Shown here: one piece after another, positions 1-64,000 of the stretch
Layout of the letters: each line of letters opens with the position of its first letter
How positions within the stretch are numbered: the first letter of the stretch is position 1
DNA from: Phytoactinopolyspora halotolerans
GTDB taxonomy: Bacteria; Actinomycetota; Actinomycetes; Jiangellales; Jiangellaceae
Direction: 5' to 3'
DNA length: 64,000 nucleotides
NCBI RefSeq assembly: GCF_010550675.1
Contig: NZ_JAAGOA010000012.1
Span: 62,001-126,000, forward strand
Notes under the pieces: model-generated
What the model was told of the DNA's origin: nothing
The model's database searches: none
What the model saw: the letters and a program-made list of their open reading frames with translations, nothing else
Position numbers and translations under genes: made by a program

Positions 1-46
1 CGGTGCGCACCAGCTCCTCGTCGTCGACGATCGCGACAGTGATCAT
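1..46 (-). CDS. Response regulator, N-terminus only (cut by window edge)
   Basis: Only the first 15 codons are inside the window. They read MITVAIVDDEELVRT, the first beta strand and acidic pocket (DDEE) of a receiver domain. The ATG (46-44) overlaps the TGA of the upstream histidine kinase as ATGA, so the two are translationally coupled. A LuxR/NarL-type two-component partner is expected because the kinase is of the HisKA_3 family; the output domain lies outside the window. Confidence 0.85.
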   Translation of the reverse strand, partial: MITVAIVDDEELVRT

Positions 47-1305
47 CACGCGCCGCTCCGCCCGCGCCTGCCACCCAGGGGCAACCGCACCGAGACCTTC
101 CACATGCCGTCATTCTGCCCGGCGCTCATCCGCCCGCCCAACAGCGCCACCCGCTCGCGCATGCCCGCCAGCCCGCGCCCGCCTTGCCGAGGCGTCCCGG
201 GCCCGGCCGAGGCGTCACCGCGGACCGGGTTCACGACGTCGATGGCAAGCGTCGTGCTGCCGACCTCCACGTGCACCGACACCGGCGCGCCGCCCGCATG
301 CCGCGTCGCGTTGGTCAGCCCTTCCTGCACGATGCGGAACCCCTCCCGGGACACCACCGCCGGCATCTGAGCGACGGGACCCGTCACGTCCGCGGCGACG
401 TCCGTCCCACCGGCCCGGACGTCGTCGATCAGCCGGTCGAGATCCGTCAGCTTCCGCGCCTGCGCGGTGTCCGCCCGTCCGTCCTCGCGGAGCAGGCCGA
501 GCACATGGTCGAGGTCGGCCATCGCGGCGCGGCCGGTCTCCTCCACCGCGCTCAGCGCTCGCCGGACGAACTCCGGGTCGGAGTCGAGCAGTTCGCGCGC
601 GGCGGCCGCCTGCAGCGTCGTCACGGTGAGCGCATGGCCGACGGAGTCGTGCAGCTCACGCGCGAGGCGGTTGCGCTCCGCCAGCTGGTCCGCCTCGGCT
701 TCGAGCGCCGCGATCCGCTCGTCCGGCGACGGCCCCATCAGCACCGGCGCCATCATGGCGGCCAGCGCTCCGAGTCCGGCCACCACGTAGCCGAGCGCGA
801 CCAGCATGGCCAGCCCCAGCAGGGACAGCCACACCGTGTCATCGCCGTCCAACGGCCCCACCTGGAAGCCGTCCAGTGTCTCCTCACCGATACCGAGCTG
901 CGCGAGGATGAAGACGAAGGCGAGCGGCATCGCGATGAGCAGCGCCAGCATGACGCCACCGCCGGCCACCAGGTGGACGGCGAACCAGAGCGCTCCGCGC
1001 AGCCGGGTCTCCGGAGCGATCCGCTCCCCCGGTACATCGGGCACATCGACGCCGAGCAGCAGGCGCGCGGCGGCGATCTCCAGCGTGCGGGTCGCGCGCA
1101 GGAATGCGGGGGCACCCGCGATCACCGCCGCCACCGCCAGCAGGAGCGCGATGACCACGAGCGACGACCCGTTCCGGTACATCTGCACGAACGCGAGGGC
1201 CAGCAGCACGTACGGCAACGCCACCACTCCGCCGAGCAGCAGATGCACCCCGCGCCGATAGGTGGATCCGCTCGTCAGCGGCGCGAGCAGAGTACGCATG
1301 GCCAT
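46..1305 (-). CDS. Two-component sensor histidine kinase (HisKA_3/NarX-DesK type)
   Basis: About 419 residues. The first ~190 contain four to five hydrophobic segments (two near 25-70, then around 105-140 and 160-190), so the sensor is membrane-embedded without a large extracellular domain. A short coiled coil (about 195-213) leads to the phospho-acceptor motif RELHDSVGHAL with His near 219. A C-terminal HATPase_c domain ends with an RGLAGMRERV G-box. The start MAMRTL was chosen because upstream codons read as arginine-rich out-of-frame translation; no clear Shine-Dalgarno is seen. It follows the importer ATPase by 62 bp on the same strand, so it may be the distal part of that operon and sense the imported metal or cell-envelope state. 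The ligand is unknown. Confidence 0.85.
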   Translation of the reverse strand: MAMRTLLAPLTSGSTYRRGVHLLLGGVVALPYVLLALAFVQMYRNGSSLVVIALLLAVAAVIAGAPAFLRATRTLEIAAARLLLGVDVPDVPGERIAPETRLRGALWFAVHLVAGGGVMLALLIAMPLAFVFILAQLGIGEETLDGFQVGPLDGDDTVWLSLLGLAMLVALGYVVAGLGALAAMMAPVLMGPSPDERIAALEAEADQLAERNRLARELHDSVGHALTVTTLQAAAARELLDSDPEFVRRALSAVEETGRAAMADLDHVLGLLREDGRADTAQARKLTDLDRLIDDVRAGGTDVAADVTGPVAQMPAVVSREGFRIVQEGLTNATRHAGGAPVSVHVEVGSTTLAIDVVNPVRGDASAGPGTPRQGGRGLAGMRERVALLGGRMSAGQNDGMWKVSVRLPLGGRRGRSGA

Positions 1306-1367
1306 GACGACGATTGTCTCAACCACACGGAACGCGCGGGACGGATCGGAATGACCGCGGCTCGACG

Positions 1368-2165
1368 TCACCGCACGGCGGCGTACGGCAAGCAGACGAC
1401 CGACCCGGTCACCGGGTCCGCCGTCACGGTCGCCCGCACCCCGAACCGTTCGGCCAGGAAGTCTTCGGTCACCACGTCCGCCGGCGCGCCGTCGGCGACC
1501 ACCCGGCCGTCGGACAGGGCGATGATCCGGTCGCAGTAGTGCGCCGCCTGGTTGAGATCGTGCAGCACCAGCACCACGGTGAGCCGCCGGTCCCGCCGCA
1601 ACCGCGCGACCAGGTCGAGAACCTCGAGCTGATGCCCCATGTCGAGGAACGTGGTCGGCTCGTCGAGCAGCAGCACCGGCGTCTCCTGCGCGATCGTCAG
1701 CGCGATCCACGCGCGTTGCCGTTCGCCACCGGAGAGCCGGTCGACGTAACGCTCGGCATACGCGCTCAGGCCGGTCAGCTCCAGCGCCTCGTCCACGGCG
1801 CGGCGGTCGTCGGCGGTGACCCGCGCCAGCGCGCTTCGATGCGGGAACCGGCCATGTTCCACCAGCTCGCGCACCGTGACACCACCCGGAGGGACCGGCC
1901 CCTGTGGCAGCACGGCCAACCGCCTCGCCACCTCGACCGTCGGCAGGCGGGCGATGTCCGCGCCGTCCAGCAGCACCGTGCCCGCGTCGGCGTCCAGCAA
2001 CCTGGCCAGGGCGCGCAGCAGCGTCGATTTCCCGGAACCGTTCGGCCCCACCAGCGCGAGCATCTCGCCCCGCCCCACGTCGGCCGCCAGACCGTCGAGC
2101 ACGGTCCGGGGCCCGTACCGCACGCGCAGGTCACGCGCGGCGAGGACGTCATGGTCGATGGTCAT
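1368..2165 (-). CDS. Siderophore/metal ABC importer ATPase (FecE/FhuC family)
   Basis: 265 residues, normal for the family. Walker A GPNGSGKST lies near residues 40-48, followed by Q-loop, signature LSGGERQR, Walker B LLLDEPT and the switch histidine in VLVLHDLNQA. The LNQAAHYCDRI stretch is characteristic of ATPases serving BtuCD/FecCD-type importers. The ATG at 2165 is preceded by GGGAGAGAAGAG. It is the fourth gene of a run binding protein, permease, permease, ATPase, and would energise uptake of a ferric-siderophore, haem or other metal chelate. The substrate cannot be read from the sequence. Confidence 0.9.
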   Translation of the reverse strand: MTIDHDVLAARDLRVRYGPRTVLDGLAADVGRGEMLALVGPNGSGKSTLLRALARLLDADAGTVLLDGADIARLPTVEVARRLAVLPQGPVPPGGVTVRELVEHGRFPHRSALARVTADDRRAVDEALELTGLSAYAERYVDRLSGGERQRAWIALTIAQETPVLLLDEPTTFLDMGHQLEVLDLVARLRRDRRLTVVLVLHDLNQAAHYCDRIIALSDGRVVADGAPADVVTEDFLAERFGVRATVTADPVTGSVVCLPYAAVR

Positions 2166-2200
2166 CTCTTCTCTCCCTGGCCTGAAGTACACATGCCCGC

Positions 2201-3304
2201 TCACGTTCGTCGCCGGGCCAGCAACGCCACCAGCACCGGCCCGCCGAGCATCGCGGTCACCGCTCCGGCAGGCAGCGACGGCCGGTTCTGCACCCCGTCC
2301 TCCGGCCAGAGCGCCGTGAGCAGCTCGGCCAACAGGTCGGCGCTGACCAGAAGACCGGCCCCGACGACGCACGCCAGCGGCAACACCCGGCGTGGATGCG
2401 AGCCGACCAGCAGCCGGGCGATGTGCGACGACAACAACCCGACGAACCCGACCGCGCCGACGGCGGCGACGGCTCCGGCGGTCAGCACGGTGGCGGTGGC
2501 CAGGACGGCCAGCCGCGCTCGTCCGACCCGCAGCCCGGTGGCGGCGGCGACGTCGTCGCCCAGCCACAGCGCGGCAGCCTGCCGGCTCATCAGTAGCCCG
2601 GCCGGCACCGCTACCAGCGCCCACGGCCACAGCACCGCCCAGTCCTGCCAGACCCGCCCGTTGAGCGTGCCCACCACCCAGCGCAGCACCGCCGAGAACA
2701 GCGAGCCGTCCAGCAGCAGGAGCACCGACACCAGGCTGGACAACACCGCCGAGACGAGTACGCCGTCCAGCACGAGCCGGACCGCTCCGACCCGCCGCGA
2801 CCAGCTGAGCACATACGCCAGCCCGCCCGCCGCGAACGCGCCGGCGAGCGCGATCGCTCCGCTCCACAGACCGGGCAGCGTGTCCCACCCGGTCATGGTC
2901 AGCACCGCGACGATGGCCAGCACCGCACCCCCGGAGACGCCGAGCAGCGACGGCTCCGCCAGGTCGTTGCGGGTGGCTGCCTGCAGCAGTGCGCCGGCCA
3001 GCCCGAGCATGCATCCCGCGACGGCGGCGATGAGCACCCGCGGCAGCCGCAGCCCGAGCACGATGTGGTCGTGATACTCGACGGCGGGTTCACCGCGCAG
3101 CGCGGCCAGCACGTCGGCCGGAGAGATGGCCACGTGCCCGACGCCGAGCGAGACCACCATCAGCGCGCCGACGAGGATCCCGCCGGCCAGCAGCACCGTG
3201 CCATACCGCCGGGCGCCCCACGGCAGGTCGGAGGCGTGGCGCTCGTTCGGCAGGTCCGCGCGCATCGACGCGGGTTCCGGTGGGCGGGGACGGGTCGCCC
3301 TCAC
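2201..3304 (-). CDS. FecCD-family ABC importer permease (second)
   Basis: About 367 residues with the FecCD architecture: roughly ten membrane segments, the RLPRVLIA motif after the first helix, GxxLGLAGALLQAATRNDLAEPSLLG, and a C-terminal GFVGLLSSHIARLLVG coupling region. I chose the GTG at 3304 because it overlaps the stop of the preceding permease (GTGA) and has GCGAGG six bases upstream. An ATG at 3265 would shorten it by 13 residues. It pairs with the 3301-4422 gene to form a heterodimeric channel. The ATPase gene follows 35 bp downstream. Confidence 0.9.
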   Translation of the reverse strand: MRATRPRPPEPASMRADLPNERHASDLPWGARRYGTVLLAGGILVGALMVVSLGVGHVAISPADVLAALRGEPAVEYHDHIVLGLRLPRVLIAAVAGCMLGLAGALLQAATRNDLAEPSLLGVSGGAVLAIVAVLTMTGWDTLPGLWSGAIALAGAFAAGGLAYVLSWSRRVGAVRLVLDGVLVSAVLSSLVSVLLLLDGSLFSAVLRWVVGTLNGRVWQDWAVLWPWALVAVPAGLLMSRQAAALWLGDDVAAATGLRVGRARLAVLATATVLTAGAVAAVGAVGFVGLLSSHIARLLVGSHPRRVLPLACVVGAGLLVSADLLAELLTALWPEDGVQNRPSLPAGAVTAMLGGPVLVALLARRRT

Positions 3305-4422
3305 GGTTCGCCTCGCCGTGTCCGCGACCGCAGAAGCACGAACAGTACCGGTGCGCCGAACAGCACGGTCCAGACCCCGGCCGCCACCTCGCGCGGATGC
3401 GTGAAGGTCCGGCCCAGCTGATCGGCGACGAGGAGCAGCACACCGCCGACGGCGGCCGAGGCGATCGTCACCACCCAGGCATTGGTGGTGCGGGTGGCGC
3501 GGCGCACGATGTGAGGCGCGATCAACGCGACGAAGCCGATGGGCCCGCTGACCGCCACCACCGCCGCGGTGAGGCCGCACGCGGCGACCAGGACCAGCCG
3601 CCGCGTGGCCAGCACGTCGACACCCAGCGACGCGGCGACGTCGTCGCCCAGGCGGAGAACGTTCAGGCGACGGCTGAGCGCGATGCCCAGCGGAAGGCAG
3701 ACCGCGGCCCACGGGAGGATGGTGCGCACCTCGTCCCACGACCGGTTGGCCAGGCTACCGAGCAGATACTGATAGAACAGGCCGACGTCGCTGGGCGCCC
3801 CGAGGGTGAGCACCGCCACCACGCAGCCGGTCAGGAACGTGGAACAGGCCAGACCGGTGAGCACCAGCACCGCCGGGTCGGAACGGCGTCGCCCGACCAG
3901 GATCACACCGAGCCCGATCCCCAGCCCGCCGAGTGTGGCCGCCACCGGCAGGATGCCCCTGCCGATCGGCAGCCCGAGCACGGCCACCGAGGCGACCACC
4001 AGCGCGCATCCGCCGCTGACGCCCAGCAGCTCCGGCGCGGCCAGCGGATTGCGCAGCGAGTCCTGCAGCAGCGCGCCGGCGACCCCGAGACTCGCCCCGG
4101 CGAGGAGAGCGAGCACGATGCGCGGCGTGCGTAGGTCGACCACGACGACGTGCACGGGATCGTCCGCCGGTGCCCGCCAGGCCTCCACCACGCCGGTGAG
4201 GTCAAGACGTGGGTTTCCGACCAGCAGCCCCAAGGCGGCTCCGCTGACCAGCAGCAGGAGGCACGCCGCGGCCAACCACCCCACCCGGCGGCTCACCCGG
4301 CCGGGGCGCGCGCCGGACTGCCGGCCGGCGACCGTGCCGACTGTATTCGGCGTGCCGGCCGTATGCGGCGTGCCGGCCGTATTCGGCGTGCTAGGCGCGT
4401 TCGGTGTCCTGGGAGTACTCAA
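3301..4422 (-). CDS. FecCD-family ABC importer permease (first), repeat-bearing N-terminus
   Basis: 373 residues if started at the TTG (4422) that overlaps the binding-protein stop codon as TTGA. Family motifs are clear: LRTPRIVLALLAG, GVAGALLQDSLRNPLAAPELLG, and GPIGFVALIAPHIVRR near the C-terminus. The first ~45 residues are not family-like. They consist of proline/threonine-rich copies of the type TPNTAG, encoded by a short DNA tandem repeat at about 4338-4395. GTG codons at 4296 and just after would remove this tail and start next to the first membrane helix. The true start is therefore uncertain; the transporter assignment is not. Confidence 0.88.
   Translation of the reverse strand: MSTPRTPNAPSTPNTAGTPHTAGTPNTVGTVAGRQSGARPGRVSRRVGWLAAACLLLLVSGAALGLLVGNPRLDLTGVVEAWRAPADDPVHVVVVDLRTPRIVLALLAGASLGVAGALLQDSLRNPLAAPELLGVSGGCALVVASVAVLGLPIGRGILPVAATLGGLGIGLGVILVGRRRSDPAVLVLTGLACSTFLTGCVVAVLTLGAPSDVGLFYQYLLGSLANRSWDEVRTILPWAAVCLPLGIALSRRLNVLRLGDDVAASLGVDVLATRRLVLVAACGLTAAVVAVSGPIGFVALIAPHIVRRATRTTNAWVVTIASAAVGGVLLLVADQLGRTFTHPREVAAGVWTVLFGAPVLFVLLRSRTRRGEP
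4338..4395 (-). repeat. Short imperfect tandem repeat in permease 5' end
   Basis: The unit is about 18 bp (core gtattcggcgtgccggcc). Two nearly complete copies and a partial copy are visible, differing by single bases (gtattcgg versus gtatgcgg). They encode the TPNTAG/TPHTAG/TPNTVG series in the permease N-terminus. This could expand or contract by replication slippage. Confidence 0.75.
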
Positions 4423-5429
4423 GGCGCGGCGATACCGAGCGGCTCCGGGAACTCGTCCGGGTAGACGGTGGGCATGACTACGTCGAGGTAGAGCTGCTCA
4501 CCGCGGGTTCCCGACGTCGTTCCCCACCAGGCGTTGTCGACCACGTGCACGGTGCCGTTCCGCACCGCCTGCAGCGTGCCCCAGATCGGCTCGTCCTCCA
4601 GCTGCTCCACCAGCGCGGGCGCGTCCGGGTCGAAGGCGAAATCGAGGACGAAGATGTGCTCCGGGTCGACGGCGACGATGTCTTCCAGGCCGATCTCCAG
4701 AAATCCGCTCTCGCCTTCCTGCGCGGCCGGCCACGGGTAATCGGTGTATCGCGCCAGCAGCCGACCGATGCCGGAGTCGAGCGCGTCGATGCCGATGTCG
4801 TTGGTGGCGCCCCCGTACATCGACAGCACCGAGGTCGCCCGCGCGCCGGGCTGGTAGTCGGCCAGCGTGCTCCGGTAGCGCTCGACAGCGGTCTCGGCTT
4901 CGTCTTGCCGGTCGGTGAGGACGGCCAAGCGCTGCAGGTTGTCCTCGGCGTCGCCGTCATCGCTCAGCTCCACGCCGAAGAACGGGATGTCTCCCAGGGC
5001 ATCCTGCAGCTCGCCGTGTACGGCGGCGGAACCGACCACCAGGTCCGGCTCGGCAGCGACGATGCCCTCGATGCTGGGTTCGAAGAACGTCCCGTCGAGC
5101 GCCTGAGTGGCGGCGTCCGGACCGAAGAAGTAGGGATGCTGCACCTGGTCGATCTGCAACGACGCGACCGGCTCGACCCCGAGCTCGGCAAGCGCGTCGA
5201 TGCAGGTGCCGTCGAGGCACACCACCCGCTCGGCGGGCTGCTCCAGGGTGACAGTCTTTCCGGTCCAATCCTCGGCTTCGACCGCACCCGTACCGCCGTC
5301 GCTCGCATCCGGAGCATCGGAACCGGCGACTTCCGCCTCATTGTCGGCGTCCTGCCCGCAGGCGGCGAGAGCGAGCGTGAACACGGTGGCAGCCGCCACC
5401 GGGATGGCTGTGCGAGATCGGCCGGGCAC
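4419..5429 (-). CDS. Metal-chelate ABC importer substrate-binding lipoprotein (FecB/FepB type)
   Basis: About 336 residues. A GTG at 5429 preceded by AGAGGAGAG was preferred over the ATG at 5474. It places a lipoprotein signal at the N-terminus with lipobox LALAAC and cleavage before Cys. The mature part begins with an acidic linker, then a periplasmic-binding fold (VTLEQPAERVVCLDG near the start; AAEPDLVVGS; closing VVDNAWW). Two cysteines sit close together in VVCLDGTCIDALAELG. It is the promoter-proximal gene of the importer operon and is transcribed from the divergent promoter region around 5486-5514. Whether the ligand is a siderophore, haem or cobalamin is open. Confidence 0.88.
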   Translation of the reverse strand: MPGRSRTAIPVAAATVFTLALAACGQDADNEAEVAGSDAPDASDGGTGAVEAEDWTGKTVTLEQPAERVVCLDGTCIDALAELGVEPVASLQIDQVQHPYFFGPDAATQALDGTFFEPSIEGIVAAEPDLVVGSAAVHGELQDALGDIPFFGVELSDDGDAEDNLQRLAVLTDRQDEAETAVERYRSTLADYQPGARATSVLSMYGGATNDIGIDALDSGIGRLLARYTDYPWPAAQEGESGFLEIGLEDIVAVDPEHIFVLDFAFDPDAPALVEQLEDEPIWGTLQAVRNGTVHVVDNAWWGTTSGTRGEQLYLDVVMPTVYPDEFPEPLGIAAP

Positions 5430-5485
5430 TGACTCTCCTCTGTCGAGTTCGGGCACACCGGGTGGCCCCGGCATGTTGCCGCCAC

Positions 5486-5530
5486 AGCATACCGTACGAT
5501 GATAGTCGTTCTCATTAGTACTGCTATGCT
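5486..5530. promoter_or_regulatory. Divergent promoters with a central Fur/Zur-like dyad
   Basis: A partial palindrome TGATAGTCGTTCTCA (5500-5514, extended ATGA...TCAT 5499-5515) lies between two TATGCT -10 hexamers, one on the minus strand (5491-5486) and one on the plus strand (5525-5530). With 17-bp spacers, each -35 region overlaps the dyad, so one bound repressor could shut off both the importer and exporter transcripts. The half sites resemble Fur-superfamily boxes (10 of 15 positions match the mycobacterial-type Zur consensus TGAAAATGATTTTCA). The identity of the regulator is inferred. Confidence 0.5.
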
Positions 5531-5557
5531 GCAGGTCCGCGACTGAGAAAGAGACTC

Positions 5558-7336
5558 ATGCTGATCAACCGCACCGTGCTCCGATTCGTCACCTCGGCTC
5601 GCGGTCACCTGGCCCTCACCGTGCTCCTCGGGCTCGCGGCATCGGCCGCGGCGGTCGGGACCGCCTTCGCGCTCGCCGAGGTGGTGGCCAGGGTCCTGTC
5701 GGCGTCGGCGGCCGGCTCCGATGCCGGACGGGAGCTCGGCGACGCGCTGGCACCCCTGGCCGTCGCCGCCGCGCTGACGCTCACCCGCGCCGGGCTGCTG
5801 TGGTGGCGGGACCAGTGTGCGGTCCGGGCGGCGATCGACGTCAAGCACCGGGTGCGTGCGCGGCTGGTCCGGCACCTGTTCGCGCTCGGTCCCGCGCACG
5901 CGCGCCGAACGCGCAGCGGCGGCGTCCAGGCCACCTTGGTAGACGGCGTCGAACACCTGCAGGCCTACGTCGGCTTCTACCTGCCCCAGGTGGTGGTGTC
6001 GCTGGTAGTGCCGGCCACGCTCGTCGGGATCCTGGCCACCCGCGACGTCGCCGTCGCCGTGCTGGTGGCCGTCGGCGTGCTGAGCGTGCCGATCGCCCAG
6101 CGGCTGTGGAAGCGACTGCTCGGCGAGCGTGCCGACGTCCATTGGAAGGCCTTCGAGTCCTACGCCGCCCGCATCGCCGACACGCTCGCCGGGATCGTCA
6201 CGCTGATCTCGCTCGGCGCCACCAGGCGGGCCGGGCAGCGCCTGGCCGAGCAGGCCGAACAGCTGCGCGCGGCGACCTCGGCCAACCTGCGCGCGTCGCT
6301 CGGCGTGTACATCGTGACCGCCACCGCGATGAGCGCGGGCACCGCGGGCGCCACCGTGCTGGCCGCGGTGCACGCCGCGCAGGGCAGCCTGCGGCCGTCC
6401 GACGTCCTGCTGGTATTGTTCCTGGCGGCGGAGTGCTTCCGACCGTTGCAGGACCTGCAGACCTACTGGCATGAAGGGTTCTACGGACTCTCGGCCGCGC
6501 GCGGCATCGCGCAGCTCCTGGACACCCCGCCGGTCGTCGCCGAGCGGCCGGACGCCGCCCCGGCGAGCCTGCGCACTCCCCCGGCCCTGAGCGTCGACGA
6601 CGTGACCTACCGCTATCCGGGCGCCACGCAGCCCGCACTGCGAGAGGTCAGCCTCCAGATCCCCGCCGGAAGCACCGTCGCCGTCGTGGGACCGTCCGGA
6701 GCCGGCAAGTCCACGCTCGTCCAGCTGCTCCTGCGCGATCTGGACCCCGACTCCGGAACCGTCGCCATCGACGGGCACGACCTCCGCGATCTGCCGCTGA
6801 ACCAACTGCGCCGGACCACCGCCCTGGTGGCGCAGGACGTGGTCCTGCTCGACGGCAGCGTCTGGGACAACATCCGGCTCGCCGCGCCGGACGCCGACGA
6901 CGCGCAGATCATGGCGGCCGTCCGGGCCGCCCGGGTGGACGAGCTCGCGGACTCGCTGCCGAACGGCCTCGACACGCCCGTCGGCGAACGCGGCGGCACA
7001 CTCTCCGGCGGGCAACGTCAACGCGTCGCGCTGGCCCGCGCGCTGGTCGCGCGCGCACCGGTGCTCGTACTCGACGAGGCGACGTCGGCGCTCGACGCGG
7101 AGAACGAGGCGCTGGTCACCGAAGCCCTGCACGGACCTGGCGCGGACGCCCGCACCACCATCGTCGTCGCGCACCGCCTGTCCACCGTCGCCCGTTCCGA
7201 CCTGATCGTGGTGCTCGACGCGGGCCGCGTCGTCGAGGCGGGCCCGCCCGCCGAGCTGGCCCGCATGGGCGGCGCATGGGCCCGGATGCTGCAGATTCAA
7301 CGGGCGTCACTGCAGACCGCGGGAGCCGTGCGATGA
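5558..7336 (+). CDS. ABC exporter half-transporter, permease-ATPase fusion (subunit 1)
   Basis: 592 residues: six-helix type IV exporter membrane domain (about 10-310) followed by an ATPase domain. The ATPase carries Walker A GPSGAGKST, signature LSGGQRQR, Walker B VLVLDEATSALD and switch His in IVVAHRLSTV. The ATG at 5558 follows GAGAAAGAG. The end overlaps the next gene (ATGA), so the two are co-translated and likely form a heterodimer of the CydDC/IrtAB/YbtPQ kind. Its signature and Walker B glutamate are intact, so this half should hydrolyse ATP. Divergence from a metal importer suggests export or uptake of a metallophore or metal-related small molecule, but this is inference. Confidence 0.88.
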   Translation: MLINRTVLRFVTSARGHLALTVLLGLAASAAAVGTAFALAEVVARVLSASAAGSDAGRELGDALAPLAVAAALTLTRAGLLWWRDQCAVRAAIDVKHRVRARLVRHLFALGPAHARRTRSGGVQATLVDGVEHLQAYVGFYLPQVVVSLVVPATLVGILATRDVAVAVLVAVGVLSVPIAQRLWKRLLGERADVHWKAFESYAARIADTLAGIVTLISLGATRRAGQRLAEQAEQLRAATSANLRASLGVYIVTATAMSAGTAGATVLAAVHAAQGSLRPSDVLLVLFLAAECFRPLQDLQTYWHEGFYGLSAARGIAQLLDTPPVVAERPDAAPASLRTPPALSVDDVTYRYPGATQPALREVSLQIPAGSTVAVVGPSGAGKSTLVQLLLRDLDPDSGTVAIDGHDLRDLPLNQLRRTTALVAQDVVLLDGSVWDNIRLAAPDADDAQIMAAVRAARVDELADSLPNGLDTPVGERGGTLSGGQRQRVALARALVARAPVLVLDEATSALDAENEALVTEALHGPGADARTTIVVAHRLSTVARSDLIVVLDAGRVVEAGPPAELARMGGAWARMLQIQRASLQTAGAVR

Positions 7337-9255
7337 GCCACCCACCCGCGACCGGCGTATCCCACCCACCCGCCACCGGCGTATCGAACCCATCCGCCAC
7401 CGGAGCGTCGAACCCGCCTGCGACCGGCACGCCCCTGCTCAGCTTCGACGGGTTGCGCGTCGCCCTCGGCCCGTCGCAACCGTTGTTCGCCGTCTGCGTT
7501 CTGCTCAATCTGGTCAGCGCCGTCGCGGGTGCCGCCGCCGCGGCGCTGGGCGCCTGGGCGGTCTCCCGGGCCATCCTGGGCGCACCGGCCGACGACCTCT
7601 GGCTGCCCGCTGTGCTGGTGGCCGGATGCGTCGTCGTGCGTACCATCGCCGTCTGGCTGGAGGCCTGGCTCAGCCATGCGGTGAGCTTCCAGATGATGGC
7701 CCGGGTACGCGGCTGGATCTTCGCCTCGCTCGCGCGTATCGCCCCCGCCGGGCTGGCCCGCAGGCGTGCCGGCGACGTCGCCACCACAACCCTCACCGAC
7801 TCCGAGGCGCTGGAGATCTTCTACGCGCACACCTCGATCTACATCGCGTCCTCCGTCGTCACGACGCCGGTGCTGCTCGCCGGGCTGGCCGTCATCGACC
7901 CGGCCGTAGCCGTCGCCGTCGCGCCCGTGCTGGTGCTCGCCTGCGTCGCGCCGCTGCTGCTGCGGCGCGCCGCGATCCGGCACGGCCAAGCCATCCGGGA
8001 GACGCTGGCCGAGCTCGGCGCCGAGGTCACCGAGAACGTCGGCGCGGTACGCGAGATCGTCGGCTACGGGCTCACCGCGCGGCGTGAGGAGCGGATTCGT
8101 CACCTGGACGAGAAGCTCGGCCGGCTGCAGGTGGCCAACACCCGGCGGGCCGGGCTGGAGACCGGCGTGGCCGGCGTCGTCGCCACCCTCGGCGTGGTCG
8201 TCGCCGGAGCCGTCGGCGGGTGGAAGGTGGGCGACGGATCGCTCGCCCCGGAGCTGCTGGCGCCGGCGATGACGCTGGCCGGCTACGCCCCGTCAGCGCT
8301 GCTTCAGCTCATCGGCGTCAGCCGGCACTCCGGCACCACCCGGCAGGCCGCCGAGCGCATCGCGGCGCTGCTGTACGCGCCGACCCCGGTGGACCGCAGC
8401 GGTACCGGCACGGTGCCGGACGGCGACACCGTCGGGCTGGCCGCGGAGCGGGTCAGCTTCACCTGGCCGCGCGCCGCGAATGCGATGCGGGACGATGCGC
8501 AGGATGCGGCTCAGGCGGACACCCACGCCGGTCCGGGGCCTGACGCCCCCACTCTGCAGGAGATCGACCTCCGTATCGATGCGGGCGAGAACGTCGCCAT
8601 CGCCGGCCGCTCCGGCGCCGGCAAGTCGACGTTCGCCGCCCTGCTGGCCCGGCTGGCCGATCCCGACGACGGAGCGGTGCTCGCCGCCGACGTCGACCTG
8701 CGCGAGCTGAGCGCCGAGTCGATGGCGGCGGCCGTCGGCCTCGTCCCGCAGGACGTGTTCCTCTTCCATGACACGATCCGGTCGAATCTGCTGCTCGCGC
8801 TGACGGACGAGACCCCGCCGGAGGACGAGACGCTCTGGCGCGCGCTGGAGACCGCGCAGATCGACTCGCTCGTGCGTTCGTTGCCGGCCGGACTCGACAC
8901 GGTGGTCGGGGAACGCGGAGCCACCCTCTCCGGCGGGGAACGCCAGCGGCTGGCGCTGGCCCGGGCGATCCTGAGCGGGACCCGCGCCCTGGTGCTGGAC
9001 GAAACGGTCAGCCAGCTGGACGTCGCCAACGAGCGCGGCGTCCGGGACGCGCTCGCCGCCGACACGTCCGAACGCACCACCGTCGTGATCGCGCACCGGC
9101 TGTCGACGCTGCTCGGCGCGGAGCGGATCGTCGTTCTGGACCGGGGGCGCGTCGTCGGCGATGGCACGCACGACCAGCTGCTCGACTCCTGCGCCACCTA
9201 CCGCGATCTGGTCGAACCGCAGCTGGCCGCGCTCAGATCGAGTCCACGTATGTGA
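7333..9255 (+). CDS. ABC exporter half-transporter, permease-ATPase fusion (subunit 2)
   Basis: 640 residues. After an unusual N-terminus made of four octapeptide repeats, a six-helix exporter domain (about 50-345) leads to an ATPase domain with Walker A GRSGAGKST, signature LSGGERQR and HRLSTLLGAERIVV. Walker B reads ALVLDETVSQLD, so the usual EATSALD is altered although the catalytic Glu is kept. That asymmetry is common in heterodimeric exporters. The ATG (7333) overlaps the stop of subunit 1. The 3' end overlaps the convergent prenyltransferase gene by 23 bp. Confidence 0.88.
   Translation: MSHPPATGVSHPPATGVSNPSATGASNPPATGTPLLSFDGLRVALGPSQPLFAVCVLLNLVSAVAGAAAAALGAWAVSRAILGAPADDLWLPAVLVAGCVVVRTIAVWLEAWLSHAVSFQMMARVRGWIFASLARIAPAGLARRRAGDVATTTLTDSEALEIFYAHTSIYIASSVVTTPVLLAGLAVIDPAVAVAVAPVLVLACVAPLLLRRAAIRHGQAIRETLAELGAEVTENVGAVREIVGYGLTARREERIRHLDEKLGRLQVANTRRAGLETGVAGVVATLGVVVAGAVGGWKVGDGSLAPELLAPAMTLAGYAPSALLQLIGVSRHSGTTRQAAERIAALLYAPTPVDRSGTGTVPDGDTVGLAAERVSFTWPRAANAMRDDAQDAAQADTHAGPGPDAPTLQEIDLRIDAGENVAIAGRSGAGKSTFAALLARLADPDDGAVLAADVDLRELSAESMAAAVGLVPQDVFLFHDTIRSNLLLALTDETPPEDETLWRALETAQIDSLVRSLPAGLDTVVGERGATLSGGERQRLALARAILSGTRALVLDETVSQLDVANERGVRDALAADTSERTTVVIAHRLSTLLGAERIVVLDRGRVVGDGTHDQLLDSCATYRDLVEPQLAALRSSPRM
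7336..7431 (+). repeat. Four 24-bp tandem repeats encoding an octapeptide
   Basis: Directly after the ATG, four in-frame 24-bp units encode SHPPATGV, SHPPATGV, SNPSATGA and SNPPATGT. Units differ by a few bases. The repeat would form a disordered cytoplasmic tail before the first membrane helix and has no counterpart in ordinary exporter subunits. Confidence 0.85.
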
Positions 9256-10162
9256 TGACGAACGCGGCGCACGGCACCAGGTAAGCACCGGCCACCACGG
9301 TGATCGCGGCGAACGACGGCCGACCGGTCAGCAGGCGCCGATACAGCACCAGCAGGATCGGCATGATCACCAGGTGCAGCGGCACGAGCGACGGGCTGAC
9401 GACCACGTCGGCCACCGCGCACGCCAAGGCGAGGACGGCGCTGGCCAGCCATAGAGCGAATCCGAGTTCTAACGTGACCCGACTGCCCAGAACGACCGCG
9501 GTGGTGCGGATGCCCACGGCGGCGTCCGCGTCCCGGTCGGCGATCGTCGTCGGGAGGTAGAGGGCGGCCGCGGCCAACAGCCCGATCACGGCGATCGGCC
9601 ACGGAAACCCGTCCGTGGACCCGCGCATCGCGACCCAGCCACCCAGCGGTCCGACGACACCCACGGCCGCCGCGTTCACCAGGACGTCAGCACCGGCTCG
9701 CGCCTTCAGCCGCAGCGGCGGCGCGCTGTAGGCCCATGCCAGTAGCAGGGTCGCGGCGACCCCGGAGGCGAACAACGCCCCGAGGGGCACGGCGACCAGG
9801 ACCGCCAGCAGGCTTGCCGCTAGCCCGATCCGCGTTGCCTGACGGGGCATGAGCCGCCCCTGCACCAGCGGGGAGCGTGCCTTGCGCGGATTGAGCCGGT
9901 CGCTGTCCAGGTCGTGCGCGTCGTTGAAGGCCAGCACGGCCAACCAGAGCAGCGGCCCGGCGACCAGCGCCACGTGGGCCATCGTGAGGAACTCGTCCCC
10001 GCGGGGCAGGACCCGGCGCGTCGCGAGGACGAAACCCACATGCACCGCCACCGCCGAGGCTAGCCAGAACCGTGGCCGGGACATGACCAGGATGTCCCGA
10101 GCGCGGATCCGATCGATGTGGCCGCGGATGTCGTGGGCCGACGGGCTCGTGGCGACGGTCAT
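9233..10162 (-). CDS. UbiA-family membrane prenyltransferase
   Basis: 309 residues, about eight to nine membrane helices. The first aspartate-rich motif is complete, NDAHDLDSD (residues 80-88, NDxxDxxxD), followed by the basic NPRKARSPLVQGR loop. The second is DRDADAAVG. These bind Mg-prenyl-diphosphate in UbiA enzymes, which transfer isoprenoid chains to aromatic or porphyrin acceptors. No quinone, haem A or chlorophyll genes are next to it. Its neighbours are the metal importer and the ABC exporter, whose 3' end it overlaps by 23 bp. It could prenylate a metallophore or haem-like substrate handled by these transporters; that is inference, and a menaquinone-like role is not excluded. Confidence 0.85.
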   Translation of the reverse strand: MTVATSPSAHDIRGHIDRIRARDILVMSRPRFWLASAVAVHVGFVLATRRVLPRGDEFLTMAHVALVAGPLLWLAVLAFNDAHDLDSDRLNPRKARSPLVQGRLMPRQATRIGLAASLLAVLVAVPLGALFASGVAATLLLAWAYSAPPLRLKARAGADVLVNAAAVGVVGPLGGWVAMRGSTDGFPWPIAVIGLLAAAALYLPTTIADRDADAAVGIRTTAVVLGSRVTLELGFALWLASAVLALACAVADVVVSPSLVPLHLVIMPILLVLYRRLLTGRPSFAAITVVAGAYLVPCAAFVITYVDSI

Positions 10163-10334
10163 GGCTGCTCCGTTCAGTGGGCCGGCTTGCGATGGCCGGC
10201 GAACTCAGCATCCGCCTTCGCCACCGCCCGGCGGATCACGACGGCGGGTGAACCCGCTCCCCCGCGAGAGTGAGTCCGGCGCGCACGATGAATCAGTCCG
10301 CCGCGTACGGTCTACACGAGTGAGGAGAGGAGAG

Positions 10335-10679
10335 ATGATGAGCAGCTCGACCATCGACGAGTACATCGGCTCGTTTCCGGACGACGTTCAGGACGTCCTC
10401 CGCGAGGTCCGATCGACCATCCGCACAGCGTTGCCCGACGCCGCCGAGAAGATCAGCTATCAGATTCCGACCTTCACGCTGAACGGCAGGAATGTGGTGC
10501 ACTTCGCGGCGTGGACACACCACATCAGCGTCTACCCGCTCCCGGCCGGTGACGAGGCGTTCCAGCGAGAGCTCGCACCCTACGTGGCGGGGAAGGGAAC
10601 GGCGAAGTTTCCCCTCGACAAGCCGATCCCGTACGACCTCATCGGCCGGCTTGCGGCCCACCTGGCCACGCGAAAGTAG
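10335..10679 (+). CDS. DUF1801 (YdhG-like) small protein
   Basis: 114 residues, full length for the family. Recognisable features are the N-terminal TIDEYIGSFPDDVQDVLREVR helix pair, EKISYQIPTF, and HHISVYPLP with a C-terminal KGTAKFPLDKPIPYDLI. DUF1801 proteins share a fold with frataxin-like/YdhG proteins and have no agreed biochemical role. A run GAGGAGAGGAGAG precedes two adjacent ATGs. The second (10338) has the better spacing; the first is given. It stands alone between divergently placed units. Confidence 0.8.
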   Translation: MMSSSTIDEYIGSFPDDVQDVLREVRSTIRTALPDAAEKISYQIPTFTLNGRNVVHFAAWTHHISVYPLPAGDEAFQRELAPYVAGKGTAKFPLDKPIPYDLIGRLAAHLATRK

Positions 10680-10781
10680 GTTGAGCGCGTCGGCGCACGC
10701 AGACGGGCATCAACCAAGCCATTGAACGGGCAGAACATGGATCTCTCGTGGCTCATCGATCACGAGATACACGACCTCATG

Positions 10782-10819
10782 AGCTCACTATGGTGCGCTC
10801 ATACTCACCATAGTGAGCT
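10782..10819. repeat. Perfect 14-bp inverted repeat, possible operator
   Basis: Arms agctcactatggtg (10782-10795) and its exact reverse complement (10806-10819) flank a 10-nt loop. No T-run follows, so a terminator is less likely. It lies immediately upstream of a decayed TetR-like fragment and has the length and symmetry of a TetR-family operator. Confidence 0.6.
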
Positions 10820-10859
10820 TGACGGCTTCAACCCAAGCTGCCGACGACCAAGGAGCGGC

Positions 10860-11050
10860 GTGGGTCACACTCATGGAGCTCCCGCCCGGTGCTCGGCAGC
10901 GGCATCCCACGCAAGTGCGGTCATTGAGCGGCGACTCCGAGCTCTGGTGCGGAGAGCCGGAATCGGCCCGCTGCTGCTCCCGGACCAGACACGTCCCTGT
11001 ACTGGCACGTCACCACCGATGAATCCCGTGACCGCGCCCACGTCTCTCGA
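10860..11050 (+). pseudogene. Remnant of a TetR-family regulator (frameshifted)
   Basis: Two plus-strand frames together give a broken HTH. One reads ERRLRALVRRAGIG (about 10930-10970). Another reads DTSLYWHVTTDES (about 10988-11026), the recognition-helix signature SLYWHV of TetR regulators. No frame is open across both, no N-terminal helices are recognisable, and a stop follows soon after. I read this as debris of a TetR gene. The rest of the 434-bp gap 10680-11113 holds only the inverted repeat at 10782-10819. Confidence 0.38.
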
Positions 11051-11113
11051 CATTGACGAGGCCATGGCCTAGCCGATGTCGACAGATTCGCCACTCGATC
11101 TGTTGCGAGCCGG

Positions 11114-11620
11114 TCAGGGCAGCTCGCGGAACATGGCGACGCGCGGCCACATGTCCAGGCCCCTGACAGCCTCGTCTTTGCGGATGGTGCGCAACCCCTC
11201 GGCCAGCTCGTCGTCGGCCAGGATCCGGAAGCCGAGGCGCTGGTAGTACGGCGCGTTCCACGGGACGTCGGCATAGGTGGTCAGCGTCAGCCCACGCAGG
11301 CCACGTCCCCGCGCCCAGTCGTCGACCGCGTCGATCAGCTCGCGGCCACGTCCCTGCCGCGCGTGGTCCGGGCGGACCGAGACCTGTTCGATGTGCGCGC
11401 ACCCGTCGACGACGTCGGCCAGCAGGTACGCGACCGGCCGGTCACGGTCGTCGACGTGCACCCAGGCACGGCCGGCACGCTGGAATTCGGCCAGTTCGGA
11501 GATCGACGGCGGATCGTCGTCGGCGATCAGGTCCATACCGACCTCGCGGAAGGGTGCACCCGCAGCCCGCTCCACCTCTTGCAGGATCTCCAGCTCGTCA
11601 CCCCGCGCACGGCGAATCAT
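11114..11620 (-). CDS. GNAT-family N-acetyltransferase
   Basis: 168 residues from the ATG at 11620. The acetyl-CoA binding motif is VSVRPDHARQGRGRELIDAV (the Q/RxxGxG/A signature), preceded by AYLLADVVDGCAHIEQ and followed by TLTTYADVPWNAPYYQRLGF, the usual beta4-beta5 and C-terminal segments. An upstream ATG would add 25 non-family residues and was rejected. The acceptor substrate is not predictable. It is divergent from the deaminase unit. Confidence 0.85.
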   Translation of the reverse strand: MIRRARGDELEILQEVERAAGAPFREVGMDLIADDDPPSISELAEFQRAGRAWVHVDDRDRPVAYLLADVVDGCAHIEQVSVRPDHARQGRGRELIDAVDDWARGRGLRGLTLTTYADVPWNAPYYQRLGFRILADDELAEGLRTIRKDEAVRGLDMWPRVAMFRELP

Positions 11621-11678
11621 GCAAGGACGGTACCGCAGGGTTGTCGGCGACGCTGCTCCATTCCGCGGCACGATTGAA

Positions 11679-11709
11679 CTTGACACCAATGTCAAGGTCT
11701 ACCGTTCAT
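11679..11709 (+). promoter_or_regulatory. MerR-type promoter/operator for the deaminase unit
   Basis: A palindrome cttgaca-ccaa-tgtcaag (arms 11679-11685 and 11690-11696) contains a consensus -35 (TTGACA, 11680-11685). A weak -10 lies about 19 bp further on, next to the start codon at 11713. A symmetric operator inside a long spacer is the arrangement used by MerR-family activators. The regulator is not adjacent; the only MerR gene in the window is at 25200. Confidence 0.4.
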
Positions 11710-11712
11710 GAC

Positions 11713-12210
11713 ATGGACCGCGCAGATACCCACCCGAACGATGCGACGCTGCTGGCCCGCGCCGTGCAGCTGGCGAACGACAACGGTGACGCCGGTCAGC
11801 TGCCCTTCGGCGCGCTTGTCGTGCGTGCCGGCGCTGTCCTCGCCACCGGCGTCAACACCGCGCTGAAAGATCACGACCCGACCGCCCATGCAGAGGTCGC
11901 CGCGGTGCGGCACGCATGCCGCGCGCTCGGCGTCCTCCATCTCACCGGGGCGATCATCGTCTCGAGCTGCGAACCCTGCGCCGTCTGCCATGCCGTCGCC
12001 GCGTCGGCCGGCATCGAGCGGATCGTCTATGCCGCGGGGAAGGAGATCATCCCGGATCTGCACTACCCGGCCCCGGGCGACAACGCCGAGCTGATGAGCG
12101 GCATGCAGGCCGCACTCCGCACCCTCGCACCGGAGCAGATCGCCTACGTCCCCACGCCGGGAGCCGACGAACCGTTCCGTCGTTATCTCGCCGCACGGAG
12201 CCTCACATGA
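11713..12210 (+). CDS. Nucleoside/cytidine-type deaminase (CDA/tRNA-A34 deaminase fold)
   Basis: 165 residues. Zinc ligands are visible: HAE (His59, catalytic Glu61) and the PCxxC motif in SSCEPCAVC (Cys89, Cys92). The overall layout (NDNGDAGQLPFGALVV ... HAEVAAVRHACR ... SCEPCAVCHA) matches the guanine/cytosine deaminase branch. It probably hydrolyses an amino-purine or pyrimidine base. It has no Shine-Dalgarno, and its stop overlaps the ATG of the LLM oxidoreductase, so the two genes form an operon. Confidence 0.85.
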   Translation: MDRADTHPNDATLLARAVQLANDNGDAGQLPFGALVVRAGAVLATGVNTALKDHDPTAHAEVAAVRHACRALGVLHLTGAIIVSSCEPCAVCHAVAASAGIERIVYAAGKEIIPDLHYPAPGDNAELMSGMQAALRTLAPEQIAYVPTPGADEPFRRYLAARSLT

Positions 12211-13115
12211 TCAAGTTAGGCCTGAACATCCGCAACTACGGACCTACCGCCACCCCCGACAACCTGCGTGCGTGGACGCGGTTCGCCGAAGACTCCGGTT
12301 TCACGCTCGGTGTCGTCTCGGACCACGTCGCGCCGACGCCGGAGGTGAACGAGCTCTATCCGTCGCCGTTCTACGACCCGCTGACGGCCCTGTCCTGGTT
12401 CGCGGGGATCACCGAACGGCTCGAGCTCGGCACGTCGGTGCTGATCGCCCCGTACCGGCATCCGCTACTGACCGCGCGGCTTGCCGCCAGCATCGACCGG
12501 CTCAGCGACGGGCGCCTCATCCTCGGCGTCGGAGCCGGCTGGTCCGAGCAGGAGTTCGCCGCGCTCGGCCTGCCGTTCCGGCGACGCGGCCGGATGACCG
12601 ACGAGTACCTGGCGGCCATCAGCGCCGCGTGGAGCCAGGATCGCGTGTCTCTGGACGGCGAGTTCGTGCACTACGACGACGTGCACACCGGCCCTGGACT
12701 GGTCGGCTCCCGACGCCCGCCGATATGGGTCGGCGGCACCAGCCCGGGCGCGCTCCGTCGCGCCGCGCGGTTCGGCGACGCCTGGCATCCGAACAACGCC
12801 GAGCTGGACTGGATCCGCGACGTGGGGCTGCCGTCGCTACGGGAAGCCGCCGAGTCGTTCGGCCGTCCCGTGCCGGCGTTGAGTCCACGCATGCGTGCGC
12901 ACGTGAGCGAACGGCCCATCCCCGACGACGAGCGCCGGCCCGGCTCGGGCTCGCCCGACCAGATCGTCGCCGACGTCGAGACCCTGGTGGAACTGGGCGC
13001 CGACTACGTCGTGCTGGACACCAACCCGGACCACCCCCGGGACGAGCGTCCGCTCAGCGACGACTGGCGCGACCTGGAGGCGATCGCGACCCGCGTGTTC
13101 AAGCGGCTCCTGTGA
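12207..13115 (+). CDS. LLM-class (luciferase-like, probably F420-dependent) oxidoreductase
   Basis: 302 residues, one TIM-barrel domain. Family marks are the N-terminal KLGLNIRNYG strand, VVSDHVAPTPEVNELYPSPFYDPLTALSWFAG, ERLELGTSVLIAPYRHPLLTARLAASIDRLSDGRLILGVGAGW and PPIWVGGTSPGALRRAARFGDAWHP. The ATG (12207) overlaps the deaminase stop. The cofactor (F420 or FMN) and substrate cannot be decided from sequence. Pairing with a deaminase hints at catabolism of a nitrogen heterocycle. Confidence 0.85.
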   Translation: MIKLGLNIRNYGPTATPDNLRAWTRFAEDSGFTLGVVSDHVAPTPEVNELYPSPFYDPLTALSWFAGITERLELGTSVLIAPYRHPLLTARLAASIDRLSDGRLILGVGAGWSEQEFAALGLPFRRRGRMTDEYLAAISAAWSQDRVSLDGEFVHYDDVHTGPGLVGSRRPPIWVGGTSPGALRRAARFGDAWHPNNAELDWIRDVGLPSLREAAESFGRPVPALSPRMRAHVSERPIPDDERRPGSGSPDQIVADVETLVELGADYVVLDTNPDHPRDERPLSDDWRDLEAIATRVFKRLL

Positions 13116-13134
13116 GCGTCGCTCCGCCGCGCAT

Positions 13135-13881
13135 TCACGGCTGCCGCCATCGATCGCTCGTGACGATGGCCGTCAACTGGTCGAGCGTGAGCGGCGGCTC
13201 GGGGCGCGAAATGTCCGAACCCTTCTCCGTCGGCGCGTTCATCTCGCCCAGATTGATCCGCAGGCCGTCCGGCCTGGACACGTGCACGCTCCAGAGCAGT
13301 CGCTCCGGCTCCCGGTCCGCTTGCGGATAGTACGGCCCGGCCATCCGCATCAGCTTGGTCCCGTCCGCAAGAACGTCCATCTCGCACTCGCCGCCGTTGA
13401 CGATGACCGGACAACTGAACGCCTCCGATTCCCCGGCACTCACGCTGCCTTGGATCACGCTTGCACCCGCTCCGTCGTCGTAGACGAACTCGAACCACAC
13501 CTGCCCTTCCGAGCCCACACCGCTGCGCACCTCCGACACGTCTCCGGCGGGAAGCAAGTCGAGCACCACCTCGACAATCACTGCCTCGTCCAACGAATCA
13601 TCACCCGTGTCCTCGCCGGATGATTCATCTCTGAGATCGACGGAGACGTCGTCGGCGCCCGGAGCGACCTCGGGGCGGCCCATGACTTCCGGCACGGCGA
13701 CGAGCGCGACGGCTGTCGCCAACGCCGTCACCAGTCCGCCGCCGGCCACGGCCCATACACGCCGGCGACGCATCCGCTCACCGCGAGCGATACCGCCGGA
13801 GACCAGATCGTCCACCGGCGGTGTCTCCGGCACGGCCACCCGCCGCATCGCGTGCACGAGCCGTTCGTCGATGTCCTGCAT
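13135..13881 (-). CDS. Single-span membrane protein next to ECF sigma factor (anti-sigma-like)
   Basis: 248 residues: a ~45-residue cytoplasmic part rich in Arg (MRRRRVWAV), one membrane helix near residues 42-66, and an acidic extracytoplasmic region with one Cys pair (FSCPVIVNGGECEM). The layout and position 25 bp after the sigma gene resemble a regulator of that sigma factor. However, no zinc-binding anti-sigma HxxxCxxC motif is present. I cannot name the domain. Confidence 0.7.
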   Translation of the reverse strand: MQDIDERLVHAMRRVAVPETPPVDDLVSGGIARGERMRRRRVWAVAGGGLVTALATAVALVAVPEVMGRPEVAPGADDVSVDLRDESSGEDTGDDSLDEAVIVEVVLDLLPAGDVSEVRSGVGSEGQVWFEFVYDDGAGASVIQGSVSAGESEAFSCPVIVNGGECEMDVLADGTKLMRMAGPYYPQADREPERLLWSVHVSRPDGLRINLGEMNAPTEKGSDISRPEPPLTLDQLTAIVTSDRWRQP

Positions 13882-13906
13882 GCCTTGTCCTCTCTCCCCG
13901 TGCACA

Positions 13907-14410
13907 TCAATCGAGAACCGACAGGTCTTCCACGCCGTCGCCGAGCACGACACGCAGACGCTTCAGCGCATGGAAGCTGCGTGACTTGACGGCTCCGGTC
14001 GACATACCGAGCTCGGTGGCGGTCTCTTCGAGACTGCGATCTTCCCAGTAGCGCAACACCAGAACCGCCCGATCCTTCGCACTCAGGCGGGCCAACGCCT
14101 CGAGGAGCGCCAGCCGCAGTGCAGCATCGTCATCGTGGACCGATCGATCCGGGAGCTCGCCCGTCGGCACCTCCGACGAGCTGCGCCGTCGCCGATGCGA
14201 CACGTACGTCCGCACCAACACGGTCCGGGCGTAGCCGGCGGGATTGTCTATCCCGTCCGGGCCTCGCCACCGCCGGTACACCTTGCCCAAAGTCTCCTGC
14301 ACCAGGTCCTCGGCCAGATGCCAATCGCCGGTCAACCACCACGCGGTGCGGAACAATGAACCACCGCGGGCGGCAGCGAAGTCCCTGAAGCCCTCCACAT
14401 TGCGCGCCAA
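13907..14410 (-). CDS. ECF RNA polymerase sigma factor, SigE-like family
   Basis: About 167 residues. Region 2 is FRDFAAARGGSLFRTAWWLTGDWHLAEDLVQETLGKVYRRW. Region 4 contains LSAKDRAVLVLRYWEDRSLEETATELGMSTGAVKSRSFHALKRLR. This is the compact SigE-type group common in actinomycetes. Translation may start at the TTG 14410 (GGGGAGG four bases upstream) or the GTG 14398. The long open frame to 14515 is ruled out by the promoter at 14441-14467. The partner membrane-protein gene follows. Confidence 0.88.
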   Translation of the reverse strand: MARNVEGFRDFAAARGGSLFRTAWWLTGDWHLAEDLVQETLGKVYRRWRGPDGIDNPAGYARTVLVRTYVSHRRRRSSSEVPTGELPDRSVHDDDAALRLALLEALARLSAKDRAVLVLRYWEDRSLEETATELGMSTGAVKSRSFHALKRLRVVLGDGVEDLSVLD

Positions 14411-14440
14411 CTCGCCTCCCCTGCTGTCCTCAACCGCATT

Positions 14441-14467
14441 GACGCTCCGAGTGCACCACGAGGTTTC
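14441..14467 (-). promoter_or_regulatory. ECF-type autoregulatory promoter
   Basis: On the minus strand GAAACC (14467-14462) is followed after exactly 17 nt by CGTC (14444-14441), the classic -35/-10 pair read by ECF sigma factors. Transcription would start near 14433, just upstream of the sigma gene start. The sigma factor therefore probably drives its own operon. Confidence 0.65.
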
Positions 14468-14659
14468 ACATCGATGGCGAGAAATCAGATTTCCTTGACA
14501 GGCACCGGCGACCATCGGCTAGCGTGCTCTTCAGCGCTTGGGGAACGCGCCGAGACTCGCCGGAAGGCTTGAAGCCATCCCCTCGGTTACGGTAGTCGAG
14601 CGACGGATACCACGCTCTGTTGCGCCCGTGCGAGTCCGGGCGACGAGCGAGGTGCTCCG

Positions 14660-15832
14660 ATGAAGACGCTCCCCGACAACCCGAACCTCGACCATCTGCG
14701 GCGCCAAGCCAAGGACCTCCTGGCCGGTCTCAGAGATTCGCACCCCGACGTATCGCTTGCCGATGCGCAGGCGTCGCTCGCCAGGCAGTACGGCTTCCGC
14801 ACATGGACGGATCTGAAGGCCGAGGTCGACCGCCTTCGAGGCCAGGCCGACATCGCGGACAGCGCATTGACGAGGTCGGTCGCCGAAGGGTTCGGCCTAG
14901 GAGAGCCTATGTGGCCGATGCGGTCGATGGGCTGGGACAACGTCGGCCGGTTGTGGTCACTCGAGACCCGGCGCGGCCGCTGGGTGGCGCGGACGATGGA
15001 CACCTGGATTCCGATCGTCGACGCCGAGACCGACGTCGCACTGCAGCTGGCCGCCGCCGACCACGGTATCCGGCTTCCGATCCCGGTGCGGAGCGCATCC
15101 GGCGCCATCGTCGAGTCGATCGAGGGGCACAGCTGGCGGGTCTACCGGTGGCTGCACTCGGAACCGCCGCTGACCGCGCCAGTCGGCGCCGAAACGGCCC
15201 GCGCTGCGGGCCGGATCCTGGGTACCATCCACCGGCTGGCGCTGCCGGTCGACCGGATCAGCCCGTGGCATGCCGCCCGCCTGACCGGCGTGCGGTGGCC
15301 CGACGTGGCGGCCACGACACAGGCCACCGCCGCACCATGGGCGCCCGCGCTGGTCGAGGCCGTCCCCACCCTCACCGATCTAGAGACGGTCGCCCACGAC
15401 GTGGCGCCGCCCGACCCTGTGCTGTGCCACAACAACTTCACTCCGGGCAACGCGCGGTTGGCCGGCGACGGCACTCTCATCGTCGTCGGCTGGGAGCAGG
15501 CCGGCGGCCAACCGCCGAGTTGGGAACTCGGCGACGCGCTGTGGCACTGGGCGGTCGACCCGGACGGCGGCGTCAACAGCTCCGCCGTCCGGGCTCTGAC
15601 CGACGGCTACCGCTCGACGGCGGGATCGCTCCCGGCGCTGGACATGGGGATGTTCCGGGGCACCGTGATCGGGCTCGGCAACTACGTGTACGAGCAGATC
15701 GAGTGGGCCCTGACCTCCCGCGAGGACGAGGACCGGCGGCACGCCGACCGCAGTGTCAGTCATCTGCTGTCGCATCTGCCGACCCGGGCCACGTTCGAGC
15801 GCATCCTCGGCGAAGTCCGTGGCCGGCCATGA
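14660..15832 (+). CDS. Aminoglycoside-phosphotransferase-fold protein with altered catalytic residues
   Basis: 390 residues. An N-terminal helical module (DNPNLDHLRRQAKDLLAGLRD ... ARQYGFRTWTDLKAEVD, about 8-57) is the one usually attached to ankyrin-repeat proteins. It is fused to a choline-kinase/APH-like domain. The Brenner motif HNDxxxxN reads HNNFTPGN, with Asn259 where the catalytic Asp should be. The metal-binding Asp of the IDWE motif is Gly277 in VVGWEQAG. The protein may therefore be a non-catalytic binder or use other residues. The start ATG follows GAGCGAGGTG. A large palindrome overlaps its stop codon. Confidence 0.75.
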   Translation: MKTLPDNPNLDHLRRQAKDLLAGLRDSHPDVSLADAQASLARQYGFRTWTDLKAEVDRLRGQADIADSALTRSVAEGFGLGEPMWPMRSMGWDNVGRLWSLETRRGRWVARTMDTWIPIVDAETDVALQLAAADHGIRLPIPVRSASGAIVESIEGHSWRVYRWLHSEPPLTAPVGAETARAAGRILGTIHRLALPVDRISPWHAARLTGVRWPDVAATTQATAAPWAPALVEAVPTLTDLETVAHDVAPPDPVLCHNNFTPGNARLAGDGTLIVVGWEQAGGQPPSWELGDALWHWAVDPDGGVNSSAVRALTDGYRSTAGSLPALDMGMFRGTVIGLGNYVYEQIEWALTSREDEDRRHADRSVSHLLSHLPTRATFERILGEVRGRP

Positions 15833-15882
15833 TCATCGAGGAAATGCGGGACCATCACGCCTTCGATCCTCGATGATCATGG
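15827..15882. terminator. Palindromic element copy 1, bidirectional terminator between convergent genes
   Basis: Perfect 16-bp arms (15827-15842 and 15867-15882, CCATGATCATCGAGGA and its complement) with a 24-nt loop. The stop codons of both flanking genes lie inside the element. It belongs to a four-member family whose 50-nt core starts and ends with TGATCA; the core here is 15830-15879. In inverted orientation it matches copy 2 at 45 of 50 positions. Confidence 0.75.
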
Positions 15883-16299
15883 AACGGTAGCCCAGGTCTC
15901 GTGCAAGTGCCTCCAGCGCAACCCGTGTGGGGTGTCGCCGTCACGCGTGAACACGGCGGTGGCGAGGCGCTCGATATGCTCGGCAGCCGTGCCACGGTGC
16001 TCCTCGCGGTACGTGGCCACCACCACATCCGCGTCGGCGGCGACGACAGTCACATCGTGGATCCGGATCTCGATCGCCGGCTCGACGCCGTGCGCCGCAC
16101 GAACCATCTCCAGCACGTCTTCGCGGTGCAGCGTCCGTCCCTCAGGCATGACGAGCGTGAACCCGGCACCCTGGGCGGCACAGAACGCGTCGAAATCCGG
16201 ATCGTCCGGCGTGGCGCGCCCGGAGAGCCACCGTTGGATGATCCGGTGCAGCCGGACGACCTCGTCCTGGACGGCCTGCTCGTCCGTCATGACCGTCAT
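15877..16299 (-). CDS. SnoaL-like/DUF4440 (NTF2-fold) protein
   Basis: 140 residues with the cone-shaped NTF2-like pattern: a long N-terminal helix (DEQAVQDEVVRLHRIIQRWLSG), FDAFCAAQGAGFTLVMPEGRTLHREDVLEMV, then a beta-rich half ending in RWRHLHETWATVP. Such proteins act as small isomerases/hydratases or accessory ligand-binding proteins. The ATG (16299) overlaps the stop of the NmrA-like gene, so the two are co-expressed. The stop codon lies inside palindromic element copy 1. Confidence 0.75.
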   Translation of the reverse strand: MTVMTDEQAVQDEVVRLHRIIQRWLSGRATPDDPDFDAFCAAQGAGFTLVMPEGRTLHREDVLEMVRAAHGVEPAIEIRIHDVTVVAADADVVVATYREEHRGTAAEHIERLATAVFTRDGDTPHGLRWRHLHETWATVP

Positions 16300-17234
16300 A
16301 CCGTCACCTCCGCCCACCCGTGCCACGGCCGGGCGCGAACCCAGTCGTGCAGCGGCGTCAGCGTGATGCCGGCGTGTTTCCCGACCAGGGCTGAGCACGC
16401 GTCGCCTCGCCAATCGCCGCACGAGCGGGCACCATCGTCGGTGGCGAGCCAGCGGTACGTCGACGCGACACCCGCAGCGGCGTCGGCACCGACCGCGTAG
16501 GCGAGGCCGCGCTCGAACTCGTCGACGTCCTGTTCGACGTACGTCACGTCACGCCCCAGCACGGCGCCGATCTCGTCCGCCAGCTCGGCGCCGGTCACCA
16601 CATCCGGGCCGCCCACGCGCACCGTGCCGCCCTCGACGCCGTCCGAGGTGAGCGCGGCGACGGTCGCCGCTGCCAGATCGTCGTGGCTGAGCCACGCCAC
16701 CGGCAGGCCGGCCGGCAGTGGGTAACGCAGCACGCCCTCGCGCACGACAGGCCCGGCCACCCACGGCGCGGCGAGGTTCTCCAGGTAGACCAGCGGAGCG
16801 AGGACGACGGTGGCGACGCCCGAGGCCTGCAGCGCTGCGGCAGCGGCGCGTCGCGTCTCGAACGCGGGCACGTCGGTCGCCGTGTCCGGCACGCCGGTTC
16901 CGGTATTGAACACCATGCGCTGTACGCCCGCCGCGGCCGCCGCCTCGGCGATGTTGTCGACATACGATGCGACGACGTCGGCGTCGAAGACCATCGGAAG
17001 CGTCACCGACACGTGGGTCACGCCCTCGAAGGCGACCATGAGCTGATCCGCATCGGCCAGGTCTCCCACGGCCGGCTGCACGCCGTCCGGTAGCGCGGCG
17101 GTGCCCCGTTCGGATCTCCCGCGGGTCAGGCCGCGGACGCGGTGCCCGGCGCGGAGCAAACCGCGGGCGACCGCACCGCCCTGCGCGCCGGACGCGCCGA
17201 TGATAAGAAAGAGTTGCTGGTCCATGGATGGCAT
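16296..17234 (-). CDS. NmrA-like NAD(P)-binding oxidoreductase
   Basis: 312 residues. A Rossmann motif GASGAQGGAVARGLL at residues 13-27 and RxLTRG after beta2 suggest NADP(H) binding. The C-terminal part (PAGLPVAWLSHDDLAAATVAAL ... GGTVRVGGPDVVTGAELADEIG) is typical of NmrA/HSCARG-type atypical SDRs, which sense or use NAD(P)H and lack the YxxxK catalytic pair. It is divergent from an AraC regulator with 117 bp between starts, and is probably its target. Confidence 0.82.
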   Translation of the reverse strand: MPSMDQQLFLIIGASGAQGGAVARGLLRAGHRVRGLTRGRSERGTAALPDGVQPAVGDLADADQLMVAFEGVTHVSVTLPMVFDADVVASYVDNIAEAAAAAGVQRMVFNTGTGVPDTATDVPAFETRRAAAAALQASGVATVVLAPLVYLENLAAPWVAGPVVREGVLRYPLPAGLPVAWLSHDDLAAATVAALTSDGVEGGTVRVGGPDVVTGAELADEIGAVLGRDVTYVEQDVDEFERGLAYAVGADAAAGVASTYRWLATDDGARSCGDWRGDACSALVGKHAGITLTPLHDWVRARPWHGWAEVTV

Positions 17235-17351
17235 TTCAGAGGGCTCCGTTCATCGGGCGGTGTCTCGATCGGAACCCAGTCTGGTCGCCGCTGGTGTTCC
17301 TATCGATAAAGTGGAGTCCTCGATTCTTCATCGATCGTCCAGAGGTGTGGG

Positions 17352-18329
17352 ATGATCGGGACGCGACGGGCGAGGTTCATGGCATCCGGAGACAGCGACC
17401 TGCTCAGCGAGCTACTCGCGCCGCTGCGCCTGCACGGCGTCTTCCACAGCCGCTGGTCGATGCGCGCGCCATGGGGCATCGCCGGCGAAGGCGAGGATTG
17501 CGCCCTCATCCACTACGTGCACGAGGGCAGATGCATCGTCGAGATGCCCGGCGCCGCCGAGCCGATCGAACTCGAGCCGGGCGATCTTGCGGTCTTCCCG
17601 CACGGCACGGCGCACCGGCTGGGTGACCGCCCCGGCCGGAGCACCGTACCCCTGGTCAGCCTTCTTCCGGACCGGCCACCAGGAGACGCCCGTAGTGTCC
17701 AGCTCGACGGGCCGGGTCCGGTCACCACCATGCTCTGCGGCGGACTGCACTATGACGTCGCGGCGGTGGCCCCGCTCTATCGGGCGCTGCCGACCGTGTT
17801 CGTGCTCGACGCGGATGCGCTGAAGGGGCAACCGCTGCTCGGCGACACCATGGCCCGGCTCGCCGACAATTGGACCGACGACGAGCCGGGCGCCCAGCTC
17901 GTCGCGCTGCGGGCCTTCGAGCTGGCGTTCGTGCTGGCGTTACGGACGGCCCTGAGCACACTCGCCGACGACGAGCCGGTGTGGCGTGCGCTCAACCATC
18001 CGGCCGTCAGCCCGGCACTGCTCGCCGTCCAAACCCGGTTCAACGAGCCGTGGACACTGGAGAAGCTGGCCGCCGAAGCCGGACTGTCGCGCTCGAGCTT
18101 CGCCGCGACCTTCCGGCGGCTCGTCGGGCAGACCCCGATGGAACACCTGGCCGCCCGCCGGCTCCAGGAGGCCGCGCGGCTGCTCATCGAGACGACGCAG
18201 CCGCATGAGCGGATCGCCGAGCGGGTCGGCTACCGCTCCGGCGTCGGCTTCCACCTGGCCTTCCGGAACCGCTACGGCCAGACCCCCGGCGAGTACCGTC
18301 GCACCCGACGCCCCACCTCTCCCTCATGA
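17352..18329 (+). CDS. AraC-family regulator with cupin sensor domain
   Basis: 325 residues. The N-terminal cupin-type sensor (HYVHEGRCIVEMPGAAEPIELEPGDLAVFPHGTAHRL) is followed by two C-terminal HTH motifs (WTLEKLAAEAGLSRSSFAATFRRLVGQTPMEHLAARRLQEA and ERIAERVGYRSGVGFHLAFRNRYGQTPGEYR). The start ATG has AGAGG six bases upstream. It faces away from the NmrA-like/SnoaL-like pair, which it likely controls in response to a small hydrophobic molecule. Its 3' end runs into palindromic element copy 2. Confidence 0.88.
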   Translation: MIGTRRARFMASGDSDLLSELLAPLRLHGVFHSRWSMRAPWGIAGEGEDCALIHYVHEGRCIVEMPGAAEPIELEPGDLAVFPHGTAHRLGDRPGRSTVPLVSLLPDRPPGDARSVQLDGPGPVTTMLCGGLHYDVAAVAPLYRALPTVFVLDADALKGQPLLGDTMARLADNWTDDEPGAQLVALRAFELAFVLALRTALSTLADDEPVWRALNHPAVSPALLAVQTRFNEPWTLEKLAAEAGLSRSSFAATFRRLVGQTPMEHLAARRLQEAARLLIETTQPHERIAERVGYRSGVGFHLAFRNRYGQTPGEYRRTRRPTSPS

Positions 18330-18378
18330 TCATCGAGGATCGGCGGTGTGATGGTCCCGCAGATCCTCGATGATCATG
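18325..18378. terminator. Palindromic element copy 2, bidirectional terminator between convergent genes
   Basis: Perfect 17-bp arms (18325-18341 and 18362-18378) with a 20-nt loop. It overlaps the 3' ends of the AraC gene (plus) and the PAP2 phosphatase gene (minus). The 50-nt core is 18327-18376 and is 90 percent identical to copy 1 read in the opposite orientation. Confidence 0.75.
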
Positions 18379-20350
18379 GGGTGGGCTCCAGGCGGACCGA
18401 GACGCCGTTCGCCGAGTACTCGGCAACGGCCTCATAGCCCTCCACCTCGACATCGAGGTTGACGGTCTGGAACTTCCCACGCACCCGGCGCCCGCGGATC
18501 ACCGGCACGGCCACGCCCGCGGCCGGTGGATGCGCCAGGTCCAGGTGGACATCCAGAACACTGCCCTCCTCCAACGTCACCGGCCGCAGCACGTCCAGCA
18601 CCGGCTCACCGGCGTCGCTCAGGGTCACCTCGAGCACGGTCCCCGACGCCTGCGTGTACGCACCGCGCACCTCCGCCCGGCCGGCGTCCGGGGCGATGCG
18701 CAGGGTGCCGCCCGCGACGTGGACGCCGCCCCTGCCCAACGCGGTGGGCGACCCGGCCACCAGCGTGCCGTCATGCACCTCCGTGCCACCAGTGAAGCCG
18801 TTGTCGCCGGTCAGGGTCAGCGTCCCGGTTCCTCGTTTGACCAGACCACCAGGGCCGTCGATGTCGTTGCGCCACGTGTCCGCGGCGCTGAACCCGCCGT
18901 CGGCGGCGTTCATCTCGACGGTCACATCGTCGCGGAGGGCGCCGTACCCGTCGGCGGCGGCGAAGAGGTTCAGCCTGCCCCACCCCTCCGGGCCGTCCAG
19001 GATCGGATAACCCGCCGGGAGCGCCGTGGTCTGCAGCACCGCCCGTCGTTGCTCGGCGTCGAGGTACGGCAACCGCGTCTCCAGCAGCACCTCCGCACCC
19101 TTGGGCACCGCCAGCTCGGTATCGCGGCCCTGCCGCTGCAGGACGTACGTGAGACGTTCGGTGAACGTCGCCCGGTTGGCCTCGTAGTCGGCGTGGCGAT
19201 CGGTGTCGATCCCGGCCGAGTGCGCGTGCGCGTGCAGCGTGTCCGCCGTCGCTCCGGTCTGTGCCTGGAAATACTCCGCGGCCTGACGTCGGGCGGCCGC
19301 CTTCAGCTCGGCGTACTGCGGGTCGTACAGCACGGCCGCCGCCAGCGCGGTCGCAAGGACGCGACCGCCGATCACGTCGACCGGCGAGTGCATACCGCTC
19401 TCGATCCTACTGTGGCCGACGTCCGACGCCCGCGTCAGCAGCTCCTGGAACCGCTCCGGGATGGCGTAAGCCAGGGCCAGTGCGGCGAGGTAGGCGGCGT
19501 TCGTGTGCCCGCTGGGGTAGCCGCCGTCCCGTTCTGGCGTGTCGCTGCGCTGCCGCAGCAGCTGCGGCGCCACCGCCACGTCGCAGTCGTAGACCGGGAA
19601 ACCCATGACGGGGATGCCATCGGTCTCGACAACCTCGCTGTCCAGGGTCATCCGCCATGGACGCGGATACTGGAAGGTGTACTTGCTCGGGTTGCTCGAC
19701 GCGTGCGGTCCACGGATGGTGTTCACCAGCTCGACGACGAGGCCCAGCTCGGAGTCTGGCGAACCCGCACCCGTGGCCGAGCCCTCGGGCGCGTCGTCCG
19801 GCACGCCGTCACTGACCTTCTCTGGCGGGGTGCCGTCCGGCGCGGCCGTGATGCTGGTGACGGCCTTGGCGCCCGTCCGGTACACATCCGTCAGCGGCCC
19901 CAGCCCTCCGGTGGCGCTGTAGCTCTGGTGCTGCCGGTCATCGATGAAGGACTGTTTGGCCTCGGCGTCGGTGCGCTCGGCCGTCGTGTCGATGACGAAA
20001 CGGATGTTCTCGCGCAGCTGATCCCGGTCGAGGACCACGCCGTCGTCCCAGGAGCCGCCGGTCTTCCACAGCTCCTCCATCCCGGACAGGATCCGGACGG
20101 CCGCGTTCGTCTCCTTGCTGAGGTTGTCCGTGGAGTTGGTGAGGTAGTCGTCGACGAACGCCTTCCCCGCTACAGCCGACGTGAGCGGTTGGCCGAAGGC
20201 GCCGGTCGCGGCCGGCACGGCTGGGGCCGCCGCCGACTGCGAACCTGCCACGAAGGTCACCGCCGACGAACCGGCGACCAGCCCGGCGGAGACACCCGCC
20301 GAACCTCGCAGGAAACTCCGCCGGTCCATCGTCCTTCGCCTGGTCTTCAT
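18374..20350 (-). CDS. Secreted PAP2-type phosphatase with C-terminal beta-repeat segment
   Basis: 658 residues. A twin-arginine signal (DRRSFLRGSAG) is at the N-terminus. The three PAP2/class A acid phosphatase motifs are complete: K223-x6-R230-P231, PSGH at 279-282, and S314-R-x5-H321-x3-D325, so a vanadate-type phosphohisitidine mechanism is expected. The last ~200 residues include a segment (LVKRGTGTLTLTGDNGFTGG ... DGTLVAGSPTALG) like autotransporter-associated beta-strand repeats, an unusual tail for a phosphatase. GGAGGAAGAGG precedes the chosen ATG. It probably scavenges phosphate outside the cell, like the PhoD gene 1.4 kb away. Confidence 0.82.
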   Translation of the reverse strand: MKTRRRTMDRRSFLRGSAGVSAGLVAGSSAVTFVAGSQSAAAPAVPAATGAFGQPLTSAVAGKAFVDDYLTNSTDNLSKETNAAVRILSGMEELWKTGGSWDDGVVLDRDQLRENIRFVIDTTAERTDAEAKQSFIDDRQHQSYSATGGLGPLTDVYRTGAKAVTSITAAPDGTPPEKVSDGVPDDAPEGSATGAGSPDSELGLVVELVNTIRGPHASSNPSKYTFQYPRPWRMTLDSEVVETDGIPVMGFPVYDCDVAVAPQLLRQRSDTPERDGGYPSGHTNAAYLAALALAYAIPERFQELLTRASDVGHSRIESGMHSPVDVIGGRVLATALAAAVLYDPQYAELKAAARRQAAEYFQAQTGATADTLHAHAHSAGIDTDRHADYEANRATFTERLTYVLQRQGRDTELAVPKGAEVLLETRLPYLDAEQRRAVLQTTALPAGYPILDGPEGWGRLNLFAAADGYGALRDDVTVEMNAADGGFSAADTWRNDIDGPGGLVKRGTGTLTLTGDNGFTGGTEVHDGTLVAGSPTALGRGGVHVAGGTLRIAPDAGRAEVRGAYTQASGTVLEVTLSDAGEPVLDVLRPVTLEEGSVLDVHLDLAHPPAAGVAVPVIRGRRVRGKFQTVNLDVEVEGYEAVAEYSANGVSVRLEPTP

Positions 20351-20375
20351 CCTCTTCCTCCAGTCGCGAGACCCG

Positions 20376-20427
20376 GTGATCATCAACGGTGAGACCCGGC
20401 ATGATGCGGGAGCCGGTCGATGATCAC
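20376..20427. repeat. Palindromic element copy 3, in an upstream region
   Basis: The 50-nt core 20377-20426 begins and ends with TGATCA, has 9-bp perfect terminal arms (20376-20384/20419-20427), and matches copy 4 (inverted) at 40 of 50 positions. Unlike the other copies it lies upstream of the PAP2 gene, not between convergent 3' ends, so a terminator role is less obvious here. Confidence 0.65.
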
Positions 20428-20434
20428 GGGGGTT

Positions 20435-20448
20435 GGTAAGCGCTTTCT
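20435..20448. promoter_or_regulatory. LacI-family-like operator upstream of the PAP2 gene
   Basis: The centre AAGCGCTT (20438-20445) within ggtaagcgctttct is the palindromic core typical of LacI/CcpA-type operators. It lies about 85 bp before the phosphatase start. Similar cores occur at 35955-36034 beside the LacI gene of this window. A sugar regulator might bind here, but a single 8-bp core is weak evidence. Confidence 0.3.
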
Positions 20449-20622
20449 GAACCATGCCATAGCAGTAGATGTCTGTAAATACTTTTGTCCTTACATGCTG
20501 ACCTTGTCGGAGCCCGCCCGCGTCGTCGCGCCAAGCGTCGGAGAGTTCTTGTCGCTCTGGCAGTAAAACTCTTCCGACGCTCGGCACGCACGTCACGCGC
20601 GCATCGGCGCCACGATGGCGAC

Positions 20623-21663
20623 ATGGCCATGATGCGCAGTGCGCCCGCCGAGCGCGGCACCACCACCGTCACCGGCGGAACCGGCTGGCGTGGTGGTCGA
20701 GTGGCCCTGAGCGCTCTGATCTGGACTACCAGCTACAGTGCGCTGCGGGTGTATTGGCAGGTCACCGGAGAACCCGGCGAGATGTCGCCGATCGGAGACG
20801 ACCTCGTCGCCTTCACCGGCTGGGGCGCGGTCATCCTCTGCGGGCTGGCTGCCATCACCGCCGGCGGCCTGGCCTGGGCGGGTAGGGCCTGCTCGGGCAT
20901 CACCGGCCCGGTACGACGCATGCTGCTCGCCGCGGGATGGACCACCAGCCTGGGCCTCGTCGCCTCCGGGGCGATGCTGCTGCTGGACATCGTGGGCGGC
21001 GTGTTGCCCGGCCTCGGCGTCGAGTTCTATCCCCGGGGCGCGCTGAGCCGGGTGACGTGCGTCGGCGGCGGAGCGATGCTGGCCGTGGCTACCTGGTCTC
21101 TGCAGGGTCGCACCGGCGCCCGATGCCGGGACTGCGGACGGAGCTGGGCGGCCATGCGTGCGCTCCCGCGGACACCTCGGTGGGCATTCGGCATGGCCTA
21201 TGTCGCCGTACTGGGTTTCCTCGTCCGACTCGTCGCGCAACTCGTCGTCGGACTGAACGAGTCGCCACTGACGACCGGCATGTCCCTGCTGCTCTTCGAG
21301 TTCGGGTTCGTGCTTGCCGGCACGCTGCTGCCGCTCGCGCTTGTTCATCGGTGGGGCCGGATCTGGCCGCGGTGGGCCGTCGGGTTGGCCGGCCGGCGGG
21401 TACCTCGGTGGCTGGTTCTGGGCCCGGCAGCCGGCATCGCGGGTGGACTCGTCATCTATTTCGGTCTGCTGCTCGGCCAGATGACCGTGGCACGGCTCAA
21501 CGGGCGGAACCCGTTTCCACCGTCGGGCGGCCTCGACCTGCCCGAGGCGTTCTTCTGGTTCGCCGTCCCCGCGTACCTGGTATGGGGGATCGGGGTGGCC
21601 GCCGCCGCGCTGGCGTACTTCCGCCGCACCCGACGGCCATGCCCGACCTGCACATCCCCATGA
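20623..21663 (+). CDS. Polytopic membrane protein of unknown function
   Basis: 346 residues with about eight hydrophobic segments spread over the whole length. Cytosolic-looking CxxC pairs occur at RCRDCGRSW (about residue 169) and at the extreme C-terminus (RPCPTCTSP), which might bind zinc or form disulfides. I do not recognise a named family. The ATG at 20623 was chosen over upstream codons, which read as Arg/His-rich noise. It lies between two secreted phosphatase genes that point towards and away from it. Its stop overlaps palindromic element copy 4. Confidence 0.7.
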   Translation: MAMMRSAPAERGTTTVTGGTGWRGGRVALSALIWTTSYSALRVYWQVTGEPGEMSPIGDDLVAFTGWGAVILCGLAAITAGGLAWAGRACSGITGPVRRMLLAAGWTTSLGLVASGAMLLLDIVGGVLPGLGVEFYPRGALSRVTCVGGGAMLAVATWSLQGRTGARCRDCGRSWAAMRALPRTPRWAFGMAYVAVLGFLVRLVAQLVVGLNESPLTTGMSLLLFEFGFVLAGTLLPLALVHRWGRIWPRWAVGLAGRRVPRWLVLGPAAGIAGGLVIYFGLLLGQMTVARLNGRNPFPPSGGLDLPEAFFWFAVPAYLVWGIGVAAAALAYFRRTRRPCPTCTSP

Positions 21664-21712
21664 TCATCAACCGCTGGTCGCACCATGACCGGTCCCACCG
21701 TTGATGATCATC
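21658..21712. terminator. Palindromic element copy 4, bidirectional terminator between convergent genes
   Basis: Terminal arms ATGATCATCAAC (21660-21671) and its exact complement (21700-21711) enclose a 28-nt centre. It fills the 51-bp gap between the convergent membrane-protein and PhoD genes. The 50-nt core is 21661-21710 and is the inverted relative of copy 3. Confidence 0.7.
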
Positions 21713-21714
21713 GG

Positions 21715-24234
21715 TCAGAGGGCGGCGAGGACCGCCCACGGGTCGGCGGCACCGCCGTTGTCGACGGCCGCCATCCGGCGCCGCAGTGTCCACGACTCCC
21801 CCGCTCCCAGCGTCACCTGGTACTGACTCTGGATCCAGTTGCCGGTGCCGTACGCGGTGAAGCCGGCCTCGTCGTAGAGCAGCGCGTAGGTCTGCCCGTC
21901 CGTGCCGGTCATGCCGATCCAGGCGTCGTCCGGCGGGAACTCACCCGGGCTCCCGTACGGCGTGGTGATGGTCCCGTGGCCTGGCACGCCGCTGCGTTGG
22001 CCCGGCCCGTCGTGGTCGATGACGTCGCCGGCCGACACGGTCACCGGCGCCGAACCGGTGTTGGTGAACGTCGACTCCGCGACGATCCACGGCTGCCCGG
22101 GCTCGACGGCGAACGTCGTCACCACCGTGACGTCCGGGACGGACAGAGCACTGCCGGACACCCGGACGACGGCGCGCTCCGGGGTGGCCGTCTCCACCTC
22201 GACCGACGTCGAGTTCACCAAACCCTGCTGCCAGCCCTCCGTGCCGGACGGCGCACTCGTCGCCACGTAGGGCAGGTTGAACCAGTCGATCTGGTCCAGA
22301 TGCCCGGCCGCCGCCATGTCGATCGGCTTCCCCGGCGTCGCGTTCGGCAGCTGCCCGTCGTTGGTCACCTTCGATACCGTCATCGCCAACAGCTCGTTGC
22401 CGAGCACGACGTCGCCCGGGGCACCCTCCGTGTTCGGGCCTGGAACCCGCCGGCCGGTTCCCGCGTAAGCTCCGGCGACGCGAGCCAGCGCGAAATCGCC
22501 GCGCGGCGGCGTCCCCTCCTCCACCACGACGTTCTGCGTCTGCGACTCGTATCCGACGGCGTGCGCCTCCAGCTGATATGCCCCTGGCGGCAGGAAGGAC
22601 AGGTACTCGCCGTTCGCGTCGGTCCACACGCGCAGGGCCACCGATCCGTCCTGGCGCCGAACCATGACCTCGGCGTTGCGCAGCGGCTCGTCGTCGGAGG
22701 CGCGCACCACGGTGCCGGTGAATCCGTCGCCTTCGTCGAGCCGTCGCGCGCCCGGTTCGCCATCGCGCACCTCGTACGCGGCGATCGTGTATGCCGGCGA
22801 CGACGCGCTGCGCGGGTCGGTGACGATCCGCAGCGTCGACTGCCAGCGCTCCGGCGTCACCTCGCAGTGGATGTACCCGCGGTAGCTGCCGTTGTAGAAC
22901 TTCACGTGCGGGTTGGCCGGCAGCCCCTGTCGCACCGCGTTGTCCCAGCCGATGCCGGACGAGATCGACGTACCCACGAACTCCGACGCCAGCACCGGCG
23001 ACGACGGGTCGCTGAAGTTGGCCAGGATGTCGTTGACCCAGTGCGAGTGCCAGTCACCGGAGATCACGATCGGGTTCGACGGCTCGTGCTCGATGATCGC
23101 GTCCAGCAGCCGTTGCCGGGCCGCCGGGTAGCCGTCCCATTGGTCGAGGTTGTACGCGAGCCCGGGCCCGACGTCGTAGTCGAAAGAGGCGAGGATGGTC
23201 TGCTGCGCCAGCACGTTCCACCGTGCCCCGGACTTGCGCAGCCGCTCGATGAGCCACTGTTCCTGTTCCGGCCCGGTCATGGTGCGGTCCTCGTCGTACA
23301 CGTCGTCGCACGGCGGCTTGTTCATGCCGTCGCCGCAGGCCTGCTCGTCGCGATACTGCCGGGTGTCCAGTACGGAGAACTCGGCCAGCTTGCCCCACCG
23401 GAAGCCGCGATAGATCGCATAGTCCGGCCCGTCCGGCATCGCGCGCATCGGCAGGTGCTCGTAGTACGCCTGGAAGCCGTTGGCGCGTCGGTCGATGAAC
23501 GGCCGGCCGTCGGGTGACCGCTCGTCCTCGCGGTGCCAGTTGTTCAGCACCTCATGGTCGTCCCAGGTGGTGACGAAGGGGAAGCGGGCGTGCGCCTCGC
23601 GCAGGTCCGGCGAGGTCTTGTAGAGCGCGTGCAGCCGGCGGAACTCGTCCAGGCTGCCGTCCTGCGTCTCGTAGATGTAATCGCCCAGATGGATCACCAG
23701 GTCGAGGTCGTGCTCGGCCATGTCCCGGTAGGCCGGATACGGACCGCCCGCCCAGTTCTGGCAGGACGCGAAGGCGAAGCGCAGGCGGTCCGGACTGACG
23801 CCGGGCGCGGGCAGGGTGCGGGTACGTCCCACGCGGCTGTACTCGCCGTCGACCGCGAACCGGTACCAGTACCAGCGGCCCGGTGCGAGCCGGTCGGCGA
23901 TCGCGTGCACCGAGTGCGCCAGCTCCGGCCGAGCGGTAGCCTCGCCGCGGCGCATCACGTGCCGGAAATTCTCGTCCAGCGCGATCTCCCAGCGGACCTG
24001 GACGGGCCGGTCCGGCATCCCGCCACCGTTCGCCGGATCGGGCGCGAGCCGGGTCCAGAGCACCACGCTGGAATGGTCCGGGTCGCCGGATGCGACGCCG
24101 AGGGTGAACGGCGCGGGGTCGAGTTCGTCGGCGGTCGCGGACTGCTGCCAGAGCGCGTTCACCCCCAGCGCCGACGCGGCTACGCCGCCGGTGAGCACGA
24201 GGAACCGTCGGCGGTCGAGCAGGTTCTCAGACAT
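21715..24234 (-). CDS. phoD: PhoD-family secreted alkaline phosphatase with extra C-terminal domains
   Basis: 839 residues. A twin-arginine signal (DRRRFLVLTGG) is followed by the PhoD N-terminal beta domain (FTLGVASGDPDHSSVVLWTRL) and the metallophosphatase core (FAFASCQNW, HLGDYIYE, TWDDHEV, FSVLDTRQYR, ISGDWHSHW). The core ends near residue 520. It is followed by a carboxypeptidase-regulatory-like beta sandwich (GFTGTVVRASDDEPLRNAEVMVR) and about 250 further residues of beta-rich sequence. The family is about 500-550 residues, so the tail is an addition, perhaps for surface or substrate binding. GGGAGGGCG precedes the ATG. It should release phosphate from mono- and diesters outside the cell. 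Confidence 0.87.
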   Translation of the reverse strand: MSENLLDRRRFLVLTGGVAASALGVNALWQQSATADELDPAPFTLGVASGDPDHSSVVLWTRLAPDPANGGGMPDRPVQVRWEIALDENFRHVMRRGEATARPELAHSVHAIADRLAPGRWYWYRFAVDGEYSRVGRTRTLPAPGVSPDRLRFAFASCQNWAGGPYPAYRDMAEHDLDLVIHLGDYIYETQDGSLDEFRRLHALYKTSPDLREAHARFPFVTTWDDHEVLNNWHREDERSPDGRPFIDRRANGFQAYYEHLPMRAMPDGPDYAIYRGFRWGKLAEFSVLDTRQYRDEQACGDGMNKPPCDDVYDEDRTMTGPEQEQWLIERLRKSGARWNVLAQQTILASFDYDVGPGLAYNLDQWDGYPAARQRLLDAIIEHEPSNPIVISGDWHSHWVNDILANFSDPSSPVLASEFVGTSISSGIGWDNAVRQGLPANPHVKFYNGSYRGYIHCEVTPERWQSTLRIVTDPRSASSPAYTIAAYEVRDGEPGARRLDEGDGFTGTVVRASDDEPLRNAEVMVRRQDGSVALRVWTDANGEYLSFLPPGAYQLEAHAVGYESQTQNVVVEEGTPPRGDFALARVAGAYAGTGRRVPGPNTEGAPGDVVLGNELLAMTVSKVTNDGQLPNATPGKPIDMAAAGHLDQIDWFNLPYVATSAPSGTEGWQQGLVNSTSVEVETATPERAVVRVSGSALSVPDVTVVTTFAVEPGQPWIVAESTFTNTGSAPVTVSAGDVIDHDGPGQRSGVPGHGTITTPYGSPGEFPPDDAWIGMTGTDGQTYALLYDEAGFTAYGTGNWIQSQYQVTLGAGESWTLRRRMAAVDNGGAADPWAVLAAL

Positions 24235-24321
24235 CGTCGCCCTCCCTGATCGCGACCGCACGGCCGCGCTGGTTGGAAGGGCCGGCCACGGGGAGGGACC
24301 GGCCCTCGGTCGGTGAAGGAC

Positions 24322-24372
24322 ATGGACAACTCGGCCATATGGAGAACTCGGCCATATGGACAACTCGGTCAT
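24322..24372. repeat. Three 17-bp tandem repeats upstream of phoD
   Basis: Units atggacaactcggccat, atggagaactcggccat and atggacaactcggtcat abut exactly (24322-24338, 24339-24355, 24356-24372), and their junctions form CATATG. On the minus strand each reads ATGGCCGAGTTNTCCAT. They lie 90-140 bp upstream of the PhoD start, in the 222-bp gap to the SDR gene, and could be regulator binding sites. There are no unique spacers, so this is not CRISPR. Confidence 0.8.
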
Positions 24373-24456
24373 TGAGCCAATCCGACACGCGTGGCATCCA
24401 AGCGACGGGAACTTGAACGTCGTCGGAAGCTACGGCTACGCGCACCCGGGCCTGCG

Positions 24457-25107
24457 CTATGGCGCGAGCGTGACCTCGTGCTGCCACGCGTGCGCGGGTT
24501 GAGTGTGCAGCCGCCAGTACTGCTCGGCGATGGTGTCCGGGTCGAGCGTCGTGCCTCGCGCGACGGGACCGTCCACGGTCACCGTCGCGACATGCACGCC
24601 GGCCGTCCCATACGCGGCATCAAGCATGGCCAGCAACGTCCGGAGTCCGGCCTTGCCCAGCGAGAGGCTCACGTACTCCGGTTTCGGCGCCGGCATTCCG
24701 CCGGTCACGATGAAGGTCCCCGATCCGCGCTCCGCCATCGACGGCACGACGTGCGCCGCCGTGGTGATCGCGCCGACGACGTTCACCGCCCACGCGTCGA
24801 GGTGACCGCGCGCGGTGAGATCGCCGAGGGCGTCGGGCTGGATCAGAGCAGCGTTATAGACGACGACGTCCGGGTCGCCGTGATTCTGTCGCGCCGCGTC
24901 CAATGCGGAACGCAGCGCCGTCTCGTCCGTGGCGTCCGCGGTCAACGGGATCGCAGGTACGCCGATCTCGTGCACGGCGCCCGCGACGTCGCCCGCCGTA
25001 CGATCGGTGCGGGCGACGACGGCGACCGGCAGGCCTTCCCGCGCGAACCGGACGGCGACGGATCGCCCTATGCCCGGCCCCGCGCCGACGATGATCGCTC
25101 CAGCCAT
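24457..25107 (-). CDS. SDR-family oxidoreductase with displaced catalytic Tyr
   Basis: 216 residues. The cofactor motif GAGPGIG (residues 8-14) and VVARTDR after beta2 fit an NADP-binding SDR, and VVYNAA replaces NNAG. The active-site segment reads PEYVSLSLGKAGL. Lys152 is conserved, but the residue four before it is Leu148, not Tyr; Tyr145 is seven residues upstream. Activity is thus uncertain. The gene is divergent from a MerR regulator, whose operator overlaps its promoter. Confidence 0.78.
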   Translation of the reverse strand: MAGAIIVGAGPGIGRSVAVRFAREGLPVAVVARTDRTAGDVAGAVHEIGVPAIPLTADATDETALRSALDAARQNHGDPDVVVYNAALIQPDALGDLTARGHLDAWAVNVVGAITTAAHVVPSMAERGSGTFIVTGGMPAPKPEYVSLSLGKAGLRTLLAMLDAAYGTAGVHVATVTVDGPVARGTTLDPDTIAEQYWRLHTQPAHAWQHEVTLAP

Positions 25108-25149
25108 CTGATGCTCCTTCGTTCACGATGCAATGGCATGGCGACGCTA

Positions 25150-25173
25150 GACGTTCACATCAATGGCAAGGTC
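25150..25173. promoter_or_regulatory. MerR operator between SDR and merR genes
   Basis: A 24-bp imperfect dyad with outer arms GAC-TT and AA-GTC and inner CAT/ATG lies within the minus-strand promoter of the SDR gene. The -35-like TTGACC is at about 25175-25170, and a TAGCGT -10 follows a ~20-bp spacer. A symmetric site in a lengthened spacer is typical for MerR activation, and the merR gene starts 27 bp away. Confidence 0.45.
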
Positions 25174-25199
25174 AAACCCTGGAGCCAGACGGAGGCGGT

Positions 25200-25568
25200 A
25201 TGCGGATCGGGGCGTTGGCCCGCAAGACGGGCGTCAACCAGCGACTGTTGCGGTACTACGAGGAGCAGGGACTTCTCCACCCGGCGCGCGACGCCAACGG
25301 CTACCGGATGTATACCGACGCCGACGTCGTCTCGGTTCGGCACATCCGCCATCTATTGGCGGCCGGGCTGCCGACGGCCGTCATCGGCGAGCTCCTCGAG
25401 TGCGTGCACGACGACGGCGAGCGACCCACGCCCTCGCTCTGCCCGGCCATGCTGAAGCAGCTCACACGGCAGTACGCTCGCGCCTCGGAAGAGATCGAGC
25501 GGCTACAGCAGTCCAAGGAGATCATCGCGTCCCTGTTGAACGCCCAGCCGACGAACGCGGACCGTTGA
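25200..25568 (+). CDS. MerR-family transcriptional regulator
   Basis: 122 residues. The winged helix begins at residue 1 (MRIGALARKTGVNQRLLRYYEEQGLLHPARDANGYRMYTDADVVSVRHIRHLLAAGLP), followed by a coiled-coil dimerisation helix (QYARASEEIERLQQSKEIIASLL). No cysteine pair for metal sensing is present, so an organic inducer is likelier than a metal. ACGGAGGCGGT precedes the ATG. It likely activates the divergent SDR gene. Confidence 0.88.
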   Translation: MRIGALARKTGVNQRLLRYYEEQGLLHPARDANGYRMYTDADVVSVRHIRHLLAAGLPTAVIGELLECVHDDGERPTPSLCPAMLKQLTRQYARASEEIERLQQSKEIIASLLNAQPTNADR

Positions 25569-25782
25569 CTGACCGATCGCATGACGAAAGCGCAGCTGCC
25601 GGGGCACGGTTCCCGCAACGGCCCGGTCGAGACCGGCACGCCGGTGCAGCTCAAACCTGGCGGTGATGCCGGCACCGACGTGTTCCACTCGCCGGTCGAC
25701 AAGCTGTATGGATCCGCGCTCACTCCTGCCTGTTGACCCCGCTCGCTGTGCGTCGCCACCGTGATCGTCTACTGTGCCCACC

Positions 25783-26172
25783 ATGGCTCTGGTCGACATA
25801 CGACGCCTGGCGGCGGTCGACATGCATGGCTCGGCAGGTACCCGCCTGCGTCGTTCGATCATTCTGGCCGAGTTCGTGCTCGGCGCCGTCGCGGGCAGTG
25901 CCCTCGGGTGGTGGGTGTTCCGCAGCACCGACAGCACCGGCTGGCAACTGTTCGGGCTGTACATCCTGGGAGTCTGCCTCAATTATGTGCCGCTGGCGCT
26001 GCATGCCGTCTCGCTGTTCGACGCCGACAAGCTCCGCGGCGAACTGCGCGGCGCCGACATCCCGGCCGCACTCCGCCACTACACGGCCGCCCAGCTCTGG
26101 GTCTTCGTGCCGCTGCTCTTCCTGATCCTGGCGCCGTGGCAGGCCGTCACGTCCCGCCGCCGTGACCGATGA
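25783..26172 (+). CDS. Small three-to-four-span membrane protein
   Basis: 129 residues with hydrophobic segments near 23-45, 55-75 and 105-123. No known domain was recognised. The start is taken as the ATG at 25783. A TACTGT -10-like hexamer (25770-25775) ends eight bases upstream and no Shine-Dalgarno exists, suggesting a leaderless transcript. A GTG at 25774 is an alternative. It converges on glnD with a 3-bp gap. Confidence 0.65.
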   Translation: MALVDIRRLAAVDMHGSAGTRLRRSIILAEFVLGAVAGSALGWWVFRSTDSTGWQLFGLYILGVCLNYVPLALHAVSLFDADKLRGELRGADIPAALRHYTAAQLWVFVPLLFLILAPWQAVTSRRRDR

Positions 26173-26175
26173 ACC

Positions 26176-28494
26176 CTATCTCGCCAGCGCCGACCGCACC
26201 CCGGAGAGCACCCGCGTGATCTCCGTCCGGGACAGCGCCGCGCCCGCCTGGTTGACGAGGTAGAACACGTCGATCGCTTCCGAACCCAGCGTCTCCGCCA
26301 CGGCTGATCGGATCACCACGCCGCATCCGGTGACCACCGTGGCCAGCCGGTGCAGCAGGCCCGGCTCGTCATGAGCCCGCACCTCCAGGACGGTCGCATC
26401 GGAGGACGCGTCGGCGAGCACACCCGCCTGCGGTTCGGCATGCGGGATCACCCGGGTCCGTCGCTCGGCCGTCCGCGCCGCCAGGCGCGTGCCCACGTCG
26501 TTCGACTCACCCGCCGCGCGGACCAGCTCCTCGCGCAGGCGCGCCACGTTCGGCGCATCTCGATGCCGTGCGACGACGTCCCACACCATGACGACGGACT
26601 CGCCGACGGTGTGCGTGTCGGCCGCGCGCACGTCGAGCCGGTTCAGCGCCAGCACTCCGGCGACCGTCGCCAGCGCCGTCCGGCTCGGCGGAACGGCGAC
26701 GGTGACCCGGTAGGCACCGTCCCACCGGCCATCGTCCACCCGCACCGCCGGCAGTGTCCCGTTCGTCAGTGCTTCCTGCGCCGGCTCCAGTTGCCGCGGA
26801 TGCGGCGCCGGCGCGCCGTCCAAGGCGCCGCGCGCACGAGCGACGAGATCGCCGACCAGCCTCGCCCGCATCGGTGACCAGGCAAGCGGCCCAGCGGCCG
26901 TAGCATCCGCCTCGGTCAGCGCGTACAGCAGCTCCAGGAACTCCCGGTCACCGACCGCTTCGACGACGGTCGCCAGGGTCTTGGGATCATCGGGGTCGCG
27001 CCGGGTCGCAACCTCCGGAAGCAGCAGGTGATGCCGGACCAGCCGTCCGAGGATCGCGCAGTCCTCCGCCGGGAGTCCCAACCGGTGGCCCAGATCGCGC
27101 ACGATCTTCGCACCGGTCTTGCTGTGATCGCCCGGCAGACCCTTGCCCAAGTCGTGGAAGAGCGCCGCCAGCAGCAGCAGGTCCGGCCGTGTCACGCGCC
27201 GCACCAGCCCAGCCGCCACGGCGGCGGTCTCCACCAGATGCCGGTCGACGGTGTGCCGGTGCACCGGCGTGCGGGTGGCGAGATACCGGATGCGTGCCCA
27301 CTCGGGAATCCAGCGCACAACCAGGCCGGCGGCGTCCAGCGAGTCCCAGACCGGCACCGCACCATGCCCCGCTCCCAGCAGGCTCACCAGCGCGTTCCGC
27401 GCCGCCTCCGGCCACGGATCCGGCAGCTGCGGGCACTCGGCGGCCAGCCGCCGGACGGTCTGCGGCCCCACGGTCACTCCTGCCTGGGCGGCGGCCGCGG
27501 CGGCCCGCAACGGGAAGACCGCGTCTCGATCCGGGCGCGCGTCGCGTGCCAGAACCGCTTCGCCGTCGTGTTCCACCACGCCCTCCGCGAGCGGCCGCCG
27601 CAACGGCCGCCGCCGCCAGCCGCGCCGTTTGCGGGAGGCCAGCGTCCGGTCCACCTCCCGCCACGTCACATCGGATGCGTAGGCGATGTGACGCCCGGCT
27701 TCCGCGACGCGGCGTAACAACGTATCCGGATCCGGAAGCAGCAGCCGCTCGGCGATGTCCGCCTGGTCTTCGAACAGCAGCCGGTCGCTACGCCGGCCGG
27801 CGGCGCGGTGCATCGCGTCCCGCACGGTGAGCAGCCAGTTCCGCGCCTCTTCCACCGGCGCACCATGCGGCCGGTCGGCCACCCACGTCGCCGCCACCGC
27901 GCGCAGGATCAGGCTGTCCCGCAGCCCGCCGTAGGCCTGCACCAGGTCCGGCTCCAGCAGGTGAGACAGCTCGCCGTGCTGCTCTGCTCGTTCCCGGCAC
28001 GCCTGGGCCAGCAGCGGCAACCGCCGCCCCGCGGCACGTCGCCAGTCGGCACGCACCTCGGCGACGAGTGTCTCGGTCAGCGCAGCGTCTCCGGCGACCT
28101 GCCGAGCGTCGATCAGGCCGAGCGCCACCTTGAGGTCGCCGCGGGCCATGTCGAGGGCTTCGCCGACGGTCCGCACCGAGTGGTCGAGCGGCACGCCGGC
28201 GTCCCACACCGGGTAGAAGAGCTGTTCGGCGACGGGCGCGGGGTCGTCCACACCGTCGCCGAGCAGCAGGAGAACGTCCAGGTCGCTTCCGGGCAGCAGC
28301 TCCTGCCGGCCGTAGCCGCCGACGGCCACCACGGCCACGTCGCGGCGGGCCGCATCCGGGAGCAGGTCGAAGAACCGGGCCAGCCACGCGTCGGCCAGCC
28401 CGGACAGGGTCGAACGTCGCCGGGCCGCGCCGAGCCGGTCGTCGTCGATGACCGCTCGGCGCAGCGCGGCGAACCGTGCCGCCTCTGGGCTCAT
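26176..28494 (-). CDS. glnD: PII uridylyl/adenylyltransferase GlnD
   Basis: 772 residues. The nucleotidyltransferase motif GGYGRQELLPGSDLDVLLL lies near residues 58-76. Then come the UTase helical region, an HD hydrolase domain (LLLLAALFHDLGKGLPGDHSKTG) and two C-terminal ACT domains (VAVPPSRTALATVAGVLALN and VRAHDEPGLLHRLATVVTG). It modifies the PII protein encoded just upstream in response to nitrogen status; in actinobacteria the modification is adenylylation. It is separated from glnB by 4 bp and is the last gene of the amt-glnB-glnD operon. Confidence 0.95.
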   Translation of the reverse strand: MSPEAARFAALRRAVIDDDRLGAARRRSTLSGLADAWLARFFDLLPDAARRDVAVVAVGGYGRQELLPGSDLDVLLLLGDGVDDPAPVAEQLFYPVWDAGVPLDHSVRTVGEALDMARGDLKVALGLIDARQVAGDAALTETLVAEVRADWRRAAGRRLPLLAQACRERAEQHGELSHLLEPDLVQAYGGLRDSLILRAVAATWVADRPHGAPVEEARNWLLTVRDAMHRAAGRRSDRLLFEDQADIAERLLLPDPDTLLRRVAEAGRHIAYASDVTWREVDRTLASRKRRGWRRRPLRRPLAEGVVEHDGEAVLARDARPDRDAVFPLRAAAAAAQAGVTVGPQTVRRLAAECPQLPDPWPEAARNALVSLLGAGHGAVPVWDSLDAAGLVVRWIPEWARIRYLATRTPVHRHTVDRHLVETAAVAAGLVRRVTRPDLLLLAALFHDLGKGLPGDHSKTGAKIVRDLGHRLGLPAEDCAILGRLVRHHLLLPEVATRRDPDDPKTLATVVEAVGDREFLELLYALTEADATAAGPLAWSPMRARLVGDLVARARGALDGAPAPHPRQLEPAQEALTNGTLPAVRVDDGRWDGAYRVTVAVPPSRTALATVAGVLALNRLDVRAADTHTVGESVVMVWDVVARHRDAPNVARLREELVRAAGESNDVGTRLAARTAERRTRVIPHAEPQAGVLADASSDATVLEVRAHDEPGLLHRLATVVTGCGVVIRSAVAETLGSEAIDVFYLVNQAGAALSRTEITRVLSGVRSALAR

Positions 28495-28498
28495 CGGG

Positions 28499-30141
<1,643 letters not shown>

Positions 30142-30337
30142 CGATGACTCCTAGTCCGAACGGAGCGTCGGCGCCGGTTCCGCGGGCGTCTGTTGACCGC
30201 ATACCAGGGCCGACCAGGTCGCAAGCGATCCTGGTCAGTCAACTTTGCGGCAGAGTTTCACTACGTAAGAAGGAGATGAAATCGCTCCAGTAATGTTTCG
30301 GCCCGGTGAACTCCCCCTGCGCATGTGCGGTGCACCG

Positions 30338-31633
30338 TTAGCGCCATCCGACGTCGATCCGCGGGCCACGCGGGTTGAAGAAGTGCAGCGACTCCATGTC
30401 CACCGCCACGGACAGCGGCGTGCCGTTCCGCAGTTGCGGATACGGGGTCAGCCGTACGGCCAGCTCGGCCGACCGACGGTGATGCCGGCCCGGCACGGGC
30501 TTGAGATCGTTGAGGGTGTCGTACATCTCCTCGTCCGCGGGGGACGTCCCGTCGACGATCCGGGACACTGTCCGGCGCAACGAGTTCCACATCCCCTTCT
30601 TCGGCACCCTCGCCACGTCGGCGGACCGGTTGTCGTCCACGGCGGCCGCGGTCGCGCCCACGTCGATGAACGCGAGCGTCTCGTGGCCGTGATGCTCCAT
30701 GGTGCGGACATGTCCGGCGAGCACATTGCCGGGTGCTCCGGGAGCCACCGGCGTGAGTGCCTCCGCCCGCAGGCCGACGACGATCTGCTCGCCGCGATAC
30801 CGGGACAGGATCCGGCGACGCGGATCGTGCCACGGGAGTTGTAGCCTCTGGTCTCCGAGCACAAGGTTGAGGTGGCTGTCCTCCCATACCTCGACCTTCG
30901 CCTCCATCAGGCCCATCCGCGGGCTGCCGAGGAACGCGGCGACGTACATGGTCCCGGGCCGGTTGTACACGGCGTCGGGCGTGCCGACATCCTGCAACTC
31001 TCCCTTGCGCAGGATCGCGACCTTGTCCGCCATGGTCAGGGCCTCGGTCTGATCGTGCGTGACGTAGATGACCGTCACCCCGAGCTGCTGCGCCAAGCCG
31101 GAGATCTCCGTGCGCAGCTCGGCACGCTGCCCGGCGTCGATATTGGACAGCGGCTCGTCCATGAGGAAGAGCGCAGGCTCACGGACGATCGCTCGCCCCA
31201 TCGCCACCCGTTGCCGCTGACCGCCCGACAGCCGCGCGATCCGCCGGGTGAGCAGGTCCGGGATTCCGAGGGCGGACGCCGCATCGACCGTGCGTCGCTG
31301 GCGTTCATCAAGATCCACGCCGGCCTGTTTCAACGGGAATCCGATGTTGTCATTGACGTTCATATGCGGATATAGCGCATAATCCTGAAACACCATGGCC
31401 ACGCCCCGCTCGCGTGGGGGAAGATCGTCCGCGGGTTCGCCGTCCATGAGCACGCTTCCGGCGGTCGGTTCCTCTAATCCGGCGATGATCCGGAGCAGAG
31501 TCGATTTGCCGCATCCCGACGGGCCGAGCAGGACCATGAATTCGCCGTCAGCCACATCCAGGCTGACCTTGTCCAGGGCGACGGTTCCACCCGGGAACAC
31601 CTTTGTGACATCTTTCAGCGCCACGCTGCTCAA
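30338..31633 (-). CDS. Sugar-type ABC transporter ATPase (UgpC/MsmK family)
   Basis: 431 residues, somewhat longer than the ~370 usual. A TTG start at 31633 is preceded by a near-perfect AAGGAGGTGA at ideal spacing. Motifs: Walker A GPSGCGKST, MVFQDYALYPHM, signature LSGGQRQRVAMGRAI, LFLMDEPLSNID, and the C-terminal OB-type regulatory region. An insertion of about 60 residues (GMWNSLRRTVSRIVDG ... KPVPGRHHR) interrupts that region. No permease or binding protein is adjacent, so it probably powers several carbohydrate importers encoded elsewhere, as MsmK does. Confidence 0.88.
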   Translation of the reverse strand: MSSVALKDVTKVFPGGTVALDKVSLDVADGEFMVLLGPSGCGKSTLLRIIAGLEEPTAGSVLMDGEPADDLPPRERGVAMVFQDYALYPHMNVNDNIGFPLKQAGVDLDERQRRTVDAASALGIPDLLTRRIARLSGGQRQRVAMGRAIVREPALFLMDEPLSNIDAGQRAELRTEISGLAQQLGVTVIYVTHDQTEALTMADKVAILRKGELQDVGTPDAVYNRPGTMYVAAFLGSPRMGLMEAKVEVWEDSHLNLVLGDQRLQLPWHDPRRRILSRYRGEQIVVGLRAEALTPVAPGAPGNVLAGHVRTMEHHGHETLAFIDVGATAAAVDDNRSADVARVPKKGMWNSLRRTVSRIVDGTSPADEEMYDTLNDLKPVPGRHHRRSAELAVRLTPYPQLRNGTPLSVAVDMESLHFFNPRGPRIDVGWR

Positions 31634-31779
31634 CGCGTCACCTCCTTGGGGTCGCGATGCCCTAAGGGAGCACACGACCATAAAAGGGGCAAAACCGCAA
31701 CGTTGGTACCGAGCTATGGACGCCAATCGCGCCCGCACGAGGCGGAGATTTTCGTTCTTCCGCGCACTGAAGCGTTGAT

Positions 31780-31960
31780 CAAACCGGACCGGGTTTGGAT
31801 TCCGCCATCAAGGCACCGACGAGTTCGCCACGGCTCGAAACACCGACTTTCTCGAAGATCGCTTTTGATGTGATCTCGGATCGTGTGAGCAGAAGATGAG
31901 GGATCGTCCGCGAACCCGGCGACGTGACGAGCAGGGCACGGTCTGTGAAGCCGTCATGCC
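31780..31960 (-). pseudogene. Remnant of a LuxR-type HTH regulator, single-base frameshift
   Basis: On the minus strand one frame gives SAHTIRDHIK and, after a run of four A residues (31863-31866 as T on the plus strand), the next frame gives AIFEKVGVSSRGELVGALMAE before a stop at 31780. Removing one A restores the canonical LuxR recognition helix and C-terminus (xxHTVRDHIKAIFEKVGVxSRGELV). Upstream of about 31960 no receiver or sensor domain is seen, so only the tail survives. It explains part of the 362-bp gap 31634-31995; the rest holds the upstream region of the ABC ATPase gene. Confidence 0.6.
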
Positions 31961-31995
31961 CACCGTCGCTGGGCGTGACGATCTACGGTTGAGGA

Positions 31996-33156
31996 ATGCC
32001 CGAGACCATGGAGCCATATCGGATCGAGATCTCCGACGAGGATCTGCGGGACCTGCACGAGCGCCTGCACCGGACCCGCTGGCCGGAGCGGGAGACCGTC
32101 GACGACTGGTCTCAGGGCGTGCCGCTGGCGTACCTGCAGGAGCTCTGCGGCTACTGGGCCGGCGGGTACGACTGGCGCGCAACCGAGCGCCGGCTGAACG
32201 CGCTGCCCCAGTTCCGCACCGAGATCGACGGGGTCGGTATCCACGTCGTGCACGTCCGTTCGCCACATTCCCATGCGCTCCCGCTGCTGCTCACCAATGG
32301 CTGGCCGGGCTCGATCGTGGAGTACCTTAAGGTGATCGGGCCGCTGACCGATCCGGCTGCACATGGCGGCGACGCGGCGGATGCCTTCCACGTGGTCTGT
32401 CCGACGCTGCCGGGCTACGGGTTCAGCGACAAGCCGGCGGGGCCGGGGTGGGGCGTCGACCGGATCGCCGGCGCCTGGGCCGAGCTGATGTCCCGCCTTG
32501 GTTACGACCGCTACGCGGCCGCCGGCAGCGATTGGGGGACCAGCGTCACGACCCGGTTGGGCCTGCGGGCGCCGGAGTCCGTCGTCGGGATCCATCTCAT
32601 GCCGCCCCTCGCCCCGCCCGACCCGGCGACGTTCGGTAACCTCACCGACTCCGAGCGGGCTGCGCTCGAATCGCTGCGGGAAGCCGACGAGTGGGGATCC
32701 GGATACTCCATGCAGCAGTCGACCCGTCCGCAGACCGTGGGTTACGGCCTGGTGGACTCCCCCGTCGCCCTCTGCGCGTGGATCGTGGAGAAGTTCTGGG
32801 CATGGACCGACTGGGACACTCATCTGGACGAGATCGTCACGCGTGACGAGTTGCTCGCCAACGTGACGCTGTACTGGCTGAGCCGTACCGGCGCGTCGTC
32901 AGCACGGCTGTACTGGGAGAGCATCCGGCAGGTCAACGAGTGGATCGCCGGTTCGGCCGGAGAACCCGTCACCGTTCCGACCGGCTGCACGATCTTCCCG
33001 AAGGAGCTGCAACGCCCGTCCCGCCGCTGGGCGGAGAAGAGGTTCCCGAACATCCTTCACTGGGGTGAGACTGCCCGTGGCGGCCACTTCGCCGCGCTCG
33101 AGCAGCCCGAACTCTTTGTGGACGAGCTCCGGTCCTTCTTCCGCCTGGTGCGCTGA
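31996..33156 (+). CDS. Epoxide hydrolase (alpha/beta-hydrolase, EHN type)
   Basis: 386 residues. It has an N-terminal EHN lid/anchor segment (PYRIEISDEDLRDLHERLHRTRWP), oxyanion-hole motif NGWPGS (101-106, the HGxP equivalent), nucleophile Asp179 in AGSDWGTSV, and the catalytic His in RGGHFAALEQPEL near the C-terminus. It opens epoxide rings by forming a covalent ester with the Asp. A GAGGA lies very close to the ATG. It converges on the CDF exporter gene. Confidence 0.9.
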   Translation: MPETMEPYRIEISDEDLRDLHERLHRTRWPERETVDDWSQGVPLAYLQELCGYWAGGYDWRATERRLNALPQFRTEIDGVGIHVVHVRSPHSHALPLLLTNGWPGSIVEYLKVIGPLTDPAAHGGDAADAFHVVCPTLPGYGFSDKPAGPGWGVDRIAGAWAELMSRLGYDRYAAAGSDWGTSVTTRLGLRAPESVVGIHLMPPLAPPDPATFGNLTDSERAALESLREADEWGSGYSMQQSTRPQTVGYGLVDSPVALCAWIVEKFWAWTDWDTHLDEIVTRDELLANVTLYWLSRTGASSARLYWESIRQVNEWIAGSAGEPVTVPTGCTIFPKELQRPSRRWAEKRFPNILHWGETARGGHFAALEQPELFVDELRSFFRLVR

Positions 33157-33164
33157 TTTCACGC

Positions 33165-33234
33165 GCATGGTGCGCTCAATCCACGCTGATCCGGCCGGGA
33201 ACACGCTTGCCAACGGGGCCTCAGCGCACCATGC
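33165..33234. repeat. 12-bp inverted repeat between convergent genes
   Basis: GCATGGTGCGCT (33165-33176) recurs as its exact complement at 33223-33234 with a 46-nt loop, filling the gap between the epoxide hydrolase and CDF genes. It could terminate transcription or form a cruciform, but the long loop and absence of a T-run make a terminator call weak. Confidence 0.4.
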
Positions 33235-33247
33235 CGACGCCCGCGTC

Positions 33248-34300
33248 TCAATTGGGGTGGACGTGGACGACAACGTGGTCGAGGTGGCGGACGCCGTGGC
33301 GTAGCTCCTCGTTCACCCGCCGCGCGATCAGATGGCCGTCGGCGACCGTGGCGGCCGCGTCGACCGTGATGGTGATGTCGCCCTCGAGCCGATGCCCAGC
33401 CCACCTGGCGCGCACCCGGCCGACGTCGCGCACTCCGTCGACACCACCTGCGACGGACTCGATGCGCTCCACGGTCCCGTCGTCGACGCCGTCCATCAAC
33501 CGGCGGAAGATCGTCCGGCAGGAGTTGACGAGGATCCACACGACCGCCACCGCGACCAGCAACCCGGCCGCCGCGTCGGCCCGCGGGAATCCCAGCCAGA
33601 CGCCGATGACGGCTGCGACGACCACCAGCGACGTCAGCCCGTCGGCACGCGCGTGGTTCCCCTCGGCGATCAGCGCCGCCGAGCCGATGCGCCTGCCCAC
33701 CCGGATCCGGTAGATAGCCACAAGCTCGTTGCCGGCCGCGCCGATCAGACCTGCCGCGAACACCCACCCGAGGTTGGTCAGCTGGCGCGGTTCGATCAGT
33801 GCGGTCACCGCCTCGACGATGATCCACACCGCGGATGCGGCGACGACGACGGCGATCAGCACGCCGGCGACGTCCTCCGCCCGGCGGAAACCGTAGGGGT
33901 AGCGCCGCGTGGGTGGGCGCCTGCCGAGCCGGAACGCGATCAGCAGCGGGATGGTGGTGACCGCATGGCCGAGGTTGTGAATGGTGTCCGCGAACAGGCT
34001 GATCGATCCGCTGATCGCAACGATCGCCAACTGCAGCCCCGCGGTGGCCATCATGCCGGCAAGGCCGATCCACGCCGCCCTGATTCCCGCCTCACGCGCC
34101 TCTTCAGCGGTCTCGATCGAGTCGGTCACGTCATGCGCGTGCGGCTTCAAGGCGTGAACGAGCTTCGCCCACCGCCCCGCATGCGGGTGGTCATGCCCAT
34201 GTCCATGCCCGTGTCCATGCCCGTGTCCGTGGCCGTGTTGGTGTCCGTGGCCGTGTCCGCGTTCAGACCGGTCGTCGCGGGACCTCGCGTCGTTCTTCAT
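33248..34300 (-). CDS. Cation diffusion facilitator (zinc/cobalt exporter)
   Basis: 350 residues. The N-terminus is a histidine-glycine tract (about residues 15-40, alternating HG) that would bind metal. Six membrane helices follow, with site residues in SLFADTIHNLGH (TM2) and NHARADGLTS (TM5, HxxxD). A C-terminal ferredoxin-like domain ends the protein (EGDITITVDAAATVADGHLIARRVNEEL). It exports Zn2+ or a related divalent ion in exchange for protons. Divergent from an ArsR-family repressor with a perfect operator between them. Confidence 0.92.
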   Translation of the reverse strand: MKNDARSRDDRSERGHGHGHQHGHGHGHGHGHGHGHDHPHAGRWAKLVHALKPHAHDVTDSIETAEEAREAGIRAAWIGLAGMMATAGLQLAIVAISGSISLFADTIHNLGHAVTTIPLLIAFRLGRRPPTRRYPYGFRRAEDVAGVLIAVVVAASAVWIIVEAVTALIEPRQLTNLGWVFAAGLIGAAGNELVAIYRIRVGRRIGSAALIAEGNHARADGLTSLVVVAAVIGVWLGFPRADAAAGLLVAVAVVWILVNSCRTIFRRLMDGVDDGTVERIESVAGGVDGVRDVGRVRARWAGHRLEGDITITVDAAATVADGHLIARRVNEELRHGVRHLDHVVVHVHPN

Positions 34301-34312
34301 GACTTCAATATA

Positions 34313-34342
34313 TACGTATCTGCGTGTCTACGAAGATACGTA
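34313..34342. promoter_or_regulatory. ArsR/SmtB-type operator
   Basis: TACGTATCT (34313-34321) and its exact complement AGATACGTA (34334-34342) are separated by 12 nt. They lie in the 65-bp gap between the CDF and ArsR start codons, overlapping both promoters. The AT-rich dyad matches the style of SmtB/CzrA metal-repressor sites. Confidence 0.65.
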
Positions 34343-34365
34343 CCTGGACATAGTAGGCTGGAGGC

Positions 34366-34731
34366 ATGCACCAGAGCATCGCGGACTTTCAGATGCCGAC
34401 GGCCGACCAGGTCGACGGCGCGGCCCGCGCGCTACGGATGCTCGCGGACCCCACGCGCATCAAGATCATGTGGGCGCTACTGCAGGGCGAATCGTCCGTG
34501 AACTGTCTCGCCGAGTTGGTCGAGTCGGCGCCGAGCACGGTCAGTCAACATCTCGCCAAGCTCCGGCTCGCCGGGTTGGTGGAGAGCCGCCGGGACGGCA
34601 CGTTCATCTACTACCACGCGGCCGACACGCACGTCCGCCAGCTTCTCGAGCAGGCGCTCTTCCACGCCGATCACGCCAAGGGCGAGCACCCGCAGGAGCA
34701 CGACCCGCACCACGTCCACACCCTCGGCTGA
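34366..34731 (+). CDS. ArsR/SmtB-family metal-sensing repressor
   Basis: 121 residues. The winged helix runs RALRMLADPTRIKIMWALLQGESSVNCLAELVESAPSTVSQHLAKLRLAGLVESRRDGTFIYYH. The C-terminus is histidine-rich (HADHAKGEHPQEHDPHHVHTLG), and ADTHVRQLLEQALFHADH supplies the alpha5-type ligands (D, H ... H, H) used for Zn/Co/Ni sensing in CzrA/NmtR relatives. TGGAGGC precedes the ATG. It should release the operator when metal is in excess, inducing the divergent exporter. Confidence 0.9.
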   Translation: MHQSIADFQMPTADQVDGAARALRMLADPTRIKIMWALLQGESSVNCLAELVESAPSTVSQHLAKLRLAGLVESRRDGTFIYYHAADTHVRQLLEQALFHADHAKGEHPQEHDPHHVHTLG

Positions 34732-34761
34732 GCACCTGCGAGGCCTGGCTGCGGCTGCCGA

Positions 34762-35790
34762 CTACCGGCCCGGCGCGGGCGCGGTCGACTCACCTGGCTC
34801 CAGCACGCAGGGCAGCAGCCGCGGCTCAGGCATCGGCTCGCCCTCCAGCTGCCCGATCAGCAGGTCGACTCCCAGGGTGCCCAGCTCCTCCCCTGGTGAA
34901 CGCATGATGCTGAGCACGGGATCGGCCATCGCACCCATATCGCGTGTGGTCACGATCGACAGCAGCGACATGTCGTCCGGGACGCGCACACCGGATCGGA
35001 TCGCCCCCGAGAGCACACCCGACGCGGCGTGTTCGTTCATGATCATGATCGCCGTCGTGCCTGGGTGCCGGGCCAGAATCTCCCGGGCAGTCTCGCGCCC
35101 GGCCGCGGCGTGCTGTTCGCACTCCACCATCAGCGCCTCGAGGCCCCGCTCGGCACAGCCCCGCTCGAACGCCCGCTCAGCCCGCACCTTTGGGCCGTAG
35201 AGCCGGAACGTCGCACGGGGTTCGCCCTCGGTGACGAACGCGACCTCGCGATGGCCCAGCTGGTGCAGGTACGTCAGCGCGTCCTCGACCGTGACATCGA
35301 AGTCGATGTCGACATGCGGCAATCCCGCGGGGTTCTCCGTGCGGCCGATCATGGCGAACGGCAGCCGACTCGCCACCAGCGCGTCCACGCGGGCGTCCCG
35401 GAGCAACACCTCCATCAGCACCACGCCGTCCACCAGGCCCTGCCCGACCAGGTCGCTCAACTCCGCCGCATCGTTGCCCACCGGCCACACCACCAGGTGG
35501 TACCCGCGCTCCGCCGCTCGCCTGGCGGCGCTGGTCACAAAGCCCATGCCTGCGGCACCCAACCGGTGCTCCAAGGCGGGGTACGCCATCGCCAGGATGC
35601 GGGTCCGCCTGCTGGCGAGCGCCCGTGCGACGACGTTGCGCTGGAACCCGAGCTCGGCCATCGCCGCCTCGATCCGCTCGCGCGTCGCCGCGGAAACCGG
35701 CTTGGTGTTGTTCACCACGAACGAAACGGTCGCGATCGACACCCCGGCGCGCTCGGCCACATCCCGCATCGTCGCCATCGCTCGACTCAC
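34762..35790 (-). CDS. LacI-family transcriptional regulator
   Basis: 342 residues from the GTG at 35790 (ATG codons at 35778 and 35769 are alternatives; the last begins MRDVAERAG directly). The HTH MRDVAERAGVSIATVSFVVNN and hinge helix RNVVARALASRR are followed by a periplasmic-binding-type effector domain (DGVVLMEVLL, TAIMIMNEHAASGVLSGA). It is divergent from the ThuA gene, and two LacI-like half-palindromes flank the promoter there. The effector is presumably a sugar. Confidence 0.9.
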   Translation of the reverse strand: MSRAMATMRDVAERAGVSIATVSFVVNNTKPVSAATRERIEAAMAELGFQRNVVARALASRRTRILAMAYPALEHRLGAAGMGFVTSAARRAAERGYHLVVWPVGNDAAELSDLVGQGLVDGVVLMEVLLRDARVDALVASRLPFAMIGRTENPAGLPHVDIDFDVTVEDALTYLHQLGHREVAFVTEGEPRATFRLYGPKVRAERAFERGCAERGLEALMVECEQHAAAGRETAREILARHPGTTAIMIMNEHAASGVLSGAIRSGVRVPDDMSLLSIVTTRDMGAMADPVLSIMRSPGEELGTLGVDLLIGQLEGEPMPEPRLLPCVLEPGESTAPAPGR

Positions 35791-35954
35791 GATCCCTTCA
35801 TCCAGCCGTCACGCTGGGCCCCGCCGTCGCCGAACGGCCGATACCCACTTAAAGAAGCATGCATTGAGGTCGTGATCATAACCACGTTGTCGTTCGCTTC
35901 CGGCGCTCAACCTGCGTCTCCTCCGGACACGTCAGTGTGTGCACGTAGGCTAGC

Positions 35955-36034
35955 GGTTAAGCGGTTTGCTACCCACCCTTGACATCGTCCGATGTGGCAG
36001 CCAAGAATCGCAACCGTTGGTTAAACGCTTTGAC
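35955..36034 (+). promoter_or_regulatory. Promoter of the ThuA gene flanked by two LacI-type operators
   Basis: A consensus -35 TTGACA (35979-35984) is followed 18 bp later by AAGAAT (36003-36008). A ggttaagcggtttgc site (35955-35969) lies upstream and a ggttaaacgctttgac site (36019-36034) downstream. Both share the TTAARCGSTTT core expected for LacI-family proteins. Two sites 64 bp apart would allow looping repression. Confidence 0.55.
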
Positions 36035-36082
36035 ACATTGCCCTTCCCGGATCGCACCGCACCAGAAAGAAACGGATCACCG

Positions 36083-36892
36083 ATGACACACGCGACGCAG
36101 CCACACCTGATCGGGGCCGACACCATCCGAGTCGTCGTCTGGGGCGAGAACCGGCACGAGCAGCTCGAGCCGGAGGTCGCCGAGATCTACCCGCAGGGCA
36201 TGCACACCACCATCAAGGAGGGCATCGAGGAGAACCTGAAGGATCACGCCTCAGTCACCACGGTCACCCTCGACGATCCCGAGCACGGGCTCACCGAGGA
36301 ACTGCTGGGCAACACCGACGTGCTCGTGTGGTGGGGACACGCCGCGCACGAGGAGGTCACGGACCACGTGGTCGAGCGGGTGCACCAGCACGTTCTGTCC
36401 GGCATGGGCCTGGTGGTCCTCCACTCCGGCCACTGGTCGAAGATCTTCCGCAAACTGATGGGCACCAGCTGCACTCTGCGTTGGCGCAGCGAGAACGACC
36501 GCGAGCTGATCTGGACCGTGAACCCGACACACCCGATCGCGCAAGGCGTGCCGCACCCGATGATCGTCGAGGCACAGGAGATGTACGGTGAGCACTTCGA
36601 CATCCCCACGCCGGACGAACTCATCTTCATCAGCTCCTTCAGCGGCGGCGAGGTGTTCCGCAGCGGGTGCACGTTCCGGCGCGGCCACGGCAAGATCTTC
36701 TACTTCTCCCCCGGCGATCAGGAGTATCCCGTCTATCACCACAGCGACATCCGGCGCGTCATCGCCAACGGGGTGCAGTGGGCCCGGTCGGATCTGCCCA
36801 CGCGGGCGGCTCCCACCCTGCTCCGGTACGAGACCGGCGAGTTCTTCAACGGTCACGACTACGACGGGCCGCTGAAGACCTCCGGGCAATGA
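36083..36892 (+). CDS. ThuA-like domain protein (sugar utilisation)
   Basis: 269 residues of ThuA fold (class I glutamine-amidotransferase-like): [26 protein letters not shown] at the start, [33 protein letters not shown], and [35 protein letters not shown]. ThuA proteins act in trehalose and related disaccharide catabolism; the exact reaction is debated. The upstream open frame is longer, but the ATG at 36083 fits the family start. A Gfo/Idh/MocA oxidoreductase follows after 238 bp in which I see no gene; the pair is a common catabolic combination. Confidence 0.87.
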
Positions 36893-37130
36893 CCCTGCCG
36901 GGGCACTGCCCATGGCGCCGCCGAAACTCGACGGCCGGTGAAACGTTGAGTTCTGTGGCGTGGACAGGTCACAATGTCGAGCACGACGACGTCCCATACG
37001 TCTTTCCCGTGCATTGTCCGTCCAGGGCTCGGCCGTTCGCGCTGAGAAGCGGCCGCACCATGTCGTCTGATCGCGCCGGAACCGGCGTCCTGACCTGCCT
37101 CAACCCGTTTCGAGCACGAGAGGGCCGCAC

Positions 37131-38294
37131 ATGACCGTTACACCGCTGCATCGGCCGGTACGACTGATCCAGGTGGGCGCCGGCGCGATGGGGCAGGCCT
37201 GGCTGCGGACCGTGCTCGCCTCCGACGACGCCCAGCTGGTGGGCCTGGTCGACCTCGACCAGGACGCGGCCCGGCGAGGCGCCGAGGCGGCCGGCCTACC
37301 GGATCTGCCGATCGGCACATCGGTCACGCAGCTCGCCCGCGAGGTCGACGCCGACGCGGTGCTCAACGTCACCGTTCCGGTGGCGCACCACCCGGTGAGC
37401 CTGGAGGCGATGTTCGCCGGTTTCCCGGTGCTGTGCGAGAAGCCGGTGGCGCCCACCGTGGCCCAGGCGCTGTCGATGGTGGCCGCGTCAGAGGTCACCG
37501 GCCAGCTGCTGATGATCAGCCAGTCCCGCCGCTACTTCCGCTCGCTCCGCCGATTCCGGCGGCTGGTGCGGGAACTGGGTGAGATCGGCACGATCGGCTG
37601 CGAGTTCTTCAAGGCCCCGCATTTCGGCGGGTTCCGCGAGCAGATGGACCATCCACTGCTGGTGGACATGGCCATTCACCACTTCGACGCCGCCCGCTAC
37701 CTGATCGGCGCCGAGCCCGTCTCCGTGTACTGCGACGCCTACAACCCGGGCTGGAGCTGGTACGCCGGCGACGCGGCGGCGGTGGCGACATTCGAGTTCA
37801 CCGACGGAGCCCGGTTCGTCTACAACGGCAGCTGGTGTGCGCCCGGAGCGGAGACGTCGTGGAACGGGCGCTGGCGAGTCAGCTCGGAACGCGGGACGGC
37901 GATGTGGGACGGCGACCATGACCCCACCACTGACGTGCCAGACAACGGCGACGCCATTGGAGATGTCGACGTCGCCGCGCAGCCCGACGCCGCGCAGGCC
38001 GACGACGACATGCAGCGTGACAACGAGCCGGAGGAGATCGCTGGATCGCTGGCCGAGTTCATCCACGTCCTGCGAACCGGGGCCACGCCCTCCGGCGAGG
38101 TACACGGAAACGTGCTCAGCCTCAGCATGGTGGAGGCAGCCGTCCAGTCCGCCTCCACCCGGCAACGCATCGCGCTCTCCGACGTGCTCGCTGCCTCTCA
38201 CACCGAGGCCATCCAGGCGGAGCAGCGTGACGACGTCCGGGCCACCCTGGAGAAATGGAAGGACGTCCGGGAGACCGTGGGCCTCGTCTTCTAA
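37131..38294 (+). CDS. Gfo/Idh/MocA-family oxidoreductase
   Basis: 387 residues. It has a Rossmann motif VGAGAMG (about 16-22), LVDLDQDAARRGAEAAG, the EKPVAPT motif that carries the cofactor-side lysine, and a C-terminal alpha/beta domain with HPLLVDMAIHHFDAARYLIG containing the catalytic His region. It likely oxidises a sugar or inositol derivative with NAD(P), working with the ThuA protein upstream. It overlaps the convergent small membrane protein gene by 4 bp. Confidence 0.88.
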   Translation: MTVTPLHRPVRLIQVGAGAMGQAWLRTVLASDDAQLVGLVDLDQDAARRGAEAAGLPDLPIGTSVTQLAREVDADAVLNVTVPVAHHPVSLEAMFAGFPVLCEKPVAPTVAQALSMVAASEVTGQLLMISQSRRYFRSLRRFRRLVRELGEIGTIGCEFFKAPHFGGFREQMDHPLLVDMAIHHFDAARYLIGAEPVSVYCDAYNPGWSWYAGDAAAVATFEFTDGARFVYNGSWCAPGAETSWNGRWRVSSERGTAMWDGDHDPTTDVPDNGDAIGDVDVAAQPDAAQADDDMQRDNEPEEIAGSLAEFIHVLRTGATPSGEVHGNVLSLSMVEAAVQSASTRQRIALSDVLAASHTEAIQAEQRDDVRATLEKWKDVRETVGLVF

Positions 38295-38515
38295 CGCTCC
38301 TGGCCGCGCTCGGGGCGGACCTTGGCTGCCCGCCGCCGGAGATTCGCTCTCTCGAGCGCGTAGTAGATCGCGTCATACACCGCGATCCCGATGCTGAACA
38401 GGCCCAGGATGCCGGCGATCACCGCGACCGGCGCAACACTCAGCACGATGCCGATGACCGATACCGCGATGAGCCCTAGGCCGACCCAGGAGCTCCACCG
38501 GCCGACGCTGCTCAA
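38291..38515 (-). CDS. Small two-span membrane protein
   Basis: 74 residues. Two hydrophobic segments (about 10-30 and 32-50) are followed by a basic tail (ERANLRRRAAKVRPERGQER). The TTG start (38515) has AGGGGGT six bases upstream, which decides it. No family recognised. It lies just downstream of the glycyl-tRNA synthetase gene on the same strand (45 bp), so it may be co-transcribed. Confidence 0.6.
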   Translation of the reverse strand: MSSVGRWSSWVGLGLIAVSVIGIVLSVAPVAVIAGILGLFSIGIAVYDAIYYALERANLRRRAAKVRPERGQER

Positions 38516-38560
38516 TTCCGACCCCCTGCTCTGGCCTTTGCTGGATCCGCGTTTCGCCGC

Positions 38561-41500
38561 TTACTGGCCTAGCGCCGTATCCAGCGCAGCCCAGTCGATG
38601 GTCTGCGGGCTGCGCGCCAGGATCGTCGCCAGCAGACCCAGCCGGGCCGCGCGCACCTCTGGGTCCTCGGCCATGACGAGGATCTCGTCGAAGAACGCGT
38701 TCACCGGATCGACGATCATCGCGCCCGCATCGGCGAACGCACTCACCGAACCCTTCGACCAGTCGCCCAGGGCGTGCACCGCCTCGGCCAGCCGCGTCTC
38801 GGCCGGCTCGGACAGGCGGGCCGGGTCGAACTCCGCGGCGGTGCCGTCCGGGACGATCCTCGCGATCCGCTGCAATGCGGTCACCAGCTCGCGGAACTTG
38901 CCGTCGTCGGCCCGCTCGCGCAGCACTCGCAGCTCGTCCGCGGCCCGGCCCGGCGCGGAGGCCCCAGGCAGCACTGCCTCGACGAAGTCCACCGGCACGC
39001 CTTCATCCCGCAACTGCTGGGAGAACCGGGCCACGATGAACTCGCGGGCCGAGGCCACGGCGTCGTCGGAGACCTCGACACCCTGCGCGCGCAGCCGCTC
39101 GGCCGCCACCGACAACCCGCGTTCGACGGTCACCACCGCCAGTTCCGGTCGGTCCCGCAGGATCCGGACGATACCGAGCGACGCCCGTCGCAGACCGAAC
39201 GGGTCCGAGCTGCCGGTCGGCTTCGCGCCGAGCGCGAACATGGCGGTGACCAGATCGAACCGGTCGGCCAGCGCGAGCAGCGCGCCAGGCAGCGTCTGCG
39301 GCAGCGCATCAGCGGTGTGGCGGGGCAGCTCCATCTCGAACAGCGCCTGCGCCACACCTTCGCTCTCCCCGGCCCGCCGTGCGTACTCGCGTGCCATCAC
39401 CCCGGCCAGGCTGGACAGCTCGACCACCATCTGGGAGGCCAGGTCGAACTTCGCCAGTGCCGCGGCCCGGGTCAGCGTCGTCGCGTCGTCGTCGCTCACC
39501 GCTCCGTCGCCGCTGAGCGCGACGTCACCGCTGAGCACCGTGGCGACCGCGCCGATCCGGTCCGCCCGCTCGGCCATCGAGCCGATCCGCTCTTCGAAGG
39601 TCAGCTGGGTCAGCCGGGACCGGAACGTCTCCGGTGCCACCTGCAGGTCGGCGCGCCAGAAGAAGGCCGCGTCCTCGTAGCGGGCACGCAGCACCCCCTC
39701 GTTGCCGGCCCGGACCACGGCCGCATCGCATGCGCCGTTGGCCACCGCGACGAAGTTCGGCACCAGCGCCCCCGTGCTGCCCCGCACCGGAAGGTACCGC
39801 TGGTGCTTGCGCATCACAGTGGTGAGGATCTGCTCCGGCAGCTCCAGGTACTTCGGGTCGAAATTGCCTAGGAGCGAGTTGGGCTGTTCCACCAGGTTGG
39901 TGATCTCGTCGATCAGGCCGGCCTCGCCCTCGATGTCGACCTCACCGCCGACGCGTTCGGCCAGCGCCCGGGCGTCGTCGACGATCTCGGTGCGCCGCTG
40001 GACGGCGTCGGCGATGATGCCGTGCCCGGCCAGGAAGTCCAGGTAGCCGGCGGCCGACGGCACGTTCACCACCGGCTCGTCCGCGGTCCGATGCACCCGG
40101 GTGGTGCGACCGCTGGTCAGGCCGGACACGCGCACCGGCACCACGGCTTCACCGAGCAGCGCGGTCAGCCAGCGGATCGGCCGGGTGAACGACAGGGACG
40201 GGTCGCTCCAGCGCATGTTCTTGTCCGAACGCAGCCCGGAGACCACCTCGGACAACAGCGTCGACAGCACGTCCGGCGCCGTTCGCCCGGTGTCGGTGAC
40301 CGTCACCACCACGTGTTCGTTCCCACCGAACTCCGCCGTGGACACCTGGTCGATCTCCACGCCCTGGCCTCGGGCGAATCCCTGCAGCGCCTTGGTGGGC
40401 CGGCCCTCGTCGTCATAGGCGGCGCTCACCCGCGGGCCTTTGACGGTGCGACGGGCGTCCGGTTCGCGCGGCTCGACGTCCGCGACGGTGACGACGATCC
40501 GGCGCGGCGTGCCGTAGACGGCGATCTCACCGTGGTCCAGCCGGGTGGCGGCGAGCTTCTCGGTGACCGACGCACGGACCGCCTCGACCGTCTTGGTCAC
40601 CTCGGCCGGCGGCATCTCCTCGGTCCCGATCTCGAACAGCAGCGGCGCGGACCCTTCGGGCGCCGGCGGCGGCGCGTCGGACACTTCGGGCAGCAGCAGC
40701 GGCTCCGCGGGCGCCGACGGCGCACCCGTGCCGAGCGGGTGTCCCAACTCCTCGCGTCGCGCCATCCACAGCGCCGCGACCTCGCGGGCCAGGCCGCGCA
40801 TCTTGGCGAACGCCTGCGCGCGCTCGGTGGTACTGATGGCGCCACGTGCGTCCAGCACGTTGAACACGTGCGAGCACTTCAGCACGTAGGTATGCGCGGG
40901 CACCGGCAGCCGCAACTCGATCAGCCGCTGCGCCTCGGTCGCGTAGGTGTCGAACAGCGCACGGTTGGCGTCGACGTCGGCGTCGTCCAGGTAGTACCGG
41001 GACATCTCGTATTCGGACTGGCCGAAGACCTCGCCGTAGGAGACGCCCGGCGCGTAGGCGATGTCCTTGAAGTGGGTGACGCCCTGCAACGCCATCAGGA
41101 TGCGCTCGATGCCGTAGGTGATCTCCACCGAGACCGGGTCCAGGCTGATCCCGCCGGCCTGCTGGAAATAGGTGAACTGGGTGATCTCCAGACCGTCCAG
41201 CCAGACCTCCCAGCCCAGCCCCCACGCGCCCAGCGCGGGCGATGCCCAGTTGTCCTCGACGAACCGGATATCGTGTGCGTGCACGTCGATACCCAGCGCC
41301 TCCAGGCTGGACAGGTAGATCTCCTGCGGGTTACCCGGGTCGGGTTTGAGGATGACCTGGAACTGCGTGTGCGTCTGCAGCCGGTTCGGGTTCTCCCCGT
41401 ACCGGGCGTCGTCCGGACGGACACTCGGCTCGACGTAAGCGACCCTCCAGGGCTCAGGCCCCAGGACACGGAGAATCGTGGCCGGGTTCATCGTCCCGGC

Positions 41501-41593
41501 GCCGACTTCGGTGTTGAACGGCTGCGCGATCATGCAGCCCCGGTCGGTCCAGTATTTCGTCAGCGCCAGCAGCGCGTCCTGCATCGTCACCAC
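38561..41593 (-). CDS. glyQS: Glycine--tRNA ligase, fused alpha and beta subunits
   Basis: 1010 residues. The first ~290 are the complete alpha subunit ([71 protein letters not shown]). A short Pro/Ala linker (about 300-320) joins the beta subunit ([15 protein letters not shown] ... [19 protein letters not shown] ... [14 protein letters not shown] and an anticodon-binding C-terminus). It charges tRNA-Gly. Most actinobacteria use the unrelated single-chain alpha2 enzyme, so this type is notable. The start may be the GTG at 41593, with a TAGGCT -10 box (41607-41602) eight bases upstream and no leader. Confidence 0.92.
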
Positions 41594-41828
41594 AGCGGCT
41601 TAGCCTATTGCCGATCGCCACCTCAACACGAATCGAATAGACAGATCGGTCGGCGCCCGTCCGCAATCCGGACGTAACACCGGCGCGTCGGCCGTGCGGC
41701 CAGTGCCACGGCGGGCGCACATCGGGTGCCGCGGCAGCCGTCGTGGCGGGTAGTTGCGTTCTTGCCCGTTCTGGGCGGCCGGAGCGCAACTCTGGGCCAC
41801 GACCCTTCGGCGCCGCGAGCAGACCGCC

Positions 41829-42188
41829 CTATGTGTCGTCCTTTCGATGCGCCAGGTCCGGGCCGAACGCGGGGACACAGACGGCCACGTATTCCGCGCC
41901 CTCCGGCCCGGCCGAGTAGCGCACCGTCGTCCCGGCCGGGGTCAGGATCGCCTCGCCGGCGGACACCTCGGTCGTGGCGTCGCCGTGCTCGACGATGACG
42001 CGGCCGGCCAGCACCAGCGTGACCTCGTCGAACTCCGGCGTCTGGGGCGGCTCGTCCCACCCGGCGGGCGCCTTCATCCGCGCCACCGAAACGCCGTCGG
42101 TGCCTGTGGCGACCCGGCCGACGAACTCCTCGATGATCTTGCCGCCCGGAACGGGTATCCGCTGCGGTTCCGTGATGTGTGTGACCAT
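41829..42188 (-). CDS. Small cupin-domain protein
   Basis: 119 residues, a single cupin barrel (FDEVTLVLAGRVIVEHGDATTEVSAGEAILTPAGTTVRYSAG). The usual metal His residues of motif 1 are partly replaced (PQTPEFDEV), so metal binding is uncertain. The N-terminus (ITEPQRIPVPGGKIIEEFVGRVATG) resembles cupins of unknown role. The 235-bp gap before the glycyl-tRNA synthetase gene holds no gene I can support. Confidence 0.75.
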   Translation of the reverse strand: MVTHITEPQRIPVPGGKIIEEFVGRVATGTDGVSVARMKAPAGWDEPPQTPEFDEVTLVLAGRVIVEHGDATTEVSAGEAILTPAGTTVRYSAGPEGAEYVAVCVPAFGPDLAHRKDDT

Positions 42189-42275
42189 GCGGCGATGGTA
42201 CGTGTCCAAGCCCGGACCTCGGGCCCGACCACCCACGTCACGCGGGATCGGTCGGGGTTACGTAAGGTGCCACAC

Positions 42276-43073
42276 GTGCTGATCCTGCTGCCGCCGTCCG
42301 AAGGGAAGACCGCACCGCCCCGGGGTGCACCGGCGAATCCGGCCAAGCTCTCTTTCCCGGAGCTCACCGACACCCGCCAGAGCATCCTCTCCGCGCTGGT
42401 GCGGCTCTGCCGGGACGACCCGGGCTCCGCGGCGACCGTTCTCGGCCTCGGCCCCACACAGGCCGACGAAGTCGTACGCAACGCCGGGCTGATCGACGCA
42501 CCCGCCGCGCCGGCGCGCAACGTGTACACCGGCGTCCTGTACGACGCGTTGGGGTTGCGCACCCTGGAGGGCGCTGCAGCCCGACGCGCCACCCGCAGCA
42601 TCGCCATCACCAGCGGGCTCTGGGGACTGCTCCGGCCGACCGACCGCATACCCGCGTACCGGCTGGGTGGCGGGGTCTCCCTCCCAGGCGTGGGATCCCT
42701 GGCGGCGCATTGGCAGACGACGCTCGGTGACGTCGTACCGGCGATCGCCGGTCGTCGGGGCGCCATCATCGACCTGCGGTCCACGACGTACGAGGCGTTC
42801 TGGCGGCCGGACGCGGCCCTCGCACCGCGCACCGCCAAGGTGCGTGTCCTGCACGAGCAGAACGGAACACGCAGTGTGGTCAGCCACCACAGCAAGGCGA
42901 CCAAGGGACATGTCGTGCGCGACCTGCTCTGCTCGGCGGCCGCGCCCGGCACACCCGCGGAACTCGCCGATGTGCTGAACGAACTCGGTTGGAAAGCGGA
43001 GCTCCGGGAGCCGGAGCGGGCGGCGCGTCCATGGGGCATCGACGTGGTGGTGACGCACGTCCCCACCCGATGA
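42276..43073 (+). CDS. yaaA: YaaA-family peroxide stress protein (DUF328/UPF0246)
   Basis: 265 residues. It opens MLILLPPSEGKTAPP, the family signature, and has SGLWGLLRPTDRIPAYRL, IIDLRSTTYEAFWRP and SHHSKATKGHVVRDLL. In E. coli YaaA lowers free iron and protects DNA during hydrogen peroxide stress. The GTG start has a TAAGGT -10-like box (42263-42268) ending seven bases upstream and no ribosome-binding site, consistent with a leaderless transcript. Confidence 0.88.
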   Translation: MLILLPPSEGKTAPPRGAPANPAKLSFPELTDTRQSILSALVRLCRDDPGSAATVLGLGPTQADEVVRNAGLIDAPAAPARNVYTGVLYDALGLRTLEGAAARRATRSIAITSGLWGLLRPTDRIPAYRLGGGVSLPGVGSLAAHWQTTLGDVVPAIAGRRGAIIDLRSTTYEAFWRPDAALAPRTAKVRVLHEQNGTRSVVSHHSKATKGHVVRDLLCSAAAPGTPAELADVLNELGWKAELREPERAARPWGIDVVVTHVPTR

Positions 43074-43128
43074 CGACGACGCCCCGGTACGCGAACCGCC
43101 CGCTCACGGCGATGGAACACGGCGCCGT

Positions 43129-44556
43129 CTAGCGCGCCCCCGCCGACAACGAGCCCCGTCGCCAGGTCAGCACCGCTAGACCCGCCCCTGCCACGGCCGT
43201 GGCCGCCGCACCGAGGAACGCCGCCGAGAAACCGTCGGTCAGCGCCACCAGATCACCGATCCTGCCGGCACCCTGGGACGTCGCGATCGCCGTCATGATG
43301 GCCAAGCCCAGGGCCGACCCGACCTGGTAGTTGGTGTTGACGATGCCCGACGCCAGGCCACCTTCCTCCGGCCGGGCGCTGGACACCGCGGTCATCAACG
43401 ACGGTATGAACGCCAGCGACATCCCTGCGGCAGCCACCAGCGAGGCGGGCAGCACGTCGGCCCAGAAAGTGCCGGTGGAGCGGATCTGGGCCAGCCAGAG
43501 CATGCCGGCGGCAAGAAGGATCAGACCGGTGACGGCCACCACCTTCGGCCCATAGCGGGCGATGAGCCTCGGCGCCACCGCGATCATTCCGACCATGATC
43601 AGCAGCGTCATGGGCAGCAGTGCGGAGCCGCTGGCGAACGGCCCGAGGTCCAGCACCTGCTGCAGGTAGAGGTTGAGAAAGAACCACATCGGGATCCACG
43701 CCGCGCCGAGCAGCAGTTGCACGCCGTTCGCCGCGGCCAGGTTCGGGGCCCGGAAGATACTCAGCCTCATCAGGGGTTCGCGCCGGCTGGCTTGGAGCAC
43801 GACGAACAAGGTCAGCAGGACGGCGGCGGCCGCGAACGCGACCAGGGTCGACGTGGCTCCCCACCCCACTTCTGGTGCCTCGACGATGGCGTACACGGCG
43901 GAAGCCAATCCGGCCGTGGCGACGAGCGCCCCGAGCAGATCGACCGAGCCTCGCTGCGCGTTCGACGCCGGCATCAACGGCCGTACGGCGAGCAGCGCGG
44001 CGATCGCGATCGGGATGTTGATGTAGAACACCCAGGGCCAGCTGATGAACTCGGTGATCGCTCCGCCGAGGAAGACCCCGGCGGTGCCACCTGCGGGTGC
44101 CGCCGCCGCGTAGAGTGCCATGGCCCTGGTGAGTTCCTTCGGCTCGGAGCCGAAGAGCATCATGAGCAAGGTCAGTGCCGACGGCGCGATCAGCGCAGCG
44201 CCCACACCCTGGACGGCGCGGCCGGAGATCTCCGTGGCGACGTTCTCCGCCAGCCCGGCCAGCAACGAGCCTGCGCCCAGCACGGCCCACCCGGTGGCGA
44301 ACACGCGCCGGGCGCCGAGCAGGTCGGCCAGCTTCCCGCCGAGAAGCAGCAGTCCGCCGAACGCCACGACGTAGGCGTTGAACACCCACGACAGGTTCTC
44401 CTGGGTGAATCCGAGGTCATCTTGCATCCGCGGGAGCGCGACGCCGATGATCGACGTGTCCATGATCACGACAAACTGTGCCATCGCGATCACGGCGAGG
44501 GCCCAGCCCTTCCTCGATGTACGTGCGGTCCCCCGCACGCTGTTCTGCACGGCCAT
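43129..44556 (-). CDS. MFS multidrug exporter, DHA2 (14-helix) family
   Basis: 475 residues with about fourteen hydrophobic segments. Motif D1 VVIMDTSIIGVALPRMQDDLGF lies in helix 1. Motif A is GGKLADLLGARRVFATG, and motif C lies around GGTAGVFLGGAITEFISWPWVFYINIPI. It expels drugs or toxic organics by proton antiport. The ATG has AAGGAG upstream. A CsoR-like half-symmetric box (44569-44584) overlaps this ribosome-binding region, which might tie it to the adjacent copper operon. The 269 bp upstream of the start contain no other gene. Confidence 0.88.
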   Translation of the reverse strand: MAVQNSVRGTARTSRKGWALAVIAMAQFVVIMDTSIIGVALPRMQDDLGFTQENLSWVFNAYVVAFGGLLLLGGKLADLLGARRVFATGWAVLGAGSLLAGLAENVATEISGRAVQGVGAALIAPSALTLLMMLFGSEPKELTRAMALYAAAAPAGGTAGVFLGGAITEFISWPWVFYINIPIAIAALLAVRPLMPASNAQRGSVDLLGALVATAGLASAVYAIVEAPEVGWGATSTLVAFAAAAVLLTLFVVLQASRREPLMRLSIFRAPNLAAANGVQLLLGAAWIPMWFFLNLYLQQVLDLGPFASGSALLPMTLLIMVGMIAVAPRLIARYGPKVVAVTGLILLAAGMLWLAQIRSTGTFWADVLPASLVAAAGMSLAFIPSLMTAVSSARPEEGGLASGIVNTNYQVGSALGLAIMTAIATSQGAGRIGDLVALTDGFSAAFLGAAATAVAGAGLAVLTWRRGSLSAGAR

Positions 44557-44568
44557 GTTCTTACTCCT

Positions 44569-44584
44569 TACGGGTAGGGGGTAT
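44569..44584 (-). promoter_or_regulatory. Degenerate CsoR-like box upstream of the MFS gene
   Basis: The minus strand reads ATACCCCCTACCCGTA, which matches the left half of the strong site ATACCCCCTAGGGGTA seen at 48626-48641, but the right half is changed. It overlaps the Shine-Dalgarno of the exporter. Copper control of this gene is a guess. Confidence 0.3.
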
Positions 44585-44825
44585 ATGCGAGCCGCAACTG
44601 CTCCCCTGGTTCTGATATTTCCGGGTTGCCGCTTCGAGTGTGCGGCGAGAATCACATGACGATCGCCCGCACCGATACCGGATGAACCACCCGGCCGCAG
44701 GGTAAGGCCGGGGTCAACTCCGAGAGCGGCGCGGCCGATCGGATGTCCGCCGGGCCCGAGGCCACCCGACGGACCACACGCACGAGCGCGTGGACGCGTC
44801 GTGTGATGAGCGGACGAATCAGCGC

Positions 44826-45044
44826 CTATGCGGCGGCGTATCGCTCAGGGTCGGCGTCCCACAACGGGCCGCAGGAATCGCAGCAGAAGTAGTACCGCCG
44901 GCCGTTGTAATCCCGGTACAGGCCGTCTTCCTCCGCCTCGGCCTTCACCACCGTGCTGCCCGGCATCACCGGGCATTCGGCGAGCTCACTCTCGTCGTGC
45001 TGGTCATGGACAGAGTCGTGGCCATGTCCGTGGCAGTGTGCCAT
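44826..45044 (-). CDS. YHS-domain metal-binding protein
   Basis: 72 residues. A histidine-rich N-terminus (AHCHGHGHDSVHDQHDE) precedes a YHS-like domain with CPVMPGSTV and YYFCCDSCGPLWDADPERYA. The cysteines CPV ... FCCDSC are the probable metal ligands. AGAGGAGATAC precedes the ATG. It is the last gene after copA (67-bp gap), so a role as a small copper chaperone or buffer is likely. Confidence 0.82.
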   Translation of the reverse strand: MAHCHGHGHDSVHDQHDESELAECPVMPGSTVVKAEAEEDGLYRDYNGRRYYFCCDSCGPLWDADPERYAAA

Positions 45045-45111
45045 GACGTGTATCTCCTCTCTGGTGATCCGGCAGCCGGATGCGGCCACCGGGTGATTTC
45101 CGGCTGTCGGG

Positions 45112-47451
45112 TCAGACCGTCGAGTCTGCGTTCGACGACCTGAACCGCTGCAGCCGTAGGCTGTTACCGACGACGCTGACGCTGGAGAACGCCATCGCCG
45201 CACCGGCGAGCATCGGGTTCAGCAGCCCGGCTGCCGCGATCGGAATCGCCAACGTGTTGTAGCCGAACGCCCAGACCAGGTTGGTCTTGATCGTCGACAG
45301 GGTCCGGCGGGACAGCCTGATCGCGTCCGCCGCGGCCCGCAGGTCCCCGCGGACCAGGGTCAGGTCGCTGGCTTCGATGGCCACGTCGGTCCCGGTGCCC
45401 ATCGCCAGGCCGAGGTCGGCCTGGGCGAGCGCCGCGGCGTCGTTCACGCCGTCGCCCACCATGGCGACCACCCGGCCCTCTTCCTGCAATCGGCGGACGA
45501 CCTCCACCTTGTCCTTCGGCAGGACCTCGGCGATGACCGAGCCGTTCCCGCCGTCGGCGTCGATACCGACCTCGGCGGCGACCGAGCGGGCCACCGTCTC
45601 GTTGTCCCCGGTCAGCAAGATCGGCCGCAAGCCGAGTTCACGGAGCTGCCGGATCGCGTCCTTGCTGGTCGGCTTGATGGCGTCGGCGACCACCAGCACC
45701 GCGCGAGCCACGCCGTCCCAGCCGACCGCGACGGCGGTCTTGCCCGCGCGCTCGGCCGCCAGTTTGGCCTCCTTCAGCTCCGGGCCGAGGTACTGCGCCC
45801 AATCGGCCAGCAGGCTCTCCCGGCCGGCCACGACGGCATGCCCGTCGACGATGCCCTGCACGCCCATGCCCTCGACGTTCTCGAACGACTCCACGGCCGG
45901 CAGATCGCCCACCATCTCGCCGGCACCACGCGCGATCGCCCGCGCGATCGGGTGTTCGGAGGCACCTTCCAGCGCACCCGCCAGCCGGAGCGTCTGCTCC
46001 TTCGTCTCGCCCTCGCCGACGACGACGTCGACGAGCGTCATCTGCCCGGTGGTGACGGTGCCGGTCTTGTCCAGCACGACCGTGTCGACCTTCCGGGTGG
46101 ACTCCAGCGTCTCGGGGCCTTTGATCAGCACGCCCACCTGCGCTCCGCGGCCGGTGCCCACCATAAGTGCCAGCGGCGTCGCCAGGCCCAACGCGCACGG
46201 GCACGCGATGATCAGGACCGCGACCGCGGCGGTGAAGGCGGCCGCCGGCGGGTCGCCGGTGCCGAGCCAGAATCCGAGCGAGACCACGGCGATCCCGATC
46301 GCGATCGGCACGAACACCCCGGCGATCCGGTCGGCCAGGCGCTGGACCGCGGCCTTGCCGGTCTGCGCCTCCTCCACCAGCTTGGCCATCTGTGCGAGCT
46401 GGGTGTCGCCGCCGACCCGGGTCGCCCGCACGACCAGCCGTCCGCCCGCGTTGACGGTCGCGCCGACGACGCGGTCCCCAGGCCCGACCTCGACCGGCAC
46501 CGACTCGCCGGTGAGCATGCTCTCGTCGACCGCGGACGACCCCTCAACGACGACGCCGTCCGTGGCGACCTTCTCGCCGGGCCGGACGATGAAGACGTCG
46601 TCGACCGCCAGCTCTGTCGCCGGGACCCGCACCTCTCGACCGTCGCGCAGCAGCGAGACCTCCTTGGCGCCGAGCTCCAGCAGGGCACGCAGGGCCGCGC
46701 CGGCCCGGCGCTTGGACTTCGCCTCGAAGTAGCGTCCCAGCAGGATGAACGTGATGACGCCGGTGGCGACCTCGAGATAGATGTTCGACGTCCCGTCCAC
46801 GCGGGCGATGGTCAACTCGAACGGGTGCGTCATCCCAGGCTCGCCCGCGGACCCGAAGAACAGCGCGTACAACGACCACAGCATGGCCGCGCTCGTCCCC
46901 ATCGAGATCAAGGTGTCCATCGTGGCCGAGCCGTGCTTCAGGTTCGCCCAGGCCGCGCGGTGGAACGGCAGGCCGGCCCAGACCACCACCGGCGCGGCCA
47001 GCGTGAGACTGAGCCACTGCCAGTAGTCGAACTGCCACGCCGACACCATCGCCAGCACCACCACGGGCGTGGAGAGGATCGCGCTGATGAGAACCCGGGA
47101 TCGCAGCGAACGCAGTTCGCGGGTGTGATCGTCTTCGGGCTCCCCGGCGCCCGGCTCCCCGGCCGGTCTCCCGTCTGCTGTCTCCGGCTCCGGAGGGAGG
47201 CTGGCCTGGTATCCGACCTGCTCCACAACTGCGATCAGGTCCTCCGGTGTGAGGTCACCGGCGTACTCGACCTTCGCCTTCTCGGTGGCGAAGTTCACCG
47301 ACGCGGTGACGCCGTCGACCTTATTCAGCTTCTTCTCGATCCTCGCCGCGCAGGAGGCGCAGGTCATGCCGCCGATCGACAGTTCGACGCGGGCGGCCGG
47401 CTCGGCCGCGACGGTCGCCCCGACCGCTTCGTTCTCCATGCTTGTCGTCAT
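45112..47451 (-). CDS. copA: Copper-exporting P1B-type ATPase
   Basis: 779 residues. One N-terminal heavy-metal domain has the CASC motif (Cys31, Cys34 in [12 protein letters not shown]). Eight membrane helices follow, with the CPC ion-binding motif near residue 415 ([10 protein letters not shown]). The phosphorylated Asp is in DKTGTV near 460, and [10 protein letters not shown] carries the nucleotide-binding [28 protein letters not shown] closes the P domain. It expels Cu+ from the cytosol. It lies between the metal-handling protein (27-bp gap) and the YHS protein in one operon, under the CsoR-like operators at 48591-48641. Confidence 0.93.
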
Positions 47452-47478
47452 CGCTGTCTCCCGTAGTCGATCGATCGA

Positions 47479-48519
<1,041 letters not shown>

Positions 48520-48590
48520 CGTCTGGACTCCCCACTCTGCGGCTGGTCGGTACTGGGCATCACGGCGCTCCACCTACAGGCAGTGAACCC

Positions 48591-48641
48591 ATACCTGGCA
48601 GGGGTATCTCTCATGACGCATGACCATACCCCCTAGGGGTA
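48591..48641. promoter_or_regulatory. Two CsoR-type copper operators
   Basis: Site A, ATACCTGGCAGGGGTAT (48591-48607), and site B, TACCCCCTAGGGGTA (48627-48641, a perfect palindrome around CTAG), lie upstream of the copper operon. Site B is a textbook CsoR sequence. No csoR gene is in the window. The operon should be derepressed by Cu+. The rest of the gap 48520-48762 shows nothing else. Confidence 0.7.
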
Positions 48642-48762
48642 ATTCGCGCAACAGGCGGTGGACCGCGGCATGTGCCACGGGTAGGGAGGTCATCTCCCAG
48701 AGACGGGCTCCCGGCCCTGGACGGGCATGGTGACCACCTAGCCGGGGAATGACGTTCGGCCG

Positions 48763-49251
48763 CTACCGCCCAGGGCCTTCCCCGAGCGGTACCGTCAAGC
48801 CGGCCTTGACCGTCTCGAACGCGGGCAACGTCTCGTACCGGGCGACAGCGCCGCCGTCGACGAACAGCCTGTACGAGAGCTCGCGGTTCTCCTCGATACC
48901 CCGGGTCAGCACAACCACGACGTAATCCCACTGGCCGACGATGGTGTAGCACTGCTGCACCGCCGGCTCGTCCTGCATGCGCCGGCGGAACGAGGCGTGA
49001 TGGTCAGGGTCGTCATCGGTCAAGGCGACCAGCACCACGGCGAGCAGGTCTGCTCCGACGGCACGCGGCTCCACCACGGCCACGGTGGAGCGGATCACGC
49101 CCGCCTCGGTCAGTCGCGTCAGCCGTCGCTGCACCGCGCTCGGCGACAGCCCGACCTCGTCACCGAGCTCATGCAGAGGACGCTTGGCATCGCGCTGCAC
49201 CAGATCGAGCAGCCTGTAGTCGAGCTCATCCAGTGGGACGGATCGCTTCAC
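48763..49251 (-). CDS. Lrp/AsnC-family transcriptional regulator
   Basis: 162 residues from the GTG at 49251. HTH: LDELDYRLLDLVQRDAKRPLHELGDEVGLSPSAVQRRLTRLTEAGVI. A RAM (ligand-binding) domain follows (VLVALTDDDPDHHASFRRRMQ ... CYTIVGQWDYVVVVLT). It likely senses an amino acid and controls the divergent dehydratase gene and itself. A perfect 15-bp palindrome overlaps its start codon. Confidence 0.9.
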   Translation of the reverse strand: MKRSVPLDELDYRLLDLVQRDAKRPLHELGDEVGLSPSAVQRRLTRLTEAGVIRSTVAVVEPRAVGADLLAVVLVALTDDDPDHHASFRRRMQDEPAVQQCYTIVGQWDYVVVVLTRGIEENRELSYRLFVDGGAVARYETLPAFETVKAGLTVPLGEGPGR

Positions 49252-49265
49252 GCAAGAATCTTGCG
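49251..49265. promoter_or_regulatory. Perfect palindrome overlapping the Lrp start codon
   Basis: CGCAAGAATCTTGCG is a 15-bp palindrome around one central base. Its left edge is the Lrp start codon. It lies 57 bp before the divergent dehydratase start and suits an AsnC-family dimer, implying autorepression and possibly control of the neighbour. Confidence 0.55.
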
Positions 49266-49321
49266 CTGAACCGGGAGAACTTTTCAATCGGCGCCCGGCC
49301 GTTTCACTCTACGGTTTCAGC

Positions 49322-50293
49322 ATGGACACACCCCCTGTCGAGGCGGACATCGATATCGACCTGGACCGCATCACCGAGGCCGCGACCGTCATCGATCCGG
49401 CCTTCCTGAACACGCCGCAATACGTGGACGAGCAGCTCTCCGCACGACTCGGGCGACGGTTGATGGTCAAGGTCGAGACGCTGAATCCACTGCGCAGTTT
49501 CAAGGGGCGCGGTGCGACGTTCCACGTCCGGCAGCTCCCGGTGGGAAGCACCGCGGTCTGTGCCTCCGGTGGCGGCAACTTCGGTCAGGCCATCGCCTAC
49601 GCCGCGGCCGGGCGTGGCCTGAATGCAGCCGTGTTCGTCCCGGCCACGATGTCGCGCGTGAAGGTGGAGCGGATGGAGTCGTTCGGAGCGCGGGTGCACG
49701 TCGTCGACGGTGATCACCAGCAGGCGGCGCGGACGTTCGCCGACTCGGCCCCAGAGCGCGTCATGGTCGAGGATGGCCGTGACGTCCGGGTCGCCGAGGG
49801 TGCCGGCACCATCGGCCTGGAGCTGACGCGCGAGGGCGGATTCGACACGCTGGTCCTTCCCGTCGGGGACGGCGCACTGATCACCGGCGTTGCCCGCTGG
49901 GTCAAGGCACACGAGCCGGACGTCCGGGTGGTCGGTGTCGGCGCGGCCGCCGCGCCCGCGCTGGTGGAGAGCTGGCGCGCGGGCGAGGTGATGCGCATCG
50001 AGCCTCGCAATGCGTTCGCCGCCGGGATCTCCATCGGCCGGCCCTACCCCGAGGCCGTGCTCCGGACGCGAGCGCTCGTCGACGACATGGTGCTGGTCGA
50101 GGACGACGAGCTGGTGGCCGCCATGCACCTCGCCGCCACTACGCTCGGCGTTCTCCCCGAGCCGGCCGGTGCGGCCGGCATCGCCGCCGTCGCCGGGAAC
50201 CATGTCTCCGGCGAGCGGATCGCGACGGTCATCACCGGCGCCAACGCTGACCTGGAGCTCTACGCCGACGCCTGGCCGCGTTCACACGCCTGA
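49322..50293 (+). CDS. PLP-dependent threonine/serine dehydratase-like enzyme
   Basis: 323 residues, fold type II. The PLP lysine is Lys61 in RSFKGRGA, ASGGGNFGQAIAYAA binds the substrate carboxylate, and the phosphate-binding glycine loop reads PVGDGAL rather than PVGGGGL. The short length without ACT domain resembles catabolic dehydratases. It would deaminate a hydroxy-amino acid to a 2-oxo acid. A TACGGT box (49310-49315) ends six bases before the ATG and no Shine-Dalgarno exists, suggesting a leaderless message. Control by the divergent Lrp regulator is likely. Confidence 0.85.
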   Translation: MDTPPVEADIDIDLDRITEAATVIDPAFLNTPQYVDEQLSARLGRRLMVKVETLNPLRSFKGRGATFHVRQLPVGSTAVCASGGGNFGQAIAYAAAGRGLNAAVFVPATMSRVKVERMESFGARVHVVDGDHQQAARTFADSAPERVMVEDGRDVRVAEGAGTIGLELTREGGFDTLVLPVGDGALITGVARWVKAHEPDVRVVGVGAAAAPALVESWRAGEVMRIEPRNAFAAGISIGRPYPEAVLRTRALVDDMVLVEDDELVAAMHLAATTLGVLPEPAGAAGIAAVAGNHVSGERIATVITGANADLELYADAWPRSHA

Positions 50294-50412
50294 TGCCTGC
50301 CGCGCCCGCACCCCAAGGCGGGCTGCTCCGCCGCTGTATGACCCTGGACACGCCGAGGCTTTGAGATGAGGGCGACATGCGCGTCGCCCGAGTCATCACG
50401 GTCGCCTCACTG

Positions 50413-50430
50413 GAGTTGAATTAACTCAAC
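50413..50430. promoter_or_regulatory. Overlapping palindromes upstream of the HicA-like/HTH pair
   Basis: GAGTT-N5-AACTC (50413-50427) and GTTGA-N6-TCAAC (50415-50430) overlap in an AT-rich block just before the two-gene module. The spacing to the AGGAG ribosome-binding site (50434-50438) places the dyad in the promoter, as expected for autoregulated toxin-antitoxin operons. Confidence 0.45.
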
Positions 50431-50448
50431 ACTAGGAGTAGGCTGACC

Positions 50449-50685
50449 GTGCCGAAACATCCCAACAAAGAGATCCGCGCTGTCATTGCCGAGTTCGAAG
50501 CGGCGGGCTGGCGGATCGAGCCGAGCCCAGGGCACCCGTGGGGCCGCGGCTATTGCCCAGGCGGACCGGAGTATTGTCCGCCTCGGTCGATCTGGTCGAC
50601 GCCACGAGGATCCGAACGCTTCGCCAAGCGGCTCCGCCACTATCTGAACGAGTGTCCATATGGCGACTGGAAGGACGAGCATTGA
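50449..50685 (+). CDS. HicA-like small protein, candidate toxin
   Basis: 78 residues, very basic and aromatic. The arrangement EIRAVIAEFEAAGWRIEPSPGHPWGRGYCPGG resembles the dsRBD-like HicA fold, in which a loop histidine (here GHPWG) is the ribonuclease residue. A C-terminal helix (SERFAKRLRHYLNEC) follows. Three cysteines (YCPGG, YCPP, NEC) are not typical of HicA. The GTG start follows AGGAG by ten bases, and its stop overlaps the ATG of the HTH gene (TGATG). Similarity to HicA is judged by eye. Confidence 0.6.
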   Translation: MPKHPNKEIRAVIAEFEAAGWRIEPSPGHPWGRGYCPGGPEYCPPRSIWSTPRGSERFAKRLRHYLNECPYGDWKDEH

Positions 50686-51209
50686 TGCCTTTCTACGTTT
50701 TCGAACTGGAACTCGTCGGCAATATTGACGAGTCGCTCGACGCCCTCTACGAGGCCGGCTATGACGACGCGGTCGTCGGGGGCGACGAACGTGGCGGCTC
50801 CGCTGGATTCGATCGCGAGGCCGGGAGCGCGATCGAGGCCATCATGTCCGCCATCGACCAGGCCGAAGCCTGCGGGCTCGAGGTCGTCGGTGTCACCGAG
50901 GACTTGGTCACCTTGGGCGAGATCGCCGAGCGTGCAGGCAGGACGCTTGCGGCGGTGGAGAACTGGGTGAAGGGGCGCCGCGGACCGGGCGGCTTTCCCG
51001 AGCCCAGGGTTCCTCGTCCACGCGCGGCTCTCTACAGCTGGGCGGACGTCTCCACATGGCTCTCCGCAGGGGGCGTCGTCGAGATCAACCCCGTCGTTCT
51101 CGAGACGGCGCACGCGTGCTCGGTGATCGACGCCGCCATCCGAACTCGGCGCGGACTGCGTGATCTCCCGGACGAAGACCGCGCCAAGGTCGTCCAGCTC
51201 GTCGCCTGA
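50685..51209 (+). CDS. HTH-domain protein, candidate antitoxin of the HicA-like partner
   Basis: 174 residues. The N-terminal ~70 residues form a small alpha/beta domain (FYVFELELVGNIDESLDALYEAGYDDAVVGG ... SAIEAIMSAIDQAEACGLEVVGV). It is followed by a MerR/Xis-like HTH (LVTLGEIAERAGRTLAAVENWVKGRRGPGGFP ... ALYSWADVSTWL) and a helical tail. A sensing/neutralising half plus a DNA-binding half next to a tiny basic protein is the logic of a type II antitoxin. I do not recognise the N-terminal domain with confidence. Confidence 0.65.
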   Translation: MPFYVFELELVGNIDESLDALYEAGYDDAVVGGDERGGSAGFDREAGSAIEAIMSAIDQAEACGLEVVGVTEDLVTLGEIAERAGRTLAAVENWVKGRRGPGGFPEPRVPRPRAALYSWADVSTWLSAGGVVEINPVVLETAHACSVIDAAIRTRRGLRDLPDEDRAKVVQLVA

Positions 51210-51222
51210 CAGGCGGCGGGGC

Positions 51223-52191
51223 TCAGGACGGCTCGTCGGCGGCTGCCCGGGCGGCGCGGGCGCGCCGTTTACCCTCGTGCATCGCCTGCACCCGCGCCAC
51301 CGGAATGGTGTGCCCCTCCTCGATCAGGTCGACGGGTAGCCGCTGTGCGTGCGGCATCTGCTCGGCCCATGGATCGCCGTCGCGGATCAACCCCGCAACG
51401 GTGCGCACGGTGAAGTCGCGTGGATGGACGTCGTCCAGGTGCTCCCAGTCGACCGGCCAGGACACGGGCGCGCCGGGCCGGACACGCGGGCTGTAGGCGG
51501 CCACCACGGTCGCTCCCCCGGCGCGCGTCGAGTCGAGGAACACCTTGCCGTTCCGGTCCTCCCGGATGTACGCCGTCGTCGCGAGCGCCGGATCGAGACG
51601 TTCGGCACGCGCCGCCACCGCGCGCGTCGCCGCGGCGACGTCCTCGATCGGCACCGGCCCCTGCACGGGCACGAAGATGTGCATCCCCTTCGCGCCGCTG
51701 GTCTTGACCGCACCGGACAGCCCGGAGTCCGCTAGTGCCTGCCGGATCAGGCGAGCCGCGCCGACCACCGTGTCGAATCGGTCACCCTCCGGCGGGTCGA
51801 TGTCCAGCACCATATGCGTCTGCTGGTCCGGATGCTCCGCCGTCACCAGCGTCACGTGATACTCGATCGCTCGCTGGTTGGCGAACCAGAGCAAGGTACG
51901 ACGATCGTTGCAGATCGCGTATGCCACCTCGCGCCGGGACGCCTCGGCCCACATCGATACCGACTCGATCCATGACGGGGCGTACTTCGGGAGGTTCTTC
52001 TGCATGAACGGCGCCTGTCCGCGGACCGTGCGGACCACGGACAGCGGCCGCCCTCGAAGCTGCGGGAGAATGCGATCACGGACGGCGTCCAGATAGTCGA
52101 CCAGGTCGCGCTTGGTGGCATCCGCCTCCTCGAACAGCGGCTGGTCGAGGTTGGTCAGCGACACACCGTCGCGTGTCTCGTCGCTGCTCAT
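51223..52191 (-). CDS. Stand-alone LigD-like DNA primase/polymerase domain
   Basis: 322 residues, matching the polymerase module of LigD (archaeo-eukaryotic primase fold): LTNLDQPLFEEADATKRDLVDYLDAV at the start, QAPFMQKNLPKYAPSWIESV, catalytic LDIDPPEG (DxD), KTSGAKGMHIFVPV, and DWEHLDDVHPRDFTVRTV. In non-homologous end joining this domain fills gaps at DNA ends with ribonucleotides. Here there is no ligase or nuclease domain and no ku gene nearby, so it is a single-domain paralogue. Confidence 0.9.
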   Translation of the reverse strand: MSSDETRDGVSLTNLDQPLFEEADATKRDLVDYLDAVRDRILPQLRGRPLSVVRTVRGQAPFMQKNLPKYAPSWIESVSMWAEASRREVAYAICNDRRTLLWFANQRAIEYHVTLVTAEHPDQQTHMVLDIDPPEGDRFDTVVGAARLIRQALADSGLSGAVKTSGAKGMHIFVPVQGPVPIEDVAAATRAVAARAERLDPALATTAYIREDRNGKVFLDSTRAGGATVVAAYSPRVRPGAPVSWPVDWEHLDDVHPRDFTVRTVAGLIRDGDPWAEQMPHAQRLPVDLIEEGHTIPVARVQAMHEGKRRARAARAAADEPS

Positions 52192-52267
52192 CAGTTCACC
52201 GTCCCGGTCGTCTGCTCTCCTGAGTATCTACTCTTCACCGAGAACAGACCACCGGGCGACGCGGAAC

Positions 52268-53059
52268 TCATCGCTGCGACGGCAACGGCTCCCCGGTCTC
52301 CAGCAGCGTCTTCAGGCTGGACAGCAGCTCCGGCCAGCCCTGGCTGACCATCTCCAGCATGGTGCTGTCCGGTTCGAAGCCGTCATGCACGACGGTCAAC
52401 TTGACCATGTCCCCGTGCGGTTCGATCTCGAAGGTCACCTTCGAACGACGCTCCCCGCGAAGCTTCTCGGCCGTCTCGTCGTCGAGGTCGACCGCCTTCG
52501 CGAACTCGGGCGTCACCGTGTGCCAGGTGAAGGAGAGCCGGCGATACGGCTCCGATTCCAGGACCACCTGCTCGGGGTCCGCCATCGCGACATCACCCAT
52601 GTTCCAGACCATCGTCGAACCGGTCTGCCAGTCGGTGTCGAAGGTGACGTGCCAGTAGCGGCGGGTGAACGCCGGGTCGGTCAGGGCTCGCCAGAGCTTC
52701 TCCGGCGTGGTGTTGATATACGTGGCGTAGACGAACTCGGGCTTGTCCATCGGGTTCTCCTCCAGCGCTCTCTTCAGGTCGGCGAGTGCATGCACGCGCT
52801 CGCGGTGGTACCGGTTGATCCAGCGGTCGGAGATGGCGTTGATCGGTTCGGCGTTCAGGTAGTGCAGCTTCTCCCGGCCCCGCCACACGGTGGTGACCAG
52901 GTTCGCCGCCTCCAGCACGGCCAGGTGCTTGCTGACCGACTGCCGGGCCATGGCCAGTTCGGCACACAGCTCTCGCAGCGTCTGGCCATCGCGAGCATTC
53001 AGGCTGTCCAACAACCGACGACGACTGGCATCAGCGAGCGCCTTGAACACCTCATCCAT
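52268..53059 (-). CDS. ArsR-type HTH fused to an SRPBCC (AHSA1) domain
   Basis: 263 residues. Residues 1-85 are a winged helix of ArsR type (MDEVFKALADASRRRLLDSLNARDGQTLRELCAELAMARQSVSKHLAVLEAANLVTTVWRG). Residues from about 105 on form an SRPBCC/START-like ligand-binding fold (EFVYATYINTTPEKLWRALTDPAFTRRYW ... VTFEIEPHGDMVKLTVVHDGF ... GWPELLSSLKTLLETGE). These parts are usually neighbouring genes; here one protein may sense a hydrophobic ligand directly. The start may also be the ATG at 53080, seven codons upstream. Paired operators overlap the start. Confidence 0.87.
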   Translation of the reverse strand: MDEVFKALADASRRRLLDSLNARDGQTLRELCAELAMARQSVSKHLAVLEAANLVTTVWRGREKLHYLNAEPINAISDRWINRYHRERVHALADLKRALEENPMDKPEFVYATYINTTPEKLWRALTDPAFTRRYWHVTFDTDWQTGSTMVWNMGDVAMADPEQVVLESEPYRRLSFTWHTVTPEFAKAVDLDDETAEKLRGERRSKVTFEIEPHGDMVKLTVVHDGFEPDSTMLEMVSQGWPELLSSLKTLLETGEPLPSQR

Positions 53060-53078
53060 CACCAGACCATCCTCCAAC

Positions 53079-53124
53079 ATGCAGCCTCGCGGCTGCATAT
53101 CACAATAGGCAGCTACTTGGCTGC
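53079..53124. promoter_or_regulatory. Two GCAGC-N6-GCTGC operators at the ArsR-SRPBCC promoter
   Basis: Site 1 is ATGCAGCC-N4-GGCTGCAT (53079-53098). Site 2 is GCAGC-N6-GCTGC (53109-53124). The cores are identical and their left edges are 28 bp apart, close to three helical turns. Site 1 overlaps the region around the translation start. They are the probable autoregulatory sites of the fusion protein. Confidence 0.6.
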
Positions 53125-53158
53125 ATGTCAAACACGAGCACCTGGACCCACACGTAAG

Positions 53159-53213
53159 CCTTTGCAATGCACACATATACGCACCGCCCGCGTATATGTG
53201 TGCATTGCAAAGG
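53159..53213. repeat. Perfect hairpin with 24-bp arms
   Basis: The left arm 53159-53182 and right arm 53190-53213 are exact complements over 24 bp, with a 7-nt loop (accgccc). The arms contain AT-rich stretches (cacatatac), unlike the surrounding DNA. It lies between divergent genes, 135 bp before the pterin-dehydratase/VOC gene, so it is not a terminator of either. It could be an operator, a cruciform or the stem of an RNA. Confidence 0.85.
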
Positions 53214-53347
53214 GAGCGGCAAGTGCTCCCGTCGGAGATGTCCGCGGCCGGCATCAGCGTCCACGGGGACGCCCCGCGAACGGTCCGCGCTGGAGAAGGA
53301 TCCGCAGGCATCGCCCGTCCTGCGCGCGCAGCCGTCGCTCCGGTGCC

Positions 53348-54070
53348 ATGATGGGGTTGATGGACGATCAGGCATTCGGCGCGGACCGGAAGCTGACCCG
53401 GCAAGAGGCATCCGACGCCGTCATGGAGCTGGGCTGGCGCTACGTCCTGGGCGCCTTACAGTCCGGTGTGGCGATCAGCAGGCTCAGCCAGGCCGCTGAC
53501 ATCGCCGCGCTCGCCACGGACGTCGCCGGCGCGCACGCCGACCGTCACCTGCGCATCGACCTCCGACGCGACCGCGTCACGCTGACCTTGCAGACGCTCG
53601 AGGTGGCCGCGGTCACGGCGCGCGACGTCGATCTCGCCGAACGCATCTCGGCGGCCATCGACGACCTCGAGCTCACCACCTCAGCCGAGGTCGGAGGTGC
53701 GCAGCGCTCGGTCCAGACCATCGAGATCGCCATCGACGCCATGGATATCGCGGCTATCCGGCCGTTCTGGAAGGCGGTCCTGGGTTACACCGACGAGGCT
53801 GGTCGCGCCGGCCCGAGCGATCCGCTCGTCGATCCGTTCGGCCAAGGACCCGCCGTATGGTTCCAGCAGATGGATGTGCCGCGGCTCGATCGCAACCGCA
53901 TCCATCTGGACATCTCGGTACCGCACGACGAGGCCCAACGTCGGCTCCAGGCCGCCCTCGACGCCGGCGGCACGCTCGTCTCCAACGACCGCGCACCTGC
54001 GTTCTGGGTGCTCGCCGATGCCGAGAGCAACGAGGCGTGCATCACCACCTGGCAAGGTCGCGAGGGCTGA
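53348..54070 (+). CDS. Pterin-4a-carbinolamine-dehydratase-like and VOC/glyoxalase fusion
   Basis: 240 residues. Residues about 10-105 resemble PCD/DCoH (LTRQEASDAVMELGWRYVLGALQ ... HADRHLRIDLRRDRVTLTLQTLEVAAVTARDVDLAERI). Residues 115-240 are a glyoxalase-like VOC module (VQTIEIAIDAMDIAAIRPFWKAVLGYTD ... VWFQQMDVPRLDRNRIHLDISVP ... FWVLADAESNEACITTW). The PCD HxxH-type active site is not clearly complete, so activity is uncertain. Adjacent in-frame ATGs at 53348, 53351 and 53360 are possible starts; no clear ribosome-binding site is seen. Confidence 0.78.
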   Translation: MMGLMDDQAFGADRKLTRQEASDAVMELGWRYVLGALQSGVAISRLSQAADIAALATDVAGAHADRHLRIDLRRDRVTLTLQTLEVAAVTARDVDLAERISAAIDDLELTTSAEVGGAQRSVQTIEIAIDAMDIAAIRPFWKAVLGYTDEAGRAGPSDPLVDPFGQGPAVWFQQMDVPRLDRNRIHLDISVPHDEAQRRLQAALDAGGTLVSNDRAPAFWVLADAESNEACITTWQGREG

Positions 54071-54166
54071 CCGGACCAGACACCGAGAACTACCGGACCG
54101 CATCGCTCACCACGGTCGGCACGGCGGTTGCCGTTTGTCCCCGGCACGGCATCGTGACATGTCGGC

Positions 54167-54469
54167 CTATCGGCTCTGTCGGCGGATCTTCGCGTACCGG
54201 GACCATTTCCCGATCGCGCGGAAGAGCGCGAAGACGCTGAATGCTGCGCTCAGGATGACGAAGATCCAAGGGAAGCGGTCGCCTGCTTCGAAGCCGCGGA
54301 AGTTGTCCTCGTATCCCCCCGCCTGCGCGACGGCCCAGCCGCCCCAGGACAGCCCGAGGGCAACCAAGCCCGCACCGACGAAGCCGGTCCACGCAATGGC
54401 GATCCGGCGCGCGCCGTCCGGCGTGTCCGGGTCGACCTTGCGCCGGTCCGGAGTAGGGGACGGTCGCAC
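54167..54469 (-). CDS. Small two-span membrane protein
   Basis: 100 residues: a polar N-terminus (RPSPTPDRRKVDPDTPDGARR), two hydrophobic segments (about 22-45 and 62-85) and a basic C-terminus. The GTG start at 54469 is six bases after a TATCCT -10-like box (54481-54476), and there is no Shine-Dalgarno, so translation is probably leaderless. The much longer open frame to 55690 is an artefact of high GC. Function unknown. Confidence 0.6.
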   Translation of the reverse strand: MRPSPTPDRRKVDPDTPDGARRIAIAWTGFVGAGLVALGLSWGGWAVAQAGGYEDNFRGFEAGDRFPWIFVILSAAFSVFALFRAIGKWSRYAKIRRQSR

Positions 54470-54595
54470 GCGGCCAGGATAGTCGATGTTCAGGCCGCAC
54501 TCGGGTGACGATGGCGTATCCGCTGAAACACATCCACCGGGGCACAGGACACCGGCACCGGAGCCACTGGTTAGATGCAGACATGAGATGCAGAC

Positions 54596-55372
54596 GTGAG
54601 CACAGTGTCTGACGACACTCGTGCGGCGCAATTCGCCGTCCGCAGCCGCAAGGTCGTCATCGTGGCCGGGGTGGCACTCATGACGGGAGGGGCCTGGGCC
54701 CTCGTGAGCGGGCGTACGGCGCTCGGCATCGTCCTGATCGTGGTCGCCGGGCTCGCGGTCCTCGCCCGCGGCATGTGGACGGTGCGACGCGGGATGAAAG
54801 CGATCTCCACGCATGAGAAGCCGCAGATTCCGGAGACCGCCGTCCGCACCCAAGCCGACCCGGCGCCAATCGACCGGGTGGTCGCCGAACTCGTAGGGAT
54901 GAACAGCGACGGACTCCCGTACCTCATCGCCGCGTCGCACACGGCGGCCGGCGTTCGCGTAGAGGTGCGCTGGAAGGTCGAGGAGATGCGCTGGCGGACC
55001 TTGTTCGTGCGGGGGAAACAAGCCTATGCGTGGCGCATGGAGGTCGACCTCGACCCCGCCAAGGCGCAGTACACGTTCGCCGAGTACTCCGGATCGGCAT
55101 CGGTCCGCTCTGCCCTCAGCCCGGGCGGCGCGTTCGTGCACGCCGACTGGAAGTGGAGCCGCGGCAAGACCGCAGGGAAAAGGTCCGCGACGTTCGCCGA
55201 GGGGTCGGACGGTCAGGTCACCGTGCAAGGCGGGTTCGGACCCCGGACTTCCTGGGAGGGTGCAGTCGGGATCCGCCCGGCCGACGCTAAGATCCCGGTG
55301 TTCACCGTGCTGCGGAACAACGGCTGGCGCCCGCGCCTCGACTGGTTCGGCGCACGGCTCTTCGAGAAGTAG
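54596..55372 (+). CDS. Membrane protein of unknown function
   Basis: 258 residues. Two adjacent membrane segments (about 18-58) are followed by a ~190-residue soluble domain (VVAELVGMNSDGLPYLIAASHTAAGVRVEVRWKVEEMRWRTLFVRGKQAYAWRMEVDLDPAKAQYTFAEYSG). I do not recognise the domain. The start is the GTG at 54596. Just before it, a 13-bp unit AGATGCAGACRTG occurs twice in tandem (54570-54596), perhaps from duplication of the start region. It is divergent from the small membrane protein at 54167-54469. Confidence 0.65.
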   Translation: MSTVSDDTRAAQFAVRSRKVVIVAGVALMTGGAWALVSGRTALGIVLIVVAGLAVLARGMWTVRRGMKAISTHEKPQIPETAVRTQADPAPIDRVVAELVGMNSDGLPYLIAASHTAAGVRVEVRWKVEEMRWRTLFVRGKQAYAWRMEVDLDPAKAQYTFAEYSGSASVRSALSPGGAFVHADWKWSRGKTAGKRSATFAEGSDGQVTVQGGFGPRTSWEGAVGIRPADAKIPVFTVLRNNGWRPRLDWFGARLFEK

Positions 55373-55509
55373 CGGCACTCCGACGTGACGTGCACGCCGA
55401 TGCTGACGGCGACGAGGCGTGCACGCCACCCCGGTCAGGCCGCGACGACCGGTCATTCGGAGCCGGCCGGCCCACTGGGTATTTCTGTCGCGTCCATCCT
55501 TCGAACCGC

Positions 55510-56298
55510 TCAGGGCTTCCGCGCCTGAACGAGGAACCGGTGGTTGTGCACGGTGAAGCCACCGTCGGCGCGGATGTGGGCGTCGATCGCCCGCAGCTGC
55601 CGGTCGAAGGCGTCGACGTCGAACCCGGGCACCTGCCAAGGCACGGCGCGCAACTGGAAGACCACCGCCCCGACGTCGAGGAACCGGCAAGCCGGGAACT
55701 CTTCCTCCGCACGGTCGACCACCAGCCCTTCGGACCGCAGCGCCGCAACCATCGCGTCCCGCGTGTGCGCGCCGGCGTCGTCGCCCGCAGCGCTGACACC
55801 CAGACCCTGATTGAACTCCAGGTCGTTCCGGCTGCCGACCTGCTGTGTGAGGAACATCCCGCCCGGACGCAGCACGCGCGCGACCTCAGCCGCGTCGAAC
55901 GCGCCGTGCCGGTTGAGCACCAGATCGACGTCGCCGTCCGAGAGCGGCAGCGCCGACGCGTCGCCGTATCGCACCTCCACACCCAAGGGCTCCAGCCGCG
56001 CTCTCGCGACGGGCACGTTCGGCGGGTACGGTTCGGTGGCGATCGCCGACGGCAACGGGGCGAGGCTCGCCAGCATCTCCCCGCCGCCGGTGTCGACGTC
56101 GAGCAGCGCCGTCGCCGCATCGATCGCCCGCCGGGCCAGCGACGGGTAGTGCCAGGACAGTTCTTCGCTGACGACGCGGCCCGACAACCAGGAGAAGTCC
56201 CAACCTTCGAGCCGCGCGCCGTCGGCCTCGGCGACCTGCTCCTCGTACGAGCGGTCGCCACCGTAGACCCATCGATGGTCGGGAGCATAGTTCGGCAT
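55510..56298 (-). CDS. SAM-dependent methyltransferase (class I)
   Basis: 262 residues. The SAM motif I reads ALLDVDTGGGEML, motif II is IATEPYPPNVPVARARLEPLGVEVRYGDASALPLSDGDVDLVLNRHGAFDAAEVARVLRPGGMFLTQQVG, which is typical of Methyltransf_11/25 enzymes, and the tail ends in HNHRFLVQARKP. I chose the ATG at 56298 because GAGG lies six bases upstream; the ATG at 56310 has none. The substrate is unknown. Confidence 0.85.
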   Translation of the reverse strand: MPNYAPDHRWVYGGDRSYEEQVAEADGARLEGWDFSWLSGRVVSEELSWHYPSLARRAIDAATALLDVDTGGGEMLASLAPLPSAIATEPYPPNVPVARARLEPLGVEVRYGDASALPLSDGDVDLVLNRHGAFDAAEVARVLRPGGMFLTQQVGSRNDLEFNQGLGVSAAGDDAGAHTRDAMVAALRSEGLVVDRAEEEFPACRFLDVGAVVFQLRAVPWQVPGFDVDAFDRQLRAIDAHIRADGGFTVHNHRFLVQARKP

Positions 56299-56805
56299 AA
56301 AGTTCCTCATGCGGAGATGGAAATAGAACCACTGAACGTGCGGCCGAGCTGCACCCTTCGCGTCGCCAGGGACACATCCCGGGCGTCACCAGACGTGAGG
56401 CGGACCGCAGAAGCGGCTAGTTATCTCGCATGTGCAGCAGCATAACGGCCGTACCCCATCGCCACGAGCAAATTCAGGACGGCGGCTCAGCTCTGGTCGT
56501 CCGTGATGTCGATGAAACGGCCGGCGGTCAGGAGCGGACGCACGCGCTGGAATCGAGTTCGGCCGCCACTTCCACGTCCTCGGCGAACGCCGCCACCGCC
56601 AGTGCACGGCCACGGCAGCAGCCCATCAGCAACTCCACGAGCCGAGGACTGATACCGAGAAACGTCGCCGCCGCCACCTGCGCCTCGGGACCAAGGCCAG
56701 TCACCGCACGTTCCGCTGGCCCGCGAACACTCGCCAGCACCCCACAGGTCTTCCACCGCCGCACGTAAAGAGCCGTCACACCACGTGCCCCCGGCCGCGA
56801 TCATG
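56299..56805. other. 507-bp gap with a possible decayed minus-strand ORF
   Basis: No intact gene is supported. On the minus strand 56779-56528 an 83-codon frame (VAAATFLGISPRLVELLMGC ... EDVEVAAELDSS) has coding-like third positions. A second frame continues with RVRPLLTAGRFIDITDDQS to a stop at 56487. The pair looks like one frameshifted small gene, but I do not recognise it. The rest of the gap shows nothing. It borders the low-GC gene at 56806. Confidence 0.3.
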
Positions 56806-58953
56806 TCAGGATGTCGAGTCCTCCGCGTAGGTCGCAGCAATCATCACGATCTCCGAAAAATCTTGCAGAGTACACTCCAGCGAGCCGTCGCTATGGATCT
56901 CGAACGGAATGTCCCCTCTCGACGGCAGTTCCTGAAGGGATACGAAGCTGGCTCCATACGGACACGTCACCCCCAGCCTGGTGCGCCCGACGTGGCGAGC
57001 CCGACTATTGAGCAGTACCAGCCGAATCATAGAATCATCGACGTGGTGAAAGGCAGAAACGCTCACGCTTGGATGTGCTTCACACCAGAATGATCGCTCG
57101 CGCACAAGAAGAGACTGGACGATCCCCGCAAACATCCGATCGTTTATCTCCGCCTCGTCGGTCTCGACATCAAAGGCGCTGTAAATGACGGTCCCAAGCC
57201 CGGCCTGGTTCTTGACTATGACAAGGGCATCAGTATCCGAGTACGGAGGGAAAGAGTGCATCGATGACCATTGGCGATCCTCGGCGTTCCCGATCTTTGG
57301 GTGAGCGTAGGGCAGCGTGAGGTGCGCCAACACGGTCGAACTATCATCCTCTTTCAGCCACAACAGGCCACCAGAAAGTGAGCTCTCGCTGGGATCCACA
57401 CCCAAATAGCGCTGTGGACTCACCCAAGATCTGGCCTCGTCAGTGGCCGGCCGAGCATAGACCATACCGGTCTCGTCTTCACTCAGCAACTCAATACCAA
57501 AGAGGTCCGACAAGCTAAAGTTGGCGAACGCGAATCCAGACGTGTCGACCAGAGATGTGTACTTACTGGCGTAGAGATGTCCACCATTGTGCACGTACGC
57601 ACGCAGAGCGTCGATCTCCACCGCATCCATACGCTCTACGTTAGGGAGGACGGTTACCTTGAATTTATCGAGCTCATCCAACCGCTGACGAGTGACCACG
57701 CCGAAGGGAATATGGCCCCGCTGCAGTGCCCTGCACGCGCCACGCACAGCACGAAAGTGTGGAGATTGCTTGATCATCGAAAATGATCTGTCGGACAAGC
57801 TCATACCATTCTCATCGAAATCCGTTTTCGAGTCGCTTGACATGTATACGCCGACATCCTCCAGCGCTTCACCGCCAAGAAACTGGTCATACTTCGAGAG
57901 GCCCGAAAATATCTTCGCCACGCGATCATACGTGCCCGGGTTCGCGGTGCCTATTGGATCGATGGCGTCAATAAAGGTCATCGCCGTTGACTCAGCCGCA
58001 GCAGTCAGCGCTTGCATACGCATGTGTTCTTCATACTTCAGCTGAACATGCTCGCCCGCGCTGTTCGTGCAGAAGGCCATAAACTCTACAGGACGAGACT
58101 TCGACAGGTTCCTCATCAGCTTGATGACCATCAGCTGCTCAATTTGATCACCGTACAAATCCCCACCGAGGAAGGCACTCGCTTCGGTGACCGCGAAAGG
58201 GACGGCAAAGGTCCAGTCAAAGAGGGCGGTGGCGAAGTTGTGGTAGAACGGCATTCCCGGTCGCGCTTCTTGAGCGGCATCGGCGACAAGGTGCTGGAAT
58301 TCGATGATCCACCTTTCCCGCGCCGCTTGAAAGCAACACCACTCCGTGGAAAGCCAGTCGATCGTGCGCGGAATCTCTCGCCCAGTCTCATTCTGATAGC
58401 GATCGCGACAGTGCTGACACACGCAGACACCCGGCCAAAATGACATATCGCAGAAGCCACAATCAACATCGTAGTTCGAAAAAAGTTCGGTCACCTGGGC
58501 AATCACGTACTCCCGATAGCCGGGGTTATTGGGGCAGCATGACGCGTGCCGGTCCCATGGCGACGGCGATCTGGGCGCTTCCACTATCCTCGTTCGCCAA
58601 TCAGGCCGGTTCTCAGCCGCCCAACTGTCGAACACCATCGAGGTGTATGCGCATGTGGCGATACCCCGCTCCCGCAAGGCACTGAGAGTCTCGGCTACAA
58701 CGTCTCGCCGGCCGATTCCTGGATGCTTTCGGCCCACTTCTGTCGGCCAGAAGGACAGGCCCGTCATAGCCTTGCATGAGAACATGACCGAGCTGAGGCC
58801 AGCCCTCTTGTACAGGTCCGCCATGCTTGCGGGATCGAATTCGCGAAGAAAGGCGGGATCCCAGCTCGGAATCTCCATGTCGACCAGCATCCGTCGCCAA
58901 CCCTGTTGGTACGCGTGCGCGGCGAGTGTCGAGGATGTCGATTCCCGCGTCAT
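56806..58953 (-). CDS. Glycoside-hydrolase-like protein with trimerisation-type domain, low GC
   Basis: 715 residues. The first ~340 look like a TIM barrel of the hypothetical-glycosidase/alpha-fucosidase-like group (RMLVDMEIPSWDPAFLREFDPASMADLYKRAGLSSVMF ... FSNYDVDCGFCDMSFWPGVCVCQHCRDRYQNETG). It is followed by a beta-galactosidase-trimerisation-like flavodoxin fold (VLPNVERMDAVEIDALRAYVHNGGHLYAS) and a beta-rich end. Catalytic acids are not assignable by eye. There is no signal peptide, so it probably acts on imported oligosaccharides. An ideal AAAGGAGGT precedes the ATG. Base composition is far lower in GC than its neighbours (29 G+C of 60 at 57001-57060, 26 of 60 at 57781-57840), indicating recent transfer. 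Confidence 0.72.
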   Translation of the reverse strand: MTRESTSSTLAAHAYQQGWRRMLVDMEIPSWDPAFLREFDPASMADLYKRAGLSSVMFSCKAMTGLSFWPTEVGRKHPGIGRRDVVAETLSALRERGIATCAYTSMVFDSWAAENRPDWRTRIVEAPRSPSPWDRHASCCPNNPGYREYVIAQVTELFSNYDVDCGFCDMSFWPGVCVCQHCRDRYQNETGREIPRTIDWLSTEWCCFQAARERWIIEFQHLVADAAQEARPGMPFYHNFATALFDWTFAVPFAVTEASAFLGGDLYGDQIEQLMVIKLMRNLSKSRPVEFMAFCTNSAGEHVQLKYEEHMRMQALTAAAESTAMTFIDAIDPIGTANPGTYDRVAKIFSGLSKYDQFLGGEALEDVGVYMSSDSKTDFDENGMSLSDRSFSMIKQSPHFRAVRGACRALQRGHIPFGVVTRQRLDELDKFKVTVLPNVERMDAVEIDALRAYVHNGGHLYASKYTSLVDTSGFAFANFSLSDLFGIELLSEDETGMVYARPATDEARSWVSPQRYLGVDPSESSLSGGLLWLKEDDSSTVLAHLTLPYAHPKIGNAEDRQWSSMHSFPPYSDTDALVIVKNQAGLGTVIYSAFDVETDEAEINDRMFAGIVQSLLVRERSFWCEAHPSVSVSAFHHVDDSMIRLVLLNSRARHVGRTRLGVTCPYGASFVSLQELPSRGDIPFEIHSDGSLECTLQDFSEIVMIAATYAEDSTS

Positions 58954-59017
58954 GTAGACCTCCTTTGCGGCTCGTCAGGTATAGCCCCTAGCTTCCAGGG
59001 AAGTACCCCGCGCCCCG

Positions 59018-59503
59018 TCAGAGGTATCGGTGCATGACGTGCAGGCCGACGCGGCCCTGCGTCGCGTGGTCGAACGCCTCAGGCACCGTACCGATGATCT
59101 GGAACCCGAGCGACTTCCATAGCCGGACTGCGGCATGGTTGCACTCGACCACGGCGTTGAACTGCATGGCGGCATACCCGTTCGCGCGTGCCCAGTCGAC
59201 GACGTACTCGCCGAGTGACCGGCCGACGCCCCGGCCCCGCGCGTGTTCGGAGACCATGAAGCTCGCCGTGGCGACATGAGATCCGCGCCCGGGGCGGTTC
59301 GGGCCCATCTTCGCCGTGCCCAGCATGTCCGTTCCATCGGTCGCCACCACAGTGTGTCCCGGAGGCGACTCGACCCAGACCGACATGGCGTGCGCGGAAT
59401 CCCAGGCCGGATCATAGGCGTAGGTCTCCCCGGCGAGCACCACCTGCCGGAATATCGGCCAGACGGCATCCCAGTCGGGATCGGCGAAGTCGCGGATGTG
59501 CAT
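59018..59503 (-). CDS. GNAT-family N-acetyltransferase (phosphinothricin-acetyltransferase-like)
   Basis: 161 residues. It starts MHIRDFADPDWDAVWPIFRQVVLAGETYAYD, typical of PAT-like members. The acetyl-CoA signature is SEHARGRGVGRSLGEYVVDWA, and FNAVVECNHAAVRLWKSLGFQIIGTVPEAF is the characteristic end. A TAGCGT box (59516-59511) ends seven bases before the ATG, suggesting a leaderless transcript; a GTG at 59512 is the alternative start. The acceptor is unknown. Confidence 0.85.
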   Translation of the reverse strand: MHIRDFADPDWDAVWPIFRQVVLAGETYAYDPAWDSAHAMSVWVESPPGHTVVATDGTDMLGTAKMGPNRPGRGSHVATASFMVSEHARGRGVGRSLGEYVVDWARANGYAAMQFNAVVECNHAAVRLWKSLGFQIIGTVPEAFDHATQGRVGLHVMHRYL

Positions 59504-59642
59504 GCCTCGCACGCTAACAACGCCGACGGCGACAATCGATCGAATATCTCAGCGTCCGGTACTGGGTCCGGCTCCGGCCACTGTTGACTCAACCTTCCCG
59601 AGGAGCAAAACTAGTATTTCGACGCATCACTCCGGAGGTGTC

Positions 59643-60713
59643 ATGGCGACGACGACGTCGATCGAGATCACGCACGATGCTGCCGCCTCCGGCAGGGAGC
59701 CCGCCGAGCCGCTGATAGCCGTGCGCGACCTGTCGGTCAGCATCGACGGCAATGAGATCGTCACCATCGACCAGCTGGACATCCCGCACGGCGCCCGCCT
59801 GGGCCTGATCGGCGAGTCCGGCGCCGGCAAGACCATCACCGCCCTGAGCCTGCTCGACCTGCAGCCCCGGCACGCCACCCGAACCGGCTCCGTCCGCCTC
59901 GAAGGGCGAGAGCTGGTCGGTCTCACCGATCGAGAACTCAGCCGGATCCGCGGGGCGGACGTCGGCGTGGTCCTGCAGGATCCGGCCAGCGCGCTCAACC
60001 CGCTCACCAAGGTCGGCCGTCAGGTCGACGAAGCGCTACGCCTACATACCTCCATGTCAAGGCGCGAGCGCAAGGAGCGCGTCATCGAGCTCATGTCGCA
60101 GGTTCAGCTCCCTGACCCGAACCGCCTCCGCCGCCGCTACCCGCACCAGCTCTCAGGCGGCCAGCGCCAGCGCATCATGATCGCCATCGGGATCGCGAAC
60201 AGCCCGAAGCTCCTCATCGCCGACGAGCCCAGCTCGTCCCTCGACGTCAACGTCCAGGCCGAGATCCTCGATCTGCTGGTCCGCCTCGGTGAGGAGCAGC
60301 AGATGGGGATCCTGTTCATCAGCCACAACCTCGGCGTCGTCCGCACCATCTGCGACCGGGTCGCCGTGCTCTACGGCGGCACGATCGTCGAACAGGGCCC
60401 GGTCGACACGGTCCTCGGACATCCGCGGCACTGGTACACCGAGGCCCTGATCGCCGCCAATCCGGAGCAGCTCGCCTCGGACGGGGTCGAGGGATCGCTC
60501 AACCAACCGCTGTGGCCTATCCCTGGCGAGACGCCGTCGCCCGGGCACTTTCCGAGCGGCTGCCGGTTCAGCAACCGATGCCCGCACGCCACCGACGCAT
60601 GTGCGGCAGCGCCACCGATCACCCGCAGCGCCGACGACACGTCGTTCACCTGCTGGAACCCCGCGGATCCTCAGCCGACGACGCCTACCCCGGCCAGCGG
60701 CACGCCCCGGTAG
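59643..60713 (+). CDS. Oligopeptide/dipeptide-type ABC transporter ATPase, orphan
   Basis: 356 residues. Walker A GESGAGKT (57-64), VLQDPASALNPLTKVGRQVDEAL, signature LSGGQRQRIMIA, Walker B LLIADEPSSSLD and switch FISHNLGVV identify an OppD/DppD-class subunit. The C-terminal oligopeptide extension (PGHFPSGCRFSNRCPHATDAC) has the Cys cluster that can hold an Fe-S centre. GGAGGTG precedes the ATG. No permease, binding protein or second ATPase lies next to it, so either the system is split or the gene is a leftover. Confidence 0.88.
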   Translation: MATTTSIEITHDAAASGREPAEPLIAVRDLSVSIDGNEIVTIDQLDIPHGARLGLIGESGAGKTITALSLLDLQPRHATRTGSVRLEGRELVGLTDRELSRIRGADVGVVLQDPASALNPLTKVGRQVDEALRLHTSMSRRERKERVIELMSQVQLPDPNRLRRRYPHQLSGGQRQRIMIAIGIANSPKLLIADEPSSSLDVNVQAEILDLLVRLGEEQQMGILFISHNLGVVRTICDRVAVLYGGTIVEQGPVDTVLGHPRHWYTEALIAANPEQLASDGVEGSLNQPLWPIPGETPSPGHFPSGCRFSNRCPHATDACAAAPPITRSADDTSFTCWNPADPQPTTPTPASGTPR

Positions 60714-60771
60714 CGGGCCGGGCACGTCAGCCGTGAGGTGCCGTGCCCGGCCCTACGGTCAGTTCCGACGG

Positions 60772-61008
60772 CTACTTACCCGAGGGGTTGCACAGGCTGA
60801 AACCCTGATGCGAACCGGGCTTGTGCTCCTGGCCGATGATCCCGTCGTGGGCACCCGGGACGATGTGGTGCTCGGCGTACTCCCGGCCGCTGAACTCCCC
60901 GTCGCCGTCCGAGTCGTTGCACGGACCGGCTTGGTGAGCCGAGGCCACGCCGGCGCCACCGAACAGCAGCGCGGCCGTGACGAACGCCGTCGAGACGAGC
61001 TTCTTCAT
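60772..61008 (-). CDS. Small secreted protein of unknown function
   Basis: 78 residues. A cleavable signal peptide (MKKLVSTAFVTAALLFGGAGVASA) is followed by a ~53-residue polar mature part rich in His, Gly and Asp, with two cysteines (GPCNDSDGDGEFSG and FSLCNPSG) that may form a disulfide. The DSDGDGEFSGREY stretch resembles a calcium-binding loop. AAGGGGT lies ahead of the ATG. Not recognised as a named family. Confidence 0.75.
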   Translation of the reverse strand: MKKLVSTAFVTAALLFGGAGVASAHQAGPCNDSDGDGEFSGREYAEHHIVPGAHDGIIGQEHKPGSHQGFSLCNPSGK

Positions 61009-61132
61009 GGCGGTACCCCTTCTTTCGTGTACGTGCCGATGGGTCACCCCTCTATACGACGGCCGGGCGAAAAGGGATTGCGCATTCTGGCATCCATCGA
61101 TGTCCGGCGAGTATCGAGTGCCGCGGAACGGC

Positions 61133-62650
61133 TCACAAGGCGAGCACGAGACGGTCGATGTTCACATAGTCAGTGCTGCCGGCAGCGGCGTCGAATCGCA
61201 GCACAATCGTGTTGTGGCCGCTCTCCAGCGGCACCGACGCAGAGACGGTGGACCACTGGTCCCAGCCGCCGGTCCGGGGAAACGACACCGAGGCTGCGCT
61301 CGCGCCGTTGACCTCCAGTGAGCGGACGGCGTCTCCGGCGCCCGCGGCGAACCGCAGCTGCATCGGATAGGTGCCGGCGTCGACGACGTTGACGTGGAAG
61401 GTGACGCTGGTGCCGTCGGCGTTCCAGCCGGCCAGGTAGCCGCGGCCGGTGAAGCCGGCGGCGCTGCTCTCCGAGTCGATACCGTCCCGCACGGCGTTCT
61501 CCGCCTCGTAGACCCCCGAACCTTCGATCACACCGGTGTACCCGTCCGGCGTCGCCTGCTGCATCACGGCGACGCCGGCCGCCGCCGCGAGGCTCTGCAT
61601 AGGCACGGTGTCCAGCTCGGCAGTGGGCGCCGCCCAGTTGTATCCGCCGATGCCGGACGAGTTCAGATGGTTCGCCGCCTGCGTGGCGTTGTCGGTGAGC
61701 AACTGCTCGTACTGGGTCTGGCCGGCCTTGTCGATCAGAGCGCGGATGTTGCGGGTCAGAATGGCCTTGAATCCGCCGGCGTCGTCGACGCCCTCGTACA
61801 GGAACGTCTCAGACGATGTCAGGTTCTGAGCCGCCCAGTCCACCGCGGACGTCGCGTCCGCGAGATACGCGGCATCCCCGCTGTGCAGGTACATCTCCAG
61901 TGCCGCACCGGCGAAGTTGCCCTGGTTGTACGTCCAGTCCCAGTCGGTGTACTCGCCGTCGCCGGCGACATGGTCGCGCAGGTGCCCGTCCTGGTTGAAG
62001 TTGGCATCGAGCCAGGCATAGATCCGCTCCGCCGTATCCAGGTACGCCCGGTCCCCGGTCGCCGCGTACAGACGCATCGCGGTGTAGACGGCGGTGGCGT
62101 TCGTGGCGACGTTCTTCTCGTTCCTGGTGCCGTCGCCGACGTCGACGTTCTTCCACCAGATGCCGCCGCCGTAGGTGGTGTCCTCGTAGGCGGCGATGAA
62201 ATCGAACATGGCCTGCGCGGCGTTCAGGTACTCCGGATCTCCGGTGATCTCGTAGGCACGGATGCTGCCGCGCGCCCACCACCCGATGTCGTCGTTCCAG
62301 TCGTTCTCGCTGAAGTCGGGATACGCGGCCCGGAAACCGTCGTAGACGTCGTCGATCAGCTGACGCGAGTCCGTGCTGCCGGTGCGTTCGTAGGTGTCCA
62401 TCACCATCTCCCACAGCTGCGCCTCCCACCAGTAGTCCGTGTAGAGGCCGCCTTCCGGTCCGTGCGCATGCTCGGGGTGGATCTCATGGTCGCTATAGGT
62501 GAAGAAGTAGTCGGCCTCGTCGTCCCAGTAGACGTCGACGAAGGCATCGAAGGCATCCTCCGCCTGATCCGGCGTCAGGCCCGTAGCGACCGGGGACGTG
62601 AACACGGTCATGATGCCGGCGGCTGCGATGGCGAGTGGCGCGATCCTCAC
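61133..62650 (-). CDS. Secreted GH76 endo-alpha-1,6-mannanase with C-terminal CBM
   Basis: 505 residues from the GTG at 62650, preceded by TAGGAGGATCA. A signal peptide (VRIAPLAIAAAGIMTVFTSPVATG) is followed by an (alpha/alpha)6 barrel. The barrel carries the GH76 paired aspartates in NDWNDDIGWWARG and NEKNVATNATAVYTAMRLY. The C-terminal ~130 residues are a CBM6/35-type beta sandwich (VYEAENAVRDGIDSES ... STDYVNIDRLVLAL). It should cut internal alpha-1,6-mannose links in fungal or mycobacterial-type mannans outside the cell. Divergent from a GH125 gene. Confidence 0.88.
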   Translation of the reverse strand: MRIAPLAIAAAGIMTVFTSPVATGLTPDQAEDAFDAFVDVYWDDEADYFFTYSDHEIHPEHAHGPEGGLYTDYWWEAQLWEMVMDTYERTGSTDSRQLIDDVYDGFRAAYPDFSENDWNDDIGWWARGSIRAYEITGDPEYLNAAQAMFDFIAAYEDTTYGGGIWWKNVDVGDGTRNEKNVATNATAVYTAMRLYAATGDRAYLDTAERIYAWLDANFNQDGHLRDHVAGDGEYTDWDWTYNQGNFAGAALEMYLHSGDAAYLADATSAVDWAAQNLTSSETFLYEGVDDAGGFKAILTRNIRALIDKAGQTQYEQLLTDNATQAANHLNSSGIGGYNWAAPTAELDTVPMQSLAAAAGVAVMQQATPDGYTGVIEGSGVYEAENAVRDGIDSESSAAGFTGRGYLAGWNADGTSVTFHVNVVDAGTYPMQLRFAAGAGDAVRSLEVNGASAASVSFPRTGGWDQWSTVSASVPLESGHNTIVLRFDAAAGSTDYVNIDRLVLAL

Positions 62651-62935
62651 TGATCCTCCTAAGCTTACCAATATATTGAATCTTGAACCTAACCGCAGTG
62701 CCGCCAGCCGTCAATGTTTCGATGAGCGCGAGAGTCACATCCGCGCCGAGAACGTCGTCGATCATCGCCCCCCGGCATACGCGCTGATCAGGCCTGCTCC
62801 CGGCCACCCCCGGCTCCACCGCCGCGCGGAACGACATCATCACGAAATAAACATATTCAAAGGTTTCAATAGATTCTTTGGGCTTGCTGGTCTACACTCG
62901 CTACGATCCAGCGCCGACGCCGAGGAGGATGCACT
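62651..62935. promoter_or_regulatory. Divergent regulatory region between GH76 and GH125 genes
   Basis: AT-rich for this genome. Near the GH76 side the minus strand reads GGTTCAAGATTCAA (about 62688-62675). Near the GH125 side the plus strand reads GGTTTCAATAGATTC (about 62862-62876) inside a CAAAG-N13-CTTTG dyad. The two related motifs, one before each gene, may bind one common regulator. No gene is present in the interval. Confidence 0.35.
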
Positions 62936-64000
62936 GTGGCTCATTGGACCGACGGCCTCGTCCGGGAGGTCACCGGCGATGTCCGGGCAGAACTCGGAAC
63001 GTCGGTGGCACGCGTCTTCGAGCGCTGCTACGCGGACACCCTGGGCTCGACCCTCACCGAGCTCCCGGACGGCACCGTGTTCATGCTCACCGGCGACATC
63101 CCCGCGATGTGGCTGCGCGACTCCACCGCCCAGCTCGCGCCGTACCTGCACGTCGCCGCCCGCCACCGCGGCGTCGCCGACCTGCTCGCCGCGGTCTCGC
63201 GCCGGCAGATCGACTACATCGCCGTCGACCCCTATGCCAACGCGTTCAACTCCGCACCGAACGGCCACGGTCACCATGCCGACCTGACCGAGATGTCGCC
63301 ATGGGTCTGGGAGCGCAAGTACGAGATCGACTCGTTGTGCTTCCCCGTCCAACTCGCCTACGACCTCTGGACCGCCACCGGACGGACCGACCATCTGGGC
63401 GAGCCCTTCCGCTCCGCCGCCCGCACCATCATCGGGCTCTGGCGCACCGAGCAGGACCACGAGAACCGCTCCCGCTATCGGCTCCAGCGGCTCGACGGCC
63501 CGGCCAGCGACACCCTCACCCGCGAAGGCCGCGGACCCGAGACCGCCCTCACCGGCATGACCTGGGCCGGGTTCCGCCCGAGTGACGACGCGTGTACCTA
63601 CGGGTACAACGTGCCCGGCAATATATTCGCGATCGTCGCGCTGGGATATATCGCGCAGCTGGCCGACGAGGTGCTCGACGATGCCGTACTCGCCGCCGAC
63701 GCTCGGTCCCTGGGCGACGAACTCGAGGCCGGCGTCGCCCGGTACGGCACCGTCGTCCATCCGGAGTTCGGCGAGATCTACGCCTACGAGGTGGACGGCC
63801 TGGGAAACGCCGTGCTCCTCGACGACGCCAATATGCCCAGTCTGCTCTCGCTGCCGTACATCGGCTGGTGCGCACCCGACGATCCGATCTACAGCGCCAC
63901 CCGCTCGTTCGTGTTCAGTGAGCACAACCCGACCTTCACCGTCGGCACCGCCGCCCGCGGGTTGAGCAGTCCGCATACGCCGCCGCGGCACATCTGGCCG
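62936..64000 (+). CDS. GH125 exo-alpha-1,6-mannosidase, 3' end beyond the window
   Basis: 355 codons are visible from the GTG at 62936, preceded by GAGGAGG at seven bases. The open frame runs to the window edge. The GH125 signature GDIPAMWLRDSTAQLAPYL lies near residues 48-66, with YANAFNSAPNGHGH, WVWERKYEIDSLCFPVQLAYDLW, TGMTWAGFRPSDDACTYGYNVPGNIFA and LLDDANMPSLLSLPYIG following in family order. No signal peptide, so it is intracellular and trims alpha-1,6-mannooligosaccharides released by the divergent GH76 enzyme. Family members are about 430-480 residues, so roughly 80-120 residues are missing. Confidence 0.9.
   Translation, partial: MAHWTDGLVREVTGDVRAELGTSVARVFERCYADTLGSTLTELPDGTVFMLTGDIPAMWLRDSTAQLAPYLHVAARHRGVADLLAAVSRRQIDYIAVDPYANAFNSAPNGHGHHADLTEMSPWVWERKYEIDSLCFPVQLAYDLWTATGRTDHLGEPFRSAARTIIGLWRTEQDHENRSRYRLQRLDGPASDTLTREGRGPETALTGMTWAGFRPSDDACTYGYNVPGNIFAIVALGYIAQLADEVLDDAVLAADARSLGDELEAGVARYGTVVHPEFGEIYAYEVDGLGNAVLLDDANMPSLLSLPYIGWCAPDDPIYSATRSFVFSEHNPTFTVGTAARGLSSPHTPPRHIWP

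Follow-up and report, generated by a model that had tools for sequence, protein, structure and literature searches.

The four 50-nt palindromes found in the window (the whole 64,000-nucleotide stretch of Phytoactinopolyspora halotolerans DNA that was analyzed) are most likely solo copies belonging to a dispersed system that resembles a REPtron but is driven by a non-homologous nuclease. They belong to a palindrome family that falls into sequence classes, lies between genes and at gene 3' ends, and differs in occupancy from species to species. Matching copies bracket one gene family, the two copies of a bracketed unit agree in class, and the class co-varies with a helix of the encoded protein. 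In the explanation that we favor, and consider probable, the classes would be set by the resident bracketed genes, which encode an AbiEi-type winged helix joined to a Vsr-like predicted nuclease, and the solo palindromes would have been left by nuclease-driven repair.

Palindromes of the window and of the Jiangellaceae

An earlier note on this DNA had described four cores, each precisely 50 nt long and both opening and closing with TGATCA, and these were confirmed (Table 1), as were the identities it gave with one copy of a pair inverted (45/50 for copies 1 and 2, 40/50 for copies 3 and 4). Gene calls also bore out its placing of copies 1, 2 and 4 between convergent genes, at or beside both stop codons.

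Table 1. Palindromes of the window and adjoining host genes (window positions; gene descriptions were assigned by eye).
Feature	Position	Core	Strand	RNA hairpin z-scores, both strands	Remarks
Phosphotransferase-like gene	14660..15832		+		Stop is a terminal TGA of copy 1
Copy 1	15827..15882	15830-15879		-5.3/-4.9	Class A, GAGGAT inner arm; paired flanks CCA/TGG; both convergent genes stop at its terminal TGAs (15830-15832 and 15877-15879)
SnoaL/NTF2-like gene	15877..16299		-		Stop is the opposite terminal TGA of copy 1
AraC-type regulator gene	17379..18329		+		Stop is a terminal TGA of copy 2
Copy 2	18322..18381	18327-18376		-7.0/-7.3	Class A; both convergent genes stop at its terminal TGAs (18327-18329 and 18374-18376)
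Phosphatase-like gene	18374..20329		-		Stop is the opposite terminal TGA of copy 2
Copy 3	20374..20429	20377-20426		-3.5/-4.1	Class B, AACGG/AACCG inner arm; in the gap between divergent genes and upstream of a gene start
Membrane-protein-like gene	20623..21663		+		Bracketed by copies 3 and 4
Copy 4	21657..21714	21661-21710		-4.0/-5.0	Class B; plus-strand gene stop inside the element (21661-21663, terminal TGA), minus-strand gene stop 4 nt beyond (21715)

The phosphatase-like gene has orthologs in the relative G001 and in P. endophytica (G002), and the latter carries a same-class palindrome at the site of copy 2. Copy 3 is absent from its site in P. endophytica, where a different hairpin is found. 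The gene between copies 3 and 4 had no Pfam family above the cut-off, lies outside the nuclease family described below, and is not called at that position in P. endophytica. When the solo pairs (1 with 2, and 3 with 4) were considered as cassette ends, the copy 3/4 region of P. endophytica showed other palindromes and an assembly gap.

The strict pattern TGATCATC-N30..38-GATGATCA occurs 40 times in the host genome (7.30 Mb, 65 contigs), with 37 copies exactly 50 nt long, while a reversed-pattern control gave 0 copies. The further genome copies that the earlier note had called for therefore exist, and chance is excluded. The palindrome continues beyond the core, with the consensus CCCA-TGATCATC...GATGATCA-TGGG across 84 copies, so that the unit is about 56–60 nt. 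Within the family Jiangellaceae the strict pattern was found in 20 of 22 genomes, at 1–90 copies each; outside the family but in the same bacterial class, only two of 38 genomes had it, with one match each. The comparison genomes include Jiangella species as well as P. endophytica, P. limicola and P. alkaliphila, which share the genus of the host. A slightly looser pattern gave 110 copies in Jiangella gansuensis, analyzed as a single contig of 5,585,780 bp, which is the reported genome size of strain YIM 002 (PMC5292007). The ends are constant and the inner arms form classes, for example GAGGATC (copies 1 and 2), AACCGT (copies 3 and 4), AAGACTT, GGCGATC and GTTCCCTCGCGG, with several classes per genome. 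A search of Rfam across 12 kb around the window copies returned no match at E values up to 1. Two identical copies on one host contig (G000:C9) reflect a duplicated histidine-kinase gene that carries the element.

Placement was assessed for 75 copies, using gene calls from a simple codon-usage caller and not curated annotation. None lies inside a gene, although coding sequence makes up 88% of the DNA sampled; copies within genes had been named beforehand as an outcome that would count against the family. The predicted enrichment between convergent genes is clear (31/75 copies, or 41%, where gene pairs as a whole would give 16%; p = 2e-7), and the remaining copies lie between tandem (37/75) or divergent (7/75) genes. 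The terminal TGA of the element is the stop codon in 38 of the 96 gene ends that face an element, and in some cases the ATG of ATGATCA overlaps a gene start. In these features the palindromes resemble the MIRU of mycobacteria, reportedly described by Supply et al. in 1997 as intergenic repeats with ends overlapping stop and start codons (TGA/ATG); the likeness is one of description. MIRU are not known to be palindromic or to bracket a cognate gene.

Occupancy changes between species. One J. gansuensis copy is missing from the relative G020, where the empty site reads CTCATGAGTG, and in J. gansuensis this same copy supplies the stop codon of the upstream gene. At another site G020 holds an apparent internally deleted remnant, and seven other species have no element. 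No target-site duplication was detected, observed values equaling expected ones at every offset and length tested; a transposon or MITE with such duplications was rejected, there being no direct repeats of target DNA at the element ends.

All four window copies form strong hairpins on both strands, with z-scores from -3.5 to -7.3, but a U-tract does not follow the hairpin at the window sites, where the flank is TGGG, and the canonical intrinsic terminator was rejected as a description of them. Hairpin terminators without a U-tract have been claimed for actinobacteria. A role of the solo palindromes as bidirectional 3'-end hairpins or terminators would fit both their position and their folding.

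The bracketed gene and its match to palindrome class

A comparison of J. gansuensis with G020 revealed in the former a gene with exact inverted palindromes on its two sides; G020 holds a single palindrome between these flanks. All close homologs of the gene among 1406 called genes flank elements. At its N terminus the encoded protein carries an AbiEi domain (Pfam AbiEi_4, PADLOC AbiEi); across 39 family proteins, PF13338 was detected in 29, PADLOC AbiEi in all 39 and Pfam DUF559 in only seven. An AlphaFold model (pLDDT 90.5) was compared by Foldseek and matched the AbiEi antitoxin 6y8q (E 1.5e-7), while the C-terminal part matched the endonuclease-like structure 3hrl (target TM 0.75, probability 1.00, with a weak E of 0.08) and the I-Bth0305I homing endonuclease domain 3r3p (target TM 0.71–0.74, probability 0.97, with a weak E of 0.2). 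Five acidic or histidine residues of catalytic type (D228, E239, D241, H246 and D254) do not vary across 39 sequences. As modeled, the bracketed protein is an AbiEi-type winged helix-turn-helix followed by a Vsr-like (I-Bth0305I/DUF559-type) predicted nuclease domain, and up to eight such genes are present per Jiangellaceae genome.

Bracketing was scored as a palindrome within 400 nt, and 59 close-clade loci were compared with 801 control genes. Palindromes are present on both sides of 37 loci and on at least one side of 50; among control genes, 21 have one upstream and 35 downstream, and the single gene with both is itself a member of the family. Of the 22 loci that are not bracketed on two sides, nine have no palindrome, and in most of these nine either decayed halves are visible or the locus falls at a gap or the end of a contig; a decayed gene also sits beside palindromes in L200. 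The downstream palindrome lies 1–46 nt after the gene and the upstream palindrome 58–197 nt before the gene match.

Upstream and downstream copies are 93% identical within a locus, compared with 58% for copies taken from different loci, or 54% when those loci belong to one genome. The four close paralogs of J. gansuensis are bracketed by four different classes (units near positions 1621199, 994171, 3313732 and 2804253), and all 62 copies listed for that genome fall into these paralog classes (29, 13, 10 and 10), so that every dispersed class there is matched by one of the paralogs. In the host genome, class A (copies 1 and 2) matches a unit that is itself bracketed by class A (G000:C23:62502); for class B (copies 3 and 4), no bracketed gene was found in the host draft assembly.

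In a comparison of 48 loci, inner-arm similarity tracks identity in the N-terminal half of the protein (partial r 0.52, 0/500 permutations) and not in the C-terminal, nuclease half (partial r -0.03, 309/500 permutations). The N-terminal signal persists when only the 50-nt classes are considered (0.27, 0/500), and the best-correlated window, residues 16–40, covers the predicted recognition helix. Helix sequences and palindromes pair as LTQRRIGW with AACCGnTGGCGAC, LTDRRIEW with GGCGATCGACCAC, LTEDALTW with GGCGATCACTGG, LDxRVARRW with GTTCCCTCGCGG, and ITPDQLRW with GAGGATCC. N-terminal halves are more alike for the same class at different sites (identity 0.80) than for the same site with different classes (0.75), and the order is reversed for C-terminal halves (0.80 versus 0.82); these means serve only as supporting evidence because the pairs are not independent. 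The sequence correlations strongly imply that the protein binds the palindrome, and palindrome class would be specified by the recognition helix of the winged helix. The paired sequences amount to a ready protein-DNA recognition code for testing.

This co-variation also bears on another account, that the palindromes are ordinary bidirectional terminators molded by selection where they stand, with neither mobility nor a cognate protein. Such terminators would explain the convergent enrichment, the strong hairpins on both strands and the adjacency to stop codons, but not the discrete classes per genome, the fixed length of 49–50 nt, the matching copies that bracket only one gene family, or the agreement of class with helix, and the U-tract is lacking; we regard this account as very improbable.

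Comparison with known systems

The general architecture is that of the REPtrons of proteobacteria, in which short palindromes lie between tandem and convergent genes, a gene is bracketed by cognate palindromes that are also dispersed at intergenic 3' ends, and enzyme and palindrome co-evolve (PMC3733652, PMC8266576). The earlier note had proposed a REP-like or mobile palindromic element and suggested a RAYT gene. The first part is borne out in that the elements are REP-like and dispersed: copies are many, several classes occur per genome, they are intergenic, and their occupancy differs between related species. The second part fails, since Y1_Tnp (PF01797) was found in none of 20 Jiangellaceae genomes, against five positive genomes among 14 controls, and the RAYT position is held by the AbiEi-like plus Vsr-like nuclease gene. 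Neither a GTAG nor a CGTC tag was seen at the palindrome end, both outward flanks being symmetric TGGG by flank composition. A classical REP/RAYT system, driven by an HUH Y1 transposase, was therefore rejected for the genomes tested, the shared architecture notwithstanding, and we give it almost no weight. The protein differs in fold from the Y1 transposase, having the AbiEi winged helix and Vsr-like nuclease fold instead; the elements, at 49–50 nt (56–60 with flanks), are longer than REPs of 20–40 bp and carry no GTAG tag; and a DnaA-like box stands upstream of the gene. The system behaves as a REPtron would, yet it falls outside that family, because two defining features, the Y1 gene and the GTAG tag, are lacking. 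REP palindromes have been linked with a single class of enzyme (HUH/RAYT), while for some, the CGTC REPs among them, no enzyme is known (PMC3733652).

A second point of comparison is the AbiE type IV toxin-antitoxin system, with which the family shares the N-terminal winged helix of AbiEi fold and an upstream palindrome of operator size. In Streptococcus agalactiae, AbiEi represses its own promoter by binding inverted repeats that form a 23+3+23-nt (49-nt) palindrome (PMC3985639). By analogy, an operator of a size so close to the 49–50 nt cores may explain their fixed length. The same similarity in size, and the position of the upstream copy before the gene match, would suit a purely regulatory reading: the upstream palindrome autoregulates an AbiEi-type repressor, the downstream one is a terminator, the dispersed copies make up a regulon or act as decoys, and the nuclease has another job. 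Against it, dispersed copies avoid divergent promoter regions and sit at the 3' ends of unrelated genes, where they often form the stop codon, and a regulon leaves the presence of up to 110 copies, the identical downstream palindromes and the turnover between species unexplained; we think this reading unlikely. The Jiangellaceae protein further differs from AbiE in its extra nuclease-like domain and in having palindromes that are also downstream and dispersed. There is one ORF between the palindromes, and hence no AbiEii toxin within the unit; an AbiE bicistronic operon was rejected for want of a second ORF (an AbiEii nucleotidyltransferase) in the unit interior, which is what the test covered.

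The modeled C-terminal fold, by Foldseek, resembles that of the Vsr-like homing endonuclease I-Bth0305I and DUF559 proteins. In contrast to these, the Jiangellaceae domain is fused to AbiEi and bracketed by palindromes, and does not reside in an intron or intein. Since annotation libraries label such proteins 'AbiEi antitoxin' or DUF559, the family is easily counted as defense. A search of the open-access literature found no earlier report of AbiEi, DUF559 or Vsr genes associated with palindromes, and prior art is possible. The enzyme class behind these dispersed palindromic repeats looks new, and there is a reasonable chance that the element merits a class of its own once the enzyme has been tested. 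We rate as about evenly balanced the broader proposal of an unrecognized element class in Actinomycetes, with a DnaA-like box, helix-specified brackets, and a nuclease that spreads or converts palindromes in place of a known transposase, the hosts adopting them as stop codons and 3' ends.

Proposed mechanism, mobility and spread

Under the favored explanation, the protein would bind the palindrome through its winged helix and the nuclease would cut at or beside it, after which repair or recombination through the shared ends would copy, convert or delete units and so produce solo palindromes, as direct copies or as remnants resembling solo LTRs. At gene 3' ends the solo palindromes would be retained, supplying stop codons and probably serving as bidirectional hairpins or terminators. 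Mobilization of the palindromes would be a function of the nuclease, and the system gives a handle on the dispersal of 50-nt palindromes and the remodeling of gene 3' ends.

A variant of this explanation, and one that does not exclude it, is that every solo palindrome is a scar: the bracketed unit inserts, and palindrome-palindrome recombination then deletes the gene, as in the formation of a solo LTR. The palindrome-gene-palindrome arrangement of J. gansuensis opposite the single palindrome of G020 is what a scar would look like, as is the decayed gene in L200; solo palindromes also far outnumber units, and separate copying of 50-nt pieces becomes unnecessary. Yet no step from unit to solo was seen within one species, and units stay at shared sites. 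The solo in G020 is, moreover, of its own genome's class, so that the scar account also needs class conversion or an independent insertion, and we hold it to be possible but doubtful.

Units occupy shared sites in many species, none was found in a plasmid collection, and a phage search gave a single distant match. The shared sites and the absence from plasmids imply that movement of whole units is rare. TnpA-REP genes are similarly rare or absent on plasmids, and TnpA-REP behaves like a housekeeping gene (PMC8266576).

Relatives of the bracketed gene occur across Actinomycetes. Of 45 loci outside the Jiangellaceae, 32 have a repeat in common between their two flanks that scores above the 99th centile of cross-locus pairs; it is usually an imperfect palindrome and differs from locus to locus. 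In Nakamurella, Nocardioides Root190, Gordonia polyisoprenivorans and G. oryzae, strict patterns detected no copies apart from the bracketing pair, and wide dispersal is therefore not universal; Gordonia liuliyuniae has five more dispersed copies of its own class.

Between the upstream palindrome and the start codon lies a DnaA-box-like sequence, TTRTCCACAG, searched for on the sense strand upstream of the gene with one mismatch allowed. It was found at 53 of 59 family loci, 22 of 46 other loci and eight of 828 control genes, and suggests expression or action linked to replication. Only three of 84 elements adjoin such a box, and these three are the bracketed units of that set.

Nuclease genes and their homologs

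The DnaA-box-like sequence TTRTCCACAG was found 5' of the nuclease gene, on the sense strand, at 53 of 59 loci, compared with 8 of 828 control genes. In some nuclease proteins (L147, L150 and L160), the reading frame runs on into the palindrome 3' of the gene, so that their C-termini are extended by ..PMII(N/K)... Distant AbiEi-type homologs (26–33% identity) occur in the same family, Jiangellaceae, at five loci (L156, L157, L202, L204 and L207), and are adjoined by palindromes of other kinds (TCACCTGATC.., CGACATTGTC.. and GAACCGACATC..). The sole homolog of the nuclease in the phage collection (33% identity) lies in MT835975.1, a 14-kb phage record from human faeces that carries no annotation.

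Sequence beside copy 3 and probable assembly breaks

Copy 3, the class B palindrome between divergent genes, is adjoined by GGTAAGCGCTTTCTG, which is kept in P. endophytica and resembles a LacI-type operator 5' of the phosphatase-like gene. Runs of N adjoin palindromes or units in P. endophytica (L080) and in the draft assembly of the window's own genome (L186), suggesting that draft assemblies break at these elements and that palindrome copy numbers are therefore lower bounds.

Other palindrome types

The perfect 24-bp inverted repeat CCTTTGCAATGCACACATATACGC is similar to the palindrome CTTTGCAATGAGCACCAATACGC of a Jiangella genome (G015), and the two possibly represent a further dispersed family. 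Genomes G001 and G003, with few copies matching the strict pattern, contain many intergenic palindromes of other types, e.g., GGTGATCGTCAGTGCG and GTGATCGTGAGCGG.

Locations of the features described
Feature	Location	Strand
DnaA-box-like TTRTCCACAG	L139-L200 upstream regions (e.g., L139, L160, L173)	sense
Phage nuclease homolog	MT835975.1:8512-9408	
GGTAAGCGCTTTCTG	window 20429-20445	
CCTTTGCAATGCACACATATACGC/CTTTGCAATGAGCACCAATACGC palindromes	window 53159-53213; L107:14492-14570	
Intergenic palindromes of other types, G001 and G003	L089-L095, L081-L086

Follow-up and report, generated by a model that had tools for sequence, protein, structure and literature searches.

A long, exact hairpin stands between two divergently oriented genes of Phytoactinopolyspora halotolerans, which raises the question of what this palindrome is and what keeps its two arms alike. 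The hairpin lies within a 64,000-nucleotide stretch of the genome, the whole of which is called the window here.

The hairpin is one of many copies in its genome

The complete inverted-repeat element occupies positions 53159..53213. Its left arm (53159..53182, + strand) contains the 22-nt family core TTTGCAATGCACACATATACGC at 53161-53182 and its right arm (53190..53213, - strand) is an exact inverted copy. The 24-nt arms are 100% complementary and are separated by a 7-nt spacer (53183..53189), as an earlier note on this DNA had described. The divergent setting reported there was also confirmed: to the left is a gene predicted to encode ArsR-type HTH and AHSA1 domains (52268..53080, - strand) and to the right is a gene with pterin-4a-dehydratase-like and glyoxalase-like parts (53348..54070, + strand), with one predicted start ~80 nt and the other ~135 nt from the element. 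The stem had been called AT-rich, which holds in a relative sense only; the G+C content of the element is 50.9% and that of the window 68.9%, with 1.9% of 55-mers being equally G+C-poor. The segment 53140-53240, which also takes in a small adjoining hairpin, has a predicted RNA fold of -50.1 kcal/mol (z -7.29) that none of 200 shuffles equalled. The suggestion of a small RNA found no support in Rfam, where all 15 matches were below the gathering score and belonged to microRNA families, and we rejected a known structured RNA because no match rose above gathering.

When a 21-nt stretch of the arm was searched against the window with up to 3 mismatches, it matched the two arms only, and 100 shuffles gave no match. 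In the whole P. halotolerans genome (G000; 7.30 Mb in 65 contigs) the 22-nt arm core with up to 3 mismatches gave 23 forward and 23 reverse matches, with none in the backwards control. These 46 arms sit in 23 places, of which 21 consist of a forward arm followed by a reverse arm, facing inward; a single recognisable arm was found at the other two (L042, L048). Spacers range from 6 to 858 nt and their sequences differ among copies.

To describe the element across genomes we collected 157 sites, comprising all listed places in G000 and its congener G001 and a part of those in four relatives (G009, 56; G010, 20; G019, 29; G015, 6). A simple pair of a forward and a reverse arm was present at 129 of the 157. 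Because exact matches took precedence when sites were listed and fetched, conservation within the 22-mer is biased upward. Positions 15-20 of the stem contain 46 of the 55 unpaired cells, giving a bipartite pattern of conservation. Some long spacers (L176, L178, L180, L158, L184) hold further hairpins seen by eye, for example around GGCGGGTGGTTTGGTGG. At one site in each of two genomes (L057:3020-3979 in G000 and L077:2949-3822 in G001) a predicted Cro/C1-type HTH gene of ~220 aa lies between the two arms.

Other palindromes were noted in the window. An imperfect one with GGCTGCAT-type motifs at 53077-53128, in front of the ArsR-type gene, is largely conserved in the congeners G001 and G002 and is possibly that gene's own operator. 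A further dispersed hairpin family, with CATGATCATC as its outer motif, occurs at 15827-15882, 18325-18378 and ~21660-21712, the first two copies having perfect arms of 16 and 17 nt, and similar hairpins were seen at L050 and L055 in G000 and at L343 and L351 in G019. An isolated 14-nt perfect hairpin, AGCTCACTATGGTG, at 10782-10819 falls outside these families.

The family is seen only in Jiangellaceae

Searching the genome and its relatives with the arm sequence, as the earlier note had proposed, uncovered many further copies. When up to 2 mismatches to a degenerate 22-nt pattern are allowed, 11 of 22 Jiangellaceae genomes match, the number of arms ranging from 1 to 132 per genome. In a class-wide sample searched with 1 mismatch, 11 of 393 genomes matched, all of them Jiangellaceae, and none of the 371 genomes outside the family did. 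With up to 3 mismatches we counted 148 arms in G009, 69 in G019 and the 46 in G000; the backwards control gave one match each in G009 and G019. The exact arm 21-mer is also present in Phytoactinopolyspora alkaliphila. Viral contigs contained no exact match to the 22-nt pattern, leading us to reject viral carriage of the repeat. Literature searches naming Jiangella or Phytoactinopolyspora returned no title on dispersed palindromes. These sequence comparisons are best read as placing the hairpin in a REP-like, non-autonomous family of inverted repeats (TTTGCAATG) seen only in Jiangellaceae. Among the earlier guesses the nearest was a mobile-element relic, in that the family is dispersed and multi-copy.

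Of the 11 genomes without the TTTGCAATG family, three (G003, G004 and G006) contain a second inverted-repeat family, CGGTGATCGTTG(G/C)CG (locus L296), and in G006 nine CGGTGATCGTTG pairs are 45 nt apart. The arm CTTCGGTGATCGTTGGCG, searched with up to 2 mismatches, had 33, 27 and 30 matches in these three genomes and 0-3 in each of the 19 others; the backwards control gave 0-2. The other eight non-carrier genomes show neither family. Given the CGGTGATCGTTG family in three non-carriers, it looks as if lineages may swap whole recognition codes.

Copies lie near the 3' ends of genes

Genes around the copies were called with a crude codon-usage script, and 151 sites could be classified against background gaps matched for size. 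We found 63 copies in convergent, 71 in co-directional and 17 in divergent gaps, where the background predicts 25.9, 73.5 and 51.6; without size matching, 57 of 143 sites were convergent compared to 13 of 133 background gaps. The median distance to a neighbouring stop codon was 47 nt (183 distances). Thus, copies sit between genes, are biased to 3' ends and are scarce at divergent promoters. REPs have a similar bias to gene 3' ends (PMC3733652). A predicted gene was overlapped at 13 sites, and in 8 of these the overlap was 10 bases ending in TGA within the arm. At these loci (L256, L247, L261, L262, L268, L222, L146 and L191) the first ten bases of the arm supply the neighbour's predicted stop.

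Comparison of orthologous gaps showed that copies can be present in one genome and absent from its relatives. In G001 and G002 both genes next to the window copy are conserved, but the gap between them lacks the repeat. Absence from close relatives, a possibility that the earlier note had considered, is thus true of this site but not of the family, copies of which are widespread elsewhere. The gap in G000 is ~150 bases longer, exceeding the element itself. We fetched 20 stretches of G019 at the predicted counterparts of G009 copies missing in G019, and in these stretches we could locate 10 of the 56 G009 sites. In five of the 10 G019 gaps almost nothing separates the flank matches (-7 to 12 nt), a sixth spans 58 nt, another three hold 401-911 nt of other DNA, and at the last, the convergent junction L262/L351, an unrelated CATGATCATC hairpin is present. 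In these 10 filled and empty pairs, whose flanks are too diverged for exact joints, no target-site duplication is visible. The empty G019 site corresponding to L270 resembles a deletion between short direct repeats; therefore, absence of a copy need not mean that it was never inserted. One gap, between genes that we take from the look of their protein starts to be pyrC and carA, contains the element in G009, G019 and G001. In G006 it holds another inverted repeat, whose arm is CTTCGGTGATCGTTGGCG, and in ten other Jiangella-like genomes, where the aligned flanks are 11-34 nt apart, it has no element. Arms also form local tandem arrays in which flanking bases have been carried along (L160, L152, L156). 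The array at L160:1962-2288 has eight forward arms in tandem with a period of ~38 bp and one reverse arm; its G019 orthologue (L185) is a simple pair.

The location of copies is what would be expected if the element acted as an RNA hairpin, that is, as a portable terminator or mRNA 3'-end stabiliser kept for ending or protecting the transcripts of the upstream gene. The excess in convergent gaps, the deficit in divergent gaps and the short distance to stop codons all favour this explanation, as do the strong fold of the window copy and the two gaps, the convergent junction L262/L351 and pyrC-carA, where another hairpin takes the place of this family. But the window copy and 16 others of the 151 are between divergent genes, and the window copy has no T-run on either strand. 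In addition, pairing alone leaves unexplained both the change at arm position 24 described below and the fact that the stem is invariant in sequence at most of its positions. We consider an RNA hairpin a possible but somewhat unlikely account of the family.

Orthologous copies changed together at arm position 24

Beyond the search pattern the arms extend inward mostly as A-N-C, and the inner triplet differs between genomes. It is ACC in 38 of 39 arms in G010, 117 of 126 in G009 and 9 of 11 in G015, ATC in 57 of 59 arms in G019, and mixed in G000, with AAC in 22 of 46. Of the 25 orthologous pairs from the sister species G009 and G019 with both flanks, we compared 22; L157 and L162 were left out for having a single arm and L258 for its short flank match, and all three likewise have ACC versus ATC. 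Position 24 differed in 42 of the 44 arms, with 20 of the 22 elements affected on both sides. It also differed in 13 of 14 arms between G010 and G019 and in 0 of 20 between G009 and G010. Since position 24 is outside the 22-mer search pattern, the shift is not a product of the search.

The flanks of the same 22 elements are 94.5% identical over 1.2 kb and 77% identical over 40 bp. In aligned flanks the same six-base context changed from CGCACC to CGCATC in 5 of 124 cases. From this control and one A-to-T case (L253/L286) we rejected a C-to-T mutation bias as the source of the shift. Flank identities to G010 are 89.6% and 89.3%, making G009 and G019 closer to each other than to G010; as G015 is mostly ACC, the simplest placement of the change would be on the branch leading to G019. 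Fixed, orthologous copies have thus changed one base together, mostly in both arms and far beyond the change in their flanks.

Spacer length shows a further regularity in three Jiangella-like genomes. Among spacers of 40 nt or less in G009, G010 and G019, 85 of 92 are 6, 16-18 or 26-28 nt long, steps of about one helical turn, although many of the 92 are orthologous and therefore not independent. In G009 by itself 45 of 48 spacers fall in these bins. No phasing was found in the genus of the window (G000 and G001), where 6 of 21 spacers are in the bins (R 0.09).

The two arms of a copy tend to match

Within copies, the base at position 16 matched between arms more often than expected in G019 (18 of 28 versus 7.8; 0 of 2000 shuffles) and in G009 (24 of 52 versus 14; p 0.0015), and weakly so in G001 (9 of 16 versus 5.2; p 0.04). 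The match was not significant in G010 (13 of 19 versus 10.3; p 0.07) or in G000 (15 of 21 versus 14.6). The idea that the loop varies while the arms co-vary is therefore borne out in G009 and G019 but is weak or absent in G000 and G010. Across 47 elements with 6-nt spacers, representing 40 distinct 50-mers, stem pairing was 94.3% compared to 90.6% after shuffling. Position 16 was mispaired in 19 of the 40, indicating that pairing is favoured but not strict, which also counts against the RNA hairpin.

Template switching at inverted repeats homogenises arms and inverts spacers in yeast, as described in PMC8604942. In 16 comparisons of spacer orientation we scored 7 as direct, 5 as inverted and 4 as ties; L272/L289 is one clear spacer inversion and the sole convincing case. 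In J. gansuensis the same variant was present in both arms of 4 of the 5 well-separated pairs collected, with spacers of 141-723 nt. Gene conversion, which the earlier note had offered for perfect arms, is one possible cause of this matching alongside others.

Matched arms and species-specific consensus sequences could also arise if the repeat were a selfish, MITE- or REPIN-like element in which a few master copies overwrite or replace the others by gene conversion or re-insertion. The well-separated J. gansuensis pairs fit this explanation, as does position 16, which differs between G009 and G019 in 24 of 44 arms, whereas the 1.2-kb flanks changed by 5.5%. This turnover fits some overwriting of arms and is not accounted for by selection through a binding protein. 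However, sites vary at position 16 and are uniform at position 24: in G019, 36 of 56 arms have a non-majority base at position 16, eight bases from position 24. This speaks against simple overwriting from a single master and weakens homogenisation from such a source. Some spacers have stayed site-specific despite the shift in their arms (L253/L286, L261/L218), and no transposase was found in the search of 20 genomes with PF01797. On balance we think a selfish master-copy element fairly unlikely.

A putative reader of the half-sites

We propose a new REP-like inverted-repeat family whose half-sites are read by a putative protein and whose arms are kept matched by template switching, an account that we judge to have an even chance of being correct. 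A single trans-acting protein, which might be transposase-like, recombinase-like or chromosome-binding, would recognise each half-site in double-stranded DNA. Its contacts would fall in positions 1-14, the outer block, and in ~18-25, the inner block, skipping positions 15-17. If its specificity drifted, the copies would follow, leading to a species-wide shift, while template switching during replication at the palindrome would keep the arms matched. Copies would persist where a hairpin is least harmful, or useful, immediately after stop codons. The dispersed pairs limited to one family, the presence or absence of copies at orthologous sites, the joint change at position 24, the helical phasing and the bipartite conservation speak for this account, and the matched arms at position 16 and the inverted spacer of L272/L289 for template switching. 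Against it stand the missing phasing in the window's genus, the lack of a readable target-site duplication, the apparent deletion at L270, the fast turnover of position 16 and its non-significant arm matching in G000 and G010.

We infer such a protein, and no gene for it was found: PF01797 matched none of the 20 genomes searched, and a crude scan for motifs in the fetched loci recognised no transposase. The first candidate is the Cro/C1-type HTH protein encoded between the arms at L057 and L077. A 25-nt half-site would carry information well in excess of what an ordinary regulator requires, which speaks against a protein reader; the earlier note had made a similar point about the length of the palindrome. 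We tentatively suggest, with doubt outweighing confidence, that a trans-acting system of Jiangellaceae reads, and perhaps rewrites, palindromes at gene ends, and that its recognition may have changed by one base in one species, where copies at fixed sites followed in both arms.

Movement of a classical REPIN population by a RAYT (REP-associated tyrosine transposase) would account for the inverted pairs, variable spacer, extragenic position and 3'-end bias, which are as described in PMC3116915 and PMC3733652, but it is very improbable here. The PF01797 (Y1_Tnp) profile was positive in 0 of the 20 genomes and in 5 of 14 control genomes with the same search, and the GTAG tag is absent from the arm consensus. 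A neutral one-off insertion or chance palindrome, which the earlier note had raised should no other copies exist, has in its favour the empty orthologous gaps in G001 and G002 but is negligible and was rejected given the 46 arms of the G000 search, in 22 other places besides the window copy, and the 148 in one relative.

Comparison with known systems

Like many copies of the family, bidirectional terminator hairpins place a long stem beyond the stop codons of two convergent genes. Most copies of the Jiangellaceae family other than the window copy lie downstream of a gene. Unlike such terminators, the family has near-identical arms across loci and some copies in divergent gaps. The window copy, lacking a T-run and lying between divergent genes, does not have the form of a Rho-independent terminator.

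MITEs are non-autonomous elements with terminal inverted repeats that are present or absent between relatives, and their end variants often match. The Jiangellaceae copies share the terminal inverted repeats, the non-autonomous nature, the presence or absence between relatives and the frequent matching of variants between ends. They differ from MITEs in that internal sequences vary among copies. They may also differ in that no target-site duplication was seen in the 10 pairs compared and no autonomous partner among the fetched loci, where the Cro/C1-type HTH gene at L057 and L077 was all that was noted between two arms.

The closest resemblance is to the REPs and REPINs of Pseudomonas and E. 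coli, described as short extragenic palindromes, mostly in inverted doublets with a less conserved spacer and a bias to gene 3' ends (PMC3116915, PMC3733652). The Jiangellaceae family likewise consists of short, extragenic palindromic units in inverted doublets around a spacer, in many copies and biased to gene 3' ends. It differs in its ~25-nt half-site, in having neither a GTAG nor a CGTC tag at one end of the arm consensus or the copies, and in that no Y1/RAYT gene was found in any of the 20 genomes searched; across 339 sequences, a crude scan for HUH-protein motifs likewise gave no recognisable Y1 transposase. Because the defining transposase was not found in any of the 20, we rejected identity with RAYT/REPIN as far as the PF01797 model reaches and filed the repeat as its own REP-like family. 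A further parallel is with the CGTC-tagged REPs, which according to the authors of PMC3733652 apparently have no dedicated transposase; the present family is also REP-like with no transposase found, although its arm has no CGTC tag. The main text of that paper contains no occurrence of the word "actinobacteria". Unlike REPs and REPINs, the orthologous copies compared here shift together at one position. REP-like repeats occur commonly in bacteria, and whether transposition, gene conversion or selection maintains the likeness among their copies has long been debated. The present lineage, in which the search found no usual REP transposase, makes the question directly testable through a pair of sister species with a one-base difference in the arm.
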